Below, piece by piece: positions 1 through 64,000 of a DNA stretch of 64,000 nucleotides. The position numbers and the translations under genes were made by a program. Numbering within the stretch: the first letter of the stretch is position 1; the number at the start of each line of letters is the position of its first letter. The notes beneath the pieces are model-generated. The model was not told where the DNA came from, did not search any database, and saw only the letters and a list, made by a program, of their open reading frames with translations. This DNA is from Candidatus Hydrogenedentota bacterium (lineage in GTDB: Bacteria > Hydrogenedentota > Hydrogenedentia > Hydrogenedentales > SLHB01), in the NCBI GenBank assembly GCA_020849535.1, contig JADLGB010000154.1:1-64000 (forward strand). The letters run 5' to 3'.

Positions 1-136
1 GTTACATATCAAACTACTATTACTTCGCAGATCGATCCCTCCTGGGAATTCACGCGGGATACACGGGGTCACGGATGCGCAAGCGCAGCTAGGGGTGCCA
101 AACTTTTAATGCGATTGCCCTGGTCCCGGGTTCCTT

Positions 137-169
137 TTGACATTGACGGTTGTGGGAATGTGCTACACT
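137..169 (+). promoter_or_regulatory. possible promoter of the first gene
   Basis: A -10-like TACACT (164-169) lies downstream of two overlapping -35-like elements, TTGACA (137-142, 21-nt spacer) and TTGACG (143-148, 15-nt spacer). Neither spacer is ideal, so this is a weak call. Nothing else is evident in bases 1-136. Confidence 0.3.
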
Positions 170-232
170 TCTTTCGCATCATCGGTCCTTTCTGGAATCG
201 CCCGCGCACGTCATGGGGAGAACGATACTGTT

Positions 233-1039
233 ATGTCTGCGGCAAATGCATTTCGCGCTTTGCTTCTGTACGCCGTATGCGCCTCAAGTCAGGCCGATGC
301 AGCCCCGGAAGGTGACGCCGAACTGATCGCGTTGGTAGCGGATCCGTATCTCACGTATGAGGAAGTGCTGACAGGATTTGGAGAACTCGAAGATGCCTTG
401 GCCGAGCGGGGTGATGCGCGCGTGGTTTTCGCGGCGGTGTACCGGACCATCACCGAAGATGCGGTCGCCGGGATTGACGATGGGTACTTCGATAACCCGG
501 AATGGACCAGCGCGTTTCTGCTGGCGTTTGCGAATCTGTACCGCGAGGCCTTTCTTGACTACGAGAGCGGACGGCTGGACGAAGTCCCAGAAGCGTGGCA
601 GGTTGCGTTCGATGCCGCGAAAACGGACGGGGTCAGTGTCTTTCAACACGCCTTGCTCGGCATTCACGCGCACATCAACCGCGATTTCCCTTATGCGATT
701 GCCGAGGTCACGCCACCGGAGGATCGTGCGAAGCGATATCCGGATTATCTCGCCACCAACCGGTTCCTGCTCACGACAATCCAAGATGTGGAGGAATTGT
801 TGGGGACGATTTACGACCCGGACCTGGGTGCACTCGACGATGCGCTGGCGGGCTTCGACGAGTCCCTCCTGGCGGCGGTGCTGACGCAATGGCGATTACG
901 TGCCTGGCGGACTGCGGCGCTGTTTGATGGGAGCCGTCCTCCGTGGGTGGAACGCGCCGCGACGACGGCGCTGAACCGAATCACTGGCCAGAGAGCACAC
1001 CTAATCCTGGGTGGATCGAGGCAGAGTCTCCAGAGATAG
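233..1039 (+). CDS. exported DUF5995-family protein
   Basis: This 268-aa protein starts with a short hydrophobic stretch (MSAANAFRALLLYAVCASSQ) that looks like a signal peptide. The body resembles the DUF5995 family, whose hallmark is a HALLGxxAHINxD-like motif, seen here as HALLGIHAHINRDF at about residue 140. The family is largely alpha-helical and uncharacterised; conserved His and Asp residues suggest a metal site, which is inference. The ATG at 233 was chosen over the in-frame start at 137 because GGGGAG (215-220) lies upstream and the signal peptide begins there. It stands alone, followed by a repeat-rich intergenic region. No specific function can be assigned. Confidence 0.7.
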   Translation: MSAANAFRALLLYAVCASSQADAAPEGDAELIALVADPYLTYEEVLTGFGELEDALAERGDARVVFAAVYRTITEDAVAGIDDGYFDNPEWTSAFLLAFANLYREAFLDYESGRLDEVPEAWQVAFDAAKTDGVSVFQHALLGIHAHINRDFPYAIAEVTPPEDRAKRYPDYLATNRFLLTTIQDVEELLGTIYDPDLGALDDALAGFDESLLAAVLTQWRLRAWRTAALFDGSRPPWVERAATTALNRITGQRAHLILGGSRQSLQR

Positions 1040-1067
1040 CGGCCACCCCGACGAAGAGTCAAGAAGG

Positions 1068-1101
1068 TTCACCACGAAACACACGAAAGTCACGAAAGAA
1101 G
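1068..1101 (+). repeat. ACGAAA 9-nt periodic intergenic repeat
   Basis: ACGAAA recurs three times at exact 9-nt spacing after a TTCACC lead-in. A related array in the opposite orientation lies at 1357-1386, so the two form an inverted pair bracketing about 250 nt. The motif does not belong to any ORF I can support. The intergenic stretch 1040-1521 holds this array, the 1198-1223 array and a palindromic element, and no gene. Confidence 0.6.
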
Positions 1102-1197
1102 TGCAAGAAGTGAGTCTTCGCCGCGAGCCGCGGAATCAGGAATTGAAGAATGCGCCGAGTGGGCATGGGCATCCTACCTGCAAATCCTAATTGCATA

Positions 1198-1223
1198 TTA
1201 ACGCAGAGGCGCAGAGATTGCAG
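1198..1223 (+). repeat. GCAGAG 8-9-nt periodic intergenic repeat
   Basis: GCAGAG-type units recur three times (AACGCAGAGGCGCAGAG followed by ATTGCAGAAG). It sits between the two inverted ACGAAA/TTCGTG arrays and appears to be another dispersed periodic repeat. No coding potential was recognised. Confidence 0.45.
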
Positions 1224-1323
1224 AAGCAGCGATTCGAATAGAGTATGTCTCTTTGCTCTGCTTCATTTTTCCCAGGCCCGCCTCAGCCTCACGCGCTGGC
1301 CCGGCCCAGCATGGAGCGAAAGA

Positions 1324-1356
1324 CGTGTGGCATAGGCGCCCTCGCCTGTGCTCTTC
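1324..1356 (+). repeat. dispersed palindromic (REP-like) element, copy A
   Basis: A 33-nt unit whose core, CATAGGCG-CCCT-CGCCTGTG (1331-1350), folds into an 8-bp stem (one G-T pair) with a 4-nt loop. The whole unit recurs in inverted orientation at 13949-13981 with all 33 positions identical, and as variants at 14068-14110 and 14199-14239. Confidence 0.75.
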
Positions 1357-1386
1357 CCTTCGTGTCCTTCGTGGCTTCGTGGTGAA
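1357..1386 (-). repeat. TTCGTG periodic repeat, inverted relative to 1068-1101
   Basis: TTCGTG recurs three times at 8-9-nt steps and ends in GGTGAA, the reverse complement of the TTCACC lead of the 1068-1101 array. It directly abuts palindromic element copy A. Confidence 0.55.
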
Positions 1387-1521
1387 TTCTTCTCTGGTGA
1401 GTTCTTCTCTTGCACGGGATCGCGGTTCGTGCTAGGCTCCGCGTCGCGTTGGGCGCTTGCAAGGCCGCCGGACGCTTGCCAGATCAGCATTTCTCTCGTC
1501 ACACAAGGGAAATCACTATTC

Positions 1522-4518
1522 ATGAAGACCGTAATCGCGCGCATGATGTTTATCCCTTTCTTCCTTTGCTTTCTAGCGCTGGCGCAGGAGACGCCTGGCG
1601 AAGACAGCGCCGATAAGGATTACAGCGCGGAACTAATCCGCATCCCCCCGACAGAACCCGCAGACGCGCTCTCGACATTTCAGGTGCATCCGGATTTCCG
1701 CATGGAGCTTGTTGCCGCGGAGCCGCTGGTACGCGATCCCATTGCCATGGCCTTTGATGAACGCGGCCGCCTCTTCGTGGTGGAGATGCGGGGCTATTCA
1801 GAGGAGCGCGATGAGAACATCGGCGAGATCCGCATGCTGGAGGACGGCAATGGGGACGGCGTATACGACACGGCTTCCTCGTATGTGGACGGATTGGCGT
1901 GGCCGACCGCGGTTGCGTGTTACGACGGCGGCGTCTTTGTGGGCGTGCCGCCAGACATCCTGTTCTGCAAGGACACGGACGGGGATGGGCGCGCGGATGT
2001 TCGCGAGGTCGTCTACACGGGCTTCCATCTCACCAACGTGCAAGGCCTGTTGAACACCTTCCTGTGGGGACTCGACAATCGCATTCACGGCGCGACGAGC
2101 AGTTCCGGGGCCGATGTGCAGCTCGCGAGCGATCTGGCGAAAGCGACCGTGCCACTTCGCGGCCGGGACTTCTCGTTCGATCCGCGAACCAAAGACTTCC
2201 GGCCAGAAAGCGGCGGTGCGCAGCACGGCATGAGCTTCGACGACTGGGGCCACAGGTTCGTCTGTTCGAACAGCGACCACATTCAGTTGGTCATGTTCGA
2301 CGATCAATACGTTTTCCGCAATCCCTATCTGGCCGCGCCGAGTCCGCGCATCAGCATCGCGCCGGACGGGCCGGCGGCCGACGTCTACCGGATCAGCCCC
2401 GTCGAACCGTGGCGCATCGTGCGGACGCGTCTCCGCGTCAAAGGGATTGTGGAAGGTCCCGTGGAAGGAGGTGGAAAGGCCGCGGGGTATTTCACGAGTG
2501 CCACGGGAATCACGATTTACCGGGGCGACGCGTGGCCCGCGGAGTATCGCGGCCAGGCCTTCATCGGCGATGTCGGGGGGAACCTCATTCATCGCAAAGT
2601 ACTGAGCGATGATGGCGTGGCGCTCACGGCGCACCGGGCGAAGGGCGAAGAGAAGACGGAGTTCGTCGCATCGACGGACATTTGGTTCCGGCCGGTGCAA
2701 TTTGCGAATGGACCCGACGGCGCGCTGTATGTGGCCGACATGTACCGGGAGATCATCGAGCATCCCGACAGCCTTCCGCCGGTGATCAAGAGGCACCTCG
2801 ACCTGACCAGCGGGCGCGACCGCGGGCGCATCTACCGGATTGTCCCGCGCGCATTTAAGCAGCCCGCGATTCCGGACCTGGGCAAGGCCTCCGCGATCGA
2901 GCTGGCGGCGCTGCTCGAGCACCCCAACGCGTGGCACCGGGAAACAGCCGCGCGCTTGCTGTACGAGCGGCAGGACGCGTCGTGCGTGCCCGCAATCCAG
3001 CGGATGGCGGTGGAGTCCGGCAGCGAATCGGGCCGCGTGCAGGCGCTCTATTCACTTTCCGGTTTGCGGGCGCTGACTCCGGAGGTTCTGCTTCAGGGCC
3101 TCATGGATGCCAGCGCCGTTGGGCGGGCCCACGCCGTGCGCCTATCGGAGCCATTGCTGAAGGACTCCCGTGAGTTAAGCGAGAAGATGTGCGCCCTGGC
3201 TGATGACTCCGACATCCGCGTCCGTTATCAGGTTGCGTTCTCTCTTGGTGAAATGGGAGGCGCGGAACGGAATGCCGCGCTCGCGCAACTCGCCAAGCAA
3301 GACGGAGAGGACACCTGGTTTCGACTGGCGATCTTGAGTTCGGCCGTGTCGGGCTCCGGCGAAGTCTTCTCGCTGCTTGCCGCCGATTCGGCCTATCGGA
3401 GCGGCGGCACGGGCAAGGAGTTTCTGGAAGCGCTGGCGAAGCAGACAGGTTCGACGGGCCAGGACGGTGATGTGGCCCGCGCGCTGGAGACTATCGACGC
3501 GCTTCCCGCAGAAGAGGACGGCCTTGCGCGGAGCGCCGTGCGGGGTATCATCCAGGGCATGAAGCAAGCGGGCCGGGGGGCCGAATCTCAGGCGATTCTC
3601 GCACGGAGCCAACGCGCGGAAGCGCTGCTTGCCAGTCTTTTGGAGTCCGCCCGCCGCGAGGCAGTGGATGCTCAGAAGGACGTTGCAGTACGCGCGGATG
3701 CGATACAGACACTTGGATTCGACACATTTGAGCATAACCGCGAACTGTTGCCTCCGCTTATCGCGGAGCATGAGCCCGCGGAAGTTCAGAGCGCCGCGTT
3801 GGACACGTTACGCTCGTTTGACCAAGCGGAAGTCGCGGACATCATCCTGAACGCGTGGGGAGGACTCACTCCGCAGGTGCGTGCCCAGGCCGTCGAGGCC
3901 CTGTTTTCGCGGACGTCATGGATTGCGCGTCTTATCGATGCCATCGAACGCGGTTCGTTCGATCCCAGGAACCTAGACTCGACGCGCGTCCGCGCGCTTC
4001 AATCCCATGTCGACACCGGCATTCGCGAGCGCGCGACGACACTGCTGGCGGGTCTCTCGCTGGGATCGCGGCAAGACGTGGTCGACGCCTGTCAGGACGT
4101 TCTCACAATGAGCGGCGATCGCGAGCGCGGAAAGACGCTATTCGTCGAGAACTGCAGCAAATGTCATCGTCTGCAGGGGGTGGGACACGAAGTGGGCCCG
4201 GACCTCTCCACAGTCGCCCAGGCGGGTCCCGACAAGATCCTCGTCAATGTACTCGACCCCAATCGCGAGGTGAATCCGCAGTACGTCAACTACACTATCG
4301 AGACCGGTGATTGGGAGTCGCATAGCGGCATCATCGCGTCGGAAACAGCGACGAGCATCACCATGAAACGCGCGGATGGAGAAACCGACACCATTCTGCG
4401 CGTGAATATTCAGTCCATAAAGAGCGATAATCTGTCTATCATGCCCGAGGGGTGGGAGCAGACGATTGACAAGCAGGGCTTGGCGGATCTGATCGCCTAT
4501 CTCACGGCGTTGGAGTAG
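1522..4518 (+). CDS. PVC-type membrane-bound dehydrogenase: beta-propeller, HEAT repeats, cytochrome c
   Basis: This 998-aa exported protein starts at ATG 1522 with a signal peptide (MKTVIARMMFIPFFLCFLAL). Residues about 55-440 match the N-terminal beta-propeller of PVC-type dehydrogenases (DGNGDG and DTDGDG Asp-rich turns, HGMSFDDWGHRF). Residues about 445-850 are alpha-helical HEAT-like repeats. The C-terminal 130 residues are a cytochrome c module with haem motif CSKCH (first Cys at about 878). The family is abundant in planctomycetes and relatives and is thought to oxidise sugars or alcohols in the periplasm, passing electrons to the fused cytochrome; the substrate is unknown. It is followed closely by a lipoprotein gene and an amidohydrolase gene, suggesting a catabolic operon. 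The in-frame start at 1348 was rejected because that region is intergenic repeat. Confidence 0.88.
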   Translation: MKTVIARMMFIPFFLCFLALAQETPGEDSADKDYSAELIRIPPTEPADALSTFQVHPDFRMELVAAEPLVRDPIAMAFDERGRLFVVEMRGYSEERDENIGEIRMLEDGNGDGVYDTASSYVDGLAWPTAVACYDGGVFVGVPPDILFCKDTDGDGRADVREVVYTGFHLTNVQGLLNTFLWGLDNRIHGATSSSGADVQLASDLAKATVPLRGRDFSFDPRTKDFRPESGGAQHGMSFDDWGHRFVCSNSDHIQLVMFDDQYVFRNPYLAAPSPRISIAPDGPAADVYRISPVEPWRIVRTRLRVKGIVEGPVEGGGKAAGYFTSATGITIYRGDAWPAEYRGQAFIGDVGGNLIHRKVLSDDGVALTAHRAKGEEKTEFVASTDIWFRPVQFANGPDGALYVADMYREIIEHPDSLPPVIKRHLDLTSGRDRGRIYRIVPRAFKQPAIPDLGKASAIELAALLEHPNAWHRETAARLLYERQDASCVPAIQRMAVESGSESGRVQALYSLSGLRALTPEVLLQGLMDASAVGRAHAVRLSEPLLKDSRELSEKMCALADDSDIRVRYQVAFSLGEMGGAERNAALAQLAKQDGEDTWFRLAILSSAVSGSGEVFSLLAADSAYRSGGTGKEFLEALAKQTGSTGQDGDVARALETIDALPAEEDGLARSAVRGIIQGMKQAGRGAESQAILARSQRAEALLASLLESARREAVDAQKDVAVRADAIQTLGFDTFEHNRELLPPLIAEHEPAEVQSAALDTLRSFDQAEVADIILNAWGGLTPQVRAQAVEALFSRTSWIARLIDAIERGSFDPRNLDSTRVRALQSHVDTGIRERATTLLAGLSLGSRQDVVDACQDVLTMSGDRERGKTLFVENCSKCHRLQGVGHEVGPDLSTVAQAGPDKILVNVLDPNREVNPQYVNYTIETGDWESHSGIIASETATSITMKRADGETDTILRVNIQSIKSDNLSIMPEGWEQTIDKQGLADLIAYLTALE

Positions 4519-4541
4519 GCTGGCACGAAAGGATTGACCGG

Positions 4542-5267
4542 ATGAAGGTGGATTCGCGTTTGAGTTGCCGTGCGGCACGGATACTGCGCGTCACCTTGAT
4601 ACTAGCCGTGATGGCGCAGACCGGGTGTTGGATCCCCCGCGGCGCCCCGCCGTCCGGTACAGCGCCAGAGCAGGCGGGACCACCAGTGGTGTCGCTCGCG
4701 GAGGAACTCACCGTGCCGCCCGACTTCGCCGCACGTGCCCAATCCCCGCAGTTCCAGGAGGGCCTGAAGGCTCTCAGCAGCGCCAGTGGATTGCAGTTCG
4801 CGCCTTCCACAGAACTTGCCGGGGCGTACATGGCCACGGCACCCTACGAAAAGGCCGAGGCCAATCTCGTCCAATGGCACCAGGCGGCCGGGAAGTCTGG
4901 AGTCTTCTTGATACGAAATGGTATGAACTTCGGAATCGGAGGCAGTCCCGACACGCTGCTCGCACTGCCTTGCACTGACAAGTTTGAAGTCTTGCAGATC
5001 ATCGGGACGGATGGCATCAACTTCGATCTAGATAACGCAAAGGTCATTGCCTGGTTGCGGGAGTTGGACCGCGAGAATCCGTTTGTGCTTACAGGCGCCG
5101 GACTCGATTATCTGGAGGGCTATTTTGTTTCCGCGCCAAAGGACACGCAGGCGCTTGCTCGGAAGATGTACGAGTTTTGTCCGGACATTGTGGATCAGGG
5201 AGTGGGCGACGTGGGAGCGTTGGCTGGGGAGCTTGCCACGGGCAAGCTATACTTCTGGTGGGATTGA
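4542..5267 (+). CDS. lipoprotein with DUF4253-like C-terminus
   Basis: This 241-aa protein has a lipoprotein signal ending AQTGC (lipid-accepting Cys29), so it is probably membrane-anchored. The C-terminal ~90 residues, including FVLTGAGLDYLEGYF, YEFCPDIVDQGVGDVGALA and the terminal LYFWWD, resemble DUF4253, a small domain of unknown function usually found in cytosolic proteins. The assignment rests on recalled motifs. It lies 23 nt after the dehydrogenase gene and 4 nt before the amidohydrolase gene, so co-transcription is likely. Confidence 0.7.
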   Translation: MKVDSRLSCRAARILRVTLILAVMAQTGCWIPRGAPPSGTAPEQAGPPVVSLAEELTVPPDFAARAQSPQFQEGLKALSSASGLQFAPSTELAGAYMATAPYEKAEANLVQWHQAAGKSGVFLIRNGMNFGIGGSPDTLLALPCTDKFEVLQIIGTDGINFDLDNAKVIAWLRELDRENPFVLTGAGLDYLEGYFVSAPKDTQALARKMYEFCPDIVDQGVGDVGALAGELATGKLYFWWD

Positions 5268-5271
5268 ACAT

Positions 5272-6252
5272 ATGAATCGCGAATTCAAAACGCCTGCGGC
5301 CTGTCAACCTTCACGCCGCGAGTTCCTCGAAAAGGCAGGCCGGACGTCGCTCGGACTGGCGGTGGCTACCGCGACTCTCGCCCACGCGCAAGAAGGAGCG
5401 CGTGTAACGCAGGGCCCCTTCATCGATGTGCACACACACATCACCCAGAAGTGGGGCAAGGCGCCTGAGCTGACGGCCGAGGGGCTGCTTGCCTGGATGG
5501 ACAGTCGCGGCATCTTGCAGGCTGTTGTCCTGCCGTTGGTGTCTCCGGAATCGTGGGATCACCCGCTTACGACCGATTTCGTTCTGCGCGTGACGGAGCC
5601 GTATCGGGACCGACTGATACCGTTCTGTTCGATCGATCCGCGCGTCCCAAACCTCAGTGGATACCAGGCGAAGGTGGATTTGCTGAAACGGTACATTGAC
5701 GCGGGCGCGAAAGGTTTCGGGGAACACAAGTGCGGGGTCCCCATCGATGATTCAGGCAACATGGAGTTGTTCAAAGCCTGCGCGGAACTCCGGCTTCCGG
5801 TTCTGTTCCACATGGACAACGAGCGGAACATGGACACTCCCGGCCTGCCGGGTCTCGCACGCGTGCTCGAGCAGAACCCCGAGGGCGTGTTCATCGGCCA
5901 CGCCAACGGCTGGTGGGCGTCTATCTCGGGTGACGCCACCCAAAAGGATATGCACGATTATCCGCGTCGTCCCGTCATGCCGGGTGGCGCCATCGACGCG
6001 CTGATGGATCGGTTTCCGAATCTGTACGGAGATTTGTCGGCAGGAAGCGGGGCCAACGCGATCCAGCGCGATATCGAGTTCGGCCGCGCATTTGTGTTGC
6101 GCCGCGCGGACCGGCTTCTGTTTGGGACGGACTATCTCTCGCCCGGACAGGAAATACCGCAGTTCGATCTCCTGCGTGAGCTGGACTTGCCCGTTGACGC
6201 GTGGGAGAAGGTCGCGTGCGGCAATGCGCGCAAGGTGCTGGGTCTGGCCTGA
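5272..6252 (+). CDS. TAT-exported amidohydrolase (amidohydrolase_2 family)
   Basis: This 326-aa metal-dependent hydrolase starts at ATG 5272, four nt after the preceding stop. The N-terminus carries a twin-arginine signal (PSRREFLEKAG, then a hydrophobic stretch ending AHAQ). The mature part is a TIM-barrel amidohydrolase with the HxH metal motif FIDVHTHI, a later His in LFHMDNE, GHANGWW, and the C-terminal Asp in FGTDYLSPGQ. The family includes decarboxylases, lactonases and hydrolases, and the substrate cannot be read from sequence. Export fits with the neighbouring periplasmic dehydrogenase and lipoprotein. It converges on the SRPBCC gene with only 5 nt between stops. Confidence 0.85.
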   Translation: MNREFKTPAACQPSRREFLEKAGRTSLGLAVATATLAHAQEGARVTQGPFIDVHTHITQKWGKAPELTAEGLLAWMDSRGILQAVVLPLVSPESWDHPLTTDFVLRVTEPYRDRLIPFCSIDPRVPNLSGYQAKVDLLKRYIDAGAKGFGEHKCGVPIDDSGNMELFKACAELRLPVLFHMDNERNMDTPGLPGLARVLEQNPEGVFIGHANGWWASISGDATQKDMHDYPRRPVMPGGAIDALMDRFPNLYGDLSAGSGANAIQRDIEFGRAFVLRRADRLLFGTDYLSPGQEIPQFDLLRELDLPVDAWEKVACGNARKVLGLA

Positions 6253-6257
6253 CCCTG

Positions 6258-6710
6258 CTATGAGAAGACCTGTTTAATCACCTGGGCGCGGTGGTCGAAG
6301 ATATCGTCCAGCCGCCGCCGTACGTATACGGCGTGGGCCACGTCGCCCAGGGGTCCGTAGGGCAGCACGTAGCGGACCTCGTCTCCGATCACGGTTCCGT
6401 GGTCGTCCTCCCTGAAGGTATGCGTGTGATGCCAGAAGAGGTAAGGGCCCTTGAGTTGCTCATCGACGAAGCAGCAAGGCGGGTCGAAGCGGGAAATGAG
6501 CGTGCGCCAATGGATGGGCATCCCCATCATGCGCAGCGTGTAATCGATAAGCGCGCCTTCTTTCATCGTGACCGGGGACGGCGTGAGGATTTGGAAACCC
6601 AGCGAGGGCGGCGTGATCCGCGCCAGGTTTTCCGGACACGCGAAGAAGGCGAAGACCTCGTCCACCGGATAAGGCACTCGTTGTTCTCGTTGCAGCACGT
6701 GGAGTTTCAT
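6258..6710 (-). CDS. SRPBCC-family ligand-binding protein
   Basis: This 150-aa cytosolic protein has the START/SRPBCC pattern: N-terminal beta strand followed by VPYPVDEVFAFFACPENLARITPPSLGF, a GALIDYTLRMMGMPIHWRT strand pair, and a C-terminal helix ending RRRLDDIFDHRAQVI. The family binds hydrophobic ligands; the ligand here is unknown. It lies 47 nt downstream of the thioredoxin-fold gene at the distal end of the tetrapyrrole operon and may be the last cistron. Confidence 0.85.
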   Translation of the reverse strand: MKLHVLQREQRVPYPVDEVFAFFACPENLARITPPSLGFQILTPSPVTMKEGALIDYTLRMMGMPIHWRTLISRFDPPCCFVDEQLKGPYLFWHHTHTFREDDHGTVIGDEVRYVLPYGPLGDVAHAVYVRRRLDDIFDHRAQVIKQVFS

Positions 6711-6757
6711 GCGGAATCACACCGCTCCTCTCGCCGGTTCGTCATGTTCCCGAGAAT

Positions 6758-7360
6758 TCAGGTGTCAGTCTTCGGGCGGTGAAGCCGGTCTATCTCGGCG
6801 TACAGTTGCTTCAGGAGTGAATCGTTTGCCGCTCCTTGAAGGGTCAAGCAAATGCCCCCATCCTTGTTTACGACAAAGACATTCACCTTCCCTGGGGCGC
6901 AGACGAAGTCCCCGCACACCGCCCCGTCCCAATCCAGCATGATGGGATGTTCCGCACTGCGTTTGATGAAGAACCGTACCGTGCCCCGCAGGAATGCCGG
7001 CACCGCGCTCAGATCGGCCACGCCGTCGATATCGATGCGATCCTGAAACCGCTCGTGAAGCGGAACCACCCACGTCGAGACCTGTTTTGACCCCTCCTTG
7101 TCGGCGATGAGGAGCACCGCAACCTTCTCTCGCGGGTATGCGTACTGGTGCGTGGTCCCGAACTGGTCCTGAAGCTCGAATTCGGGGGCGCGCGAGGTGT
7201 CGGCAGGCTCTGGATTGGCGGCTTGACTTGTTACAGCTTTTTCAAGCGCTTCATCGCAGGGGCTGGCGGCTGCCAGCAGCGCGAGCAGGAGCAGCGGGCG
7301 CGCGCAACGGCCTATTTGCTGATCGACGAGGGCCACCTCACACCGCCTACAGACCCGCAA
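6758..7360 (-). CDS. exported thioredoxin-fold protein without catalytic CxxC
   Basis: About 200 aa with an N-terminal hydrophobic segment (LLLLALLAAASPC) and a redoxin-like core: FELQDQFGTTHQYAY, then VAVLLIADKEGSKQVSTW and a C-terminal VNVFVVNKDGGICLTLQG strand pair. The usual CxxC at the end of the first strand is absent, so a redox role like peroxiredoxin or TlpA is doubtful; it resembles YtfJ-type periplasmic proteins. The start is uncertain: TTG at 7360 overlaps the upstream small gene by 14 nt, while an in-frame GTG at 7336 would begin 11 nt after that gene's stop. Its place in the haem operon suggests a role in haem or cytochrome handling, by context only. Confidence 0.65.
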   Translation of the reverse strand: MRVCRRCEVALVDQQIGRCARPLLLLALLAAASPCDEALEKAVTSQAANPEPADTSRAPEFELQDQFGTTHQYAYPREKVAVLLIADKEGSKQVSTWVVPLHERFQDRIDIDGVADLSAVPAFLRGTVRFFIKRSAEHPIMLDWDGAVCGDFVCAPGKVNVFVVNKDGGICLTLQGAANDSLLKQLYAEIDRLHRPKTDT

Positions 7361-7514
7361 AGAGGGTCATGAGATCGATGATGAAAAAGAAGATCCGATA
7401 CAACTCCGCGCGGAAGTAGGTGAGGATCTCGCCGGCGATTTCCACGAAGTTGAAGAAGTCGGAGAGTTGGGCCTTCATGGGGAGCGATTCGCGTCGAAGA
7501 GTAGTCCGCGTCAT
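7347..7514 (-). CDS. 55-aa hydrophobic small protein between hemB and the thioredoxin-fold gene
   Basis: This short ORF starts at ATG 7514 behind a near-perfect Shine-Dalgarno AGGAGG with a 9-nt spacer, 33 nt after the hemB stop. It encodes 55 aa: a basic N-terminus (MTRTTLRRESLPMKAQLSDF) and a hydrophobic C-terminal segment (AELYRIFFFIIDLMTLFAGL) that could be one membrane helix. Aromatic residues are abundant. I recognise no family. The strong ribosome site, operon position and overlap with the next gene argue that it is translated. A membrane peptide associated with the haem enzymes or with the following exported protein is possible but unproven. Confidence 0.6.
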   Translation of the reverse strand: MTRTTLRRESLPMKAQLSDFFNFVEIAGEILTYFRAELYRIFFFIIDLMTLFAGL

Positions 7515-7547
7515 AGCGCAATTCCTCCTATAGTGAGCTTGGAGCCA

Positions 7548-8537
7548 TCAGCCGCGTAGCCACAGTGCCGCGTCTTTGGCCCAGTACGTGAGAATGAGCT
7601 TCGCGCCCGCCCGGCGGATGGCCGTGAGGATTTCGAGTGCCGCGCGCTTCTCCTCCAGCCAGCCGTTGGCGGCGGCCGCCTTGACCATGGAAAACTCCCC
7701 GGACACATGGTAGGCGGCAAGCGGGACCTCGAAATTGTCCGCCGCCATGCGAATGATGTCGAGATAGGGCAAGGCCGGTTTCACCATGACAATGTCCGCG
7801 CCCTCGTCGATGTCCAACGCGATTTCGCGCAACGCCTCACGCGCGTTGGGGGGATCCATCTGGTAGGTGGTGCGATCGCCGAATTGGGGTGGCGATTCCG
7901 CGGCGTCGCGGAAGGGTCCGTAGAAAGCGGACGCGTACTTGGCGCTGTAGGCCATGATGGGAATGTCCGGGAAGCCCGCTTCGTCCAGGCCATCGCGTAT
8001 GGCACCCACGCGGCCATCCATCATGTCGGAAGGGGCCACCATATCGGCACCGGCACGCGCGTGAGCCACGGCCTCTCGCGCGAGAAGCGGCAGCGTGGCG
8101 TCATTGTCGACATCGGGTTTTCCAGCGTGGCCGTGACCGATGACGCCACAGTGCCCGTGGTCCGTGTATTCGCAAAGGCACACGTCCGTGATGACGCACA
8201 GGTCCGGGCAGGCGCGTTTAAGGTGCTCGACGGCCCGGCACACGATCGCGTCCTCCGCATACGCACCGCTGCCATGGGCGTCCTTCGCCTCGGGTATTCC
8301 GAAGAGAATGACGGCGGGCACCCCCGCATCCACGAGACTTCTTGCCTCTTCCACCAGCGTGTCGACCGAGAACTGGAAGTTGCCCGGCATGGACGCGATG
8401 GCTTTCTTGATGCCTTGGCCTGGGCGCACGAACAGGGGCATGATCAGGTCGTCGGCCGACAAGGACGTCTCGCGCACCATGCGGCGCAGCACTGCGGATT
8501 GGCGGAGCCGCCGCATGCGAACTATCGGATAACTCAC
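7548..8537 (-). CDS. hemB: porphobilinogen synthase (delta-aminolevulinic acid dehydratase)
   Basis: This 329-aa cytosolic enzyme condenses two 5-aminolevulinate molecules to porphobilinogen. Visible features are the zinc-site cysteines in [14 protein letters not shown] (Cys120, 122, 130), the Schiff-base lysines in AYSAKYAS (Lys200) and [11 protein letters not shown] (Lys253), and normal family length. It starts with GTG at 8537. Its ribosome site GAGGAGGT contains the TGA stop of the upstream cobA-hemD gene, so translation is probably coupled. The Cys-rich loop marks it as a zinc-type rather than magnesium-only enzyme. Confidence 0.97.
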
Positions 8538-8547
8538 CGGTACCTCC

Positions 8548-10086
8548 TCAATCGCTCGGCGGCTCGTGCCGCGGCGAACGGGTCACAGCCTGAACGATGG
8601 CGTTTACAAGATTCGGGATGTCGTGGTTCTCCGGCTGGATTGAAATGGGCATGCCCAACTCTTCCGCCGTCCTTCCTGCGATGGGGCCGATCGCGGCAAA
8701 CTCCGCCGTCTCCTTGATTCTCTCCACGCGTTCGGCCCCGAGAATGTCGAAGAAGTTGCGCGCGGTCGAAGAACTCGTGAAGGTTACGAGGTCCGGCCGG
8801 TACACGAGCAGCCGGTTCGCCAAATCCTCCGAAGTTCGGGGCGCTACGGTTCGATACGCCACGAGTTCCTTGACCTCCGCGCCATGTTTCCGTAGCTCCT
8901 GCGGCAGGAAACTCCGCGCGATATCCGCGCGTGGCAGCAAGAAGCGCTTGCCCTCCAGGTTTCCTTCGCGTTCGAGCAGGGCGGCCATCAGATCCTCCGC
9001 CACATATTTCTCCGGCATGAGGTCGACTTTCAAGAAGCGTTTTCGCACGGATTCGGCGGTTGCGGAGCCGATGACGCACAATTTGACCCCGGCCAAGTCC
9101 CGCGCATCCTGCCCCAGTTCTTCGAGGCGATCGAACAGCATGTCGACGCCGTTCACGCTGGTGAGGATGACCCAGTTGTAGCTGCCCACATAGTCGAACG
9201 GCTCCGGGGTCTCCGGCGGCTCGATAGCGATGGTTGGGAATTCAAACACGTCCGCCCCCAGCTCGTGCAACTGCCGGACGAGGTCGCTCGCCTGGGTGCG
9301 GGCACGCGTGACCACCACGCGCTTGCCGAAGAGGGGCCGGCTTTCAAACCAGGATAGCCGTTCGTGTAGGGTGACCACTTGCCCGAAGAGGACCACCGCG
9401 GGTGGCCGGATGCCTGCTGACGCGGCAATCTCCGCAATCGTGCTCAGGGTGCCCGTGACGGTTCGTTGCCGTGGCGCGGTTCCCCACTGGACGACCGCCG
9501 CCGGTGTTGTGGGGGCTAAGCCCAGGGTCTCCAGGCGGGCCGCGATCCGGGGGAGGTTGTGAACGCCCATGAAAAAGACGAGCGTGCCACGCAGCATCAG
9601 GTCGACCACGTCTTCGTCTGAGGACTCGAAGACTTGCGCGTCGTGCCCGGTGATGAAGGTGAAGCTGGTCGCGAGGCCCCGGTGCGTTACCGGGATGCCC
9701 GCGTAGGCCGGGGCGGCAATGCCCGCCGTAATCCCCGGCACGACTTCGAACGCAACGCCCTGTTCCGCCAGGGCCAGAGCTTCCTCGCCGCCGCGCCCGA
9801 ACACGAAGGGGTCGCCGCCTTTGAGCCGGACAACACGTTTGCCCTGACGCGCGAGGTTCACCATGAGTTGGTTGATCTCGTCCTGAAGCAAGGTATGGCG
9901 GTCGGTCGATTTGCCCGCGTAGATCCGCTCCGCGTCGGGCGCGAACTCCAAGAGGGCTTCATTGGCGAGAGAGTCATACACCACCACATCGGCGTGCTCG
10001 AGACACTCCTTGCCACGGAGCGTCAACAGTCCCGGGTCTCCCGGGCCCGCGCCGACTAACCAGACCTTTCCCTGAGCCGCGCTCAT
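8548..10086 (-). CDS. cobA-hemD: fused uroporphyrinogen-III C-methyltransferase / uroporphyrinogen-III synthase
   Basis: This 512-aa bifunctional protein has an N-terminal SUMT domain (about 1-245) opening with [18 protein letters not shown], plus [18 protein letters not shown] and [20 protein letters not shown]. The SUMT domain methylates uroporphyrinogen III towards sirohaem/cobalamin. The C-terminal HemD domain (about 255-512) has [17 protein letters not shown] and [12 protein letters not shown], and closes hydroxymethylbilane to uroporphyrinogen III. The ATG at 10086 overlaps the hemC stop (ATGA); the longer in-frame start at 10182 lies inside hemC. The fusion makes the branch-point intermediate and diverts it to corrinoids in one polypeptide, an arrangement known from several phyla. 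Confidence 0.95.
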
Positions 10087-11003
10087 CGTGTCGCCGCGAT
10101 CAGATCCGCCGCCCCCTGTTCGAGGAGCTGCAGGGCGGCAGCCTGTCCAAGTGACACGGCGTCCGAGGCGGCGCCTTCGCACTGGGTCTTAAGCACCGTC
10201 TTTCCGTCCACGCTGCACACGCAGGCGGTGAGTGAAAGGCGCGACCCCTGCACGCGCGCGAGCGCGCCGATGGGCACTTGGCAGCCACCTTCGAGCGCGG
10301 CCAGGCAGGTGCGCTCGGCCACCACCTCGGCGGTCGCGTAGGGATCGGCGATGCGCTCCAGAATCTCGATGGTCCCTGCGTCGTCAGCGCGCACCTCGAT
10401 ACCCAGAGCGCCTTGCGCGGGTGCGGGAATCATGATATCCACAGGCAGCGTGGACCGGATGGACTCGCACAGTCCGAGGCGCTCCAGACCGGCGCACGCG
10501 AGAATGGCGGCGTCGACCGCGCCTTCGGCCACGCGACGCACCCGAGTCTCGACGTTGCCGCGTAGATTCACTACTTTAAGATCTGGACGATAGGCGAGGA
10601 GCTGGGCCTGCCGCCGCAGGCTTGACGTGCCGACTTTGGCCCCGACGGGCAGTTCCGCCACATCATGGAATCGCTCGCAGACGAATGCGTCGTAGGGCGT
10701 CTCCCGCTCCGGCACGGCGCCCAGCGTCAGGCCCTCCGGCAGTTCGGTCGGCAGATCCTTGAGGCTGTGCACGGCGAGGTCGATGCGGCCTTCCGCGAGG
10801 GCCACCTCGAGTTCTTTGGTGAACAGCCCTTTCCCTCCGATCTGCGCCAGCGGCGTATCACGGATGTGGTCGCCCTTTGTGTGAATCACTTCGATGGTGA
10901 CCGTAAGGCCGGTCGCGGCCTCGCGCAGCGCATCGGCCATGGCATTGGCCTGCACAAGCGCGAGTTGGCTTCCCCGGGATCCTATGACCAATGCCGATTT
11001 CAC
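10083..11003 (-). CDS. hemC: hydroxymethylbilane synthase (porphobilinogen deaminase)
   Basis: This 306-aa enzyme polymerises four porphobilinogens into hydroxymethylbilane. It shows IGSRGSQLALVQAN, HTKGDHIRD, the substrate-site HSLKDLPTE, GTSSLRRQAQLL and the dipyrromethane-cofactor cysteine in LEGGCQVPIGA (Cys241). The start is GTG at 11003, overlapping the hemA stop as GTGA, and the stop overlaps the next start as ATGA, indicating tight translational coupling through the operon. Confidence 0.97.
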   Translation of the reverse strand: MKSALVIGSRGSQLALVQANAMADALREAATGLTVTIEVIHTKGDHIRDTPLAQIGGKGLFTKELEVALAEGRIDLAVHSLKDLPTELPEGLTLGAVPERETPYDAFVCERFHDVAELPVGAKVGTSSLRRQAQLLAYRPDLKVVNLRGNVETRVRRVAEGAVDAAILACAGLERLGLCESIRSTLPVDIMIPAPAQGALGIEVRADDAGTIEILERIADPYATAEVVAERTCLAALEGGCQVPIGALARVQGSRLSLTACVCSVDGKTVLKTQCEGAASDAVSLGQAAALQLLEQGAADLIAATR

Positions 11004-12271
11004 GGCGCCTCCTTCAGGCCGAACAGCCGCTTCACGAGATGCAGCACCTTGTGCGGGTCTTCTTCCACGACCTCACGTTTCAACTGGCGCATGGGGCGTT
11101 GCAGGATGGTGTTCACGATACGCTTGGTAAGATAGGCGACTTCATCGCGTTGCTTTTCCGTGAGTTCGGGCAACGACGCGAGGGTTTTCTGCAATTCGCG
11201 CTCGCGAATCGCATTCAATTCTTCGGTCATGGAGACGATCGTCGGCTCGGCCACGAGACCCTGAAGCCACCCCCAGAATTGGTCCACACCCGCCTCGACG
11301 ATCCTCAAGCACTGGTCGATTTCCTGGCGCCGGGCCTCCAAGTTCGCGTCGGCCACCTGCTGGAGATCGTCCACGTCGTACAGGTACACATCGTCCATCT
11401 TCTTGACCGCCGGGTCGATGTTGCGCGGCACGGCGATGTCAATGGCAAACATCGGTGCGTGGGATCGCCGTTTCAGAGCGGCAAGAAACTGCCCCGGACC
11501 CAAGATGTACTGCGGGGCCGCGGTGGACGCGATAACAATGTCCGCGCGGGGGAGCGCCTCCTGAAGGGACTCGTAGGGGACGGCCTCCCCTCGGATCGTC
11601 TCCGCCAGGCGCACGGCTTTCTCATGGCTGCGGTTGACGAGGAGCACATGCTCGACGCCGCGCGACACCAGGTTCTTGAGCGTGAGTTCACCCATCTTGC
11701 CCGAGCCGATCACCATCACGGTCTTGCCCGCGAGGTCCATGAAGATGGACACGGCCAAGTCTACCGCCACACTGCCGATGGACACCTTGCCCGCGCTGAT
11801 GCTGCTCTTGGAGCGGACGTCCTTTGCGACGGAAAAGGCCTTCTGAAAGAGCGTGCCGATGATCTTGTCTGTCGCCTGTTCCGACTGGGCCGTGAGGAAA
11901 GCGTCGTGGACCTGTCCCAGGATTTGCTGCTCCCCCACCACCAGGCTGTCGAGGCTGGACGCGACGCGAAAGAGATGCCCCACCGCTTCACGGCCCGCAT
12001 ATTCATAGAGAGTGGGAGCCAGTTCGTCTTCAGGTATACCGTGCCATTCGGACAAGAAGCGGCGAATACGTCCGGGCGCTTCCGCGGTGTCCGCGGCGTG
12101 AGCATACACTTCCACGCGATTGCATGTGCTCAAGATGACCACGCCCGCATCATCCAGTTGCTTGCGCAATTGGATCAATGCATTGGGAAGGGCCTTTTCA
12201 TCGAAATGCAGGCGTTCCCGCAGCTCCACTGGGCTTGTGTGGTGGCTCAGGCCTGAGACAACGACATTCAT
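11000..12271 (-). CDS. hemA: glutamyl-tRNA reductase
   Basis: This 423-aa enzyme catalyses the first step of C5-pathway tetrapyrrole synthesis, reducing glutamyl-tRNA(Glu) with NADPH to glutamate-1-semialdehyde. Evidence includes GLSHHTSPVELRERL at the N-terminus, the catalytic cysteine in ILSTCNRVEVYA (Cys50), the NADPH-binding VIGSGKMGELTLKNL, and a C-terminal helical dimerisation region. The ATG at 12271 overlaps the upstream gene's stop as ATGA. A longer in-frame start at 12469 lies inside the upstream gene and is rejected. hemL is not in this window. Confidence 0.97.
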   Translation of the reverse strand: MNVVVSGLSHHTSPVELRERLHFDEKALPNALIQLRKQLDDAGVVILSTCNRVEVYAHAADTAEAPGRIRRFLSEWHGIPEDELAPTLYEYAGREAVGHLFRVASSLDSLVVGEQQILGQVHDAFLTAQSEQATDKIIGTLFQKAFSVAKDVRSKSSISAGKVSIGSVAVDLAVSIFMDLAGKTVMVIGSGKMGELTLKNLVSRGVEHVLLVNRSHEKAVRLAETIRGEAVPYESLQEALPRADIVIASTAAPQYILGPGQFLAALKRRSHAPMFAIDIAVPRNIDPAVKKMDDVYLYDVDDLQQVADANLEARRQEIDQCLRIVEAGVDQFWGWLQGLVAEPTIVSMTEELNAIRERELQKTLASLPELTEKQRDEVAYLTKRIVNTILQRPMRQLKREVVEEDPHKVLHLVKRLFGLKEAP

Positions 12272-13116
12272 GAAGCCTTGCTCCAGAAATAGAAGTCTTC
12301 GAGCTGCAGCAGGCCGAGCGCCATATAGGAAGCCAGCAGGAGGCCGAATCCGACGAAGACGAGGTACGCAAGCTTCTGTCCGCGCATCCAACCGAGGCGG
12401 CGCGTGTGAAACGCGACCGAATAGAGGATCACCATGAAGAGGGCACGCATGATCTTCGGCGACATCCACCAGCGTGCGCCGAGTTCGTCGGCGTCCACAT
12501 GGGCCCAGATGAAGCCCAGCACGAAGGTGATTGCGAAAAAGATGTACCCGTACGTGATCAGCTTGAACAGCGAGCGGTCCAGTTGTTCGAGGGACGGCAA
12601 CTTGTGGAAGAGCCCTGTCGTATGCAGGCGTTTCAGATTGCGCGCCTGGAACACATAGGCCACGCTGGTGAGGCTCGCCACGAAAAACAACGAATAGGCC
12701 AGGAACGCGAGTCCGACGTGAACGGCCAGAAACACGCCATTCAGGGGTTTGGGCTGTTCATGCAAGAAGGTGTGCCCTGAGATCGCGTTGAACAGGTACA
12801 GGGCCGCGAGTGCGGGGCCATAGAAGCACAACAGCGTGCGGACGTTGTTGCTGTGCGCGATGAACAAGGCGATGGCGGTTCCGAGAATGACGAAAAGGTT
12901 GAGAGAGTCGCCCATGTTGGTGAGGGGGAGCAGCCCGTACATGGCCCACCGCAGGCCGAACGTGATGAGAAGCGCGACGCCGCCCGCCGCGAGCAAACCC
13001 GCCTCGGTCGTCAGCATGCGCGCCGCGCCGTTCCGCAGGTAGGCCAAGGCCGCGCCTGTCGCGAGCACAAACAGGGCCAAACCCAGATAGAAGAAGATAT
13101 CGACTGCTACATTCAT
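12268..13116 (-). CDS. CcsA/HemX-like multi-spanning membrane protein
   Basis: This 282-aa inner-membrane protein has about eight hydrophobic helices and resembles the cytochrome c assembly protein family (CcsA, HemX). It has conserved His in HTFLHEQPKPLNG and a WAHVDADELGARWW segment where the family normally carries a WGxxWxWDxxE signature. The canonical signature is therefore degenerate, as in HemX proteins encoded before hemA, which influence glutamyl-tRNA reductase levels in Bacillus. It is the first gene of the haem operon, overlapping hemA by 4 nt. A haem-handling or HemA-regulating role is inferred. Confidence 0.85.
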   Translation of the reverse strand: MNVAVDIFFYLGLALFVLATGAALAYLRNGAARMLTTEAGLLAAGGVALLITFGLRWAMYGLLPLTNMGDSLNLFVILGTAIALFIAHSNNVRTLLCFYGPALAALYLFNAISGHTFLHEQPKPLNGVFLAVHVGLAFLAYSLFFVASLTSVAYVFQARNLKRLHTTGLFHKLPSLEQLDRSLFKLITYGYIFFAITFVLGFIWAHVDADELGARWWMSPKIMRALFMVILYSVAFHTRRLGWMRGQKLAYLVFVGFGLLLASYMALGLLQLEDFYFWSKAS

Positions 13117-13449
13117 GGCAATTTCTCGATCGATTGCGCCGGCCACGAGCGGCCGGGCATTCCTGGCTGCTCCGCCCCGCCGGGAGCCAGCCTGCCAACT
13201 TCCGCCGGAACAAGACGCCCACATCCTTGACAGGGGGTGCGGTCAAACGCCGCCGGCTGAATGGACTCCTACTTGATTGCGGTGTCAACCGCGGGATTTT
13301 GGCCGGCCCCATGGGGACGGCCTCGCCTGCTCCCGATAGGATAGCATATCTCCGTGCACTGACACGACATGCGCGCGCGTGCACAAAGGCCGTGGCGATG
13401 GTAGACTACCCGTACGGAACGGCCCAATCCGGTGAAGGAGAATCAACGC
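13117..13449. other. divergent intergenic region between the haem operon and the DtxR-like gene
   Basis: This 333-nt spacer must hold the promoters for the minus-strand tetrapyrrole operon and the plus-strand regulator. A TTGACA occurs near 13226 but without a convincing -10. An AT-richer patch near 13337-13352 (GGATAGCATATC) could include a -10 for either strand. I see no clear operator, no repeat and no small gene. A long minus-strand ORF crosses it but is not supported. Confidence 0.4.
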
Positions 13450-13914
13450 GTGCCCAAGCAGCCTGCCCCACGCCGGAGGCGTCCCGCCACCAGCCCCTCG
13501 ATGGAGCAGTATATCGAAACCATCGCGGAACTCCAGGCGAGTAACAGGGTGTGCAGCGTCAGCGACATTGCGTCGCACGCCAACGTGAGCCGCCCGGCGG
13601 CCTCCAGGGCCGTGCGCGAGCTGTCCGGCAAGGGCCTCGTGGAGCACCAGTCCTACAGCTACGTGGTCCTGTCGCCGGACGGCGAGGCCCTCGCGAGCCG
13701 CCTGAGTGCGCGGCATTCCACCCTCCAACGGTTTCTCGCCGCCGTCCTGCGCTACGACGAAGCGATGGCCGACCGCGAGGCCTGCCGCCTGGAACACCTC
13801 GTCGACGACGAGTTCATCGCCCGGCTCGCGGAACTCACGGAGTTTGTCGAGTCCGACGCGCAAACGGCCGCACACTGGCGGGAACGCATCGCCCGGCACC
13901 TCGACGGGAAGTAG
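13450..13914 (+). CDS. DtxR/MntR-like metal-dependent transcriptional regulator
   Basis: This 154-aa protein begins with a basic tail followed by a winged helix-turn-helix: MEQYIETIAELQ, VSDIASHANVSRPAASRAVREL, GKGLVEHQSYSYVVLS. A helical dimerisation domain follows with RHSTLQRFLAAVL and EACRLEHLVDDEF, the latter in the place of the DtxR metal-site helix (E-x-x-x-x-E-H). The GTG at 13450 has GAAGGAG 9 nt upstream, so it is preferred to the GTG at 13432. It is divergent from the tetrapyrrole operon, so iron- or manganese-responsive control of haem synthesis is a reasonable hypothesis. No Fe-box-like palindrome was recognised. Confidence 0.85.
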   Translation: MPKQPAPRRRRPATSPSMEQYIETIAELQASNRVCSVSDIASHANVSRPAASRAVRELSGKGLVEHQSYSYVVLSPDGEALASRLSARHSTLQRFLAAVLRYDEAMADREACRLEHLVDDEFIARLAELTEFVESDAQTAAHWRERIARHLDGK

Positions 13915-13948
13915 CGCGGGGCCTGATCGGAACCGGCTGCGGATGAAT

Positions 13949-13981
13949 GAAGAGCACAGGCGAGGGCGCCTATGCCACACG
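13949..13981 (-). repeat. dispersed palindromic (REP-like) element, copy B
   Basis: Reverse-complement copy of the element at 1324-1356, identical over all 33 positions. The core (13955-13974) is an 8-bp stem with a 4-nt loop. It lies just after the DtxR-like gene and could act as a transcript end. Confidence 0.75.
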
Positions 13982-14067
13982 TCTATTTCCAATTCCTGGC
14001 TTGGTTTAGATTCTTGATGTCTTTGGCAAAGCAGGGACCGGAAGAAATGAAGAATAGCTATATGCGG

Positions 14068-14110
14068 GGCAAGCGCGTGTGGCACAGCCGCCCTCGGCTG
14101 TGTCTTCGTC
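14068..14110 (+). repeat. dispersed palindromic element, copy C (compensated stem)
   Basis: The core CACAGCCG-CCCT-CGGCTGTG (14083-14102) differs from copies A, B and D by one G-to-C change in the left arm matched by C-to-G in the right arm, preserving all eight pairs. It shares the flanks GCAAGCGCGTGTGG and TCTTCGTCC with copy D. Confidence 0.75.
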
Positions 14111-14198
14111 CACCTCCTGTCCTTTGCTTGTTTTAGGCTCTCGAAGATTTCAAGTACGCCCATGATGGGAAGAAAGGAAGAAACGTTCAAGGCATGGC

Positions 14199-14239
14199 AA
14201 GCGCGTGTGGCACAGGCGCCCTCGCCTGTGTCTTCGTCC
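14199..14239 (+). repeat. dispersed palindromic element, copy D
   Basis: The core CACAGGCG-CCCT-CGCCTGTG (14211-14230) is a perfect 8-bp stem. With copies B and C this gives three copies within 300 nt. The intergenic interval 13915-14354 contains only these elements and the hairpin pair at 14287-14324; no gene is supported there. Confidence 0.75.
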
Positions 14240-14286
14240 GGGGAGCGATGCACATGGGTGCCTATGCCATGCTATCTACGAAGACC

Positions 14287-14324
14287 GCAGGCAAGCCTGC
14301 TCAATCAAAGCAGCGGCAAGCCGC
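14287..14324 (+). repeat. paired GGCAAGCC hairpins
   Basis: Two small perfect hairpins with AA loops occur 12 nt apart: GCAGGC-AA-GCCTGC (14287-14300) and GCGGC-AA-GCCGC (14313-14324). They share GGCAAGCC and look like a second intergenic hairpin family, just downstream of the nitrilase stop. Confidence 0.5.
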
Positions 14325-14354
14325 CGCACTCCAAAGCTTGCGATGCGAGGTGCT

Positions 14355-15245
14355 TCACCGATACAGGTCTTGGCGTTGGCCGTTGTACCCGGGGTTCTGT
14401 TCGCGGTGGGGCATGACTTTGGCCGGGTCGACGTCCGCGTAAATGACGCCCTCGTCGTCCCAAATCTCTGCCAGCACGGAGCCGTCGAAGTTGACGATGT
14501 TGCTGCCGCCCCGGGAGAGATCCTTGGTGTCGTTCCTGCCGCAACAGCAGGATGTTGCCATGATGATGGAGTTTGATTTTGCCAGCCGGTCGACTTCTTC
14601 TTTGCCGCGGCTGCCCCGGTTGTTGAGCCAAAACAGCACCACGCAATCGCGATTCGCGTAGGCGCGGGTCATCTCCGGGAAATCGCCGTCGTAACAAATC
14701 ATGACCCCGCACTTCCAACCCTTCAGGTCGAAGGTCACCAGCTCATTGCCGGGACTGAAGTACTTGGGTTCGTGCCGGAGCCCTTTGGCTTTCCACCAGA
14801 GGTGGGTCTTGCGATAATTGGCCAGGACTCCACTCGCGCCCACGAGGGTCGCCGCCGTGTAGTACTTGTCGTTCTCGCGTTCGACGAGGCCATACAACAC
14901 CCGAGTATCCGTCCCCTGGAGGAGTTCCCGAAACGCCTGTGTGGTGGGGCCGTTCTGCTCCTCCGCCAACTCCAGAACATTCTCGACGTACCCGGTCAGC
15001 AGGGCCTCGTGGAACAAGATGATGTCTGCGCGATTGTTGAGCGCTTCCTGGGCGAAGGCGAGCGCCTTCTCGCGATTCGTTTCGACTTGTCCGGGAAGGG
15101 TTTCCTGTTGGACCACCGCGATGCGAAGCCCTGCACTCGGTGGCGGCTGCTCGCCCTCCGCAGCGGTTGCGGAGATGCTTGGTAGCACAGCGCTCAAGCC
15201 GCCGCAGACCGCTGCGCGCAAAAGGTCTCTTCTCGACAGGTCCAT
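14355..15245 (-). CDS. TAT-exported carbon-nitrogen hydrolase (nitrilase superfamily)
   Basis: This 296-aa protein has a twin-arginine signal (MDLSRRDLLRAAVCGG) and a nitrilase-fold core. The catalytic triad is visible as Glu80 in LFHEALLTGY, Lys146 in YRKTHLWW and Cys184 in VMICYDGDFPE. The superfamily hydrolyses amides, nitriles or carbamoyl groups; the substrate is unassigned. Export is unusual for this superfamily but common in PVC-type bacteria. The ATG at 15245 has GGAGGGG 6 nt upstream. A small inverted repeat GTTGCA-N7-TGCAAC (15262-15280) lies in its presumed leader. Confidence 0.88.
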   Translation of the reverse strand: MDLSRRDLLRAAVCGGLSAVLPSISATAAEGEQPPPSAGLRIAVVQQETLPGQVETNREKALAFAQEALNNRADIILFHEALLTGYVENVLELAEEQNGPTTQAFRELLQGTDTRVLYGLVERENDKYYTAATLVGASGVLANYRKTHLWWKAKGLRHEPKYFSPGNELVTFDLKGWKCGVMICYDGDFPEMTRAYANRDCVVLFWLNNRGSRGKEEVDRLAKSNSIIMATSCCCGRNDTKDLSRGGSNIVNFDGSVLAEIWDDEGVIYADVDPAKVMPHREQNPGYNGQRQDLYR

Positions 15246-15445
15246 GTTTGTCCCCTCCGCGGTTGCACTCGGGATGCAACTTCAATTCAGAGCAGCTTAT
15301 CACATATCTTTAGCTGTGCAACGCTGCGCTGTGCGCACGAACTTGAAACACCTGGAGAGGTTTTGCGAGAGACTTCATTCGGCCTCTATCTGGTTTGTAT
15401 CGCGTGCCGCACCTTCAGCGCTCAAGTCTAAGAGGGGCGTAGCCT

Positions 15446-15511
15446 ACCCAGGGCGCCGCTTCGCTCTGCCCTGGGCTGGTATGGCGCCGGTCCTTCAGAC
15501 CTCAAAGAAGG
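15446..15511 (+). repeat. CCCAGGG stem repeat, copy 1
   Basis: CCCAGGGC (15447-15454) pairs with GCCCTGGG (15468-15475), enclosing a CGCTTCGCT-like loop. A conserved tail ends CCTTCAGACCTC. The organisation matches copy 2 at 15757-15830, although the loop sequence differs. Confidence 0.6.
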
Positions 15512-15596
15512 GAAGCCACATTCTCGTTAGATTCTCTCGTGATCTACGCCTTTCTGCGACACGGACGAGTTCGATGTCATCCTGCTTTCGCCTTTA

Positions 15597-15713
15597 GTTA
15601 AATCTGTGTTCATCTGTACTGTTCACGGCCAGAACTTTGATGCGTGTCGCAATTTCGGTCCCACATCCTGTCTTCAAATCTGTGTACATCTGTGCAATCT
15701 GTGGACCTGTGTT
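15597..15713 (+). repeat. ATCTGTG periodic repeats
   Basis: ATCTGTG or close variants occur in two groups (about 15604-15625 and 15676-15713) at 9-10-nt spacing. A related group with ATCTGCG lies at about 15896-15925. They resemble the ACGAAA and GCAGAG arrays in step size but not in sequence. Confidence 0.45.
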
Positions 15714-15756
15714 TTAGCTATTGAACCCCTTCAGGGTACTAAAGACGTGTATCGAA

Positions 15757-15830
15757 CCCAGGGTAGGCCTTCGCTGCGCTTCGGCCAACCCTGGGCTACA
15801 AGTACATTGGCCTTTCAGGCCACAAGAGGG
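15757..15830 (+). repeat. CCCAGGG stem repeat, copy 2
   Basis: CCCAGGGT (15757-15764) pairs with ACCCTGGG (15788-15795); an inner AGGCC/GGCC pair extends the fold. The tail GGCCTTTCAGGCCAC parallels the CCTTCAGACCTC tail of copy 1. Confidence 0.6.
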
Positions 15831-16138
15831 ATGTCGTATTGCACCGGGCGCCTGATGGGCGTCGATCCTGCTCGCGGTCGCCTGCGTCGATTCTCATCTG
15901 CGTGCATCTGCGCCATCTGCAGACGATCCTCTTCTTCGGTTGCGGCTCCGCCGCGCTGTGTGAATCTGGGGAAGAGTCGTTGAGTGGGCTGCGGCTTTGG
16001 ATACACCGCGGTACTCCACGATTGTCGGAGGCCCGGCTCTTGATTCGTCCTCTGTTTCAGTTGAAGATGACGCTGCGGTGCAGGATGTGAAGCATAGCAT
16101 TCCACCTGTTGCCGGGACACATCGGAAGGAGGACGGAC

Positions 16139-19100
16139 ATGTTTAACGGGGTTGTGACGTGGGCGGTTCTGGCCATGGTCCTAGGTGCTGCGCCTGAGGC
16201 GGGCGTTGGCGCAAGCAGCCTCGATCCGCTGGTGCGAGCGGCGAGGCACCCCCTGGAGATCAATCGGCCCAGCCCGGACTTCTTCGATGGGGCACTGCTG
16301 GGCAATGGGGGCCTAGGCGCCGTGGTGACCACGCGACCCGACGCAATCGTCGTCCACTTCGGGCATAACAATGTCTGGGACATACGGATCGCCGAGGACC
16401 ACAAGGACAAGATCGGCACGTTCCGCGAGGTCTTCGAGAAGGTGGCCGCGATCTCGGCAGACCTACCGAGTCTGGAGTCGGACCCGTGGTATGCAGCGTA
16501 CAGGGACATGACCCATGCCAATTACCGAAAGCCGTACCCGCGCCCGTACCCTTGCGGCTCCCTGCTGCTCGGATTCGACCGGCGTAAGGTCGAGTTACTG
16601 GGCCATCGTCTGGACATCGCCACCGGGCTGTGCGTTGTCCGTCTTCTGGTGGACCAGACTCCGGCCGAGTTGCGGATCTTTGTGGAGTTGGCCAAGGACC
16701 GTCTGTGGGTGCAACTCACGGACGCCAACGGCAATCCAATCGCGAATTGCCTTGACCGTATTCGCCTCATTCCAGACCCTGACGCACCAGCGACCATTCC
16801 TTCCTATGAGGTGCTGGACGCGCCGACGAACTCCCTCTCGTTTCGGCAAGTCCTCCCGCGCAATGAACCAGTGGCCGACCAACCCGGCCAGCCTGATCCG
16901 CGAGACCGCGCCTTTCGTTTGTCCGTCCGCGTAAACGTCGTTATTGAGCCGAAAACGCGCTTGAACTGGGAAGGGCTTGAGCAACAGATGGGGCCGCTGG
17001 AACGAGGTTTTGCCTCCACAGAACCCTTCATGGCCATGGTGCGGCTCGACGAGGGCCTGGCGTCCTCGATCGGCGCCGAGGTGCCTGAATTGCTGCCACC
17101 AACTTCCGAACTTTTCGCCGCCGCATTTGACGAGTCGCAAGAGTCGTGGAGAACATACTGGACGCGCTCCGGAGTTGCGCTCGATGACGAATTCCTGGAA
17201 CGCATCTGGTATTGGAATCACTACTTCTTCAATTGCGCCGCCAAGTCGGGCGTCAATTGTCCGGGCCTGTTCGCGAACTGGAGTTACCGGAACATCGGCA
17301 CGGCGTGGCACGGCGATTACCACATGAACTACAACACGCAGCAACCGTTCTGGCTGCCTTTCTCGAGCAATCGCATCGAGAAGAATTTACCCTACGTCGA
17401 ACTGGTGGAGCGGTTGCTCCCGCTGAGCCGGCAGTGGGCACAGGAGTACTACGGACTCCGCGGGGCATACTTCCCGCATTCCGCCTATCCTGTGGAGATG
17501 ACCATGTCGCCCTACCCAGTCCCCACGTGGGGATGGGAAATCTGCGAAACGCCCTGGGCCGTGCAGGGCCTGTGGTGGCACTACCTCTACACGATGGATA
17601 CGGACTATCTGCGCGACCGGGCGTTTGTGCCCGTCCGCGACGCGGTGCTCTTTCTCGTGGACTACATGAAGCGCCCCGAAGCGCGCGGCGAACGGTGGAA
17701 TGATGATCGCTACCACATCTTTCCGACTGTTCCGCCGGAACTCTATGGCCTCAAGCCGGGATTCAAGTACAACTACGATTGCCTCGTCGACCTGACGCTA
17801 ACGAAGTTCGTCATGAAGGCTTACCTGGAAGCCACACGGGTGCTCGGCGTCGAGGATAGCGAAAAGAAACTAATCGCGGATGTGCGCGATATCCTCGACC
17901 ATTTTCCCGACTATCCGACGGCGGAGTCCGGCTACGGAAAGGTATTCGTCTCCGTTTCGGGTGAGCATGCGGAGGTGGTATACAACACACCCAACAGTCT
18001 CATGACCGTGTTCCCGGGCGAAGACCACGGACTGCATTCCCCTGCGGATATCGGCGAGATACTTCGGAATACCTATCGAAACACGCAGAACGAGGGCGGA
18101 AACGACCTCGTGTTCATGAACCTGCAAGCCGCCCGGATCGGCATGCTCGATCTGGAGCGCTTCAAACGGCAGATTGAGTATTGCATGCTCCCCGACGGCA
18201 CGTGCACGAATATGGTTCTCCAGGTTCACGGCCGGTACAACGATACAACCCCGTTCGACTTCATGGCGCCCATGGGGATTTGGTTTGAGAATTTCAGTTT
18301 GCCGGTCGTTATCAATGAATGCCTCATGCAGAGCTACGATGGCACGATTCGCCTCTTTCCCAACTGGCCGAAGGACAAGCCCGCCGCGTTCCGCACGCTC
18401 CGGGCGGCAGGAGCGTTTCTGGTCAGCGCGTCGTGCTCCGGAGGTCGGGTGAATGAGGTGGAGGTCCTCAGCGAGGCCGGCAGCACTCTCCGCATTCTGA
18501 TTCCATGGGAAGAAGGCGCTCGCGTTGCCAGGCCGTCCGCCACCACCGAAACGGCCGATGCGCTGCTTGAGATGCCGACGGTCGCTGGGGAAACAATCCA
18601 CCTACTGCCACACGCTGCACGTGCGGACAATGCGCCCGTGGCGAAGATCCGCGTGAAGGCCGCGGATGGCTCAAGCACACCGATTGAGCGGATACACGTG
18701 GTGCCGGGTTCGCCGGACCCGGTGCGTTTTGCCGCGTCGGAGCTTCAGGAATACCTCCGCAAGGCCACCGGCGTGGACTTGACGATTGCGGAGGGACTGC
18801 CGGAGCGGGGCGCATTCTTCGTCACCACTTCGCAGGCGGCGACGGATGCACCGGCCGACGCTGTGAACTTCGGCCAGGGCGGATTCGACCGCAGCGCGAT
18901 CACCGTGCATGATGGTTGTATCTACTTGATTGGCGAGAATCCGCGTTCGGCGTTGTATGCGGTGTACGACTTCTTGCAGTCGAGTCTGGGCATCCGATTC
19001 TTCGGCCCGGGGGAACAACACGAATACGTGCCTGCGCGCGATACGCTGGCCTTGGAGGAAGGATTTCAGATGAGGAAGGCGTCGGCTTTCGAGTTCAGGG

Positions 19101-20467
19101 ACTACTACATGCCGAACCCCGCAAACGAAGACACCGTCGACTTTCTGGTCAAGAACCGTGTGAACACATTTTGCATCGTTGCCACTCTGGACCAAGCGCC
19201 GCCGGCCATTCGGCAGCGGGGTGGCCTTATCCACGGGCCCGGCCACATTTTCAAGGAATTCCTTCCGCAAGAGGCGCTCTTCTCCGAGCATCCCGAATAT
19301 TTCCCGATGATCGAAGGCAAGCGGGCCGTCACCGGGAAAGGCGCGTGTTTTTCCAATCCCGAAGTGCGCCGCATCTTCCGGGAACGGCTGCGCGACTACG
19401 TTCGCGCGCACCCGTACTGGGACATCTTCGCGCTGTGGGCGGAAGACGTCGCCTATGCGGCCTACTGCGAATGCGGGGAATGCGCCAAGATGTCCACGGC
19501 GGGGTGGTACATGACCTTGGTCAACGACGCCGCGCCCGTGGTCGAAGCGGAGTTGCCGCAAGCCCTGTTCGAGTTCATCGCCTATCACGAGACCCGGTGG
19601 CCGCCGAAGGAAATCATCCCGCTTTACCAGAACGGCAAGAACATGATCTTGAACCTGTGCCTCGGCTACTCGCGGAACGGCTTCCACACCTTGGCGTCCG
19701 GCAAGGACGGCAACGCCGAAGTCCTCGAGATGTATGTCGCTTGGAAGAAGCGCCTCGATGATGTGGGCTTTGAAGGACGCCGGATCCTCTTCGACTACTA
19801 CAACCGCTGCGAAGTGACCGCGGGCCACGGCCCTTCGGGGCAGTCTTTGATATGGCCCATGGAGGTGATCGCCGAGGACACGAAGTACTACCTTGCCGAC
19901 GGCATCAGCGGCCTGGGGGATTGGGTCTGTTTCAGCCGCCTGTGCTGGCCGACGCCGTTCAATGTGTGGTGCTGGCTCCAGTGGTACTCGACGCCGGAGC
20001 GGCCATTGAGTGAGTTGGAGGAGGAATTCTATCCCGCGTACTTCGCTGAAGCCGGACCGGCCGTTCTGGATTATACACATGCTCTTCAGGCGGCCATGTA
20101 TGCCGACACGTCGCGGGAGAACATCGAGCGAGTTGCCGGACTTCGCGCGCAGTTGGATGCCTTGGTGGATGCGCAGCAGGATCCGGTCGTGAAACATCGC
20201 ATCGAAGTGGTGCGCAATCATCACGAGTACTGCGTGATGCTCAAGCGCATCTTCCTGGCTTTCATGGAAGGTGACGAGCAAGCTTGGAGCGGGATGATGC
20301 AGGAATACGTGGATTTCTACCCCGTCACGCACAAGGAATTGCTGAAAGACGAGATCGACATACCCTCCCAGTTCATGAACCTGTGGTATGAATACCACCT
20401 CAAGCGGCCGCCTGAGCAGATCCCGGAAGTCCTGAAGGCGCTCGTGTCGAACCCCTCATCACGATAG
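16139..20467 (+). CDS. giant exported hydrolase: GH95-like domain fused to DUF4838 module
   Basis: This 1442-aa protein with an N-terminal signal-like segment starts at ATG 16139 behind GGAAGGAGG (16124-16132). Residues about 30-820 resemble GH95-type (alpha/alpha)6 glycosidases: LLGNGGLGAVVTT near the N-terminus, a central NTQQPFW/WEICETPWAVQGLWWHYLYT barrel region, and the family-like ending LMQSYDGTIRLFPNWPKD followed by a small beta domain. From about residue 830 a second unit begins: FAASELQEYLRKATGVDLTI, typical of the GH67-N-like domain before DUF4838. Then comes the DUF4838 core with FALWAEDVAYAAYCECGECAKM. Both modules occur separately in polysaccharide-degrading PVC bacteria; the fusion suggests coupled attack on one glycan. 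Catalytic residues cannot be assigned from sequence alone. Confidence 0.8.
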   Translation: MFNGVVTWAVLAMVLGAAPEAGVGASSLDPLVRAARHPLEINRPSPDFFDGALLGNGGLGAVVTTRPDAIVVHFGHNNVWDIRIAEDHKDKIGTFREVFEKVAAISADLPSLESDPWYAAYRDMTHANYRKPYPRPYPCGSLLLGFDRRKVELLGHRLDIATGLCVVRLLVDQTPAELRIFVELAKDRLWVQLTDANGNPIANCLDRIRLIPDPDAPATIPSYEVLDAPTNSLSFRQVLPRNEPVADQPGQPDPRDRAFRLSVRVNVVIEPKTRLNWEGLEQQMGPLERGFASTEPFMAMVRLDEGLASSIGAEVPELLPPTSELFAAAFDESQESWRTYWTRSGVALDDEFLERIWYWNHYFFNCAAKSGVNCPGLFANWSYRNIGTAWHGDYHMNYNTQQPFWLPFSSNRIEKNLPYVELVERLLPLSRQWAQEYYGLRGAYFPHSAYPVEMTMSPYPVPTWGWEICETPWAVQGLWWHYLYTMDTDYLRDRAFVPVRDAVLFLVDYMKRPEARGERWNDDRYHIFPTVPPELYGLKPGFKYNYDCLVDLTLTKFVMKAYLEATRVLGVEDSEKKLIADVRDILDHFPDYPTAESGYGKVFVSVSGEHAEVVYNTPNSLMTVFPGEDHGLHSPADIGEILRNTYRNTQNEGGNDLVFMNLQAARIGMLDLERFKRQIEYCMLPDGTCTNMVLQVHGRYNDTTPFDFMAPMGIWFENFSLPVVINECLMQSYDGTIRLFPNWPKDKPAAFRTLRAAGAFLVSASCSGGRVNEVEVLSEAGSTLRILIPWEEGARVARPSATTETADALLEMPTVAGETIHLLPHAARADNAPVAKIRVKAADGSSTPIERIHVVPGSPDPVRFAASELQEYLRKATGVDLTIAEGLPERGAFFVTTSQAATDAPADAVNFGQGGFDRSAITVHDGCIYLIGENPRSALYAVYDFLQSSLGIRFFGPGEQHEYVPARDTLALEEGFQMRKASAFEFRDYYMPNPANEDTVDFLVKNRVNTFCIVATLDQAPPAIRQRGGLIHGPGHIFKEFLPQEALFSEHPEYFPMIEGKRAVTGKGACFSNPEVRRIFRERLRDYVRAHPYWDIFALWAEDVAYAAYCECGECAKMSTAGWYMTLVNDAAPVVEAELPQALFEFIAYHETRWPPKEIIPLYQNGKNMILNLCLGYSRNGFHTLASGKDGNAEVLEMYVAWKKRLDDVGFEGRRILFDYYNRCEVTAGHGPSGQSLIWPMEVIAEDTKYYLADGISGLGDWVCFSRLCWPTPFNVWCWLQWYSTPERPLSELEEEFYPAYFAEAGPAVLDYTHALQAAMYADTSRENIERVAGLRAQLDALVDAQQDPVVKHRIEVVRNHHEYCVMLKRIFLAFMEGDEQAWSGMMQEYVDFYPVTHKELLKDEIDIPSQFMNLWYEYHLKRPPEQIPEVLKALVSNPSSR

Positions 20468-20491
20468 CGCGGGTACCAGCGGCGGGCGCCT

Positions 20492-21571
20492 CTACGAGCC
20501 GCCGTTGTTGGCGGGCAACGGCAGTGCCTTGCTGTAGAGTACTCGCTTGAGCACTCTCTTCAGCATTTCGCCCTTGTGGTGGGTGTAGTAGTAGGAATCG
20601 TAGGCGCAATTGGAATAGCAGTGGACGTTGCAGGCGGACACCTTCTCCTTGTAGATGCGCCGCAGCTCAGCGATCTTGCCGCGGTCCAGGTCCACGAAGC
20701 GGTAGTCCAATTCGTCCATGGCTTTGGTACAACTCCGGACTCTTCCCGTTGACGTCACGTTAATCCATCCATAGCGTGTCGGGTAGTTGCAGTCCCAGAA
20801 GCGTTCACCACGCAGGAAGCGAAACACCCCCGTGAAATAGGAGTCGGGATCGATAATAGGATACCCACTCCGTTTCTTCTCGAGGATGTAATCCACGATT
20901 GTCTGAAGCAGCCCTTCATCACCGCGATTGAAGTGAATGCCATTGGAGCTGCCCTGTGCGGTATTGACAGGCGGCACGATGAAGCCGAGCGAGATTTGGA
21001 CTCGCTGTTCGTGCGTGTACTCGAGCAAATTGCAGATTGCTTCAAAGTTGTTCTTGAAGATGACTGCATTGAGCCGGAAGTGGACGCCATACTGTGCCCG
21101 CACGCGCCGCAGTTCGGTCATCAGATCATCCCGGACCACGGAATCTTTCTTGCTCACCTCGGACGCGGCCAATCCGTCCACCGAAATGTTGAGGTAATCC
21201 AAGCCGGCACGTCCGAGTTCTTCCAGGGTGTGGCTATTCAGACAAGAACCGTTTGTCGTCATATCGGTGAGGATGTGGCGTTGGGAGCACGCGGCAATCG
21301 CGTCGAAAAGGGGTTCCCACAGCATGGGCTCACCACCGAGGAAGGTAATCAGACCGGTGCGGAGCCGTACGGCATGGTTCAGGCAGTCCATGAACACATC
21401 GAGCCGCATGTCCTCCGAGGCTTGATCGTGCTGCCAGCAATAGGCGCAATTCAGATTGCAGCGGTCGGTGGGAATGAACCGCACGAAGGCCGGCGTGGCG
21501 AACAGATAGCTGCTCAGGTTGGCCGCCGCCAGATTGGAGAACTTACGTCCCTTTTGCCAGATCCTGCTCAT
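20492..21571 (-). CDS. radical SAM protein with SPASM-like C-terminal cysteines
   Basis: This 359-aa protein has the radical SAM cluster motif in TDRCNLNCAYCWQH (Cys38, 42, 45), FLGGEPMLW, TTNGSCL and NISVDG, the canonical order of AdoMet radical strands. The C-terminal third has more cysteines (FWDCNYP, RSCTKAMD, SACNVHCYSNCAYDSYYY), consistent with a SPASM/twitch auxiliary cluster. The family includes peptide-modifying and anaerobic sulfatase-maturating enzymes as well as other modifiers; no precursor peptide was seen next to it. The ATG at 21571 has a G-rich ribosome site (AGGGGGA). An upstream -10-like TATACT (21614-21619, minus strand) may serve its promoter. It converges on the large hydrolase with 24 nt between stops. 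Confidence 0.85.
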   Translation of the reverse strand: MSRIWQKGRKFSNLAAANLSSYLFATPAFVRFIPTDRCNLNCAYCWQHDQASEDMRLDVFMDCLNHAVRLRTGLITFLGGEPMLWEPLFDAIAACSQRHILTDMTTNGSCLNSHTLEELGRAGLDYLNISVDGLAASEVSKKDSVVRDDLMTELRRVRAQYGVHFRLNAVIFKNNFEAICNLLEYTHEQRVQISLGFIVPPVNTAQGSSNGIHFNRGDEGLLQTIVDYILEKKRSGYPIIDPDSYFTGVFRFLRGERFWDCNYPTRYGWINVTSTGRVRSCTKAMDELDYRFVDLDRGKIAELRRIYKEKVSACNVHCYSNCAYDSYYYTHHKGEMLKRVLKRVLYSKALPLPANNGGS

Positions 21572-21800
21572 GACCAAGTCCCCCTGGTGGCACGCGGTGA
21601 TAGGCCCCATGCCAGTATACAGCAAACAGTGCGGGACTCTTGCGCGTAGGGAAGGTCTGGGTCGAGGACGCGGCAGCGAGGGGATCTCCGCGCGCAAATG
21701 TCACGCGCCGAAGGAATCCTCTTCTTGAACGGAGCTTCCGTCATGGAGGCCCCCACTGGGACGACAGTACCCGATCAACTTCGCGCCGCACAGGGCGCCG

Positions 21801-22166
21801 CTACTGCGGCTCAACCCGAGTTGCGCTACGGCCCTCGATGACGAGATCGACGCCGTCCCACGTGCCGTGGAGGATCGTCCCATCTTCCAGGGTGAGCGTG
21901 ACTACCCCTTGATCGAAGGTGTATTCAGCGGGTTGCCCTTGCCCGAACACCTCGACGATCAGTTCTCCATTCGGTTTGAACTGGTAGTAGGCGCCTCTGT
22001 ACTCCCACGGCGATTCTTGGAGACTTTCTATCGATCCCGGGGTTTCCGGCGCAACCGCCTTGAATTGGGGCTGCTTTGTTACGATGCCGGAGTCCGTGCC
22101 GCCGCATCCGGTCGAAACCAGGGCGACGAAAATGCCCAGGAATGCCCGTACACACTTTTCACGCAT
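21801..22166 (-). CDS. small lipoprotein with a lipocalin-like beta domain
   Basis: This 121-aa protein has a lipoprotein signal ending VSTGC (Cys21) and a short linker. The beta-rich domain (WEYRGAYYQFKPNGELIVEVF, VVTLTLEDGTILHGTWDG) alternates strand and turn like small lipocalin-type lipoproteins. I cannot name a family with certainty. It lies downstream of prepilin 1, separated by a strong hairpin, and may share its transcript. Confidence 0.7.
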   Translation of the reverse strand: MREKCVRAFLGIFVALVSTGCGGTDSGIVTKQPQFKAVAPETPGSIESLQESPWEYRGAYYQFKPNGELIVEVFGQGQPAEYTFDQGVVTLTLEDGTILHGTWDGVDLVIEGRSATRVEPQ

Positions 22167-22240
22167 GATCGGTTTCTTCCTTTCCAACTGCATTACATCC
22201 GAAATGCTGGACATCCCGAAGAGGGTCCGTACCGTAATTG

Positions 22241-22269
22241 GGGGACGGCCGCGCAATGCGGCCGTCCCC
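22241..22269 (-). terminator. 12-bp GC hairpin downstream of prepilin 1
   Basis: A perfect 12-bp stem: GGGGACGGCCGC (22241-22252), 5-nt loop, GCGGCCGTCCCC (22258-22269). It begins 21 nt after the prepilin stop. No T-run follows on the minus strand, so it may attenuate or protect the pilin mRNA 3' end rather than terminate fully before the lipoprotein gene. Confidence 0.65.
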
Positions 22270-22290
22270 AGCGTGCCCAAGTAGCTTCGA

Positions 22291-23373
22291 TTAGTACATG
22301 CAGTCTGTCAAGTCAACCGACCAGTTCTTTCCGTAGAACGTCGAACTCGGGTCGGTGTCAACGACGGGGAAGGTCCCGTGTTTGATGAACTCAACGTGTC
22401 CGTCCATGTGAAGCACATTCGAGCCCCCAGGAACGTGGTTCATCACGATTAGTGACGCGTAGGCTTTATCGGGGGCGGTTGGACGTGTGGCGCCCATGCC
22501 ATAGAAGGCGTCCCACATGATGGGAACGGTGCTCTGGGCCTGTGCCGACCCTGCCGGATTGTTGATGTCCGTAACGGCGAAGCGCTCGACACCTTCACGC
22601 AGGAAGCTCACGGTACCCGTCACGACGCTGCCGTCTTCACGAGTGCGGTTGCCCAGGCTGCGCGCGGCGACGATGTCAATGTTGAGGCCGCTGTCCAGCC
22701 AGCTTGCGGCCGCGTCCCACGTGGCCTCGGTGCTCGCCTTGTTGAGCACCACGGGAAAACCGATGAAGCCGCTCTTGATGCCGCTACCACTCGCGGAATT
22801 GTACGGGCATGCCGTTCCGACATTGAGATCGGGCGAGCCGAGCGCGGCGGCGCCCGCCGGCCCACGCATCGCGGAGACAACGCACTGCCCGTCAACGGGA
22901 TCGAGGCGTTGAAGCATGTAGGGGAAGTAGTTGTATGAGCGGGCGACGGCCAAATGTGCCACGACGCAATTGGTCGTTACATTGACGCCGTCCACCGAAG
23001 CCTGGATGCTGTCCAATCGGTCGAACGGAATCATGGAACCGGATGACGGATTGTGACCCGACCCGGAGTCAGACGGGCATATCATGAGGTTCGGATCCGT
23101 CCAGTACTCGGGATACAACTGCGTCGCTTCCGGGGTCCAGTTGTAGACGTTAGTCGCGATGCATGTAAGGCCAAAGGTGGGGAAGCGTTCCCCCGCGCTC
23201 TCGTTGGCGTACATCTTGAAGATGACGCCCCACTGCTTGAGGTTGTTTTGACATGACGCCCTGCGGGCGGCTTCCCGAGCCCTTGCCAATGCCGGCAGCA
23301 AAATGGCCGCCAGAATCCCGATGATCGCAATTACTACCAATAACTCGATTAGCGTAAAACCTTTCATCTTCAT
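22291..23373 (-). CDS. DUF1559 prepilin-type protein (H-X9-DG), prepilin 1
   Basis: This 360-aa protein has a class III prepilin leader, [17 protein letters not shown], with Glu5 of the mature form and a hydrophobic helix continuing [18 protein letters not shown]1559 domain follows, with [22 protein letters not shown] and ICPSDS, and the C-terminal H-X9-DG motif seen as [21 protein letters not shown]1559 proteins are massively expanded in planctomycetes and relatives and are believed to be pseudopilins of type II/IV-like machines. ATG 23373 has GGGAGG upstream. A sigma-54 promoter and upstream palindrome precede it. Several Cys residues may form disulphides. Confidence 0.92.
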
Positions 23374-23533
23374 CGTTGCGCCCTCCCTCATTAAGTTATG
23401 AGACCTGCTTTCACCCGGCGGTTGGGCTCTCTACTGACCGCTACATATCACCTCCTTCCCTGAGTTTAAGAGACCTGCCATTTGCCGGGGGTCTGCTCCT
23501 TTGCCCCGAGAGCAGACTCGACGCAAGTGCAAG

Positions 23534-23550
23534 AGCAACGATAGTGCCAA
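23534..23550 (-). promoter_or_regulatory. sigma-54 (-24/-12) promoter of prepilin 1
   Basis: On the minus strand TTGGCAC-TATCG-TTGCT matches the RpoN consensus TGGCAC-N5-TTGC exactly, with GG and GC 12 nt apart. The expected start site is near 23524, giving a leader of about 150 nt before ATG 23373. The same element precedes prepilin 2. Confidence 0.85.
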
Positions 23551-23624
23551 CAGAGGTCGCACTATTAATCCTATTATCAGGCAGCGACTTATGAGGGCCT
23601 GCGCCTGAGTACTGTGTAGCGCGG

Positions 23625-23685
23625 GTGTTCCGTATGACACAGATTCTGTTACACAAATGTTTCAATTGTGTAACGAACGGAACAC
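23625..23685 (-). promoter_or_regulatory. candidate enhancer (UAS) of the sigma-54 activator, prepilin 1
   Basis: The inner palindrome GTTACACAA-N9-TTGTGTAAC (23648-23674) contains TACACA-N11-TGTGTA centred at 23661, 126 nt upstream of the -12 C. It is nested in a second inverted repeat, GTGTTCCGT (23625-23633) with ACGGAACAC (23677-23685). The inner 23-mer matches the palindrome upstream of prepilin 2 at 18 of 23 positions. The rest of the 473-nt interval 23374-23846 shows no gene. Confidence 0.7.
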
Positions 23686-23846
23686 ACGAGTTACAGTATC
23701 TGAGAGTTGGCTTTTGGACGAGACACTTCGCAGACGGCCAGGAGGGATCGAAAACCAGTCTTTACGCGAAGGAGTCTGTCCCGCGTGCTTCACCCGCCTT
23801 CTTCCCCAGCGGCTCCCGTGGATCCCAAGCCGGCGGGAGATCCCGG

Positions 23847-24716
23847 TCAGTACCCGCTGGGTGCGGCGGACTTGTCCTGCGAGGCCTTGGCCTCGCTTCC
23901 CGCTGGAGCATCGAGCCACTTGCGGTAATACGCATCGATCGCGTTTTGCAGCAGCCGCTTGTGCGCCTCCGCATTAGGATGGATTCCGTCCGGTGAAATT
24001 CCGGCCGGCATGCCTTTGGCTGGATCGCCGGGGCGGGCGACGGACTTGGCCGGCTCGACGAACCAATACTGGAGCGTGCCCCAGTTGTCCACGTACTCGC
24101 AGCGATCGATGGCGTCCGCAAGCTTCTTCTTCCGGTCGCCCAGTTCGCGGAGCCAGGTGTTGAGTTCTGCCGTTGTGGCAGTTCCAAAGTCCATCTTCCA
24201 CGCTTGGCGTGCGAGGTCGTAGTCGAGGTAATCGTAGTCCGCGATCACGACGCGGACGCTTGGGCGGACGGCCAGGCAAAAGTCGACAATGGTTTTTATA
24301 TTCGATACGACAGGATCCCATACGAGCTGCCGTTCCTCAGCGCTCTTTCCGGCGAGGCTTCCCTTCATGGCCTGTGACAGAAAGTCGTTTCCTCCGATGA
24401 TGAGGTGAACGATGTCGATGGTCGGGTACTTTTCCAGTTCCGACTTGATGGTTGCCAGGTGCTCGGGCTTGGCCCAATCCGATGCCTTGCGCCCGCCCCA
24501 CGCGGTGGCCTGTCCCTGGGTTTCGATGCGGCCGAGTCCGTTCGCCTTCAAGGATTCGTCGAACACGTCCGGCGATGGGAAACCGTCGTGATTCTCCGCG
24601 GTAATCGATGCGGCCCAACTGTCGCCCACGATAAGGATGCGTTTGACGGCCTCCTGCGCGGCGAGAATCGGAGCGAACAGTGTAAGGAAGAAGCAGACTA
24701 GCGTTACGCGGTGCAT
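23847..24716 (-). CDS. exported SGNH/GDSL-family hydrolase
   Basis: This 289-aa protein has a signal peptide (MHRVTLVCFFLTLFAPILAA) and the SGNH blocks: catalytic Ser33 in IVGDSWA, Gly/Asn in LIIGGNDFL (Asn110), and Asp243/His246 in SPDGIHPNAEAH. The family covers esterases, lipases and carbohydrate deacetylases acting outside the cytoplasm. It follows prepilin 2 after a hairpin and may be a minor cistron of that sigma-54 transcript. Deacetylation of an extracellular polysaccharide is one possibility given the downstream exopolysaccharide locus; this is inference. Confidence 0.88.
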   Translation of the reverse strand: MHRVTLVCFFLTLFAPILAAQEAVKRILIVGDSWAASITAENHDGFPSPDVFDESLKANGLGRIETQGQATAWGGRKASDWAKPEHLATIKSELEKYPTIDIVHLIIGGNDFLSQAMKGSLAGKSAEERQLVWDPVVSNIKTIVDFCLAVRPSVRVVIADYDYLDYDLARQAWKMDFGTATTAELNTWLRELGDRKKKLADAIDRCEYVDNWGTLQYWFVEPAKSVARPGDPAKGMPAGISPDGIHPNAEAHKRLLQNAIDAYYRKWLDAPAGSEAKASQDKSAAPSGY

Positions 24717-24761
24717 AGTGGAAATTCTCCGCCGAGTGTGGGAAGCGTGGTTTAGGCCGCG

Positions 24762-24800
24762 TGGCCGGCCCGGCGGGATTGGGGATCGCCGGGCCGGCCA
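24762..24800 (-). terminator. 14-bp GC hairpin downstream of prepilin 2
   Basis: TGGCCGGCCCGGCG (24762-24775) pairs perfectly with CGCCGGGCCGGCCA (24787-24800) around an 11-nt loop. It begins 10 nt after the prepilin 2 stop, the same placement as the hairpin after prepilin 1 but unrelated in sequence. No T-run follows. Confidence 0.65.
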
Positions 24801-24810
24801 GGCACGGGGC

Positions 24811-25821
24811 TTACCGGTCTACGAGTGCGCTCGTCGCACCTACCCAACTGGCGAGGTTTTCGCCATAGGTGCCGGCGTCGCTGTTCTTGGCCGGGTACTC
24901 GGTACCATACTTCATGAACTCGACGTGGCCATCCAAGTACAGGATGTTGACGCCACCCGGAATGTGGTTGAAGGCTTCTATCGCGGGGAAGTTCTGCGCC
25001 AGGAACGTCAGAGCCTTTCCGCCGTATGAGTCCATCATCATCGGAAGTTCGGACTGGGCCTTGGCGCTGCCCGCGGGATTGTTGATATCCGTCACGAAGA
25101 AGCGTTCGACACCTTCACGCAACCGCGGGTAGCTGTTCGGAAGCACAGTGCCATCGTCATTCGTGGTGCCGGTGACGCCATCCCCGCCCCACGCCGCAGT
25201 CTTGTACATGGCGTTCGATGTATCAAGCGTTTCGGGCATCACGTAGTTGGGGCGCACTTCGATCGCCCACGTGCAGCCATACAGCTTCGCCGCGGAATTC
25301 TCCGGAACGGTATAGGAGCCGCTGCCCGGATTCAGGAACTTGTGGATGGTCAGACCCACGATGGCGTCTTTCAACTCAGACGAGGTGTCCACCGCGTAGG
25401 GGATGTAATAGTACGAAGGAAGCATGCTGGTGAGCGAGTCCAGGCAGTCCTTCGCATTCTGAATGGTGGGCGCGGACTCGGTGGCCAGGGCCAGGCGATC
25501 CTCAAAACCGAAGTCCGACTTCGAGTCCGACGGGCAAATCGTGATGTTCATGTCGGTCAGGTACTCGGGGTACATGGCCGGCCCTTCCACACCGACGATC
25601 CACATACTCCCGTGACGCGACACGGGGGGCATGGCCTCGCCGCTGCTCTCGTTCGCGAACATCTTGCACACGATCCCCCACTGCTTGAGGTTGTTCTGAC
25701 ACGAAGCGCGGCGCGCCGCTTCACGCGCCCGTGCAAGTGCCGGCAGCAGGATCGCCGCCAGAATACCGATAATCGCGATGACTACCAACAGTTCAATAAG
25801 TGTGAAACCCCTTTTTTTCAT
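24811..25821 (-). CDS. DUF1559 prepilin-type protein (H-X9-DG), prepilin 2
   Basis: This 336-aa protein has leader [17 protein letters not shown], near-identical over the first 50 residues to prepilin 1 ([24 protein letters not shown] region) but divergent afterwards. DUF1559 hallmarks include [20 protein letters not shown] and the terminal [18 protein letters not shown]. Start ATG 25821 has GAGGGAGAG upstream. It is predicted to be processed by a prepilin peptidase and assembled into a surface or periplasmic filament. Transcription is predicted from the sigma-54 promoter at 25906-25922. A conserved start with variable globular domain is typical of pseudopilin paralogue sets. Confidence 0.92.
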
Positions 25822-25905
25822 TGCTCTCTCCCTCTGATGTACAAATGCGAACCCGTTTTTGGGTGACCCTACTGCCCCGAGGTCAACCCCGACTTTCTTG
25901 GAGAG

Positions 25906-25922
25906 AGCAACGGAAGTGCCAA
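25906..25922 (-). promoter_or_regulatory. sigma-54 (-24/-12) promoter of prepilin 2
   Basis: On the minus strand TTGGCAC-TTCCG-TTGCT matches the RpoN consensus with correct GG-GC phasing. The predicted start is near 25896, giving a leader of about 75 nt to ATG 25821. It is identical to the prepilin 1 promoter except for three of the five spacer bases. Confidence 0.87.
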
Positions 25923-25927
25923 GTTTA

Positions 25928-25974
25928 TCAATATCTCACATCTTATTCACTGTGAATAGTTTGCAAGATATTGA
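25928..25974 (-). promoter_or_regulatory. nested palindrome abutting the prepilin 2 promoter
   Basis: An outer inverted repeat TCAATATCT (25928-25936) with AGATATTGA (25966-25974) and an inner TATTCAC-T-GTGAATA (25944-25958) share the same centre, 25951. The element lies 44 nt upstream of the -12 box, between promoter and enhancer. It could be a repressor operator or a DNA-bending site. No equivalent is seen at prepilin 1. Confidence 0.5.
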
Positions 25975-26015
25975 AGGCTTGATGCGGTAAGCGTTGTGTA
26001 CACTCAGTGAAACAG

Positions 26016-26052
26016 ATCATGGTACACATTTGTGGCAAATGTGTACCATGAT
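26016..26052 (-). promoter_or_regulatory. candidate enhancer (UAS) of the sigma-54 activator, prepilin 2
   Basis: A perfect 17-bp palindrome with 3-nt centre (left arm 26016-26032, right arm 26036-26052) contains TACACA-N11-TGTGTA centred at 26034, 127 nt upstream of the -12 C. The matching element at prepilin 1 has the same half-site spacing and position. It lies 50 nt after the activator gene's stop, so a dual role as transcript-end hairpin is possible, although no T-run follows. Confidence 0.72.
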
Positions 26053-26101
26053 GTCACGGATTCTGCCCGCTGGCCCGATGGTGAGAAACCCGGGTTACCG
26101 C

Positions 26102-27844
26102 TTAGGATTCCTTGGATGCCAGGCGGCGGTAAAGGGTCGTTCGGCTGATGCCTAGGAGGCGGGCGGCCTTTGCGCGGTTTCCACCGGCTCTGGTGAGTGC
26201 CTCTTCAATTCGCCTGTCTGCGGAAGCCAGGTCTTCCGCGAAATCGTCGAGCGTGAGCCGTTTGCTCGACGAGGCATCATGTTGCGGGAAGGGAGTTTGG
26301 GCAGCGGCGATTTCCGGGGGCAGGTCCCCGGGCTGGACTGAGGTCCCGCGGCACGAAATCGCGGCGGATTCCACTGCGTTCTGCAGTTCCCGGACATTGC
26401 CGGGCCAGTGGTAGCTCATGAGTAAGGCGGCTGCGCCCGGGCTGAAGCGCTCCACCTGTTTGCCCGACTTCGCCGTGAAGCGCCGCAGAAAACTCGAGAC
26501 CAGCGCGGGAATGTCTTCGCGTCTGGCGCGGAGTGGAGGAAGACTGAGTCTGGCGACGCGCACGCGGTAGAGCAAGTCGCTCCGAAACCGGCCTTCCGCC
26601 ACTTCGCGGTTGAGGTCCCTGTTCGTGGCGGACAAAAGACGCACGTTGATGGTCCGCGGAATCGACTCCCCGACGCGGACGATCTCCCGCTCTTGAACGA
26701 CGCGAAGCAGCATGGTTTGAACGACAGGGGGGATGTCGCCGATTTCGTCCAGGAACAGCGTGCCGCCCTCGGCTGCTTCAAAGTAGCCAATGTGGTCGCT
26801 CACCGCGCCCGTGAACGCGCCTTTCTTGTGTCCGAACAGTTGACTCGCGAGGATGGACTCGGTGAGGCCCGCGCAATTCACGGCGATGAATGGCTTGCCA
26901 GAGCGATGACCGGAAAAGTGGATGGCTCTGGCCACCAGTTCCTTGCCCGTGCCGGTCTCGCCTTCAATCATGACCGTGGTATCGTAGCGGGCCAATTCTC
27001 CGATCTGCTGGAAGATCGTCTGCATGGATTCGCTTTTGCCGATGATATCGCAGAACTCCGCCCGGCCGTCGAGGAGACGGCGCAATCCGTGGATATCGGA
27101 GACATCGTACAGGACCAGGATCTTGCGCGCGGCGTCGCGCGGTTCGTCCAGCACCTCCAGTTCGGTCCAGAAGCGAGTGCCCTTGCCGGTCTCCCAATGG
27201 AGTGGCAAGCGCACCCTCTGAGCGGGAGGCAATGCCATTTGTTCCTGAATGGCTGCGCGATCGGGCTCGGTGACGGGCAGCGCCTCGGTCCACGGCATCC
27301 CCAGGATCTCTTCCCGCGAGAAGCCGACCAGTCTTTCAAATGCCTTGCTTACGAAGGACAAGCACAGGCCGTCTGCGCTGGTGATGGCTGTGCCCGTTCG
27401 CAATTCGTCGAGGATGGAGCGGATGTCGTCGCGGCTGCGGACGAGCTGCACTTGCAGGCGGCGTTTCTCCATTGCGTACCGGATGGTGCGGTCGAGCAGC
27501 AGCGCGGTGGCGCTCGCCTTGGTCAGGTACTCGTCGGCGCCTGCCGCCAAGGCTTCCTGATCGACGGTGCGGTCTTCCACCGCGGTCAGCATGATGACGG
27601 GCGTCTCAATACCGTGCTTGCGAAGGTGCTTCAGGACGTCCACCCCCGTTCTGTCGCCGAGCAGGTAGTCCAAGAGGATCACGTCGTGGGCAGCCTCCTG
27701 GAACGCACGCAGTGCTTGCTCAAAATCCGGGGCCCACGTAATCGCGTAAGGCGAACCCGGGATGCTCTCGAACAAGTCCCGGGTAATGACATAGTCGGCC
27801 CGGTCATCATCGATGAGTAGAACCTGTATAGCGCCGGTGGAAAT
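26102..27844 (-). CDS. sigma-54 activator: receiver, PAS, AAA+, Fis-type HTH
   Basis: This 580-aa response regulator is read from ATT 27844. That start is 6 nt after AAAGGAG and restores the first receiver strand with the acidic triplet (VLLIDDDRADY); the next usable codon, TTG 27775, would delete it. Phospho-acceptor Asp59 is in ILLDYLLGD and the receiver Lys is in YLTKAS (about 109). A PAS domain spans about 130-250. The AAA+ domain has Walker A GETGTGKE (295-302), GAFTGA (342-347) for sigma-54 contact and Walker B TLFLDEIGD. The C-terminal Fis helix-turn-helix is NRAKAARLLGISRTTLYRRL. It lies 15 nt after the kinase gene. Likely targets are the two sigma-54 promoters at 23.5 and 25.9 kb. 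Confidence 0.92.
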   Translation of the reverse strand: MSTGAIQVLLIDDDRADYVITRDLFESIPGSPYAITWAPDFEQALRAFQEAAHDVILLDYLLGDRTGVDVLKHLRKHGIETPVIMLTAVEDRTVDQEALAAGADEYLTKASATALLLDRTIRYAMEKRRLQVQLVRSRDDIRSILDELRTGTAITSADGLCLSFVSKAFERLVGFSREEILGMPWTEALPVTEPDRAAIQEQMALPPAQRVRLPLHWETGKGTRFWTELEVLDEPRDAARKILVLYDVSDIHGLRRLLDGRAEFCDIIGKSESMQTIFQQIGELARYDTTVMIEGETGTGKELVARAIHFSGHRSGKPFIAVNCAGLTESILASQLFGHKKGAFTGAVSDHIGYFEAAEGGTLFLDEIGDIPPVVQTMLLRVVQEREIVRVGESIPRTINVRLLSATNRDLNREVAEGRFRSDLLYRVRVARLSLPPLRARREDIPALVSSFLRRFTAKSGKQVERFSPGAAALLMSYHWPGNVRELQNAVESAAISCRGTSVQPGDLPPEIAAAQTPFPQHDASSSKRLTLDDFAEDLASADRRIEEALTRAGGNRAKAARLLGISRTTLYRRLASKES

Positions 27845-27859
27845 GATCGTCTCCTTTCG

Positions 27860-29833
27860 TTACGAGCCGACGGCCGCTTCGACGTCGCTGTCGTGCTTGG
27901 AACATGCATCGAGCGTGGAGGCCGATGGAAGGACTACCGTGAACCGCGTACCGCGTGTGTCGGCGGGTTCCACGCGAATCGACCCGCCATGCCGTTCGGC
28001 AATCTTCCGGCACACCGCCAGGCCCACTCCGCTGCCTTCTTCCGCGGTGTCCTCGGAGACCCGCTGAAACAAGGCGAAGATGCGCTCCGCGTCTTCGGGC
28101 GCGATACCGGGACCTTCGTCCTGCACGCAGATCTCGCAGCGGTCCGTCTGGCTCGATCCATTGGCGAACACGTGAACTCTGGGCGGGGTCCCATTGCTGC
28201 CGTACTTCAACCCGTTGTCGATGAGGTTCTGCAGTAGCTGGCGCATCTGCATGGGGTCCGCGCTGACTGCGGGGAGTGGGTCAAGGTTGACCGTTCCGCC
28301 CGTCTCCTGGATGCGGACGGCGAGGTCATCGACGACGTCGCGGGCCACTTGAGACAGGTCGACGCGCGTGAATGGGCTTCCGTGCGTTGTGACACGTGAA
28401 ACCTGGAGGATGTTGGTGATGAGGCGGTGCATCCGCTCGGCGCACGATTCGATCAGTTCAATATACTCATGAGCGCGTTCGGGGGATGCCGCGCCGAGGA
28501 GTTGGCGCAGATTGCCCGCGAGGACGCGAACTTTGCGCAGCGGTTCTTTCAGGTCGTGCGATGTGACGACGGCGAAGTCCTGCAAGTCGCTGTTGCTGAT
28601 GGCGAGCCGTTCATTCAGGCGTTGAAGGGACTCGTTGGATTGCGCGAGCAAGTCCAGCAATTCCTCACGTTCGGCCTCAAACTGTTTGCGAGCGGCGATT
28701 TCCGTGGACAGCCGCTCATTGGTCCGCTGGAGTTCTGCCGTCCGGCGCTGCACGAGGGCTTCCGCCTTGCGCCGTTGCTGGATTTGGGAAAGAAAGTGCT
28801 GGAAGACGACCGCCGTGAGACTTAGACCAGCCAGGAGTCCAAGCAACGGCTGCCACGTGTAGGCCTCGGCCAGGTGTGCGCTTGTGGGGGTGCACACGAA
28901 ACCCCACCGCCGGGTGGATGCCAAATCGAGTTCGCCAATATAGTTCATGCGTTCCAGGAGGAGCATGTTGTCTTCGCTCACGGGCTCCTGATCTGTCCCG
29001 GCGCTTTCCGCCATGCGGGTATAGATGGCCATGCTGCCCGGAGGCGCGATTTTGTCAAAGACGTGCAGGTTCACCTGCTTTTGATTCAAGAGCGCCAGTG
29101 CCACGTCGACCGCTTTGTCAATGCGAAACGCGCCCAAGACATAGCCTTTGGCGGCCGGGACTTCGCCCGTGGGAGGAGCTGACGGCGGCGGATTTACGCC
29201 GACGGCCCTGACCATGAGCACGGCCGTGGGACCGAGGATCTTTTTGATGTAGGCGCAATTGGAGATGACGAAGGTCTTGCCGGAGTCTCGTGCAAAGTCC
29301 AGATACTGTTTCGCTTCCGGATCGCTGGCCCAGTCGTACCCGAGCAACTCCTCGTGGCCTTCGAGGGGCTCGACCACGCCGGCGGGATAGAGGAGGTGTT
29401 CGCCTGGCGTGGCGCGCAGCGTGAGCCCGGGATACAGATGGCGCACGCGCGATTCGAATGCCGTGGTATCCTCCGGAGCCACGGCGGGAGCCCACATCAG
29501 CGTGAGCGTGTTGGAGTATCCACCCGAAAACGCGGCGAGATGACGCCGGAAGTCGTCATCGCCGGTCGCGGTGGTGTTCTCGAGCGTGGCGGCGGCCCAA
29601 TGCACCGCGTTGATATTGGCGTCGAGCACCTTCTCGACGGCGCGAACGTAGGTCTTTGCCCGCTCCCCGAATACACTCGTTGCCGCCTGTTCATCCCCCG
29701 TCTGCAATACCCGATAGAACACGATCGAGGCGGCCACACCTGCCAGCAAAGTGAGAACCGCGGGCCATGTCGCGCGAAGATGCTCCGCGATAGTCAGGCG
29801 GCCACATGAGGGTTCTTCCCGGTTATGCATCAT
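27860..29833 (-). CDS. membrane sensor histidine kinase with CHASE-like periplasmic domain
   Basis: This 657-aa protein has TM1 at about 23-43, a periplasmic domain of about 280 residues resembling CHASE (AVHWAAATLENT, LTLMWAPAVAPED, YDWASDPEAKQYLDFARDSG), TM2 at about 329-348, and a coiled coil. The kinase core follows: H-box SHDLKEPLRKV (His427), N-box NLIDNGLKY, G1 DEGPGIAPED, G2 GSGVGLAVCRKI. All catalytic boxes are intact, so it should autophosphorylate and pass phosphate to the adjacent regulator. The ligand is unknown; CHASE domains typically bind small extracellular molecules. It lies 21 nt downstream of prepilin 3. Confidence 0.93.
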   Translation of the reverse strand: MMHNREEPSCGRLTIAEHLRATWPAVLTLLAGVAASIVFYRVLQTGDEQAATSVFGERAKTYVRAVEKVLDANINAVHWAAATLENTTATGDDDFRRHLAAFSGGYSNTLTLMWAPAVAPEDTTAFESRVRHLYPGLTLRATPGEHLLYPAGVVEPLEGHEELLGYDWASDPEAKQYLDFARDSGKTFVISNCAYIKKILGPTAVLMVRAVGVNPPPSAPPTGEVPAAKGYVLGAFRIDKAVDVALALLNQKQVNLHVFDKIAPPGSMAIYTRMAESAGTDQEPVSEDNMLLLERMNYIGELDLASTRRWGFVCTPTSAHLAEAYTWQPLLGLLAGLSLTAVVFQHFLSQIQQRRKAEALVQRRTAELQRTNERLSTEIAARKQFEAEREELLDLLAQSNESLQRLNERLAISNSDLQDFAVVTSHDLKEPLRKVRVLAGNLRQLLGAASPERAHEYIELIESCAERMHRLITNILQVSRVTTHGSPFTRVDLSQVARDVVDDLAVRIQETGGTVNLDPLPAVSADPMQMRQLLQNLIDNGLKYGSNGTPPRVHVFANGSSQTDRCEICVQDEGPGIAPEDAERIFALFQRVSEDTAEEGSGVGLAVCRKIAERHGGSIRVEPADTRGTRFTVVLPSASTLDACSKHDSDVEAAVGS

Positions 29834-29854
29834 TCACGTGCCTCTCATGCCCGC

Positions 29855-30862
29855 TTAGTCGGTCCCCGAGACACTGGCCATGACATAGGCTAAGTCTGAA
29901 CCGTACGTGCTGGCAGCACTATTGGCAACGGGAAAGCGGCTTCCAAGTGTGACGAAATCCACGTGGCCGTCCAAATACAAGACGTTCGACCCCCCGGGGA
30001 TGTGGTTGAAACGGGCCGTGCCGCCGAGCACGGGGGTATTCGCCGCCCACGTGTCGAGCACGACTGGAATGCTGGACTCGCCTGCCGCACGCGCCGCGGG
30101 CGAATTGATGTCGGTGATGAGAAAGCGTTCCAGGCCCTGCCGCAAGCGGGGATAGCCTTTCGGCATCGGGCTTCCATCATCGTCCACCTTTCCGAACCCG
30201 GCCTGATACGTTGGATCGCCGGGGATGTCCCTCTCGCCCAGCCAACCGTAGGCGACGAATTGTTTGCGCGGGCAACCTTGATTCTGCATCTCCGCGGCCT
30301 CGACATACTCGGCATTGCCACGAATGCTCTCGTCGATCGCGATGAGGAAGCGGCTTCGGATGATGTCCTTGAGTTGTGAGGATGAAATGGTCACGTGGGA
30401 GATGTACGTGTACGAGACGCCCAGAGAAAGCAGGGCGTCGACGCAGAGGCTCGTCGCACCCGCGTCGATGGCGTCATCCACGTAGGAACCGAAGTCGAGG
30501 TCCAGAGAACCGATAAACTCGCGCGCCCGGGAGTCCGACGGACAGATCGTGATGTTCACGGCCGTAAGGTACTCGGGATAAAGAACGGAGCCGCGTAACC
30601 AGGAGAGGGTGGGGGTGCCGTTAAGGTGCCACTTCTGCGTCGGGGGATACATATTCCCCGGTTCTTCGTCCGCGTACATGGACAAGACCAGGCCAAGCTG
30701 CCGGAGGTTCGCTTGGCAGGAGGCGCGTTTTGCGGCCTCTCTGGACCGGGAAAGCGAAGGCAGGAGCAGGGCGCCCAGAATCGCTATAATGGCGACAACT
30801 ACGATGAGTTCCACCATTGTCAATCCGGCTTTGTACGTCACCACACACCCCACGGGATTCAC
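29855..30862 (-). CDS. DUF1559 prepilin-type protein (H-X9-DG), prepilin 3
   Basis: This protein of up to 335 aa has a divergent leader, [20 protein letters not shown], with Glu5 retained, then [21 protein letters not shown]. The DUF1559 body includes [20 protein letters not shown] and the terminal [18 protein letters not shown]. The start is uncertain: GTG 30862 is used here, but GTG 30853 or 30844 would give a shorter, more typical leader. Unlike prepilins 1 and 2 it has no visible sigma-54 site; a TATACT (30978-30983, minus) may be its -10. It heads the operon with the kinase and activator, so it may be both structural and part of the signalling feedback. Confidence 0.88.
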
Positions 30863-31095
30863 GGTAACCCGGTTTCAGGCTCGGGGCACATCCGCCCTCC
30901 CCCCGAAAGGCATCTGACGGCCACTCACTCCGACGGGCGAACGCCCGTCTTCGGTCACTCACCCTCCGCTCCTAATAAGTATACAATACGGCGAGCCCGA
31001 TGCACGTTATACGGTAAGGTGTCCGGCGGGCAACTTTTCCAGCCAGCCCGCCACCTTTCGCCACGGGCTCAGGGGGCCTCACGGGAAGGGCATTC
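30863..31095. other. divergent intergenic region between the prepilin 3 operon and the pil operon leader
   Basis: Contains a minus-strand -10-like TATACT (30978-30983) without a good -35, and a 7-bp hairpin GGCGGGC (31025-31031) with GCCCGCC (31046-31052). No sigma-54 consensus and no TACACA-N11-TGTGTA palindrome were found here, in contrast to the other two prepilin genes. No gene is supported. Confidence 0.4.
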
Positions 31096-31124
31096 TTGAC
31101 GAAAGCACCCCCCCCTGATACAAT
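31096..31124 (+). promoter_or_regulatory. sigma-70-type promoter P1
   Basis: TTGACG (31096-31101), 17-nt spacer, TACAAT (31119-31124): 5/6 matches at each element with optimal spacing. The predicted start is near 31131, upstream of the structured region that ends in a terminator. Confidence 0.6.
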
Positions 31125-31130
31125 TCGGAC

Positions 31131-31364
31131 TGGAACGTTGCTTTTCCCTGCCGTGTTCGACAGGGCGGAGAAACTTTGTACCTTAAACTTTGAACCGGGA
31201 GTCCAACATCTGTTGTAGCCAACGGCATGCCGCCGTGAGCGGAAGTCGACCGGCTATCGTGAGGACACCCCCCTTGTGGGTAGGTTCAAAAGTTTCCCTC
31301 CCAACGGCAATGTGCGGGGAAGTTTATCTGAGCGGGAAGCTTCGGCGACCCGCTCGTCTTATTT
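31131..31364 (+). ncRNA. candidate small RNA or leader RNA upstream of the pil operon
   Basis: A stretch of about 230 nt is framed by promoter P1 and a Rho-independent-type terminator (31330-31364), with no credible ORF. Local stems include CCCTG-N10-CAGGG and ACGGC-N5-GCCGT. It does not resemble 6S, tmRNA, RNase P, SRP RNA or c-di-GMP riboswitches as far as I can judge. It could be an independent sRNA or an attenuator for the downstream operon. Confidence 0.4.
31330..31364 (+). terminator. terminator between P1 and P2
   Basis: GAGCGGG (31330-31336) pairs with CCCGCTC (31349-31355) around a 12-nt loop, followed by GTCTTATTT. The moderate T-rich tail supports intrinsic termination. Confidence 0.55.
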
Positions 31365-31378
31365 GGGAAGAAAAACTA

Positions 31379-31407
31379 TTGACAAAAGTCGATAATAGAG
31401 CGATAAT
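31379..31407 (+). promoter_or_regulatory. sigma-70-type promoter P2
   Basis: TTGACA (31379-31384), exactly 17 nt, GATAAT (31402-31407): a near-consensus promoter directly after the terminator. It would give the pil operon a leader of about 340 nt. Confidence 0.7.
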
Positions 31408-31600
31408 CTTATTGCGAAGGTTTCGCAGATATAGGGGTCTCAGTCAATTAAATATTCGGGCGAATCCAGGGCCGCCCAAGCACTTGCGTAACGGTGTATG
31501 CCGTTTGCCAAGTCTGTAAAAATTTGATCTAAAAGCTCATAGGAACGCTGTAGTCAACGGTGAATAACTTGGCTCCCTTGTTCCACGCCGGGGTTAAGTA

Positions 31601-31629
31601 TTGACAGATTCTCAGATATTTGCTACGCT
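31601..31629 (+). promoter_or_regulatory. sigma-70-type promoter P3 of the pil operon
   Basis: TTGACA (31601-31606), 17-nt spacer, TACGCT (31624-31629). The predicted start is near 31636, about 115 nt before pilM, making it the most proximal promoter. Confidence 0.6.
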
Positions 31630-31661
31630 GAGGAAGGGTAATATCCCAGGAAGCAGGCGCA

Positions 31662-31748
31662 ATGGCTCTATTTATGTATAGCATCCACACGGTCGCACGC
31701 CCCGAAGCTCCGGCCGAAATCGTCCTCGCGGACGGGGAGGCTGCCTAG
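31662..31748 (+). CDS. possible 28-aa leader peptide before pilM
   Basis: ATG 31662 follows AGGAAG with an 8-nt spacer and encodes 28 aa (MALFMYSIHTVARPEA...). Its stop is 2 nt before the TTG start of pilM, and the pilM ribosome site (GGGGAGG) lies within it. Translation of the leader could expose or occlude that site. No family is recognised; it may be fortuitous. Confidence 0.35.
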   Translation: MALFMYSIHTVARPEAPAEIVLADGEAA

Positions 31749-31750
31749 CC

Positions 31751-32977
31751 TTGCTATTCTCGAAGCCCACAAAATCCATCGGCGTTGACATCGGATCGCA
31801 CTCGGTCAAGGCCGTCCAGATGACCCGCTACGGCGGTCGAATCAAGGTAGATGGGGCGGGATTCGCACTGGTCGACCGGAATCAGTTCAATCTGGACCCC
31901 GTTATCGCGCAGGCAAGCGCCCTCCGCGAGGCGGTGCGTTCGTTCCCCATGGCCAATTCGCTGGTGGTCGGCGCGCTTCCCGGCCAAACGGTGGTCATCC
32001 GCTATCCCCGTTTCCCTGAGACCACGGACGCGGCGTTGGCTGACTCCATCGAGCGGGAAGCGGGGCAGAACATTCCCTACGAACGCTCCGAGGTGTTCCT
32101 GGATTGGACCCCTCTGGACCGGGTGACTGAAGCCAACAAGACCATGCTGAAGGTGCTGCTGGTGGCGGCACGCTATGAAGTGGTGGAGACCCGGGTTCAA
32201 ATTGCTCATGAGGCCGAGCTTTCCTATGCCGTCCTGGGTGTGGATTCGCTGGCGTTGGCCGATGCGGCGGAGGCCTGCGACTTCCTGCGCGTCGGTGAGA
32301 CGGTGGCGTTGATCAATATCGGTCAGACCACAACCAGCATCCACTTTGTCAAGGATGGCATCTCCAATTTCATTCGCGATATCAGTTGGGGGTCGCGCGA
32401 GCTGATCCAGGCCATCGCCAAGGCACGGCGCGTGGAACTCAGCGAAGCGGAGCGGCTTCTGATCGAGTCAGGTCACCCTGTTTCCGCGCCGCTTGAACCT
32501 CCACCGCTTCCTCCCGAAGACGAGCTACCGGAAGCGGAGCACCCGGCTCCCGGTGGTGGACTTGGGCCTCTGGGTGGGAGCCTGCTGGACCCGCTTGAAG
32601 ACGAACTCGGCGGGCTGGACGCGCCCATGGCTAAACCGGTATCCGCCGCGCAGCCGGTGCAGGAGAAAGACGTGGCGGAGGTCCTGGGCACGCCGCTGGC
32701 CAGGTTGGTCAGCGAAATACGGCGTTCCTTCGATTATTACGAGCAGCAGCTTTACGAGCACCCTGTGGACCGCTTGATCGTCAGTGGGGGCGTGGCGCAC
32801 CTGCCGGTGCTCCGCGAAACGGTGGCCGACGAACTGGCGGTTTCCGTGGAACTGGCCGACCCGACCCACAGCGCGTTGATGCTGGGACCGGAGCATAGCG
32901 TGGGCAAGATGCTGGAGCAGCCGGCCCAGTTCATGGTGGCGGTCGGCCTGGCCGCGAGAGGGATGGCCGAGCTATGA
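31751..32977 (+). CDS. pilM: type IV pilus assembly actin-like ATPase PilM
   Basis: This 408-aa cytoplasmic protein of the FtsA/PilM family opens with SIGVDIGSHSVKAVQM (phosphate 1), has ALINIGQTTTSIHFVKDG (phosphate 2) and RLIVSGGVAHLPVL (adenosine region). PilM recruits PilN at the inner membrane and links the assembly platform to ATPases. It is about 60 residues longer than usual, owing to a Pro/Glu-rich insert at residues about 244-307. The start is TTG 31751. It overlaps pilN by 4 nt as the first gene of the pilMNOPQ set. Confidence 0.92.
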   Translation: MLFSKPTKSIGVDIGSHSVKAVQMTRYGGRIKVDGAGFALVDRNQFNLDPVIAQASALREAVRSFPMANSLVVGALPGQTVVIRYPRFPETTDAALADSIEREAGQNIPYERSEVFLDWTPLDRVTEANKTMLKVLLVAARYEVVETRVQIAHEAELSYAVLGVDSLALADAAEACDFLRVGETVALINIGQTTTSIHFVKDGISNFIRDISWGSRELIQAIAKARRVELSEAERLLIESGHPVSAPLEPPPLPPEDELPEAEHPAPGGGLGPLGGSLLDPLEDELGGLDAPMAKPVSAAQPVQEKDVAEVLGTPLARLVSEIRRSFDYYEQQLYEHPVDRLIVSGGVAHLPVLRETVADELAVSVELADPTHSALMLGPEHSVGKMLEQPAQFMVAVGLAARGMAEL

Positions 32978-33651
32978 TCAGAATCAACCTGCTTCCCCAT
33001 CATCTACGGCCCATCAAGCGGACCCCCCTGCCCTATATCGCCTGTTTGGTGCTCTTCGTGGTCGCGTTGCTGGGCATGGCCAGTTCTTTCATTGCCACGA
33101 GTGCGCGGATAGAAGGTGAACAGCAGCAGTTGAGTTCGCTGGAAACAGAACTCCTGCAATTGAACAGTATCATCAAAGAGTCCAACAAGCTTGAGCAGAC
33201 GAAACTGGAGTTGGCGGATAAGATTCGGACTATCGATGAGATTGTGAAAGACCGGATCATCTGGTCGCGGCAATTGTGGCTGCTGAGCAAGCTGACGCCT
33301 CCCAACTTCTGGTACAGCGAGATCCTGGTGACGACCAAGTCGTACCCGGTGCAGGAGCAGGTCCTCGATCCGCAGACCAAGAAGCCCAAGATCAACCCGC
33401 AGACCAAGAAGATTGAGACGAAGACCGTCCAGGTGAACCGCCCCATCCTGCGTGTATCGGGGTATGTCATCGATTCGCCGGATGGACGCCAGGACGTGAG
33501 CCCGCTGACCGACGCGTTGACGACGGACGCGGAATTCTCCAGCATGTTCCAATTGGAGCAGCCATCCTTTTCCACCGCGGAATTCGAGGGATTTCCGGTG
33601 AAGAAGTTCACGCTCGAGTTCCTCATCAGCGCGGGAGGAGCAAAAGAATGA
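32974..33651 (+). CDS. pilN: type IV pilus alignment protein PilN
   Basis: This 225-aa bitopic inner-membrane protein begins MIRINLLPHHLRPIKR, the short motif that docks into PilM (INLLP). One TM helix follows (about 19-44), then a coiled coil and a periplasmic ferredoxin-like domain. An unusual Lys-rich duplicated insert reads DPQTKKPKINPQTKKIE (about residues 130-146). It forms with PilO the alignment subcomplex between inner membrane and secretin. ATGA overlap with pilM and with pilO. Confidence 0.9.
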   Translation: MIRINLLPHHLRPIKRTPLPYIACLVLFVVALLGMASSFIATSARIEGEQQQLSSLETELLQLNSIIKESNKLEQTKLELADKIRTIDEIVKDRIIWSRQLWLLSKLTPPNFWYSEILVTTKSYPVQEQVLDPQTKKPKINPQTKKIETKTVQVNRPILRVSGYVIDSPDGRQDVSPLTDALTTDAEFSSMFQLEQPSFSTAEFEGFPVKKFTLEFLISAGGAKE

Positions 33652-34256
33652 TGGACGTATTGAAAGGCAGCGTCACGCCGAAAGACTGGTTGGCGGTAGG
33701 CGTCATCCTGGGGATCATCGCGGCGGTCGTAGCGGTGTTCGTACTCTTCGTTCACAAGCGCCAGACCGATGCCTTGGCCACGATCCGTGCGAAGATCGTC
33801 GACGTGAACAAAAACCTCGCGGTCGCGCGGAACATGCGCGACAACATCGATGAGTTGCGCGAAGAAACGGCCAAAATCAAGAACTTGGTGGATGATTTCA
33901 ACAAGCGCCTGCCGACCCAGCGCGAGATTCCGAACCTGGTGCGCCAGTTCGAGTCGATGGCGAACGATGTGGGGCTGTCGCACTCGTTGAAACCGGAAGC
34001 ACCCGTGCGCGACGAGAACAAAGAAACCATTCCATACAGCGTGTCCACGTTCGGGGATTTCCATCAGACGGCCAGTTTCATCAATCGGCTGGAACGGTTT
34101 GAACGCTACTTGAAGATTTCTGACCTGAAGGTGGAAGAGGAAGACGCGGGTGTGTCCAAGGCGAGTTTCACGCTCAGTACATTCCGGTTCATAGCCGAGG
34201 AGACGCCGGTCGCCACCGCCAGTGCGGCCGCGCCGGAAACGGGGGGCACGTCGTGA
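33648..34256 (+). CDS. pilO: type IV pilus alignment protein PilO
   Basis: This 202-aa bitopic protein has one N-terminal TM helix (about 17-37), a coiled coil (about 40-90, with EETAKIKNLVDDFNKRLPTQREIPNLV) and a periplasmic domain ending in the PilO-like strand pattern ISTFGDFHQTASFINRLERFERYLKISDL (shortened here for the family motif FHQ...FI..L..). It partners PilN. The final 20 residues are Ala/Thr-rich. It overlaps pilN by ATGA and the next gene by GTGA. Confidence 0.88.
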   Translation: MMDVLKGSVTPKDWLAVGVILGIIAAVVAVFVLFVHKRQTDALATIRAKIVDVNKNLAVARNMRDNIDELREETAKIKNLVDDFNKRLPTQREIPNLVRQFESMANDVGLSHSLKPEAPVRDENKETIPYSVSTFGDFHQTASFINRLERFERYLKISDLKVEEEDAGVSKASFTLSTFRFIAEETPVATASAAAPETGGTS

Positions 34257-34945
34257 ACCCGAAGCAGCGGAACAGGATGATCGTCCTCGCCGTTCTGGGC
34301 GTGATCGTGGTCTTCCTCTTGTGGTGGCAGATCTTTCGGGAGACACCCGAGCAGCGCGCGTACCGGGAGAACTATGAACGGAGCCGCACGCAGACCGCGT
34401 CGGCGACGGACACAGGCGTCCCCGATGCGGGCGTTCCCGAAGGCGGGGCTGCCGTCGCCCCTGCGGCGGAACCTGGCGCAGCGCCGGGACCGGAGCCAGC
34501 GGCTCCAGCCGGCGCGGCACCCGCAGGAGGCGCTCCGCGGATCCAACAATCCGATGTGAACATTGACGAGTTGGTCGCGGGCATCAGGGAAGTGGATTTC
34601 GACTACGACGAGGTCGCGGCCGACATCAATCCGATGACGCCCCTGGTAGGCCCCTTCGCGCCGCAACGGGTCGCGACGGCCGAGGGCGGGCCGGGAGAAG
34701 GTCCCGCCATACGGCAGGACGTGCAGGCCTTGGTGCGTAACGTGCGGGTCACGGGCATCATGTGGGACAAGCGCGATCCGATGGCCGTGGTTTCGTTTCC
34801 GGTTCAAGGAGAGCAAGTCACCGAGATTATCACGCGGGGATATGCATTCCCCGACCTGGGGGTCACGGTACACGACATAGAAACCGATCGGGTCATCCTC
34901 AACATCAACGGTGTGTTGGTCCCCATCGAGCTAGAGGAGCGGTAG
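34253..34945 (+). CDS. PilP-like periplasmic linker protein
   Basis: This 230-aa protein starts at GTG 34253. It has an N-terminal TM helix (IVLAVLGVIVVFLLWWQIF), an Ala/Pro/Gly-rich linker (about 55-95) and a C-terminal beta domain (VRVTGIMWDKRDPMAVVSF, ITRGYAFPDLGVTVHDIE, VILNINGVLVPIEL). That domain has the topology and position of PilP, which bridges PilN/PilO to PilQ. Unlike classical PilP it is TM-anchored rather than a lipoprotein. The identification rests largely on synteny. Confidence 0.75.
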   Translation: MNPKQRNRMIVLAVLGVIVVFLLWWQIFRETPEQRAYRENYERSRTQTASATDTGVPDAGVPEGGAAVAPAAEPGAAPGPEPAAPAGAAPAGGAPRIQQSDVNIDELVAGIREVDFDYDEVAADINPMTPLVGPFAPQRVATAEGGPGEGPAIRQDVQALVRNVRVTGIMWDKRDPMAVVSFPVQGEQVTEIITRGYAFPDLGVTVHDIETDRVILNINGVLVPIELEER

Positions 34946-34948
34946 GCG

Positions 34949-37900
34949 ATGTTACCACGCAAGACAACGTGCACAGTGGCCACGCTGGCCGCGCTACTCG
35001 CCGCCACGGCGTTTGCCGCCGGGACGGACTCCATCGAGCAGCGTAAGGAGAGCATTGTCCGCGTCTCGCTGGAAAAGCAGGGACGCGCGGCGGCCGACCC
35101 CTCCTTGCTCGAATCGGCGCGGCAGGCGGCGGCGCTTGTCAGCCTGACGTTCAGCGAAACGCCGGGCGATACCGCGCTGCAGATCCACACCGAGGGTAAG
35201 CCGGCCTACGATTGGTTTTATCTCGATGACAGCAACAAGCTCGTCATCGACTTCCACAATACCATCAATTTTGAATCGGGCAAGGAATTCGTGCCCGAGG
35301 GCGATTCCCCGATCACCAAGGTCAGGACGAGCCTGTTCAAACTGGAACCCGAGTTTGTCTCCCGCGTGGTGGTGGAGACGAAATCCAAGGGGGTCCCATC
35401 TTTCAACGAGGTGGAAAAAGGGATTGAATTGCGCCTTGCGCCAAACGGCGCCGTGAAGGCGGCGGACGCTCCACCGCCCTCGCTGGCGGCCCAGATTCTG
35501 TCCGAACTCGATCAACAGCGCCAAGCGGTTCGCATTGCGAAAGAGCAGCTCGAAGAAAGCGCCATGCGCGCGCAGTCCGAGCAACCGGCGGTGGCGTTGG
35601 GCGAGACGCCGGAACTGGACTCGCCCGCGCAACAAGCGCTTCGCAGTCTGGTGCAACAGGAAGAGGCCTCCGGCACGGAGTTCTGGTCGCACGTCGAGCA
35701 GAGTGTGGGAACGGCGAATGAGCGCATTGATTCGTTGGAAGCACGGGTACGCGACATTCAGTCTTCCGTCGAGAAGGGTAGCGTCGCGGATAGCGCCGCG
35801 ACATCAGCCCTGAAAGCCATTCAGAAAGAGACCCAGCATGGCGCCGAGCAAGACCGGCAATACTTCGCGGAACTGGACGCGAAATTGCAGGAGAGGCAAA
35901 CACAGTTTCGCCAGGAGTTGGACCGCCTGTCTACAGGGGATTTGACCGTCGCCGGCGCCCCGGCGGACGCGGCGGCGCCCGTTGAGGCCGGTGTTCCAGC
36001 GGAGACGGTGACCAAGGCGCTGGAAGGCCTGAGCATGATGCTGGCCAAGAGCATGCCGGAACAGGCGCCTGCCCCCGTACCGGTCGTTGTGGAAGGGGAT
36101 GTGTCGGTTGCCTCGCCGCTTCCCACTGGCGAGACCGAAGTGATCACCAATGAACTGGCTTCGCTCGAGAAGCCGGTTGAGCCGCTCTTAAATGCTCCCA
36201 CCCCCGCACCGGATCTGCAGGAAGTCGCGTCGGTGCCATTGGACCTCGCGTCCGCGCCCATCGGCGCATTGGCGGACGCGGCAGCGGCCACTCAGCCGGA
36301 AACCAAGGCGGCGGAGGAAACCACGCCGGAGCCCGCGGAGGCAGCCACAGAAGCAGCCGCTTCGTCTGAGACCGCGGAACCACCGGCGGCCTCTCCAGAG
36401 GCGCCCAAGGAAGAAGCCCCTGCTCAGGCCGAACCCCCCGCGGAGCCTGCCGCTCCGGCCACGGAAGAGGCGAAGCCCGCCGAAACCGCGACGGCCAGCC
36501 CTGAGGCGGAAGCGCCTGCGGCCGAGGAAGCGGCGCCTGCGGCCGAAGAGAAGACCGAGGAACAACCCGAGCCGACCGTGGTGACCGAGCCGGAAGCGCC
36601 GGTTGTCGCTCAGCCAGCGGAGGCAGAGCCGTTGGCCCCGCCGGTGACCGAGCCCGAGCCAACCGTGCTGGCAGACGTGTCGCGCGAACAGTTGCCTCCG
36701 GGTATGGATCCGCTGGACCAGCCCGTAAACATCGACTTTCGCGAAATGGACCTGAGCGCGGTGGTATCGCTGCTGGCGAAGAAGGCGCAGGTCAACGTCA
36801 TCGCGGGCACCGAGATTATCGGTACCGTAACCGCGGACATTCGTAACGTGCCGTTGCGCCAGGCCATGGATATGGTGCTGCGCATGAACGGCCTGGGCAT
36901 CGTCGAGGAAGAAGGCGTCTTCCGGATCGTGCCCTATGAGGAAGCGGTCGCGGCGCGCCGGGTCACGCGGATGCTGGTCCTCGACAACGCGCAGGCGGAC
37001 GACGTGAAGGCAACGCTGGATGGGATTCTCGTGGGGGCGGCCGACGCGCAACTCATGACGATCTCGGCGAACTCGGCCACGAACGTCGTGCTGCTTTCTG
37101 GACCGGAAGAGCGCGTCGCCGAGTTCGAGACGCTGGCGAAGCAGCTTGACGTATCAGAGCCTGCGATGCCGACCGTTACGGAAGCCATCAAGCTCAACTA
37201 TCTGGAACCCGGAGACGCCAAGCCGATTGTCGATACCCTCATCACGGAGGAAGTGGGCAAGAGCGAAATTGACGCACAGGGCCGCCACATCGTCGTGACG
37301 GACATGCCCGTGGTCGTCGAGCAGATTCGCACCCTGCTGCAATCGGTGGACAAACCGGTCAAGCAGGTGGCCATCGAGGCGATGATCGTGGACGCGGTCA
37401 TGCGTGACGGTTCGCAGACCGGCGTGTCCTGGTTGCTCGACGCCATCCGGAAGTACAGCAGCAACGGCGATCTCATCAGCGACGTGTCGGAAGCGGGATT
37501 CCGCAGCAACCTTGGCGTCGGTTTTGATGACACCGGCGTGCCCAATGCGAGTCAGTTGGGCACCGCGCTGGACGCGGCAGCCATCACGCTCGGTATCCTG
37601 ACCAACGATATCCGGCTGAACACGGTCATTGCGGCGGAGACCCAGAGCCGCAATGCCGAGATTCTGGCAAACCCGAGCGTGGTTACGGTCGAGAATCAGC
37701 CGGCCACCATCAGCATCGTACAGGAGTTCCCGTATCAGGAAATCACGCAGGGCCTGACGGGGCCGCCTGTCTCGACAACGGAATTCAAGGACATCGGTGT
37801 TACGTTGGAGGTGACACCACGGGTGACGCACGAAAACGACACGATCGTGAACATCCGGGCCAAGCAGAGCAGCGTGAGCGGCCTTACGGAAGACGGGATC

Positions 37901-38275
37901 CCCATCGAGGATCTGCGCGAGGCCGAGACTACGCTTCGTGCGCAGGACGGCCGCACGATCTTCATCGGCGGACTGCGCAACGTGTCCGACACCCATTCCG
38001 TGAGCAAGATCCCCGTGCTGGGCGACATCCCGCTGCTCAACGTCATGTTCAAGAACAGCAACGTCGAGAAGATCAACACCGAGTTGCTCATCTTCCTGAC
38101 GTGCCGTGTGCTGGGCGATACCTTGCCGGAGTTGACCCCCTCGCAGCAACGCGAGAACGACAAGATCGACGCGGTACCGCAGGTGCCGGATTCGCAGCGG
38201 CCCTTGTTCAAGGACTATGTGAAGCCCCAGGAAATGCGTGATCCGATCTGGAAGTGGCGCCGATCGGTCCACTGA
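34949..38275 (+). CDS. pilQ: type IV pilus secretin PilQ with long low-complexity linker
   Basis: This 1108-aa outer-membrane secretin has a signal peptide (about 1-24) and an AMIN-like domain (about 50-165, WFYLDDSNKLVIDFHNT). A predicted coiled coil runs about 170-330. An Ala/Pro/Glu-rich low-complexity linker of about 180 residues runs about 395-580. The STN/N0 domain opens VNIDFREMDLSAVVSLLAKKA, followed by N1-type repeats and the secretin core (AIEAMIVDAVMRDGSQTGVSW, near-terminal LGDIPLLNVMFKN and TELLIFLTCRVL). The length is about 1.5 times typical PilQ, mainly from the linker. It forms the pore through which pilus fibres pass. A terminator follows. Confidence 0.92.
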   Translation: MLPRKTTCTVATLAALLAATAFAAGTDSIEQRKESIVRVSLEKQGRAAADPSLLESARQAAALVSLTFSETPGDTALQIHTEGKPAYDWFYLDDSNKLVIDFHNTINFESGKEFVPEGDSPITKVRTSLFKLEPEFVSRVVVETKSKGVPSFNEVEKGIELRLAPNGAVKAADAPPPSLAAQILSELDQQRQAVRIAKEQLEESAMRAQSEQPAVALGETPELDSPAQQALRSLVQQEEASGTEFWSHVEQSVGTANERIDSLEARVRDIQSSVEKGSVADSAATSALKAIQKETQHGAEQDRQYFAELDAKLQERQTQFRQELDRLSTGDLTVAGAPADAAAPVEAGVPAETVTKALEGLSMMLAKSMPEQAPAPVPVVVEGDVSVASPLPTGETEVITNELASLEKPVEPLLNAPTPAPDLQEVASVPLDLASAPIGALADAAAATQPETKAAEETTPEPAEAATEAAASSETAEPPAASPEAPKEEAPAQAEPPAEPAAPATEEAKPAETATASPEAEAPAAEEAAPAAEEKTEEQPEPTVVTEPEAPVVAQPAEAEPLAPPVTEPEPTVLADVSREQLPPGMDPLDQPVNIDFREMDLSAVVSLLAKKAQVNVIAGTEIIGTVTADIRNVPLRQAMDMVLRMNGLGIVEEEGVFRIVPYEEAVAARRVTRMLVLDNAQADDVKATLDGILVGAADAQLMTISANSATNVVLLSGPEERVAEFETLAKQLDVSEPAMPTVTEAIKLNYLEPGDAKPIVDTLITEEVGKSEIDAQGRHIVVTDMPVVVEQIRTLLQSVDKPVKQVAIEAMIVDAVMRDGSQTGVSWLLDAIRKYSSNGDLISDVSEAGFRSNLGVGFDDTGVPNASQLGTALDAAAITLGILTNDIRLNTVIAAETQSRNAEILANPSVVTVENQPATISIVQEFPYQEITQGLTGPPVSTTEFKDIGVTLEVTPRVTHENDTIVNIRAKQSSVSGLTEDGIPIEDLREAETTLRAQDGRTIFIGGLRNVSDTHSVSKIPVLGDIPLLNVMFKNSNVEKINTELLIFLTCRVLGDTLPELTPSQQRENDKIDAVPQVPDSQRPLFKDYVKPQEMRDPIWKWRRSVH

Positions 38276-38297
38276 TTTCGAGACTGAAGCCTATGCC

Positions 38298-38337
38298 GGG
38301 GCCGCGAACCCGAAGGGATCGCGGCCCCTTCATCTTT
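38298..38337 (+). terminator. terminator after pilQ
   Basis: GGGGCCGCGA (38298-38307) pairs with TCGCGGCCCC (38319-38328), with an inner CCC/GGG helix and an A-A mismatch, then TTCATCTTT. It ends the pil operon before the polysaccharide locus. Confidence 0.7.
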
Positions 38338-38459
38338 GCCGGCCTCCGGCTCTTCACACGTGCACTTGAGGCGCCTGTGGATTGCTCTTAGAATGAGGCT
38401 GCACATCGAAACAACCCGGCCCGCGGGCTGCACGGGCTGAACGGAGCGGGGAGCGAAGC

Positions 38460-39719
38460 TTGAAGAAATGGCGCGTCGAGCATTCGGCCTGGCTCGCTCT
38501 AATGATCAGTTTTGCCGTGGTGATCGCGATAGCCTTCAGCATGCGCCACACCCTCACGAAGCGGTTGCAGGCTCAAAGCCTGGATTCTCTCCTCGGCACG
38601 GTGCGTGCGCTCCAGGCGCAGGGCAGGGCGGCTGACGCCCAACCCGTCTATGAGTCCCTCGTGGAGCGGTACCCGGACAGCGAGAGAGTCCTGGTGGACT
38701 ATGGCCGCTTCCTGGAGGAGCAAGGCCGGCTTGACGAGGCGGAACAGGCCTATCAACGTGCGGCGTCGCTAGGGCAGCAGCGATTCAGTGCCGTGCGGCG
38801 CTACGCGGAGTTTCTCGATCGGGTGGGGAAGCCGGATGTGGCTGTCACGCTATACGAAACGTACGTTCGCGAGTATCCCGATGACCTGATGGCGCAGATG
38901 GACCTTGGGTTTCGTTACCTGCGCAAGCAGCAGTGGGCGGCCGCGGCGGAATCGCTGAAGCGGGCCGCGGAGAGGCCTGACCTCGAGTTCCCGTCCAGGG
39001 CCAGCCTCGCCACCGCTTACGCAATGATGGATAGAACCCAAGAGGCCATCGGCGAGTGGGAACGTGTGGTTGCCATGGGCTCCGAACGTGAGAAACAGGT
39101 TTACTTGCAGGATATCGCCGCCGCCGAGGCGTCCGAAGGCCGGCTCGAGTCCGCGCTGGGGACCTGGCGGCGCTACGCGGATCATTTCCCCAATTCCATT
39201 CTCGCGGTGAACCGGATCATGGAACTGTGTGAAAAGGTGGCGTCTCCGGACGATTGCGCACGCGCCGCGCTTCGTGCGCGCGCCATCTCGCCGCCACGTG
39301 CCATGGACTTCCCCCTCACAGAGCGCGTCCGCGTGGCGGGTGTATCCGAGTTGGCCGGCGAGATGGTTCCGGGCGGGGTATTGACGGGCGATGTATATTT
39401 CAACATCACGGCGACGGTGATGCCGGCGGCCGCGCCCAGCGCGCGGTTTCTGATCGTTCGGGCGGATCGCGCCGATTTCGCGGATGCTCTGGGCGTTGCC
39501 GGCGAGCCTTCCCGCCTGGGTTCCCCGCCCCTGTGGCGTGGGGACACCATTCGCCAAGCCTTTTCCCTCGAATTGCCACACGGCCTGTCCCCGGGTGAGT
39601 ATCGGGTTGGACTCCAGGCGACTCCGGGAGGCTTGAAGCCAGCGGCGCTCTGGACGGTTCTGGTCCGCGAGAGTGAGCTGCCGCGCACTGCCGCGCAAGT
39701 TGGGGAAGAGCGCCCATGA
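38460..39719 (+). CDS. TPR-repeat membrane protein at head of polysaccharide locus
   Basis: This 419-aa protein starts at TTG 38460 with one N-terminal TM helix (WLALMISFAVVIAIAFSM), followed by about six TPR-like helical repeats (LVDYGRFLEEQGRLDEAEQ, LGFRYLRKQQWAAAAESL). A C-terminal beta domain of about 120 residues (about 290-410) may bind another surface component. TPR proteins often scaffold exopolysaccharide assembly. The stop overlaps the glycosyltransferase start (ATGA), so it belongs to that operon. The specific role is unknown. Confidence 0.8.
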   Translation: MKKWRVEHSAWLALMISFAVVIAIAFSMRHTLTKRLQAQSLDSLLGTVRALQAQGRAADAQPVYESLVERYPDSERVLVDYGRFLEEQGRLDEAEQAYQRAASLGQQRFSAVRRYAEFLDRVGKPDVAVTLYETYVREYPDDLMAQMDLGFRYLRKQQWAAAAESLKRAAERPDLEFPSRASLATAYAMMDRTQEAIGEWERVVAMGSEREKQVYLQDIAAAEASEGRLESALGTWRRYADHFPNSILAVNRIMELCEKVASPDDCARAALRARAISPPRAMDFPLTERVRVAGVSELAGEMVPGGVLTGDVYFNITATVMPAAAPSARFLIVRADRADFADALGVAGEPSRLGSPPLWRGDTIRQAFSLELPHGLSPGEYRVGLQATPGGLKPAALWTVLVRESELPRTAAQVGEERP

Positions 39720-41095
39720 TCGGCTATCTGATGCAAATGTCCGCCGATGCGGTTCTGATCGTCTATGCGTATGGTGTGAGTGGTGTTGCGCGCGGCTGGT
39801 TGGGGGCACCGTACGAATCGCTCGTGACGCTCGCATACGCGATGGGCCCCTTTGTGGCGATTCACCTCGCCTCGCTTCTTGCGTTTGAGGCATACGACTT
39901 CCGGCGGCTCCGCAGCGAATCGGACGTCGCGTTTTCAGCGCTGCTAGGCTCCCTGACGGGAACTGCGTTCTCTTTCCTGGTGTCCATGACCTACATCCTG
40001 TATTACACGCCCAACGCGAGTGTTGTGGGGCGTTCGGTCTTCATCGCCGGGGGCACCCTTTGCGCGATTCTCCTGCCGGGATGGCGCGTTTGGTATACAC
40101 GGATGCGCCGCCGGAGGGGCGAACTCGAGACGCGGGTGCTCGCATGTGGTTCGGCAAGTAACGTGGGCGCACTAGCCGAGGAACTGGTGCAGTATTCCCG
40201 AAGTGGGCACAAGGTCATCGGGTGCGTCGCCACGGACTCACACACACCCGAGCAGCCCGGTTGCGTGCCGTTCCTTGGAACGGTGGACGCATTGGCCGAA
40301 TTGATACGCGCCCACGCCGCGCATGAAGTCCTGCTCCTGGGCGATGCCTTATCCCGCGATTCTCATGAGATGATGCGGATCATTAAAGCCTGCGAAGACA
40401 CGGGAGTGGTTGCGCACGTGCTTCCTGGCAACTACGAAGCGCTGGTCGGGCGTCTGGACCTTTATGAGATCGGCGGACTGCCGCTGATTGAACTGAAATG
40501 CGCAGTCCTTTCTCCACGGTACGCCGCCGTCAAGCGCGCAATGGATATCGTGGGAGCCGTCGCGGGTTTGTTCTTCGCTTCGCCCATTTTGTTGGCCGCG
40601 GGCATCGCCATCAAACTCGACTCGCCAGGGCCCGTCTTCTACAGCCAGATGCGCTCGGGGCGGCTAGGGCGCGAGTACCGGATGTACAAGCTTCGTTCCA
40701 TGCGCCACGACGCGGAAGAAGGCACGGGGCCCCAGTGGGCGGCCAAAGAGGATCCGCGAGTCACCCGGGTGGGCCGCTTCCTGAGGAGGAAACGGATCGA
40801 CGAGATCCCTCAGTTGTGGAACGTGCTCATAGGCGACATGAGTCTCGTGGGGCCGCGCCCGGAACGCCCCTATTTCATCGAGAAGTTCCGCCAGGAGGTT
40901 CCATTGTTCCCCTTGCGGCTGCGGGTACGCCCCGGGGTGACGTCGCTGTCGCACGTGTGGGGCCGCTACGACTCCTCGCCTCAGCACCGCCTGCTCTACG
41001 ACCTGGTCTACATGAGCAACGTGTCCCTCCTGCTGGATCTGCGTATCATGGTGGACACGGTCAAGATCGTGCTGACAGGCCGCGGCGCACAGTAA
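39716..41095 (+). CDS. polyprenyl-phosphate sugar phosphotransferase (WcaJ/PglC type)
   Basis: This 459-aa integral membrane enzyme starts surface polysaccharide synthesis by moving a sugar-1-phosphate onto undecaprenyl phosphate. The N-terminal half holds about four TM helices and a Rossmann-like domain. The C-terminal catalytic domain shows KRAMDIVGAVAGL, DSPGPVFYSQMRSGRLG, YKLRSMRHDAE, RKRIDEIPQLWNVLIGDMSLVGPRPERP and GVTSLSHVWGRYD, all bacterial sugar transferase signatures. The sugar cannot be specified; UDP-glucose and UDP-galactose are common substrates. Confidence 0.93.
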   Translation: MIGYLMQMSADAVLIVYAYGVSGVARGWLGAPYESLVTLAYAMGPFVAIHLASLLAFEAYDFRRLRSESDVAFSALLGSLTGTAFSFLVSMTYILYYTPNASVVGRSVFIAGGTLCAILLPGWRVWYTRMRRRRGELETRVLACGSASNVGALAEELVQYSRSGHKVIGCVATDSHTPEQPGCVPFLGTVDALAELIRAHAAHEVLLLGDALSRDSHEMMRIIKACEDTGVVAHVLPGNYEALVGRLDLYEIGGLPLIELKCAVLSPRYAAVKRAMDIVGAVAGLFFASPILLAAGIAIKLDSPGPVFYSQMRSGRLGREYRMYKLRSMRHDAEEGTGPQWAAKEDPRVTRVGRFLRRKRIDEIPQLWNVLIGDMSLVGPRPERPYFIEKFRQEVPLFPLRLRVRPGVTSLSHVWGRYDSSPQHRLLYDLVYMSNVSLLLDLRIMVDTVKIVLTGRGAQ

Positions 41096-41106
41096 ACGGG
41101 GGCGCG

Positions 41107-42900
41107 ATGAATCCAGTGGAGAAGGCTTTGCGCTACGTGCGCACCGTGCGGCATCTCAAGATGTCGCAGGTGTTGTGGCGGCTGCGCTATGCGCTCACGG
41201 CACGGCTTTCTCCGATCGGGCCGCTGCCCAAGTCTGTCGCCGTGGACGGTCTGGACCTTCATGCCCTGGACCGCTTGCGGGGGTACGCGCTTGCCGTCGC
41301 GCGGCGGGAACCTCCAGAGGAAAGCCGGTTGGCCGCGCTGCGCACGAACACGTTCACTTTTCTGAACCACACGGTGCAGCACCGCGCAAGCACCGACTGG
41401 TATCCAAAGGGAACGACGCGCCTGTGGCAGTATCACCTCCACTCTTTTGGGTTTGCGCGCGACGTCGCGATTGGCGGATCCGAGAATCCAAGTCCTGAAG
41501 TTAGAGACATTGTCTACGCTTGGATGCGCGATTGGATCGAGAAAAACCCGATGCGGCGTTCGCCGGCATGGGACGCCTACGTCCTGTCTTCGCGGATGCT
41601 GAACTGGGCGCAGACCTTCGCGGTGTTTGGTCCCCCGCCGAAGGACATCCTGGCGAGTTTCGCGCTGCAGACGTCCGCGTTGCTCCAGCGTCTGGAGTGG
41701 GACATCCGCGCCAACCACCTGCTGAAGAACGCGCTGGCGTTGTCCGTCGCTGGCGCGCTGTTCGGGTCTCAGAGCGGCATTGGCGCCGCCGCCTCGCGCG
41801 CGGGCAACGCGCTGCTGAAACGGGAACTTGCCGAGCAGATCCTCGCCGACGGCGGGCACTACGAGCGAAGCGCGATGTACCACTGCGAAGTGCTCGAGAA
41901 TTGCCTGATTGCGCTCGCGGCTCAGGAGAATCCGTTGACGGCGCTGCGTGATGCGATCTCTCGGATGACCGGATTCCTGTCGCGGGTACTCCACACCGAT
42001 GGTGAAATACCGCTATTTGGCGACGCGGCATTGGGAGAGGGCATCTCCGCCGGTGCGTTGGTGGGCTTGGCCAGCGAAATCGCGGGCTCGCCACACCCGG
42101 AGCGCGAGGCAAACTGCCATGCGTTGGCAAGCAGCGGGTTCTACGTGCTCCAGAAAGGCGACGGGGCTGCGGGCCGCATGATCGTCAAGGCGGGCGAGCC
42201 GGGGCCTTCCTATCAGCTTGGACACGCCCACTGCGACATGCTCAGCTTCGAGTTCTCGCGAGGTGCAGCGCGGTTGCTTGTGGATTCAGGGGTGCGCGGC
42301 TACGACGACGATGTCTGGCGCGCCTATTGCCGCGGCACCGCCTCCCACAACACGGTGCGCGTTAACGGGCGTGAACAGATGGAGTGCTGGGATCGCTTCC
42401 GGGTTGGGCGGCGGTACCGGCCTGCGATCCACGGTTGGGGTGAGCGTGAAGAAGGCTGGGTACTACGCGGCAGCCACGATGGTTTCCGGCCCTGGACGCA
42501 CGAGCGCACCGTGCTCCTCGCGCATGGCGGCTTTTGGCTGATCGCGGATCGGGTGACGGGACCGGGAAGACCGGAAGTCGAGAGCTTTCTGCACGTACAT
42601 CCCGGCGTATCCATTGCGGAGATGGAGGGTGGTTGGAGCTTGGCGAACGGAGGCGAGCGGGTTTCGGTGGTTCCTTTTGGCTTTCGCGACTCGAGCATCG
42701 TCAAGGGAAGCGACTCGCCGAAGCAAGGCTGGTATTGCCCCCGCTTTGGCGTGGCATTGCCGGCACCCTGCCTGGTGCTGCGCATTTCCAACGATAGCCC
42801 GATACGCTGCGGATACGGCATCTTTCCACATCCGGGCGATGTTCTCGATTGCGAGACGCTTGGTGACCTCGTGCGCCGGCTGATGGAGAGCGGCACGTGA
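41107..42900 (+). CDS. heparinase II/III-family protein
   Basis: This 597-aa protein starts at ATG 41107; the reading frame continues upstream inside the previous gene but is not coding there. The N-terminal half is an (alpha/alpha) toroid (YALTARLSPIG, FGFARDVAIGG, ILADGGHYERSAMYHCEVLENC). The C-terminal half is beta-rich, with the His-containing SYQLGHAHCDMLSFEF typical of heparinase II/III. Family members in polysaccharide loci cleave or trim uronic-acid-containing glycans. No signal peptide is visible, which is common for the exopolysaccharide-locus subgroup. It overlaps the next gene by GTGA. Confidence 0.88.
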   Translation: MNPVEKALRYVRTVRHLKMSQVLWRLRYALTARLSPIGPLPKSVAVDGLDLHALDRLRGYALAVARREPPEESRLAALRTNTFTFLNHTVQHRASTDWYPKGTTRLWQYHLHSFGFARDVAIGGSENPSPEVRDIVYAWMRDWIEKNPMRRSPAWDAYVLSSRMLNWAQTFAVFGPPPKDILASFALQTSALLQRLEWDIRANHLLKNALALSVAGALFGSQSGIGAAASRAGNALLKRELAEQILADGGHYERSAMYHCEVLENCLIALAAQENPLTALRDAISRMTGFLSRVLHTDGEIPLFGDAALGEGISAGALVGLASEIAGSPHPEREANCHALASSGFYVLQKGDGAAGRMIVKAGEPGPSYQLGHAHCDMLSFEFSRGAARLLVDSGVRGYDDDVWRAYCRGTASHNTVRVNGREQMECWDRFRVGRRYRPAIHGWGEREEGWVLRGSHDGFRPWTHERTVLLAHGGFWLIADRVTGPGRPEVESFLHVHPGVSIAEMEGGWSLANGGERVSVVPFGFRDSSIVKGSDSPKQGWYCPRFGVALPAPCLVLRISNDSPIRCGYGIFPHPGDVLDCETLGDLVRRLMESGT

Positions 42901-44132
42901 AGATCCTGCTGCTCACTCAGTATTTCCCGCCGGAATTCGGCGCGGCGGCCGCGCGCAATTCAGAGCATGCCAAGCTTTGGGCGGAGGCGGGCCATGACGT
43001 GGAGGTGTGCACGGGGTTTCCAAACTACCCTGCCGGCGTTGTCCCTCGCGAATACTCAGGGCGCCTCTACGCGTGTGAGTTGCGCGATGGGTACCGTGTC
43101 AATCGCACGTGGATCTTCGCAACGCCCAACCGCTCGGTCCTCAAGCGCGGCTTGGCCTCGTTATCCTTCTGCGCGTCCGCGTTGCTCGGCGGGCTGTTCC
43201 TGTGCCGAAGGCCAGACGTGATCATCGCGTCCTCGGGGCCCTTCTTCGTGGGGCCGTTGGGCTATCTCCTCAGCGTTTTCAAGCGAGCGCCGCTGGTATT
43301 TGAAGTGCGCGATATCCTGCCGCAACAGGCGGTGGACGTCGGCATGATCCGCAATCGCATTCTGGTCCGGGTGTTGCAGGCGGTGGAAGCGTTCCTGTAC
43401 CGCCGGGCGGCACGCGTGATCACGGTCGCCGAGGCGTCCATGCGGTCGATCGTGGCGCGCGGTTTCGATGCATCGAAGTTTCGCGTCATCGAGAACGGCG
43501 TCAACGAGGATCTCTTCAAACCGGGGCCCAGCGATAACGATTTTCGTAAGGAGCACGGGTGGCAAGGTAAGTTTGTGGCCATGTACGTGGGCGCGCACGG
43601 TGTCTCTCAGGGATTGCTAACCCTGCTGGAAACGGCCGAAGAACTGCGGGATCGCACGGACTTGCTGATTGTGCTGGTTGGAGACGGTGCGGATAAGCCC
43701 GCCCTGATCGCTCATGCGGAGGAGCGCGGATTGGCCAACGTGGAGTTCTTGCCGCCGCAGCCGAAGGAACGCATGCCCGAACTGTACGCCGCGGCGGATC
43801 TCTGCTTCGTGCCCCTGCGGAAGGGCGACTATTTCACAATCAACATTCCGTCCAAGATATTCGAGATCATGGCCTGCGGACGCCCCATCATCCTGGGCGC
43901 CACGGGGCAGGCGCGCGATATCGTTGAACGCGCCGGCGCTGGCCTGTGCGTCGCGCCGGAAGATGCCCGCGCTTACGCGGAGGCCGTGCGGACGTTGTAC
44001 CGCGATCGCGTATCCGGTCTCGCTATGGGCGAGAAAGGGCGGGCCCACGTGCTGGAGCATTTCACGCGCCGTCAGAAGGCGATGCGATACTTGAAGGTTT
44101 TGGAGTCTGTGGTGTCGGGGAAAAGCGATTGA
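42897..44132 (+). CDS. family 4 glycosyltransferase (WbuB-like)
   Basis: This 411-aa GT-B enzyme has the WbuB-like N-terminus KILLLTQYFPPEFGAAAARN, EVCTGFPNYPAGVVP, and a C-terminal nucleotide-sugar site (KGDYFTINIPSKIFEIMACGRPIILGA). WbuB homologues transfer N-acetylated amino sugars in O-antigen or capsule synthesis. It sits between the heparinase-like and polymerase genes, with start GTG 42897 and a 1-nt overlap to the next ATG. Confidence 0.92.
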   Translation: MKILLLTQYFPPEFGAAAARNSEHAKLWAEAGHDVEVCTGFPNYPAGVVPREYSGRLYACELRDGYRVNRTWIFATPNRSVLKRGLASLSFCASALLGGLFLCRRPDVIIASSGPFFVGPLGYLLSVFKRAPLVFEVRDILPQQAVDVGMIRNRILVRVLQAVEAFLYRRAARVITVAEASMRSIVARGFDASKFRVIENGVNEDLFKPGPSDNDFRKEHGWQGKFVAMYVGAHGVSQGLLTLLETAEELRDRTDLLIVLVGDGADKPALIAHAEERGLANVEFLPPQPKERMPELYAAADLCFVPLRKGDYFTINIPSKIFEIMACGRPIILGATGQARDIVERAGAGLCVAPEDARAYAEAVRTLYRDRVSGLAMGEKGRAHVLEHFTRRQKAMRYLKVLESVVSGKSD

Positions 44133-46993
44133 TGGATACGGCCCACCGCATGGAGGAGGACAACGCCCTCGCGCGGATGCGCAACACCGTGGCCTTTGGC
44201 GCGGCGCTGGTGGTGCTTGCGCTGTGGCCGTTCACACCTTCGCCCGCCACGGACGCAAAGTACCTGGTCATCGGACTGCTGCCGGCAGTGCTTGCGCTGC
44301 AATGGTGGCTGCACCTGCGACATTCCGGTACCGGCATGCCGGCGGGCGGCCTTGCGACTTGGATTTTGGGATGCTTTCTTGCCGTGAACCTGGCCGCGGT
44401 GCTCCTTGCCACGCATCGTCTCTACTGCCTGGCGGAATTCTCGAAGTTTCTTGCGTTGGCCTTGATCTATTTCCTTACGGTCCAAGCGTGCCGTACGCCG
44501 GAGCAAGCCTGGCGCATGCTGTTGATTGTAAGCGGTGCGATTACGTTGACCAGTGTCTACGGTCTGGCGCAATGGGCGGGCCTGGACCCTTTCCCTTGGG
44601 AAACGCGAGATGTCGAAGAGTACCGCGGTCTGCCCTCCACCTATGGAAACCCGAATGTCGCCGCGCATACGCTCAATCTGGGACTGCTTTGCGCACTTGG
44701 GCTGGTTGCGCGCCGAAAGACGCGCTGGTGCGCATTCTTCGTTCTCGTGATTGTTGCCCATTTGTACCTGACCGAAGTGCGCGCCGCGAAAGTTGCCGTC
44801 CCCGCGGGGCTTGCGTTGGTGCTGATCGCGGAACTCGCGCGGCGGCGTATCCGGAGCGCGCCGCGCGCCATCCTCGCCACCGTTGTGACTTGCGGTCTGC
44901 TTGGCGCGGGCCTCTTGGCTGGAGTCATGGGATACCACCATGCGCGGAGCGGCGCCCTCGCGCCTTCGGGCCACACCTTCCTGCTTCGTTACAATTCCTT
45001 CTATGGCGCGAGCCGGATGATGCTGGACCGCCCGCTCACAGGTTTTGGACCCGGTGCGTATTGGCTGGAAAACCCTCCTTATTGGACGCCCTACGAACAG
45101 GCCTTCTTCGCCACAGATCGCAAGTTCAATCACAACGTGCACAACGAACTCCTTGAGACCGGCGTCGAATCGGGATTCGCCGGGGCCTGCCTCTACATCG
45201 CGTTCCTGGTTGCTCTCCTGACAAGCGCCCTGCATTTCGCGATCAAGACCAGAGACCGCGACGCGCGCCTGCTTGGATATACGCTTGCTGCGTGCGTTGC
45301 CGCATTTGGAGTGGATGGGCTCTTTGGATTCAATCTACGCAGCCCGGCGTCGGCGGCAGTCTTCTTTGTGCTTGCGGGGATTGTGGTGGGGATATCGGGC
45401 GAAGCAAAGGCTGCAAGCCAAGGACCTCTTGTACGGCGTATGCGAACACTGACGATGTGTGCTTTGTGCGCCCTGGCGATGGTGCCGGCTTTGTTTGCAT
45501 GCCTCGCTTTCACCGCGCAAACGATGCACCAGGAGGCGCGGGGGCAGGAGCCGGAGGGTGCCGTCAGGATGCTGGGGAGGGCCGAGCGATTGACCCCCTG
45601 GAACCCCGTACTGCCAGACGCCCTGGCCCGGGTTCACGCAGAGGATGGAATGGCCTCCGAAGCAATCTCCGCATACGAGCGCGCACGCGCCGGCAATCCG
45701 AATTGGATCCCGATCCATCTGGGAATCGCGCAGCAGTCTTTCCTCCTCAGCCAGACAGAAGGCCCAACGCTACTTGAAGCGGCACGCGCCGCGATCGCAC
45801 GCACCCTTGCGTTGTGTCCAACGCTTCCGGAAGCCCATCTATTGCTCGGACAAATGGCGTTTGCGGAAGCACTGAGAATCGCGGAGATGGACGCTGTGGC
45901 AGGCGAGAGTCGGGCCAACCTTCTGCGGAGCGCGATCGCGCACTGCGGCGATGCGCTCAAGTACGGGCTGGAAGAATCGGCGCCCGCGTACTTGGCCGTG
46001 GCGCAAGCCTATTCCTTGCTTAATGAGTACAAGGAGGCGGAGAGGGCGTTTGCGCGCGCCGCGGAGTCTGCACCCGGTGAAGAGGCCACTTGGGCCGCGT
46101 TTGAACAGTATGCCTCCACCACGGGCAATTGGGATGCATATGCGGACGCCCTGTCCGAAGCCTTGGCTGCCGCCGAAAGAGGGCGGGCGTCTTTTCGCAG
46201 GGCAGCAGGTTTGATCGCCTTGCGCCTCGCGAAGGATTGCCGCGAGCGGCTGAAGGACGACACCCTGGCACGTAGCGCGGTCTCGCGCGGGTTGCGCCTG
46301 CAACCCTGGGACGACGACCTCTTCGGCGCCTATATCACGCTGGAAGGTGACCTGGAGACGCGCGAGGACCTCTTGCATGCGCTGCAGCGAGCGGCCTCAA
46401 CGGCCGGTGCACCCTGGCTTGGCGGCGCCCCGTGGCTATTGAACGACCGGCTGACAGAACCGTCATCCAAGCCGGATTCCGAGGTCGCGGCAGGCGTGGC
46501 GGAAGATGCGCGGGAGGCGCACCAGGCAAATCCTGGACGTGCCGCCCTCGAATATGGGTGGGTCCTGAAGGCACACGGACTTCTGGTCCGCACCTCTTCC
46601 GAACCTGCGGAGGTTCGCGGCAATACGCTCGCCGATCTAGCGGCAACGGCGCTGACGATTGGCGCCGTGGTAGAAGCTGAATCGCTCTACGCTGACGCGC
46701 TGAAGCTACAGGCGGGTGACGCGCGTCAAGGGGGCACGCTCGGCCGCGCGGAGGCCCTCTATCGCATGGGCAAGAAGGACGAGGCCCTGGCCCTTGTGGA
46801 AAGTGCGGCGCAGTCGTGGCCGCAGAGTTTCGAGGTCGCGCTGGCACATGCGCGGCTGCTAGGCCGCGTAGGCCGGACCGCGGAGGCCCGGCTCGCGTAT
46901 CGGCTTGTCCTAATGCGCTATGCGCTCGGACCGGAGGATCGGTCTGAGGTGCAACTTGAACTTGACCAGCTCAAGGCGGAGTCCGCGCCATGA
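44132..46993 (+). CDS. O-antigen ligase/polymerase-like membrane protein with C-terminal TPR domain
   Basis: This 953-aa protein has about ten TM helices in its first 440 residues, including the Wzy/WaaL-type large periplasmic loop with YNSFYGASRMMLDRPLTGFGPG and HNVHNELLETGVESGFAG, whose His is typical of the ligase family. Residues about 455-950 are TPR-like repeats. The fusion of ligase and TPR domains is common in PVC and delta-proteobacterial polysaccharide loci. It may polymerise repeat units or attach them to a carrier. The start at 44132 overlaps the previous stop (TGATG). Confidence 0.9.
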   Translation: MDTAHRMEEDNALARMRNTVAFGAALVVLALWPFTPSPATDAKYLVIGLLPAVLALQWWLHLRHSGTGMPAGGLATWILGCFLAVNLAAVLLATHRLYCLAEFSKFLALALIYFLTVQACRTPEQAWRMLLIVSGAITLTSVYGLAQWAGLDPFPWETRDVEEYRGLPSTYGNPNVAAHTLNLGLLCALGLVARRKTRWCAFFVLVIVAHLYLTEVRAAKVAVPAGLALVLIAELARRRIRSAPRAILATVVTCGLLGAGLLAGVMGYHHARSGALAPSGHTFLLRYNSFYGASRMMLDRPLTGFGPGAYWLENPPYWTPYEQAFFATDRKFNHNVHNELLETGVESGFAGACLYIAFLVALLTSALHFAIKTRDRDARLLGYTLAACVAAFGVDGLFGFNLRSPASAAVFFVLAGIVVGISGEAKAASQGPLVRRMRTLTMCALCALAMVPALFACLAFTAQTMHQEARGQEPEGAVRMLGRAERLTPWNPVLPDALARVHAEDGMASEAISAYERARAGNPNWIPIHLGIAQQSFLLSQTEGPTLLEAARAAIARTLALCPTLPEAHLLLGQMAFAEALRIAEMDAVAGESRANLLRSAIAHCGDALKYGLEESAPAYLAVAQAYSLLNEYKEAERAFARAAESAPGEEATWAAFEQYASTTGNWDAYADALSEALAAAERGRASFRRAAGLIALRLAKDCRERLKDDTLARSAVSRGLRLQPWDDDLFGAYITLEGDLETREDLLHALQRAASTAGAPWLGGAPWLLNDRLTEPSSKPDSEVAAGVAEDAREAHQANPGRAALEYGWVLKAHGLLVRTSSEPAEVRGNTLADLAATALTIGAVVEAESLYADALKLQAGDARQGGTLGRAEALYRMGKKDEALALVESAAQSWPQSFEVALAHARLLGRVGRTAEARLAYRLVLMRYALGPEDRSEVQLELDQLKAESAP

Positions 46994-47778
46994 GTGTGAC
47001 CCAGCGCGAATCATCCGGCGACACAAGGACTGAAAGTGCATCTTTCGTGGGCGTCACGCTGGTTCTGAGCCTTATCGCCGCGTGTGGCTTCTGCGTGTTT
47101 GTCTGCGCGTACGCGCGCACGGGGGAAAGGCTGCTCGAACAATCCATGCGCAAACAGGGCATGATCTACTTGGAGCAAGCGGAGCGCCTGGAAACGGCGG
47201 GAGAATATGAGAACGCGGCACAGCACTACCGTCTCGCGCTCGAAGCCGAGTTCGACGCGCACAAGTACCGGACCTACACGCTGAAGCGCCTCGGCGCGCT
47301 GCTGTGGTGGAGGGAAGGGCCGCAGGCGGCCTTGCCCTATTTGCAGGAGGCGTTCCAGCAACCGGACGCGCCGATCACGCTTTACGAGCCGCTCTGCGAC
47401 TCGTTGATCCAGCTTGGTCGACGGGATGAGGTCTACGATGTGCTCGCGCGCTGGCGCGAAGAGGCGCACGCCGGAAAGGACAGGGAGCAGGAGGCGCTCT
47501 CATACTATTACGAAGGCAAGGCTTTTCAAGAGTCTGGCGACGAGGCAAAGGCCCGCGAGGCGTTTATGGCGGGCACGCAGGTGCTTCCCGGAGGACGCAG
47601 TGCGTACGAGCTGGGAGTGGCCTTTCACCGCGAGGGCGACGATGACGGTGCTCTACTGCACCTGGAGCAGTTCCTGGTGACCGCCTCAGGCGATCGCGCA
47701 CGGTATGCACGTACATTGATGGATGAGATTCTCCAAAGGCGTGTGAAGAAGGATGGATCTCCGTCTTCGCGAGAGTGA
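46990..47778 (+). CDS. TPR-repeat protein with N-terminal membrane anchor
   Basis: This 262-aa protein has one N-terminal TM helix (TLVLSLIAACGFCVFVC) and TPR-like repeats (MIYLEQAERLETAGEYENAAQHY, LGRRDEVYDVLARW, AYELGVAFHREGDDDGALLHL). It overlaps the ligase/TPR gene by ATGA and is the last gene of the first plus-strand polysaccharide operon. It probably works with the preceding gene. It converges on wecC with 27 nt between stops; no terminator hairpin is seen there. Confidence 0.8.
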   Translation: MSVTQRESSGDTRTESASFVGVTLVLSLIAACGFCVFVCAYARTGERLLEQSMRKQGMIYLEQAERLETAGEYENAAQHYRLALEAEFDAHKYRTYTLKRLGALLWWREGPQAALPYLQEAFQQPDAPITLYEPLCDSLIQLGRRDEVYDVLARWREEAHAGKDREQEALSYYYEGKAFQESGDEAKAREAFMAGTQVLPGGRSAYELGVAFHREGDDDGALLHLEQFLVTASGDRARYARTLMDEILQRRVKKDGSPSSRE

Positions 47779-47805
47779 CGGTGTTTTGCCGATCGCGGTG
47801 CGGGC

Positions 47806-49065
47806 CTATTGCCGCCCGGAGCCGAGGACCCTCACCCGGAACCCTGCCGCACGCCAGTCCTTGTGATCAAGGATGTTGCGTGTGTCGAAGAGGACGGCCT
47901 TGCGCATCTGCTTCGCGACCAAGCGCGGATTCAAGTATTTGTAGTCGTTGTGATCGGTCAACAGGGCCAGGCAGTCGGCGCCCTCGAAACACGCATCCAG
48001 CGAATCGAGTTCGATCGGGCTGTTCTTGACGTAGGGATCGTGCACGGAGAGCCGCACGCCCTGTTCTCGCAGGTGATGGATTACCTCCAAGGCTGGACTC
48101 TCGCGCATATCGTCCACATTTCCCTTGAACGCCAGCCCGAGCACGGCGACCTTGGGATCCTGGACGCCCTCCAGCATCGCGAGAATGCGGCGGGTGGCGT
48201 GTGCGGGCATGCCATCGTTGCGCTCCCGCGCGAGCCGGATCAGCCGCGCCGTGTCAGGAAACTGGTCCACGAGGAACCACGGGTCCACCGAGATGCAGTG
48301 CCCGCCGACGCCGGGTCCGGCGGTGTGCAGGTTGACACGCGGGTGGCGGTTCGCCAGCCGCGCGACGTCGCCAAAGTCGATGCCCAACTCCTCGCACAGA
48401 AGGGCGACTTCGTTGGCCAGCGCGATGTTGACGTCGCGAAACGTATTCTCGATGACCTTGACCATTTCGGCCGTCGTGACATCCGTGATAAAGATCTGCC
48501 CTTCTACGAAGCTCGCGTAGATTTCCCGGGCCTTCTGCGCGCTGGTCTCATCGTATCCGCCGATCACCCGGTCGTTCTCGATCAACTCCTTGAGGATCTT
48601 TCCCGGCAGCACACGTTCGGGGCAGTGTGCCAGATGGATGTCCTCCCCGACGCGCAGCCCCGATCGATCGAGGATGGGCTTCAGCAGATCGCGACACGTT
48701 CCCGGCGGCGATGTCGATTCCAAGATGACGAGATTGCCCTTCGTCAGGTAAGGGACGATCTGCTCCGTCGCCTGGCAGACGTATTGCATGTCGGCCTTCT
48801 TGTCACGCGTCAGCGGCGTGGGCACTGCGAGGAAGAACACATCGGCCTTCTCCGGCTGCAGCGACGCGCGCAGATTACCCGAGCCGATGGCGGCTTTCAC
48901 AACCGTGTGCAGTCCCGGTTCCTCAATATGGATATTGCCCATGTTCACCGTATCCACAACGCGCGCACCGACGTCGACCCCGAGGACCTTGTAGCCGTTT
49001 GTCGCCAGGACACTCGCCGTGGGGAGTCCGATATAGCCCAATCCCATCACGCACACAGTCTTCAT
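47806..49065 (-). CDS. wecC: UDP-N-acetyl-D-mannosamine dehydrogenase
   Basis: This 419-aa cytosolic enzyme oxidises UDP-ManNAc to UDP-ManNAcA with two NAD+. It has the Rossmann motif VMGLGYIGLPTASVLA, the sugar-dehydrogenase signature ending HLAHCPERVLPGK, and the catalytic cysteine in PGVGGHCISVDPWF (Cys257). ATG 49065 was chosen over the longer frame. It follows wecB by 4 nt. Some homologues prefer UDP-GlcNAc or UDP-Glc, but the pairing with an epimerase favours ManNAc. Confidence 0.92.
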   Translation of the reverse strand: MKTVCVMGLGYIGLPTASVLATNGYKVLGVDVGARVVDTVNMGNIHIEEPGLHTVVKAAIGSGNLRASLQPEKADVFFLAVPTPLTRDKKADMQYVCQATEQIVPYLTKGNLVILESTSPPGTCRDLLKPILDRSGLRVGEDIHLAHCPERVLPGKILKELIENDRVIGGYDETSAQKAREIYASFVEGQIFITDVTTAEMVKVIENTFRDVNIALANEVALLCEELGIDFGDVARLANRHPRVNLHTAGPGVGGHCISVDPWFLVDQFPDTARLIRLARERNDGMPAHATRRILAMLEGVQDPKVAVLGLAFKGNVDDMRESPALEVIHHLREQGVRLSVHDPYVKNSPIELDSLDACFEGADCLALLTDHNDYKYLNPRLVAKQMRKAVLFDTRNILDHKDWRAAGFRVRVLGSGRQ

Positions 49066-49069
49066 TCGT

Positions 49070-50176
49070 CTACACTCCAAGGGATGCCAAGTGATCGGCG
49101 ATCCGTTTGCTGGCAAGTCCATCGCCGTAGGGATTCACGGCATTCGCCATACCCCGGTAGCGTTCCGCGTCGTCGAGCAGGCATTGAACCCCCGAGACGA
49201 TGCCTTCATACGTATTGCCCACCAGCATCGCCGTGCCGGCCGTGATAGCTTCGGGGCGTTCGGTCACTTCCCGCATGACCAGGACGGGCTTTCCCAACGC
49301 GGGAGCTTCTTCCTGAACTCCGCCGGAATCGGTCAATACGAGATAGGCCTTCTTCAGCAGATGGACGAACGGCAGGTACTCGAGAGGTTCGATGATGGAA
49401 ATGCGTTCATGGCCCGCAAGCAACGCGTCGACAACACACCGCACGTTCGGGTTCGGGTGGACGGGATAGACGAGTTCCACGCCGGGATTGCGCTGGACCA
49501 GATCCCGCATCGCCCTGCACATTTGTTCGAACCGCTCTCCGAAACTCTCGCGGCGATGCGCGGTGACCAGGATTAAGCGCCGCCCATCTCCGGCAGACTT
49601 GAGTAGCGGGTCCTCGAACTCGTAGGGACGCTGGGCCACGTCCAGCAGGGCGTCGATAACCGTATTCCCTGTGACCAGTATCTGGGCTTCGGGGATGTGT
49701 TCGCCGCGGAGGTGCTGCGCTGCCAGGGGCGTCGGCGCATAGTGATAGTCGCAAAGGACATCCGACAGCCGCCGGTTCATCTCTTCCGGGAAGGGGCGTT
49801 GCTTGTCGTACGTGCGCAGTCCGGCTTCCACGTGCCCCACCGGCGTTGAACGGTAATAGCAGGCCAGCGCCGCGGCGAAAGTCGTCGTGGTGTCTCCATG
49901 CACGAGGACCACGTCGGGGCTTTCCAATTGCAGGACGTGGCCCAGTTCCACCAGCACCCGGCTGGTGATGTGGTCAAGCGATTGGCCGGGGCGCATCACA
50001 TTGAGATCGTGATCCACGGGAATGCGAAACAGTTCGATGACCCGGTCGAGCAACTCGCGATGCTGCGCGGTCAGGCAGACCCGAACGGTGAAGCCGCCCC
50101 GCGCTTTCAACTCCCGGACGACCGGGGCCATCTTGATGGCTTCCGGACGAGTGCCCATTACGGCCAAGACCTTCAT
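49070..50176 (-). CDS. wecB: UDP-N-acetylglucosamine 2-epimerase (non-hydrolysing)
   Basis: This 368-aa enzyme interconverts UDP-GlcNAc and UDP-ManNAc. Evidence: VMGTRPEAIKMAPVV at the N-terminus, VHGDTTTTFAAALA, HVEAGLRTYDKQRPFPEEMNR, VTAHRRESFG, and DSGGVQEEAPALGKPVLVMR. Together with wecC it supplies UDP-ManNAcA. It is transcribed away from the chain-length gene; the longer in-frame start at 50227 lacks the conserved N-terminus and was rejected. Confidence 0.95.
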   Translation of the reverse strand: MKVLAVMGTRPEAIKMAPVVRELKARGGFTVRVCLTAQHRELLDRVIELFRIPVDHDLNVMRPGQSLDHITSRVLVELGHVLQLESPDVVLVHGDTTTTFAAALACYYRSTPVGHVEAGLRTYDKQRPFPEEMNRRLSDVLCDYHYAPTPLAAQHLRGEHIPEAQILVTGNTVIDALLDVAQRPYEFEDPLLKSAGDGRRLILVTAHRRESFGERFEQMCRAMRDLVQRNPGVELVYPVHPNPNVRCVVDALLAGHERISIIEPLEYLPFVHLLKKAYLVLTDSGGVQEEAPALGKPVLVMREVTERPEAITAGTAMLVGNTYEGIVSGVQCLLDDAERYRGMANAVNPYGDGLASKRIADHLASLGV

Positions 50177-50383
50177 CCGGCGCCCACCCGGACGTGAATG
50201 CACCCCACCACTGCGAACACGCGGCACCGCTCAGGCACACGCGCTGTTTTCATTCGTTCGCACTCCTTCATGTTTGCCGGGCTTGGCACCCCATTCACTC
50301 GCCCAGGCGCAATCTCCGCCACGGAAGCGAAGTATACTGCACGCTTTGCCGAATTGACCAGCGCGCGCCGTTCCGCATGCTGC

Positions 50384-50412
50384 TTGCTACCGCGTGCATG
50401 CGGAACTATAAT
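50384..50412 (+). promoter_or_regulatory. promoter of the second plus-strand polysaccharide operon
   Basis: A consensus -10 TATAAT (50407-50412) lies 17 nt after TTGCTA (50384-50389, 4/6 match). The predicted start is near 50419, about 50 nt before the ATG at 50468. It lies in the 291-nt divergent region with wecB. Confidence 0.6.
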
Positions 50413-50467
50413 TGCCGCGGTGGGGAGACACGTGAGAAGGGTCTTTCAGCGTATCAAGAGGACATCC

Positions 50468-51817
50468 ATGGCGGCTCAATCGGAATCTGCCCCCTCGTTC
50501 CACTACAGCCGGATTGCTGCCGCGCTCGCGCGGCGGACGCTTTTCTTCGGCGCCGCGGTGGGTGTCTTCACGGCCCTGTACACGCTTACGTTGGACAATG
50601 TCTACCAGGCGCAGGCGGGATTGCTTCTCGCGCCGCCTCCAGTGAGCGAGGCGCTGAGTGCGAAAGGTGCGGTTCTACCGGAAAATCCCGCCGCGCAGAT
50701 CGGGTTTCTCATGTCGCGTCCTCTGTCAGTTCCCGGCTACGATCTGCTGCTGCGCAATGACAGCATCGTTCAGGCGCTGCGCGCCAAGCTCCAGGAACTG
50801 CTTGCAAAGGAAGGTGGGGGAGACGATGTGCCGCTTGAGTCCGTCCGGAAATCCATGAGCGTCCAGACGCGGGTGTTGAAGCAAACCTCCAGCGACATTG
50901 AATATGCGCCGCTGATATCGCTGGTTTACACTGCCCCTTCCCCTGCGCTCGCCGCCGAGATGGCGAACGAATGGGCACGTCTCTCCGTGGAGACTTCAAA
51001 GGAGATTAGCGCGAAGGGGAGGGCGGGATCGCAGGCGTTCTTAAGTGCGCGCTTCGATGCGGTTGTGGAAGAACTGCGACAGACCGAGACCAGCATTCAG
51101 GAGCACGAGGCCGCCTGGGATCTCGAGAACATGGGCAAACGGCTGGCGGAACTGCAGACGCACGCGACCTCCTTCGAAACCGAGCTACTCACGCTTGCAA
51201 CAGACATCGAAGGGACCCGGGCGGAGTTGTCCAGCGTGGAGACGGAGCTGACGGGCGTGGGCGAAACCGTTACCCTTCGCAAAGCCATCCCCGACGAGGC
51301 CTACTGGCTCCTGCCGGACAAAGAGCGCTCCGGCGCAGACCGTGTGCTGGAAACGGAAGAGATCAATGCCCTGTTCGTGAGACTTCAGACTCAGAAGAAC
51401 GAGCTACAGAGCAAATTGGCGGGCATGATCGAGCGCAAGAACGCGATAGCGGCCACCCTGGAACAGTTGAACGCGCAGAACGCGCAACTCCAAGAAGATC
51501 TTGCCGAGCAGAAGCGCGTTCGCGCGGAACTGACCCGGCAGGCCAACGTGTATACGGAGCAGTACGTGCGGCTCGCGGAGAATCTCGAAGCCGCCCGGCT
51601 CGCCGATGCTCGCACGGAAGCCGATCTGAAAATCGCGTATGCAGCCATTCCGCCGGAGCACAAGGTCGGTCCGCATCGCAGTCTCACGGTGCTGACGGCG
51701 GCCATTCTGGGCGCCCTTGTCGTTCCCCTGCATTTCCTCAGCAGGTTGTCGCTACGGCGGCTCGCAGCGCATCTGGATTCGACGGTTGCGGGGCAGCAAC
51801 CGTCCAGCGCGGCGTAA
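50468..51817 (+). CDS. Wzz/chain-length-determinant-like coiled-coil membrane protein
   Basis: This 449-aa protein has two TM helices (about 25-45 and, near the C-terminus, LTVLTAAILGALVVPLHFL) flanking a long periplasmic region with extended coiled coil (about 190-400), the layout of polysaccharide co-polymerases. There is no cytoplasmic tyrosine-kinase domain (no Walker A), unlike Wzc. It probably sets chain length for the polymerases here. ATG 50468 has GAGG 6 nt upstream; a GTG at 50432 with GGGGAG is an alternative start. Confidence 0.8.
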   Translation: MAAQSESAPSFHYSRIAAALARRTLFFGAAVGVFTALYTLTLDNVYQAQAGLLLAPPPVSEALSAKGAVLPENPAAQIGFLMSRPLSVPGYDLLLRNDSIVQALRAKLQELLAKEGGGDDVPLESVRKSMSVQTRVLKQTSSDIEYAPLISLVYTAPSPALAAEMANEWARLSVETSKEISAKGRAGSQAFLSARFDAVVEELRQTETSIQEHEAAWDLENMGKRLAELQTHATSFETELLTLATDIEGTRAELSSVETELTGVGETVTLRKAIPDEAYWLLPDKERSGADRVLETEEINALFVRLQTQKNELQSKLAGMIERKNAIAATLEQLNAQNAQLQEDLAEQKRVRAELTRQANVYTEQYVRLAENLEAARLADARTEADLKIAYAAIPPEHKVGPHRSLTVLTAAILGALVVPLHFLSRLSLRRLAAHLDSTVAGQQPSSAA

Positions 51818-51881
51818 CGGCCGCGGCGATGACCACCACCCAGCACGGCGGTATCGCGGCAGGACGCTCCGAGAGAAGAGC

Positions 51882-53345
51882 ATGACGAAAGCCAGGACCA
51901 TGGTTCGCGGGGCCTTCCTCTCCGGTGCGGGCATGATCGCGTCCATGGCGGGATCGCTCGTCTCCGCCGTCATCTTCGGCCGGATGCTTCCGGAGTCGCA
52001 GGTGGGCGTGTTCTGGATGCTCATCCTCCTGTGCGACGGGCTGCTCATCCTCAGCAATTTCGGACTGCACAGCGCCCTGCCCAAAATCATCGCCGATGCG
52101 CCCGAAGCGGGCCGCGGTGAGATGGGCGCCGGCATCTTGCTCGTGCAAGGGGCGATTTCGCTCGCGCTGGGCATTGTCCTGTTCGCCGCTTGGTTGCTGT
52201 TGCCGGATCCTCGCGTCATCACCGCGAACACTTCCTGGCTGGACTTGTATCCCCATTTGTGGATACTTCCTCTGCTGTGCATCGCCGCGACGCAACGGGA
52301 CACGTCCCTCGCGATCCTCGCAGGCATGAACCGGTATTCGGGCCGGGCGGTAGGCTTGATTGTGGGCTCGGCCGTGCAGGTGACGCTGGTCGTCGTGGCG
52401 GTCGCGTGGCTCAAGCTGGGACTCGTGGCACTCACGCTGTGCACCTTCGTCTCCTACGTCGCCGCGGCGGCTTGGCTGATTGGGCAAGTGGGCCGTTTTC
52501 GCATCCGCGGTGGTATTTGGCAGTCATATGCACGCGCGGTGCGTTTCAGTATTCCGCTCTATATCAACAATGTGTTGGGTTTCGCGTTCCAACGCGCCGA
52601 CACGGTGCTCGTGGCGATGTTACTGGGCAGTCCCACACTCGTCGCCTACTTCGAGATGGCCAAGCGGCTGCCAAACCTGATCTCCCGGATCCTGACGGCA
52701 ATGCTCGTTCCGTACTTGCCGGGTTTGTCCAACCGGCTTTCGGACGGAGACTTCGCGGGGGCGTCGCGCCTGTTGAACCAGACCCTCTCCTTGATGGCAT
52801 TCCTCGGCTATTCGTCCGTCCTTGCGATGGTCGTGATTCAACGTCCGTTGATCGTTCTGCTGTTTTCACAGCGATACCTCGCGTGCCTCCCGGTTCTATG
52901 GTTGCTGATGACCGGAGCGTGTCTTGCAATCCAGGCAGGCATACTAGGGCTCTCGCTGGTCGCCGCCGGCCACCCCGGGCACGTGACGCGGGCAAACATC
53001 GTTACCGCGGCCGTCAGCATCATCCTCAACTGCGCGCTCATCCCGCGATTTGGTATCATCGGCGCGGCATGGAGCCTTGTGGCGGTCACTGCGATGAGTG
53101 CGTTGTTACAAGGGTACTTCGTGAATCGCTGCGGTTTGCGTCTGACCGCGACGAGCACGCTGGTGCCCCATGCGGCGATCGCCGTATGCCTCGCATTGAC
53201 CCAGTACAAGGAGGTGTTTTGGATACGCGCCTCCGCGCTGTTGCTGTTTGTGGTGCTGTGCCTGGCGGCTTCCGTGGTTACCCCACGGCAATTGGTTCAG
53301 TGGGGTCGCCACGTCATTCCAGGGCAGCGTGCCGCACGCGTATGA
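51882..53345 (+). CDS. polysaccharide flippase (Wzx/MATE-like)
   Basis: This 487-aa integral membrane protein has about 12-14 TM helices and the oligosaccharide flippase pattern (FLSGAGMIASMAGSLVSAVIFGRML, VGVFWMLILLCDGLLILSNFGL, RAVRFSIPLYINNVLGFAFQRADTVL shortened). It is expected to flip undecaprenyl-linked repeat units to the periplasm. It follows the Wzz-like gene by 64 nt and precedes a methyltransferase and a glycosyltransferase. Confidence 0.9.
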   Translation: MTKARTMVRGAFLSGAGMIASMAGSLVSAVIFGRMLPESQVGVFWMLILLCDGLLILSNFGLHSALPKIIADAPEAGRGEMGAGILLVQGAISLALGIVLFAAWLLLPDPRVITANTSWLDLYPHLWILPLLCIAATQRDTSLAILAGMNRYSGRAVGLIVGSAVQVTLVVVAVAWLKLGLVALTLCTFVSYVAAAAWLIGQVGRFRIRGGIWQSYARAVRFSIPLYINNVLGFAFQRADTVLVAMLLGSPTLVAYFEMAKRLPNLISRILTAMLVPYLPGLSNRLSDGDFAGASRLLNQTLSLMAFLGYSSVLAMVVIQRPLIVLLFSQRYLACLPVLWLLMTGACLAIQAGILGLSLVAAGHPGHVTRANIVTAAVSIILNCALIPRFGIIGAAWSLVAVTAMSALLQGYFVNRCGLRLTATSTLVPHAAIAVCLALTQYKEVFWIRASALLLFVVLCLAASVVTPRQLVQWGRHVIPGQRAARV

Positions 53346-53472
53346 TCGCGTTCACAGTGCCCAGCGATGCACCCGCGGCCGCCTCCGCAGCGACAAAGCC
53401 GGCTGCCCACGGGTGCGGTGGACGTGACCATACGGAATATCATCCAAACAGGAATGGGAGGCCGGGACTCGG

Positions 53473-54462
53473 ATGACAGGGGTAAAGATGAAACTCTCAC
53501 CTGAAGTTGTCGGATTGTTGGTGTGCCCCTGCTGCGGTTCGCGGCTTCGTGATGCGGAAAGATCCCTCGCATGCACCGGTAGCGTCTGTGGCGTCAGTTT
53601 CCCGGTGATCGATGGAATTCCCGTGCTCTTGAACGAATCCAACAGTCTGTTCCGGTTTTCCGACTTCAGCGCGGGCACGGACACTTTCTATCGGAAAGCG
53701 TCACGGGGAAGGATTAAGCGTTCGCTAACCCGGTTGATTCCGGACTGTAGCCTCAACGTTAAAGCCGCGGAGAACTACAAGCGATTGGCGGATGAGTTGC
53801 GGAAGGGGGCGCAGACCCCCCGAATCCTCGTATTGGGAGGCAGCGTCTTCAATCGCGGAATGGAATTCCTGCTGGGAGACGCCTTTGAATTGATCGAAAC
53901 AGACGTATCATTTGGGACAAGGACTCAGGCTATCGTAGATGGACACAACATCCCTTTTGAGGACAATTGTCTTGACGGCGTCGTCGTCCACGCGGTCCTT
54001 GAGCATGTGTTGGATCCCGTTCGATGCGTGTCGGAGATTCACCGGGTTCTGAAGCCCGACGGGCTGGTCTATGCAGAAACGCCCTTCATCCAGCAGGTGC
54101 ATGCGGGCCCTTATGACTTCACACGATTCACCCATCTTGGACACAGGCGCCTCTTCCGCCATTTTGAGGAGATCGACAGTGGTGCCGCGTGCGGGTCGGG
54201 AATGGCCCTGGCGTGGTCGTACCGGCACTTTCTCACGAGTTTCTCCACGCATCCGAAGGTCCGGTCACTGCTCACCGCGTTTGCTCACCTGACCGCGTTC
54301 TGGCTGAAGTGGTTTGACCGGCATTTGATCGACAAGCCTGGGTGCCTGGACGCCGCGTCGGGCGTGTACTTCCTGGGCCGCAAGTCAACAACCGCACTCG
54401 CCGATCGAGATCTCATTAAAGGCTACCGCGGCGCGATCGCGTTGCTGAAGCCCCGGGCCTGA
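53473..54462 (+). CDS. SAM-dependent methyltransferase with N-terminal Trm112-like zinc ribbon
   Basis: This 329-aa protein begins with a Trm112-like segment (LLVCPCCGSRLRD, then CTGSVCGVSFPVIDGIPVLL) whose four cysteines can bind zinc. The class I methyltransferase domain follows with ILVLGGSVFNRGMEF and DGVVVHAVLEHVLDPVRCVSEIHRVLKPDG. It probably methylates a sugar or lipid-linked glycan in the polysaccharide pathway. A second ATG at 53488 is also plausible. It lies 2 nt before the glycosyltransferase gene. Confidence 0.85.
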   Translation: MTGVKMKLSPEVVGLLVCPCCGSRLRDAERSLACTGSVCGVSFPVIDGIPVLLNESNSLFRFSDFSAGTDTFYRKASRGRIKRSLTRLIPDCSLNVKAAENYKRLADELRKGAQTPRILVLGGSVFNRGMEFLLGDAFELIETDVSFGTRTQAIVDGHNIPFEDNCLDGVVVHAVLEHVLDPVRCVSEIHRVLKPDGLVYAETPFIQQVHAGPYDFTRFTHLGHRRLFRHFEEIDSGAACGSGMALAWSYRHFLTSFSTHPKVRSLLTAFAHLTAFWLKWFDRHLIDKPGCLDAASGVYFLGRKSTTALADRDLIKGYRGAIALLKPRA

Positions 54463-54464
54463 CT

Positions 54465-55652
54465 ATGTCGCTCAATGATATTCCCACGAGGCCGCTGCGC
54501 CTGGCACGGCGTCCTCCGGTTATCGGAGTAGACGCGCGCGCGGCCAATTCGGAACGACGCGCCGGCATCGGCACGTACTGTTGCGAACTGTTGCGCGCAA
54601 TAGGGCCCCTATGCCGTGAGGGCACGCTTCGCGTGTACCTTGATCACGCGCCGCTAGCGGGTTTTCCGCTTGACGCGGACTATGCAGACTTCCGCATACT
54701 TCCATCGACATGGGCGTGGACGCAACGAGCCTTGCGGTCAGAGTTGCGGAGGGATCCCCCGGATGTGTTTCTCGCCCCAACGATGCAGGTTCCCTTTGGC
54801 GTGCCATGCCCTATTGCAGTCACGGTGCACGATCTCGCGTTCTTCGACTTTGGGCAGTATTTCACATGGAGGACCCGGCTGCGCAGCGTGGTCCAGGCAC
54901 GACATGCCGTTCGCAGGGCTGACCACATATTCGCGGTGAGCGAGAGCGCCCGCGATGAGCTGGCCCGGAAACTCGGGATTCCCCATGAACGAGTCACCGT
55001 AACCCCGCACGGGGTGTCGGCCGCGTTTACTTCGATCCAGGATGAAACGGCCTCGTTTGAACTGCGAAGTACTTACAGACTACCGGAGAAGTACATCCTC
55101 TACGTCGGCCGTTTGCAGCCGCGCAAGAATATAGAACGTCTCATTGGCGCCTTTGAGACGCTGTTAATGTCCCACCCGGACCTACCACACGATCTCGTGG
55201 TCGCTGGAGACAAGGGCTGGCTGTGCGACCAGATCTTTCAGAAAGCCCAATCGTCCGCGTGTTCCGATCGGATTCATCTCCTGGGCTTCGTTTCCGCCGA
55301 TCATCTCCCTTCGCTCATGCGGGGCGCCGATGTGTTTGCGCTCGTTTCGTTGTGGGAAGGATTCGGCATCCCTGTCATTGAGGCCATGGCCTGCGGGACC
55401 GCCGTGGTCGCATCGAACTGCTCCTCCTTGCCGGAAGTCGCGGGAGACGCCGCGGTTCTCGTCGACCCGTACAGCGTTGAGTCTATCGCGGCCGGTTTGG
55501 CCGCCGTCCTCACCCAGGACCAGTTCCGGGCGGACCTCGAAGCACGTGGCCGCGAGCGCGCGCACAAATTCTCCTGGCAGACTACCGCAGAACGAACGCT
55601 TGAGGTACTCCTGCGTTTGGCTGAGGGTTCAACAACGAAGAGCCGGCGTTGA
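54465..55652 (+). CDS. family 4 glycosyltransferase
   Basis: This 395-aa GT-B enzyme shows the family 4 sequence: VIGVDARAANSERRAGIGTY, FAVSESARDELARKLGIP, ILYVGRLQPRKNIERLI, and the donor-site motif SLWEGFGIPVIEAMACGTAVVAS (E-x7-E). It likely adds one sugar of the repeat unit. Most GT4 enzymes with this N-terminus act on mannose or similar hexoses; specificity is not determined. Confidence 0.93.
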   Translation: MSLNDIPTRPLRLARRPPVIGVDARAANSERRAGIGTYCCELLRAIGPLCREGTLRVYLDHAPLAGFPLDADYADFRILPSTWAWTQRALRSELRRDPPDVFLAPTMQVPFGVPCPIAVTVHDLAFFDFGQYFTWRTRLRSVVQARHAVRRADHIFAVSESARDELARKLGIPHERVTVTPHGVSAAFTSIQDETASFELRSTYRLPEKYILYVGRLQPRKNIERLIGAFETLLMSHPDLPHDLVVAGDKGWLCDQIFQKAQSSACSDRIHLLGFVSADHLPSLMRGADVFALVSLWEGFGIPVIEAMACGTAVVASNCSSLPEVAGDAAVLVDPYSVESIAAGLAAVLTQDQFRADLEARGRERAHKFSWQTTAERTLEVLLRLAEGSTTKSRR

Positions 55653-55735
55653 TCGGTGCATGCAATAGCGTCGCCGCCTCTTGATTCGGTTTTCCCACTT
55701 GTTTAGCCTTGATCGGAAAGGGAGTAAGCCAATCA

Positions 55736-57226
55736 ATGGCTGAAAACACGGCCGCAGAAGCCAAAGTCCTTCGCTCGCTGAGACACGTTCTTACTTGGTG
55801 GCTCTCCCCAGAATGGGAGCGCCAGGCCCTCTATTGGCAAGCTGCTCTGCTCATGCTTGTGCTCGTCACGGTGTGCGCGGGAGGACCCGTAATTGCCTTC
55901 GCAGGGGCCGGTCTGACGGCCTTGACCATTGTCTGGTTTTCCGCGCCTCCGAAGGTGATTGCGGCCATCTTTCTGCTTTTCCTGGGTTTCACACACCAAT
56001 TCCGATCGTTCCTGGTCCTGGCCACGGCCGGTGTGGAATGGCATCCGCGCGAGCTGCTACTCATCGCGCTTGGCGCCTACTGCGTGTTCCGCTTGTTGTT
56101 CTACCCGTCACGACTGCCTTCGGATTCCCTAAATGCGCTCGTCGCGATGACCGGGGCCTACTTCGTGTGGACCGCCGCGGTAGGCATCTTCGCGCAACAG
56201 GACATCCATCGAATCGCGTCCGAACTCCGTGTTCCTGTCTTTCTGCTGAGTTACGCGGCGCTTCTGCAACTGGTCTGCCGCGAGCATCTCCCTTTTCTCA
56301 GACGTGCTTTCTGCCAGTTCACGATGCTACTTGCCCTGATCGCGATCGCGTTCTTCGCCTATACGCTGCTCTCGGGGAATGTTGGCACCACACAGAACGC
56401 GCTCGGGGAGTTCGTGCAGCGCTTGGTTGCGGGCACCCTTGTGCAGTCCGTCCGTCCGTCTGGCCACATGTATTACGAGGTGTGTCTCGTCGTGCTCGTG
56501 AGCCTGTTTTTCTCCTCCGGGATATCGAAAAGCGCGAAGGTGGTGTATGCCGCCTGCATTGCCGTTTTGCTGGCGGCCCTTGCCATTACCATGATGCGCA
56601 CGGCGTACGCGTCGGTCGCCGTCTCCATTGTCCTGCTGGCATTCCTGTCGATTCCGAGTGCACGTGCGCGGTACGTCATCACCGCCGTATGCGCGGTTTC
56701 GCTGCTCGCCGGCATAACCCTGTGGCTTTCGCCACTTCACACCCTTGCGCTGCAGATCGTTCCCAACCTCGGCGTATCGATCGAATCCCGGTTTGTGGAG
56801 ATGGCGGGCGCGTTTCGCGCCTTCTGGCAGCACCCTCTCGTGGGGACCGGTATGGGCAGCACATTTCAGGCGCTGGGGCTGGCGGCCAAGACCAGTCAGT
56901 TAGCGTATGGCCAGGACACCTTCCAGACCATCCATAATGTGTGGGTGTTCTTCCTGTTCAAGGGCGGACTGGTGGGTTTTGCGATGATCCTGACAGGGCT
57001 TATCGGTATCTTCGTTGTTATGGCCCGGCGCATTCCGCTCCTGCACGACGCGCGCGAACGCGCCATTTTGCGAGGACTGACGGCGGCCTACGGCGCACAA
57101 CTTGTAGCCATGCTTGCCATGCCACGACTGCTGTACGCCAGCGGCTGTGTGTTTGTGGCCATGATGGCCGCGTACACGGTCATCGCCACGTCGGGCCAAC
57201 GTGCCGGCCGGCCGGCCGTGCGTTGA
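55736..57226 (+). CDS. O-antigen ligase/polymerase-like protein (second copy)
   Basis: This 496-aa integral membrane protein has about 11-12 TM helices and a periplasmic loop with FRAFWQHPLVGTGMGSTFQ and YGQDTFQTIHNVWVFFLFKGG, the His-containing Wzy/WaaL signature. Unlike the 44-kb homologue it lacks TPRs. One of the two may polymerise and the other ligate, or they may serve two glycans. ATG 55736 follows a GGGAG site; the upstream TTG at 55709 has weaker support. A GC-rich GGCCGGCC run overlaps the gene's end. Confidence 0.88.
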   Translation: MAENTAAEAKVLRSLRHVLTWWLSPEWERQALYWQAALLMLVLVTVCAGGPVIAFAGAGLTALTIVWFSAPPKVIAAIFLLFLGFTHQFRSFLVLATAGVEWHPRELLLIALGAYCVFRLLFYPSRLPSDSLNALVAMTGAYFVWTAAVGIFAQQDIHRIASELRVPVFLLSYAALLQLVCREHLPFLRRAFCQFTMLLALIAIAFFAYTLLSGNVGTTQNALGEFVQRLVAGTLVQSVRPSGHMYYEVCLVVLVSLFFSSGISKSAKVVYAACIAVLLAALAITMMRTAYASVAVSIVLLAFLSIPSARARYVITAVCAVSLLAGITLWLSPLHTLALQIVPNLGVSIESRFVEMAGAFRAFWQHPLVGTGMGSTFQALGLAAKTSQLAYGQDTFQTIHNVWVFFLFKGGLVGFAMILTGLIGIFVVMARRIPLLHDARERAILRGLTAAYGAQLVAMLAMPRLLYASGCVFVAMMAAYTVIATSGQRAGRPAVR

Positions 57227-57382
57227 CATTCCGCACGGCATCTGTCACCCTACGGCTTCCAACCCAGCCCGTGAAGCCGCCGAACGTATTTTGGAAACGC
57301 GAACGTGGTTTTGGGTACAGCAGGCACACAAGCCGGGCGCGGTCTAATCCTCCGTTTGCCCAGTCTTTGAAGGGGTTTCAGC

Positions 57383-58501
57383 ATGATGTCCGACGATCTG
57401 AAAGACATGTACCGCAGTGCGAACCAGGGGGACTTCCCCGATTCGATGGAGGTGATGGGGCGCGCCTACACGAAAGTCGAGAATCTGCGCTATGGCACCA
57501 ACCCGCACCAGCCTGCGGCGTTCTATCGCCCCGCCGATGGCCGCAAACTGATCCTAGGCGCCTACGAGATTCTGAAGACCGGGAAGAGCGGGCTATCCCA
57601 GACCAACATCGAGGATATGCACCATGCCGTGGGTATCCTGAAGTATATGGAGCGTCCAGCCTGTGCGGTCATGAAGCACTGCAACCCCTCGGGCGTCGCC
57701 ACCCAACAGGAATCGATGCCACTGGTCGAAATCTACCAACGCGCCCGCGACGCAGACGCCCAGGCGGCCTTCGGCAGCGTTGTGGTGTTCAATCGGCCGG
57801 TGGACGGCGACACTGCGGAAGAAATCATGCAGTCCATCGTGGAAGGAGTCGCCGCCCCGGGATTCGATGAGGCGGCCCTGGATAATCTCAAGAACTCTGA
57901 GAAGTATCGCAAGAACAAGGAACTCCGGATCATCAAGCTCCCGGACTTTTCCGGGCTACCCAAGTTTATGGGCGACACGGTCAATGCGCTGGAGATGAAG
58001 GTCTTCGATGATGGCAGCATCGTGCTGGCACAGCCCTATCTCTCCAAGATTCGCAACGTGAAGGATCTTGTGCCGGCCTACAACGTGCATAGCAAGAAGG
58101 GCCGCATCGATATCGCACGCCCGGCCACCTTGCGGGAATTGGACGACCTCCTCTTCGCGTGGTACGTCAACATCCACGTGCGTTCAAACGGCTGCGTGAT
58201 CGCGCATCACGGGCAGACCTTGGCGGTGGGTACGGGCGAACAAGACCGGGTCGGCGCGGTCGAGCAGGCGGTTGCCAAGGCGCGCGCCAAGTACAAGGGC
58301 GTGGAAAGCATGGAAGGCGCGGTGCTCGCCTCGGATGGGTTCTTCCCGTTCCGGGACGCGGTCGACGCGGCTACCGGCGCCGGCATCAGCGCCATCGTAC
58401 AACCCGGAGGCAGTGTGAACGATTACGACGCTATCGCGGCGTGCAACGAGGTGAGCGCATCCATGGTTTTCACCGGGGAGCGCTGTTTCTCTCACCACTA
58501 A
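57383..58501 (+). CDS. purH: stand-alone AICAR formyltransferase (PurH C-terminal domain)
   Basis: This 372-aa enzyme transfers a formyl group from 10-formyl-THF to AICAR, the ninth step of purine synthesis. It matches the transformylase half of PurH: LRYGTNPHQPAAFY near the start, the catalytic KHCNPSGVA (Lys98, His99), VYNVHSKKG-like PAYNVHSKKGR, and the terminal DYDAIAACNEV. The IMP cyclohydrolase half normally fused at the N-terminus is absent, and the protein begins where that domain would end. NPSG replaces the more common NPCG. The cyclohydrolase must be supplied elsewhere. Confidence 0.9.
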   Translation: MMSDDLKDMYRSANQGDFPDSMEVMGRAYTKVENLRYGTNPHQPAAFYRPADGRKLILGAYEILKTGKSGLSQTNIEDMHHAVGILKYMERPACAVMKHCNPSGVATQQESMPLVEIYQRARDADAQAAFGSVVVFNRPVDGDTAEEIMQSIVEGVAAPGFDEAALDNLKNSEKYRKNKELRIIKLPDFSGLPKFMGDTVNALEMKVFDDGSIVLAQPYLSKIRNVKDLVPAYNVHSKKGRIDIARPATLRELDDLLFAWYVNIHVRSNGCVIAHHGQTLAVGTGEQDRVGAVEQAVAKARAKYKGVESMEGAVLASDGFFPFRDAVDAATGAGISAIVQPGGSVNDYDAIAACNEVSASMVFTGERCFSHH

Positions 58502-58550
58502 GGTGTACCGCCGGGCCCGGCCCAGGCGAACGAAGAGGATTGGGATTCAC

Positions 58551-59537
58551 ATGCGGGAGCGAATACGGTGGGGGATTCTGGGAACGGCGAGCATAGTCCC
58601 CGCCCTCATCAATGGTATTCGCCAAAGCGGCAATGGCGTTGTGACGGCCGTGGCCAGCCGCGACGGGAACCGTGCCAAGGAGTTCGCCGCACAGCACGGC
58701 ATCGCCAACGCATTCGCTTCCTATGGAGACCTCATCACGTCGGGCAGTGTGGACGCCATCTACAATCCCTTGCCCAACAGCCTCCATGCGGAATGGACCA
58801 TCCACTGCCTGCAGGCAGGTGTGCCGGTCCTCTGCGAGAAGCCCTTTACGGCCACGCTTCAGGAAGCGCGCGAAGTGCTCGCCGTCTCCCAGGAGACTGG
58901 AGTCCCCGTTACCGAGGCTTTCATGTACCGATACCACCCCCTCTATGACAAGCTGACGGAACTCCTGTTGCAGGGGGCGATTGGGAACATCGTGATGATG
59001 CATAGCGCCTTCACATTCTTCCTGCAGAACCGCGCCGAGAGTCCCGCGTCGGCGGAGTTGGCGGGCGGTTCTCTCATGGACGTGGGGTGCTATTGTGTGA
59101 ACCTCGCGCGTCTGCTCACGGACAGTGAACCGGAAGGCGCGATGGCTTTTGAGCGCCGGACCAGCGTGGACGATTCGCTCGTAGGCGCATTGCTGTTCCC
59201 GGAGCGCGTGCTGGCACAGGTCGAATGCAGCATCGAGGCCTACGAGCGCGGCAGGGCCGAGATCGTCGGATCGCAGGGCTCCATACTGCTCGAGCGCCCC
59301 TGGTTTCCCGGAGAAGCGCGGGGAGAGATCATCCTGCGGCGGGACCAGCGGGAAGAGCGCATCGAGACGCCTGGCGGGAATGGCTATCACTTGGAGGCGG
59401 AAGACTTTGCGGATGCCGTGCTTCAAGGCCGGCCGCCCCGGTGGACCGCAGTGGATGCTGTGGCCAACATGGCAGCCATTGAGGCCCTTCTGGAGTCTGC
59501 GCGCACGGGCACTTCGGCGGTTGTAGAGAGTTTGTGA
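58551..59537 (+). CDS. Gfo/Idh/MocA-family NAD(P)-dependent oxidoreductase
   Basis: This 328-aa protein has the N-terminal Rossmann fold WGILGTASIVPALING, the EKP motif in VLCEKPFTAT and the second-domain helix GGSLMDVGCYCVNLARLL, all typical of the Gfo/Idh/MocA family acting on sugars or cyclitols. Close relatives include trans-1,2-dihydrobenzene and xylose dehydrogenases; the substrate is undefined. It starts at ATG 58551, 49 nt after the purH stop. Confidence 0.9.
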   Translation: MRERIRWGILGTASIVPALINGIRQSGNGVVTAVASRDGNRAKEFAAQHGIANAFASYGDLITSGSVDAIYNPLPNSLHAEWTIHCLQAGVPVLCEKPFTATLQEAREVLAVSQETGVPVTEAFMYRYHPLYDKLTELLLQGAIGNIVMMHSAFTFFLQNRAESPASAELAGGSLMDVGCYCVNLARLLTDSEPEGAMAFERRTSVDDSLVGALLFPERVLAQVECSIEAYERGRAEIVGSQGSILLERPWFPGEARGEIILRRDQREERIETPGGNGYHLEAEDFADAVLQGRPPRWTAVDAVANMAAIEALLESARTGTSAVVESL

Positions 59538-59729
59538 CGCTTGAATCCTTGAACGTCCGCTCGATTGGGGGAGCAATTCCGGGAAGTTGCATATTTCGCA
59601 ACGAAATTCAGAAATAATTCTCCATGCTCAGCCTTGAATTCTGCGATCACTAATAAATTCACCAATCGGGCCGTGGCATAATTATTTGGTATGTAGCCGG
59701 ACCGGCGGCGTCGCCGGAACGAGGAGGTA

Positions 59730-60698
59730 ATGGCCCGCATGTTCTTCACGAGGACCAGTGCGAACCTTGTACTGCTCACGCTAGTGCTTACTCTGGCAAC
59801 CTTCCTGGCGGATAGCTGGTTACCGGTGGGAGTTGCCGGCGGGGTGCCGTACGTGGTCGTTGTCTTGGTCTCGCTTTGGTCGCCTGACCGGCGGTACACC
59901 GTCACGGTCGCGGCTTGCTGCACGTTGCTGGTCATTCTCGGTTATTTCTTTGCCGATCCCTCGTTGGAGGGGCAGGCGGCCATTCCCAACCGGATTCTGT
60001 CGCTGGTGGCGATCTGGGCGGCGGCGGTGCTTTCCTTGCGTCGCAGGGAAGTTGAAGATCAACTTCGCCAGAGCGAGGCGCGCTTTGCCTCCATCGTGAC
60101 GCACGCCGGATACGGGATCATCATGATCGATGGAAACGGCCGTATCGATTCGGTCAACCCGGCGGCGGCCACGCTGTTCGGCTGTCCTCCGGCTGAGTTT
60201 GTGGGGAAGAAGTTCTCCGAGTTTCTCGACCCGCGCAACCGCACGGACTTCAAGGACTATCTCATTGCGTATCTCAACACCAAAGAGCGCGACATCATCC
60301 AGCGCGATCTCGAGGTACAGGCGCTGAGAAAAAATCAGTCCACATTTCCGGTCGAGCTGAATGTCGGCGAGATCCCGATTGAGGGCACGCCGCTGTTCGT
60401 GGTGGTTGTGCGCGATATCACCGAACGGGCGCTCATCGAGCAGGAGCGCGTTCAGTTGATTGGCGAACTCAAGAAGGCGCTCGCGGAAGTGAAGACCCTG
60501 GGTGGGCTCATCCCCATTTGCGCTTCCTGCAAGAAGATCCGCGATGACCAGGGGTACTGGGAGCAGATCGAGGTGTACATCCGCGATCACTCGCATGCGC
60601 AGTTCTCACACAGCCTGTGTCCCGATTGCGTCCAGACGCTCTATCCGGAACTCCAGGGAGAACAAGGGAAGGACCCCTCGAAGCGGGCGGCGTCTTAG
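59730..60698 (+). CDS. membrane PAS-domain protein with C-terminal Cys-rich module, no kinase domain
   Basis: This 322-aa protein has about four N-terminal TM helices, a PAS domain (about 115-235, ARFASIVTHAGYGIIMIDGNGRI), a short coiled coil, and a C-terminal Cys motif (ICASCKKIRDDQGYW...SHSLCPDCVQTLYPE) that could bind a metal. The same tail is known after PAS domains in many signalling proteins, often without an effector. Here no kinase, GGDEF or HTH follows. Start ATG 59730 has a strong GAGGAGGTA site. The upstream 190-nt region is AT-rich and presumably holds the promoter. Confidence 0.85.
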   Translation: MARMFFTRTSANLVLLTLVLTLATFLADSWLPVGVAGGVPYVVVVLVSLWSPDRRYTVTVAACCTLLVILGYFFADPSLEGQAAIPNRILSLVAIWAAAVLSLRRREVEDQLRQSEARFASIVTHAGYGIIMIDGNGRIDSVNPAAATLFGCPPAEFVGKKFSEFLDPRNRTDFKDYLIAYLNTKERDIIQRDLEVQALRKNQSTFPVELNVGEIPIEGTPLFVVVVRDITERALIEQERVQLIGELKKALAEVKTLGGLIPICASCKKIRDDQGYWEQIEVYIRDHSHAQFSHSLCPDCVQTLYPELQGEQGKDPSKRAAS

Positions 60699-60721
60699 GA
60701 TCGCGCGATCAGCCGGTGTGT

Positions 60722-61702
60722 TTACCAGCGGACGACGGCCGAAGCCCAGGTGAGCCCCGCCCCGAATGCCGCGAAGAGAACGAGGTCATTGTCCTTGACA
60801 CGGCCTTCCGCACGCGCCTGGTCCAGCGCGATGGGGATGGACGCGGCGCTGGTATTGGCCACCCGATCCAGATTGAGAAAGATCTTCTCGCGTTCCAGGC
60901 CGATGCGTTCCGCGGCGGATTCGATGATGCGCTTGTTGGCCTGGTGAGGAATGAACAGCGCCAGATCCGCCGCCGAGATGCGGGCGCCTTCCAGTGCGCG
61001 CACGGTCGCTTCTTCAAAAGCGACCACGGCACGCTTATACAGTTCGCGTCCGTTCATGCGAATCCCACGGTCCAATTCATTGATATTCTCCGGCGTGAGA
61101 ACGTAACGCGAGCCTCCGACCGGGATGGACAAGATATCCGCGGCACTGCCGTCCGAGCCCACGTAGGTCGTCAACACACCGCGTTCGCCTTCTTCTCCCC
61201 GCACGATAACCGCGCCCGCACCGTCGCCGAACAGCACGGCCGTATCGCGTTTGGTCCAGTCAAGCCGTGCGGTCATTTCTTCCGCGCCGATGATGAGGAT
61301 CGTCTGGTGCACGCCCGCGCGAATGAGGGCATCGGCCATCTGCAGCGCATACACGAAACCCGAGCACGCGGCGCTCAGATCGCAGGCTCCGGCATTGCGG
61401 GCGCCGATCTTGTCTTGAATGAGGCATGCGGCCGAAGGCATGAGAAAGTCCGGCGTCAATGTCGCGCAGATGATGAAGTCGATCTCGTTCGCATCGACGC
61501 CGCTGTCGGCCAGGGCACGCTTCGCCGCATGGGACGCCAGGTCCGACACAAACTCGTCGTCCGCGGCGACGTGCCGTTGAAAGATGCCCGTCCGTTGACG
61601 GATCCACTCATCGGTGGTCTCCATCATGTGTTCCAGATCGAAATTGGTCAGAACTTTTTCGGGCAGGTAGTGGCCGGTTCCCACGATGCGCGAACGTAAC
61701 AT
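60722..61702 (-). CDS. fabH: beta-ketoacyl-ACP synthase III
   Basis: This 326-aa thiolase-fold enzyme condenses acetyl-CoA with malonyl-ACP to start fatty acid synthesis. The catalytic triad is visible: Cys113 in DLSAACSGFVYAL, His253 in FIPHQANKRI, and Asn283 in RVANTSAASIP. The N-terminal IVGTGHYLPEKVLTN and WIRQRTGI are family signatures. ATG 61702 has AGAGGAAAG upstream; the longer frame is rejected. It converges on the PAS gene. Confidence 0.95.
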   Translation of the reverse strand: MLRSRIVGTGHYLPEKVLTNFDLEHMMETTDEWIRQRTGIFQRHVAADDEFVSDLASHAAKRALADSGVDANEIDFIICATLTPDFLMPSAACLIQDKIGARNAGACDLSAACSGFVYALQMADALIRAGVHQTILIIGAEEMTARLDWTKRDTAVLFGDGAGAVIVRGEEGERGVLTTYVGSDGSAADILSIPVGGSRYVLTPENINELDRGIRMNGRELYKRAVVAFEEATVRALEGARISAADLALFIPHQANKRIIESAAERIGLEREKIFLNLDRVANTSAASIPIALDQARAEGRVKDNDLVLFAAFGAGLTWASAVVRW

Positions 61703-61853
61703 GTCTTTCCTCTGATGTGGAGTTGGGAATGCAATCGAGTTCGAGTGCGCGCCCGCGCACAGGGCGGAGTATAGCAGATGTGATGGCCGTATCTCAGCAG
61801 CCACGGCCGATTTCTTACGCGAAGGTCGAAGTGGCATTGGATGAAGAGAGCAC

Positions 61854-61893
61854 GCCCCGCGGCAACCTGACAGTAGTGCAGGCGCCGCGGGGC
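61854..61893 (-). terminator. hairpin downstream of the glutathione peroxidase gene
   Basis: GCCCCGCGGC (61854-61863) pairs perfectly with GCCGCGGGGC (61884-61893); the 20-nt loop has an inner CCTG/CAGG helix. It begins 18 nt past the stop. No strong T-run follows, so termination efficiency is uncertain. Confidence 0.5.
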
Positions 61894-61911
61894 CTAACGA
61901 AGTGGAGAGCC

Positions 61912-62553
61912 TCAGCTACTTGCGGTCGCGGGTTTCTCGGCGAGCGCTTTCTCGATGGCTTTTGCTACTGACTCGTCGGTAGGTTTGACCGCTGACTCAT
62001 AGCGGGCGATGATTTCGCCATTGCGGTCCACGAGAAACTTGGTGAAGTTCCATTTGATCTCGCCGCCTGTCTTGGGATTGGCCTTCTCGTCGGTGATGAA
62101 ACCGTAGAGCGGGCTCTTTTCTTCACCCTTCACCGGCATTTTCGCGAAGAGAGGAAATGTCACATTGTACTTGGTCGAGCAGAAGTATTTGATCTCGGAT
62201 TCGGTGCCGGGTTCCTGGCCTCCGAAATCATTCGACGGAAACGCGAGCACTTCAAGACCCTGTTCGTGATACTTCTTGTAGATCGCCTGGAGGTCCGTAT
62301 ACTGAGGCGTGTAACCGCACTCGGAGGCGGTGTTCACGATCACCAGCACTTTCCCCTTGTATTTGTCGCCCAGCTTCACTTCCTTGCCGTCGATGTCCTT
62401 CACTTTGAAGTCCAGAACGGAGGTGGGCGGTTCCGCCGCGTCGCTTCCCTTTGTTTCGGGGGTGCCACCCTCCTCGGCGGCGTTGGAAGTGGCCATCACG
62501 CCGGCGGCGCAGGCAAGTGCCATCATGGTAAGCAGGGGTACGGCTGAACGCAT
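61912..62553 (-). CDS. exported glutathione peroxidase-family protein (Cys type)
   Basis: This 213-aa thioredoxin-fold peroxidase has a signal peptide and a linker of about 25 residues. The tetrad is intact with Cys in place of selenocysteine: Cys79 in NTASECGYTPQY, Gln113 in FPSNDFGGQEPG, Trp168 and Asn169 in IKWNFTKFL. It should reduce peroxides in the periplasm using thioredoxin-like donors, since glutathione use is rare in such groups. GAAGGAG lies upstream of ATG 62553. Confidence 0.92.
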   Translation of the reverse strand: MRSAVPLLTMMALACAAGVMATSNAAEEGGTPETKGSDAAEPPTSVLDFKVKDIDGKEVKLGDKYKGKVLVIVNTASECGYTPQYTDLQAIYKKYHEQGLEVLAFPSNDFGGQEPGTESEIKYFCSTKYNVTFPLFAKMPVKGEEKSPLYGFITDEKANPKTGGEIKWNFTKFLVDRNGEIIARYESAVKPTDESVAKAIEKALAEKPATASS

Positions 62554-62671
62554 GGATTGTCTCCTTCTTCGTGTTGTTTTCTTGATGCGCGTTGCGCGTA
62601 AGGGATAACACCGGAACCGGCCGATTTCTGCCGGGGGCTGGTCTGGCGCGCACCGGGTGCTCACGCGATTC

Positions 62672-62701
62672 TTGCGGATTCGGGGCGGCTTTTCGTGTAA
62701 A
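62672..62701 (+). promoter_or_regulatory. possible promoter of the acylase gene
   Basis: TTGCGG (62672-62677), 18-nt spacer, TGTAAA (62696-62701). Moderate matches only. The 233-nt divergent region between glutathione peroxidase and acylase genes shows nothing else. Confidence 0.3.
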
Positions 62702-62786
62702 CTGTTTGCGCCGTTTGGGATTCCGGTCCACCTGATGGGGGTGGCCGTTCCGGGAGTGTCGGGTAATGCCAATCCAGGAGAGTGCC

Positions 62787-64000
62787 ATGAAGCCGTCTCA
62801 CGTATCCGTACTAGTCGCATTGGTGGCAGCGTTGGTGGTATCAGGGTGCGGGGGGCCGTCTACACCACCTCCCCCGCCCCCGCAGACGCCCGCCGGCGCG
62901 ACACCTGGCGCTGCCCCTCAGCAAACCGCGACGCCGCTCACGCCAGGCCAGAGGCTCCAGGAGCACTCAAACACCGTTACCATCTACCGTGATACGTGGG
63001 GCGTGCCTCACATCTACTCGGACACGGAGCGGGGCGCTGCCTACGGTTTGGGCTATGCCACGGCCGAGGACCGCCTGGCCGACATCCACGCCAACGTTCG
63101 GATTGCCCTGGGGACGGCGGCGGAAGTCTTTGGCCCCTCCGCAGTTGAGGCGGACATGGCGATGCAGCTTGTGCGCAATGCCGAGGTTTGCCAACAGGCT
63201 TGGGCCGGTACCCCCATCTATCTACAGACGCTTGCCGTTGCGTTCATGGATGGCGTGAAAAAGTACTCCTCCGAACACCCCGAAAAGACCCCCGAATGGG
63301 CGGTGGACCTCCAGCCTTGGCACTGCATGGCGATCGGCCGTGCCATGATCATGCGCTGGCCGCTGGGAACCGTCTTCGATGACCTCGATAACAGGAAGAA
63401 GAAGCCCGCCATGGGGTCCAACGAATGGTCCGTGGCGCCGGCCCGCTCCGCGGACAAGTGCGCCATCCTCCTGACCGACCCCCATTTGGCGTGGGAGGGC
63501 ATGTCTATCTTCTACGAGGCGCGCGTCCATGGCGGCAAGCTCCATATGAACGGGTTTTTCATGGTGGGCTCCCCGCTCCTGGGATTTGGGCATAGCGAAT
63601 ACGTGGGGTGGGCCCCGACGACGGGTGGCCCCGACACGTCCGACGTTTTCACGGTGAAAGTGGACCTGACGAACAAGCTTGCGCCGAAATACGAGTTGAA
63701 CGGCGAATGGAAGACGGCGATGCCGCGCATGATGACCGTCAACGTCAAGGGGCAGGACCCCGTTACGAAGCCCACGGCTGACACCGAGCTTGGACCCATG
63801 GTCGATCTGGATGAAGCGGCCGGTGTCGCCTACATAGGCGCCTCTCCGTACTTCGGTCCGAGCCGGCTCTTCGAGCAAACCTACAAGATGCTCTTCGCGC
63901 GCAACGCGAGGGAATTCTACGACGTCGTTTCCATGAACGAATTCATGGAGCAGAATCTCATGTATGCCGACCGCGAAGGCAACATCGGCTACCTGCGCGC
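62787..64000 (+). CDS. penicillin acylase-family lipoprotein (3' end beyond window)
   Basis: The first 404 codons are present. The lipoprotein signal ends VVSGC (Cys21) and is followed by a Pro/Ala/Thr-rich linker. The Ntn-hydrolase region opens TIYRDTWGVPHIYSD and continues AYGLGYATAEDRLADI. The autocatalytic cleavage and nucleophile Ser211 lie in MGSNEWSVAP, where Ser becomes the N-terminus of the beta chain. The family hydrolyses N-acyl bonds, including acyl-homoserine lactones and beta-lactams; the physiological substrate is unknown. The ORF is open to base 64000 and the rest is not visible. Confidence 0.9.
   Translation, partial: MKPSHVSVLVALVAALVVSGCGGPSTPPPPPPQTPAGATPGAAPQQTATPLTPGQRLQEHSNTVTIYRDTWGVPHIYSDTERGAAYGLGYATAEDRLADIHANVRIALGTAAEVFGPSAVEADMAMQLVRNAEVCQQAWAGTPIYLQTLAVAFMDGVKKYSSEHPEKTPEWAVDLQPWHCMAIGRAMIMRWPLGTVFDDLDNRKKKPAMGSNEWSVAPARSADKCAILLTDPHLAWEGMSIFYEARVHGGKLHMNGFFMVGSPLLGFGHSEYVGWAPTTGGPDTSDVFTVKVDLTNKLAPKYELNGEWKTAMPRMMTVNVKGQDPVTKPTADTELGPMVDLDEAAGVAYIGASPYFGPSRLFEQTYKMLFARNAREFYDVVSMNEFMEQNLMYADREGNIGYLR

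Follow-up and report, generated by a model that had tools for sequence, protein, structure and literature searches.

A GTGG-tagged REPIN-RAYT system in Candidatus Hydrogenedentota

The 64,000-nucleotide stretch of a Candidatus Hydrogenedentota contig analyzed here (the window) carries several copies of a short palindrome, raising the questions of what kind of element it is and which enzyme, if any, might mobilize it. The initial annotation had reported four copies in both orientations; all four were found where it had placed them, and copies A (forward strand) and B (reverse strand) are exact reverse complements, their match extending over 36 nt rather than the 33 nt first given. The features are as follows, SJ204 being the genome of a sister species:

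1321-1356, forward strand: copy A, a single REP; GTGG tag at 1327-1330, hairpin at 1331-1350
13949-13984, reverse strand: copy B, a REP forming the left half of an inverted pair; hairpin at 13955-13974
14076-14106, forward strand: copy C, a REP with a compensated CCG/CGG stem, right half of the pair; hairpin at 14083-14102
14204-14234, forward strand: copy D, a third REP; hairpin at 14211-14230
13949-14111, unstranded: the inverted pair B-C (REPIN/BIME unit); SJ204 (L240) likewise has a pair at this locus
14112-14239, forward strand: an extra 128-bp unit with copy D, beyond the single pair of SJ204 at this locus

Window copies and the REP population of the genome

The core CACAGGCG-N4-CGCCTGTG matches the window at 1331-1350, 13955-13974, 14083-14102 and 14211-14230 with 1, 1, 2 and 0 mismatches respectively, and a fifth match, with 3 mismatches, lies at 36501. 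These five matches at up to 3 mismatches compare with a mean of 0.72 in shuffled sequences, none of 100 of which reached five. The G-C to C-G swap first noticed in the stem of copy C is present with pairing kept, and it is also found in the hairpins that flank the RAYT gene of the same genome. Copies C and D are held in a direct repeat of 128 bp (14040-14111 versus 14168-14239, 85% identical), and the inverted pair of the window, folded as single-stranded DNA, reaches -40.9 kcal/mol (z -5.3). At this locus SJ204, whose contig ends soon after, has one pair only against three REPs in the genome under study, which therefore has one unit more; which of copies C and D is the added unit is not certain. 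A 6S RNA (RF00013) lies elsewhere in the window, at 31142-31324 on the forward strand (70.5 bits; gathering score 46.4).

The host genome (G000; 7,831,326 bp in 336 contigs) contains the core at up to 2 mismatches in 335 places, against 8 for a reversed-pattern control, so that the genome-wide copy number that the initial annotation had proposed to check is indeed high. The core together with the GTGG tag occurs in 334 places (control 0). The consensus is GTGTGG-CACAGGCG-CCCT-CGCCTGTG, comprising the GTGG tag, an 8-bp stem and a 4-nt loop. A survey of 2,386,766 bp of the genome for this anatomy (a GTGG tag, then an 8-bp stem in which seven or more pairs are Watson-Crick, closed by a 4-nt loop) recovered 149 sites, of which 120 were assigned to the REP family; the reversed control gave 20. 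The site density of this survey is biased, since some of the stretches were picked because the whole-genome search had sites there; in 60 stretches taken without regard to such sites (L094-L133, L160-L179; 814,387 bp in all), 23 were present. GT directly precedes the tag in nearly all of the 120 copies, and CT occurs within 4 nt past the hairpin in 94. The 5-prime stem arm is CACAGGCG in most genomic copies and CATAGCCG in a minority (12 of the 120).

These elements are commonly paired: 85 of the 120 REP sites have another less than 400 bp away, and 38 of 46 neighbor pairs are inverted with the tags inside, 34 of them spaced 121-127 bp, giving units about 155-162 bp long. An alignment of the 34 inverted pairs shows conserved ends, two different inner arms and conservation that fades beyond the hairpins. 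Of 101 REP centers, 33 fall within ORFs of at least 250 aa, compared with 82% of random points, in a test that used ORFs rather than called genes and left out 19 sites near stretch ends. The family thus has the properties of REP elements, namely a tagged short palindrome in more than 100 copies that is mainly extragenic by the ORF-based measure, and its pairs have the arrangement of BIMEs or REPINs, namely two inverse REPs at regular spacing.

Other repeats were seen in the same genome. The remaining 29 of the 149 GTGG sites belong mainly to a second GTGG-tagged family, CATGGGCA-TCCC-TGCCCATG, and its variants, along with chance sites; as GGCATGGGCATCCCTGCCCATG, this second family has 18 hits in the stretches of the host genome, and a hairpin resembling it flanks another SJ204 RAYT (L139). 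A further palindromic family, GCGCCGGCATCCCTGCCGGC, has 53 hits over both strands (control 0; e.g. in the flanks of L239 and L224), 12 of them within 200 bp of the REP family. Short repeats of the GATCGGAC type are enriched in the host stretches (140 hits versus 15 in the reversed control) and occur in 9 of the 120 REP 3-prime flanks, against 0.3% of random 30-mers (e.g. L083, about 10740-10760); they are possibly a preferred target.

The covariation first noticed in copy C recurs in other copies. For this purpose 204 matches were gathered by their inner flank and 146 retained for resemblance to one stem arm, the other 58, in which neither arm was resembled, being dropped; length-variant loops add noise to this set. 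Among the 146, position 6 has changed from G-C to C-G in 23 copies and position 1 from C-G to G-C in 7. Double changes yield Watson-Crick pairs in 37 of 62 cases, and single changes yield G.T on the tag strand in 47 of 152. The covariation score of two alignments of distinct copies (A1 and A2) was reached by none of 500 shuffles in either case and exceeded slid controls too, in alignments that lean toward structure because their rows were selected partly by pairing. The number of pairs with double changes among 46 host copies was reached by 144 of 500 shuffles, and the copies are not independent, as many belong to subfamilies of common descent. The argument that G.T wobble at stem position 3 proves selection on tag-strand folding was abandoned, since the wobbles cluster at a single position and probably in a single subfamily.

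The location of these elements mostly outside long ORFs and their compensated stem changes would also suit a regulatory role, as transcription terminators, operators or structured RNA, next to which a RAYT would be incidental, and such roles have been assigned to other REPs in the accessible text of PMC3733652 and PMC2817692. We consider this improbable, as scans found no T-run, terminator-like call, promoter-like site or Rfam match at the elements, and as regulation leaves the 125-bp inverted spacing, the one-sided GTGG tag and the flanks of the RAYT unexplained.

The RAYT gene and its relatives

The host genome has ten Y1_Tnp genes. One of them (C323:63998-64537, 180 aa), a free-standing gene in an open frame of 188 aa, scores 89 bits with the NCBIfam REP_Tyr_transpos model NF047646 (cut-off 80), and its only match among solved structures is E. 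coli TnpArep (4er8, E 2.4e-7). It bears the motifs DHVH, WQ and YICDNP and sits between two 162-nt inverted REP pairs that are 88% identical to each other; all four of these REP copies have the minority CATAGCCG stem. A Y1 HuH transposase with the Y---NP motif and inverted REPs on both sides is what characterizes a RAYT and a REPtron, and the RAYT-family gene that the initial annotation had suggested looking for is thus present with the element on either side. None of the remaining nine Y1_Tnp genes has such a flanking pair, with L065 having a degenerate copy about 1.4 kb away. The gene is single-copy in the genome at E 1e-15, and no tnpB was seen next to it. It falls outside IS200/IS605, as shown by YICDNP and by its 20.1 bits with NF033573 (cut-off 55), and it differs from RAYT group 3 (subclass 2.5), for which table 1 of PMC6006769 gives DH[LF]H, WQ and YI[VI]ANP, in having DHVH and YICDNP instead. 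It may nevertheless work like group 3.

Related RAYTs with hairpins occur in several other genomes. The RAYT of SJ204 (titled Candidatus Hydrogenedentota; the place of the gene is identical by G001 and by G056, the latter belonging to the host's own genus) is about 66-67% identical to that of the host in protein sequence and is flanked by CACAGGCG hairpins. RAYTs more distant from that of the host are found in G058 of the same family (60% identical, hairpin CGCAGCCG), UR.bin147, titled Planctomycetota (54%, CACAGCCG), palsa_191, titled Acidobacteriaceae (47%, CACAGGCA), G570 of the phylum of palsa_191 (56%, CACAGACA) and G573 (51%, with CACAGGCA on one side only). Beside these related RAYTs the stems vary in pairs, whereas the tag and loop are nearly constant. 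A scan around six more RAYTs of palsa_191's phylum (L252-L257) found no GTGG hairpin.

With its long terminal inverted repeats, the inverted pair might be taken for an ordinary MITE moved by a DDE transposase, the RAYT being a passenger. This is highly improbable, given that either end of the pair forms a GTGG-tagged hairpin of its own, that four copies near one gene are far too many at about one site per 23 kb, and that hairpins with the same tag recur next to related RAYTs in other genomes.

At E 1e-30 the RAYT occurs in 1 of 246 sampled genomes from the phylum of UR.bin147 and in 7 of 297 from that of palsa_191. The host's own phylum has it in 8 of 68 genomes at E 1e-15, including the host, 3 of them with at least 60% identity. 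REP and RAYT are not strictly coupled. Within the host's own phylum, the hairpin is present without a close RAYT (E 1e-15) in six genomes, G046 (54 copies), G010 (23; this genome carries a distant RAYT), G028 (21), G055 (17), G008 (10) and G009 (10), and G003, titled Verrucomicrobia, has 66 copies of the pattern and no close RAYT. Conversely, G058 has a close RAYT and no copies of the host pattern, having a different hairpin of its own. A tree of 24 RAYTs does not separate the phyla and leaves 13 of 21 inner branches open; as its backbone is unresolved, we claim no direction of transfer between phyla.

As a separate observation, several related RAYTs are embedded in frame within restriction-modification, BREX-like or DISARM-like genes. 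All eight RAYT-bearing very long open frames that were scanned, which were picked for length and give no estimate of frequency, also carry restriction or defense domains in frame with the RAYT:

L138, L150: RAYT in HsdR frames (HSDR_N with ResIII)
L137, L148, L156: RAYT in Eco57I/PglX-like methylase frames
L135, L159: RAYT in Type ISP frames (Type_ISP_C)
L142: RAYT in a DrmD-like helicase frame

The UR.bin147 RAYT, adjoining Type_ISP_C, is one of the eight, some of which also have flanking hairpin repeats. For NF047646 matches in 115 genomes of G003's phylum, most of the listed frames measure 150-450 aa and a minority exceed 600. A limited literature search found nothing on Y1_Tnp together with HsdR; "tyrosine transposase" did not appear among the matches listed for PglX, HsdR, DISARM or type ISP; the sole match for TnpAREP with restriction was a meeting report; and many of the matches listed for RAYT with restriction-modification apparently reflected an author name or another word.

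REPIN loci and RAYT position in two sister species

The locus comparison with SJ204 placed 9 of 37 SJ204 clusters and 12 of 87 host clusters with both flanks present. At most compared loci the element is common to both species rather than new, and matching loci with shared elements are numerous (host/SJ204 L115/L048, L090/L054, L078/L028, L085/L043 and L198/L040). Differences were also found: the host has three REPs at L083 where SJ204 has none between near-identical flanks, a difference found by inspection rather than by the locus comparison; a pair at L177 where SJ204 has other sequence; and one REP at L239 versus a pair in SJ204. In such differences between two genomes, including that of three REPs at L083, insertion and deletion are indistinguishable. 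An empty site at L039/L224, suggested by coordinates, was not counted because of poor alignment.

These comparisons bear on the most serious alternative, that most copies are relics of another RAYT (e.g. of the SJ204 type) and that the minority CCG stems are the only ones to which the host RAYT is cognate, the majority no longer moving in this genome. In its favor, the host RAYT is flanked by CATAGCCG and that of SJ204 by the majority CACAGGCG, and the inspected shared loci hold the CACAGGCG type. The species difference at L083, though, involves CACAGGCG copies, even if loss in SJ204 is possible, and some stem changes are tolerated by TnpAREP according to the accessible text of PMC8266576. We regard this alternative as a real possibility of somewhat less than even probability.

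The RAYT genes themselves occupy different places in the two species. Where the host has its RAYT (L092:13759-14799, 1041 bp), SJ204 has only 249 bp, on contig C536 (JADLCA010000536, about 3190-3445), between flanks that are 92-93% identical; less 97 bp of flank, the short site measures about 152 bp, by length the size of one pair. Reciprocally, a stretch of 244 bp on host contig C181 (about 20220-20470) stands in place of the 897-bp RAYT site of SJ204 (L030:3976-4872), the flanks being 91% identical on one side and 88% on the other. Judged by length and flanks, each species therefore seems to have a RAYT-free sequence of REPIN/BIME size where the other carries the gene. Both are draft metagenome assemblies, that of SJ204 about 81% complete, and collapse at the RAYT sites is a caveat against which it may be noted that the pairs flanking the host RAYT are only 88% identical.

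The two RAYTs agree at 14 of 46 four-fold sites (0.30), whereas 45 core pairs, some of them probably antisense frames, have a median agreement of 0.671 and never fall below 0.507; the two RAYTs thus seem to have diverged before the species did. Vertical orthology with mere fast protein evolution is weakened by this silent-site divergence, measured over 46 four-fold sites only. The observations from these two genomes suggest turnover of the RAYT while the REPIN population persists. This may have come about by reciprocal loss, between direct REPINs, of two ancestral RAYTs, by a separate acquisition in each genome, or by relocation. The gene can probably be lost or gained by recombination between the two directly repeated REPINs that flank it. 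A more general proposition, to which we give even odds, is that in this genus REPIN populations outlive their transposase, the REPINs staying at fixed sites and the RAYT being a replaceable cassette between two of them that would be lost or gained by recombination or transposition; such a cassette would account for anciently diverged RAYTs at different REPIN sites in two species.

Proposed mobilization and relation to known systems

Taken together, these observations indicate that the palindrome is very probably a non-autonomous, GTGG-tagged REP family, present mostly as inverted REPINs/BIMEs, whose likeliest mobilizer is the RAYT, an HuH/Y1-type single-strand DNA transposase. The initial reading of REP/BIME elements with possible RAYT mobilization is thereby supported; mobilization itself we infer from the copy number, the inverted spacing, the bracketed RAYT, the co-varied hairpins near related RAYTs and the differences between the sister species. 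Against it count the minority CATAGCCG flanks of the host RAYT where CACAGGCG is the majority, the hairpin-bearing genomes lacking a close RAYT together with the converse case of G058, and the sharing of the element by both species at most compared loci. By analogy with TnpAREP in other bacteria, the RAYT would recognize the tag strand folded as a hairpin, cleave at CT near the hairpin foot and paste the cleaved REPIN unit elsewhere.

REPINs were reportedly described by Bertels and Rainey in 2011 as inverted REP pairs forming a unit, with one RAYT copy per genome. The present system resembles theirs in the inverted pairs as unit and the single-copy RAYT, and differs in its longer linker and in the location of the sister species' RAYTs at different REPIN sites. 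With IS200/IS605 it shares the enzyme superfamily and the flanking hairpins, differing in YICDNP instead of Y---Q, the lack of an adjoining tnpB and the single copy.

A close likeness, in the accessible text of Di Nocera et al. (2013, PMC3733652), is to the GTAG super-family of REPs, within which the tag can also be GTGG, as it is in most Opitutus terrae GTAG-20 elements. Both have an unpaired tetranucleotide at one end, an 8-bp stem and a short loop; both are present in many copies, form inverted dimers with inward-placed tags (TT type) and flank a RAYT. The host phylum differs, the dimer spacing is about 125 bp as against spacers of 20-100 bp in most dimers of that paper, and, judging by its text, the stem and loop sequences seem to differ as well. 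The RAYT shares the HuH, WQ and Y---NP motifs with TnpAREP class 2, and in the available part of PMC6006769 GTGG tags belong to sequences marginal to subclass 2.2 and GT[AG]G to subclasses 2.7 and 2.8; its set of DHVH, WQ and YICDNP fits none of the subclasses tabulated there exactly. The short perfect hairpin with a 5-prime tetranucleotide is likewise that of the experimentally studied group 3 (PMC8266576, as far as accessible). GTGG-tagged REPs, REP dimers, REPtrons, in-frame REP insertions and patchy RAYT distribution are already described in the accessible text of PMC3733652, PMC8266576 and PMC6006769, and a literature search for palindromic repeats in Hydrogenedentes had as its sole match a sediment-metagenome study. 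What is described here is thus a new GTGG-tagged REPIN-RAYT system in Hydrogenedentota, of an already known type.

The accessible introduction of PMC8266576 states that there is no evidence for mobility of tnpAREP. Two species of the same genus that differ in the site of the RAYT offer a natural test of RAYTs as fixed, housekeeping-like genes, and the RAYT-free sites of REPIN size, one in each species, suggest a simple way in which a RAYT could be lost and replaced. The system is also a well-populated addition from an uncultured phylum, and genomes titled as two other phyla contain related pairs of RAYT and hairpin.
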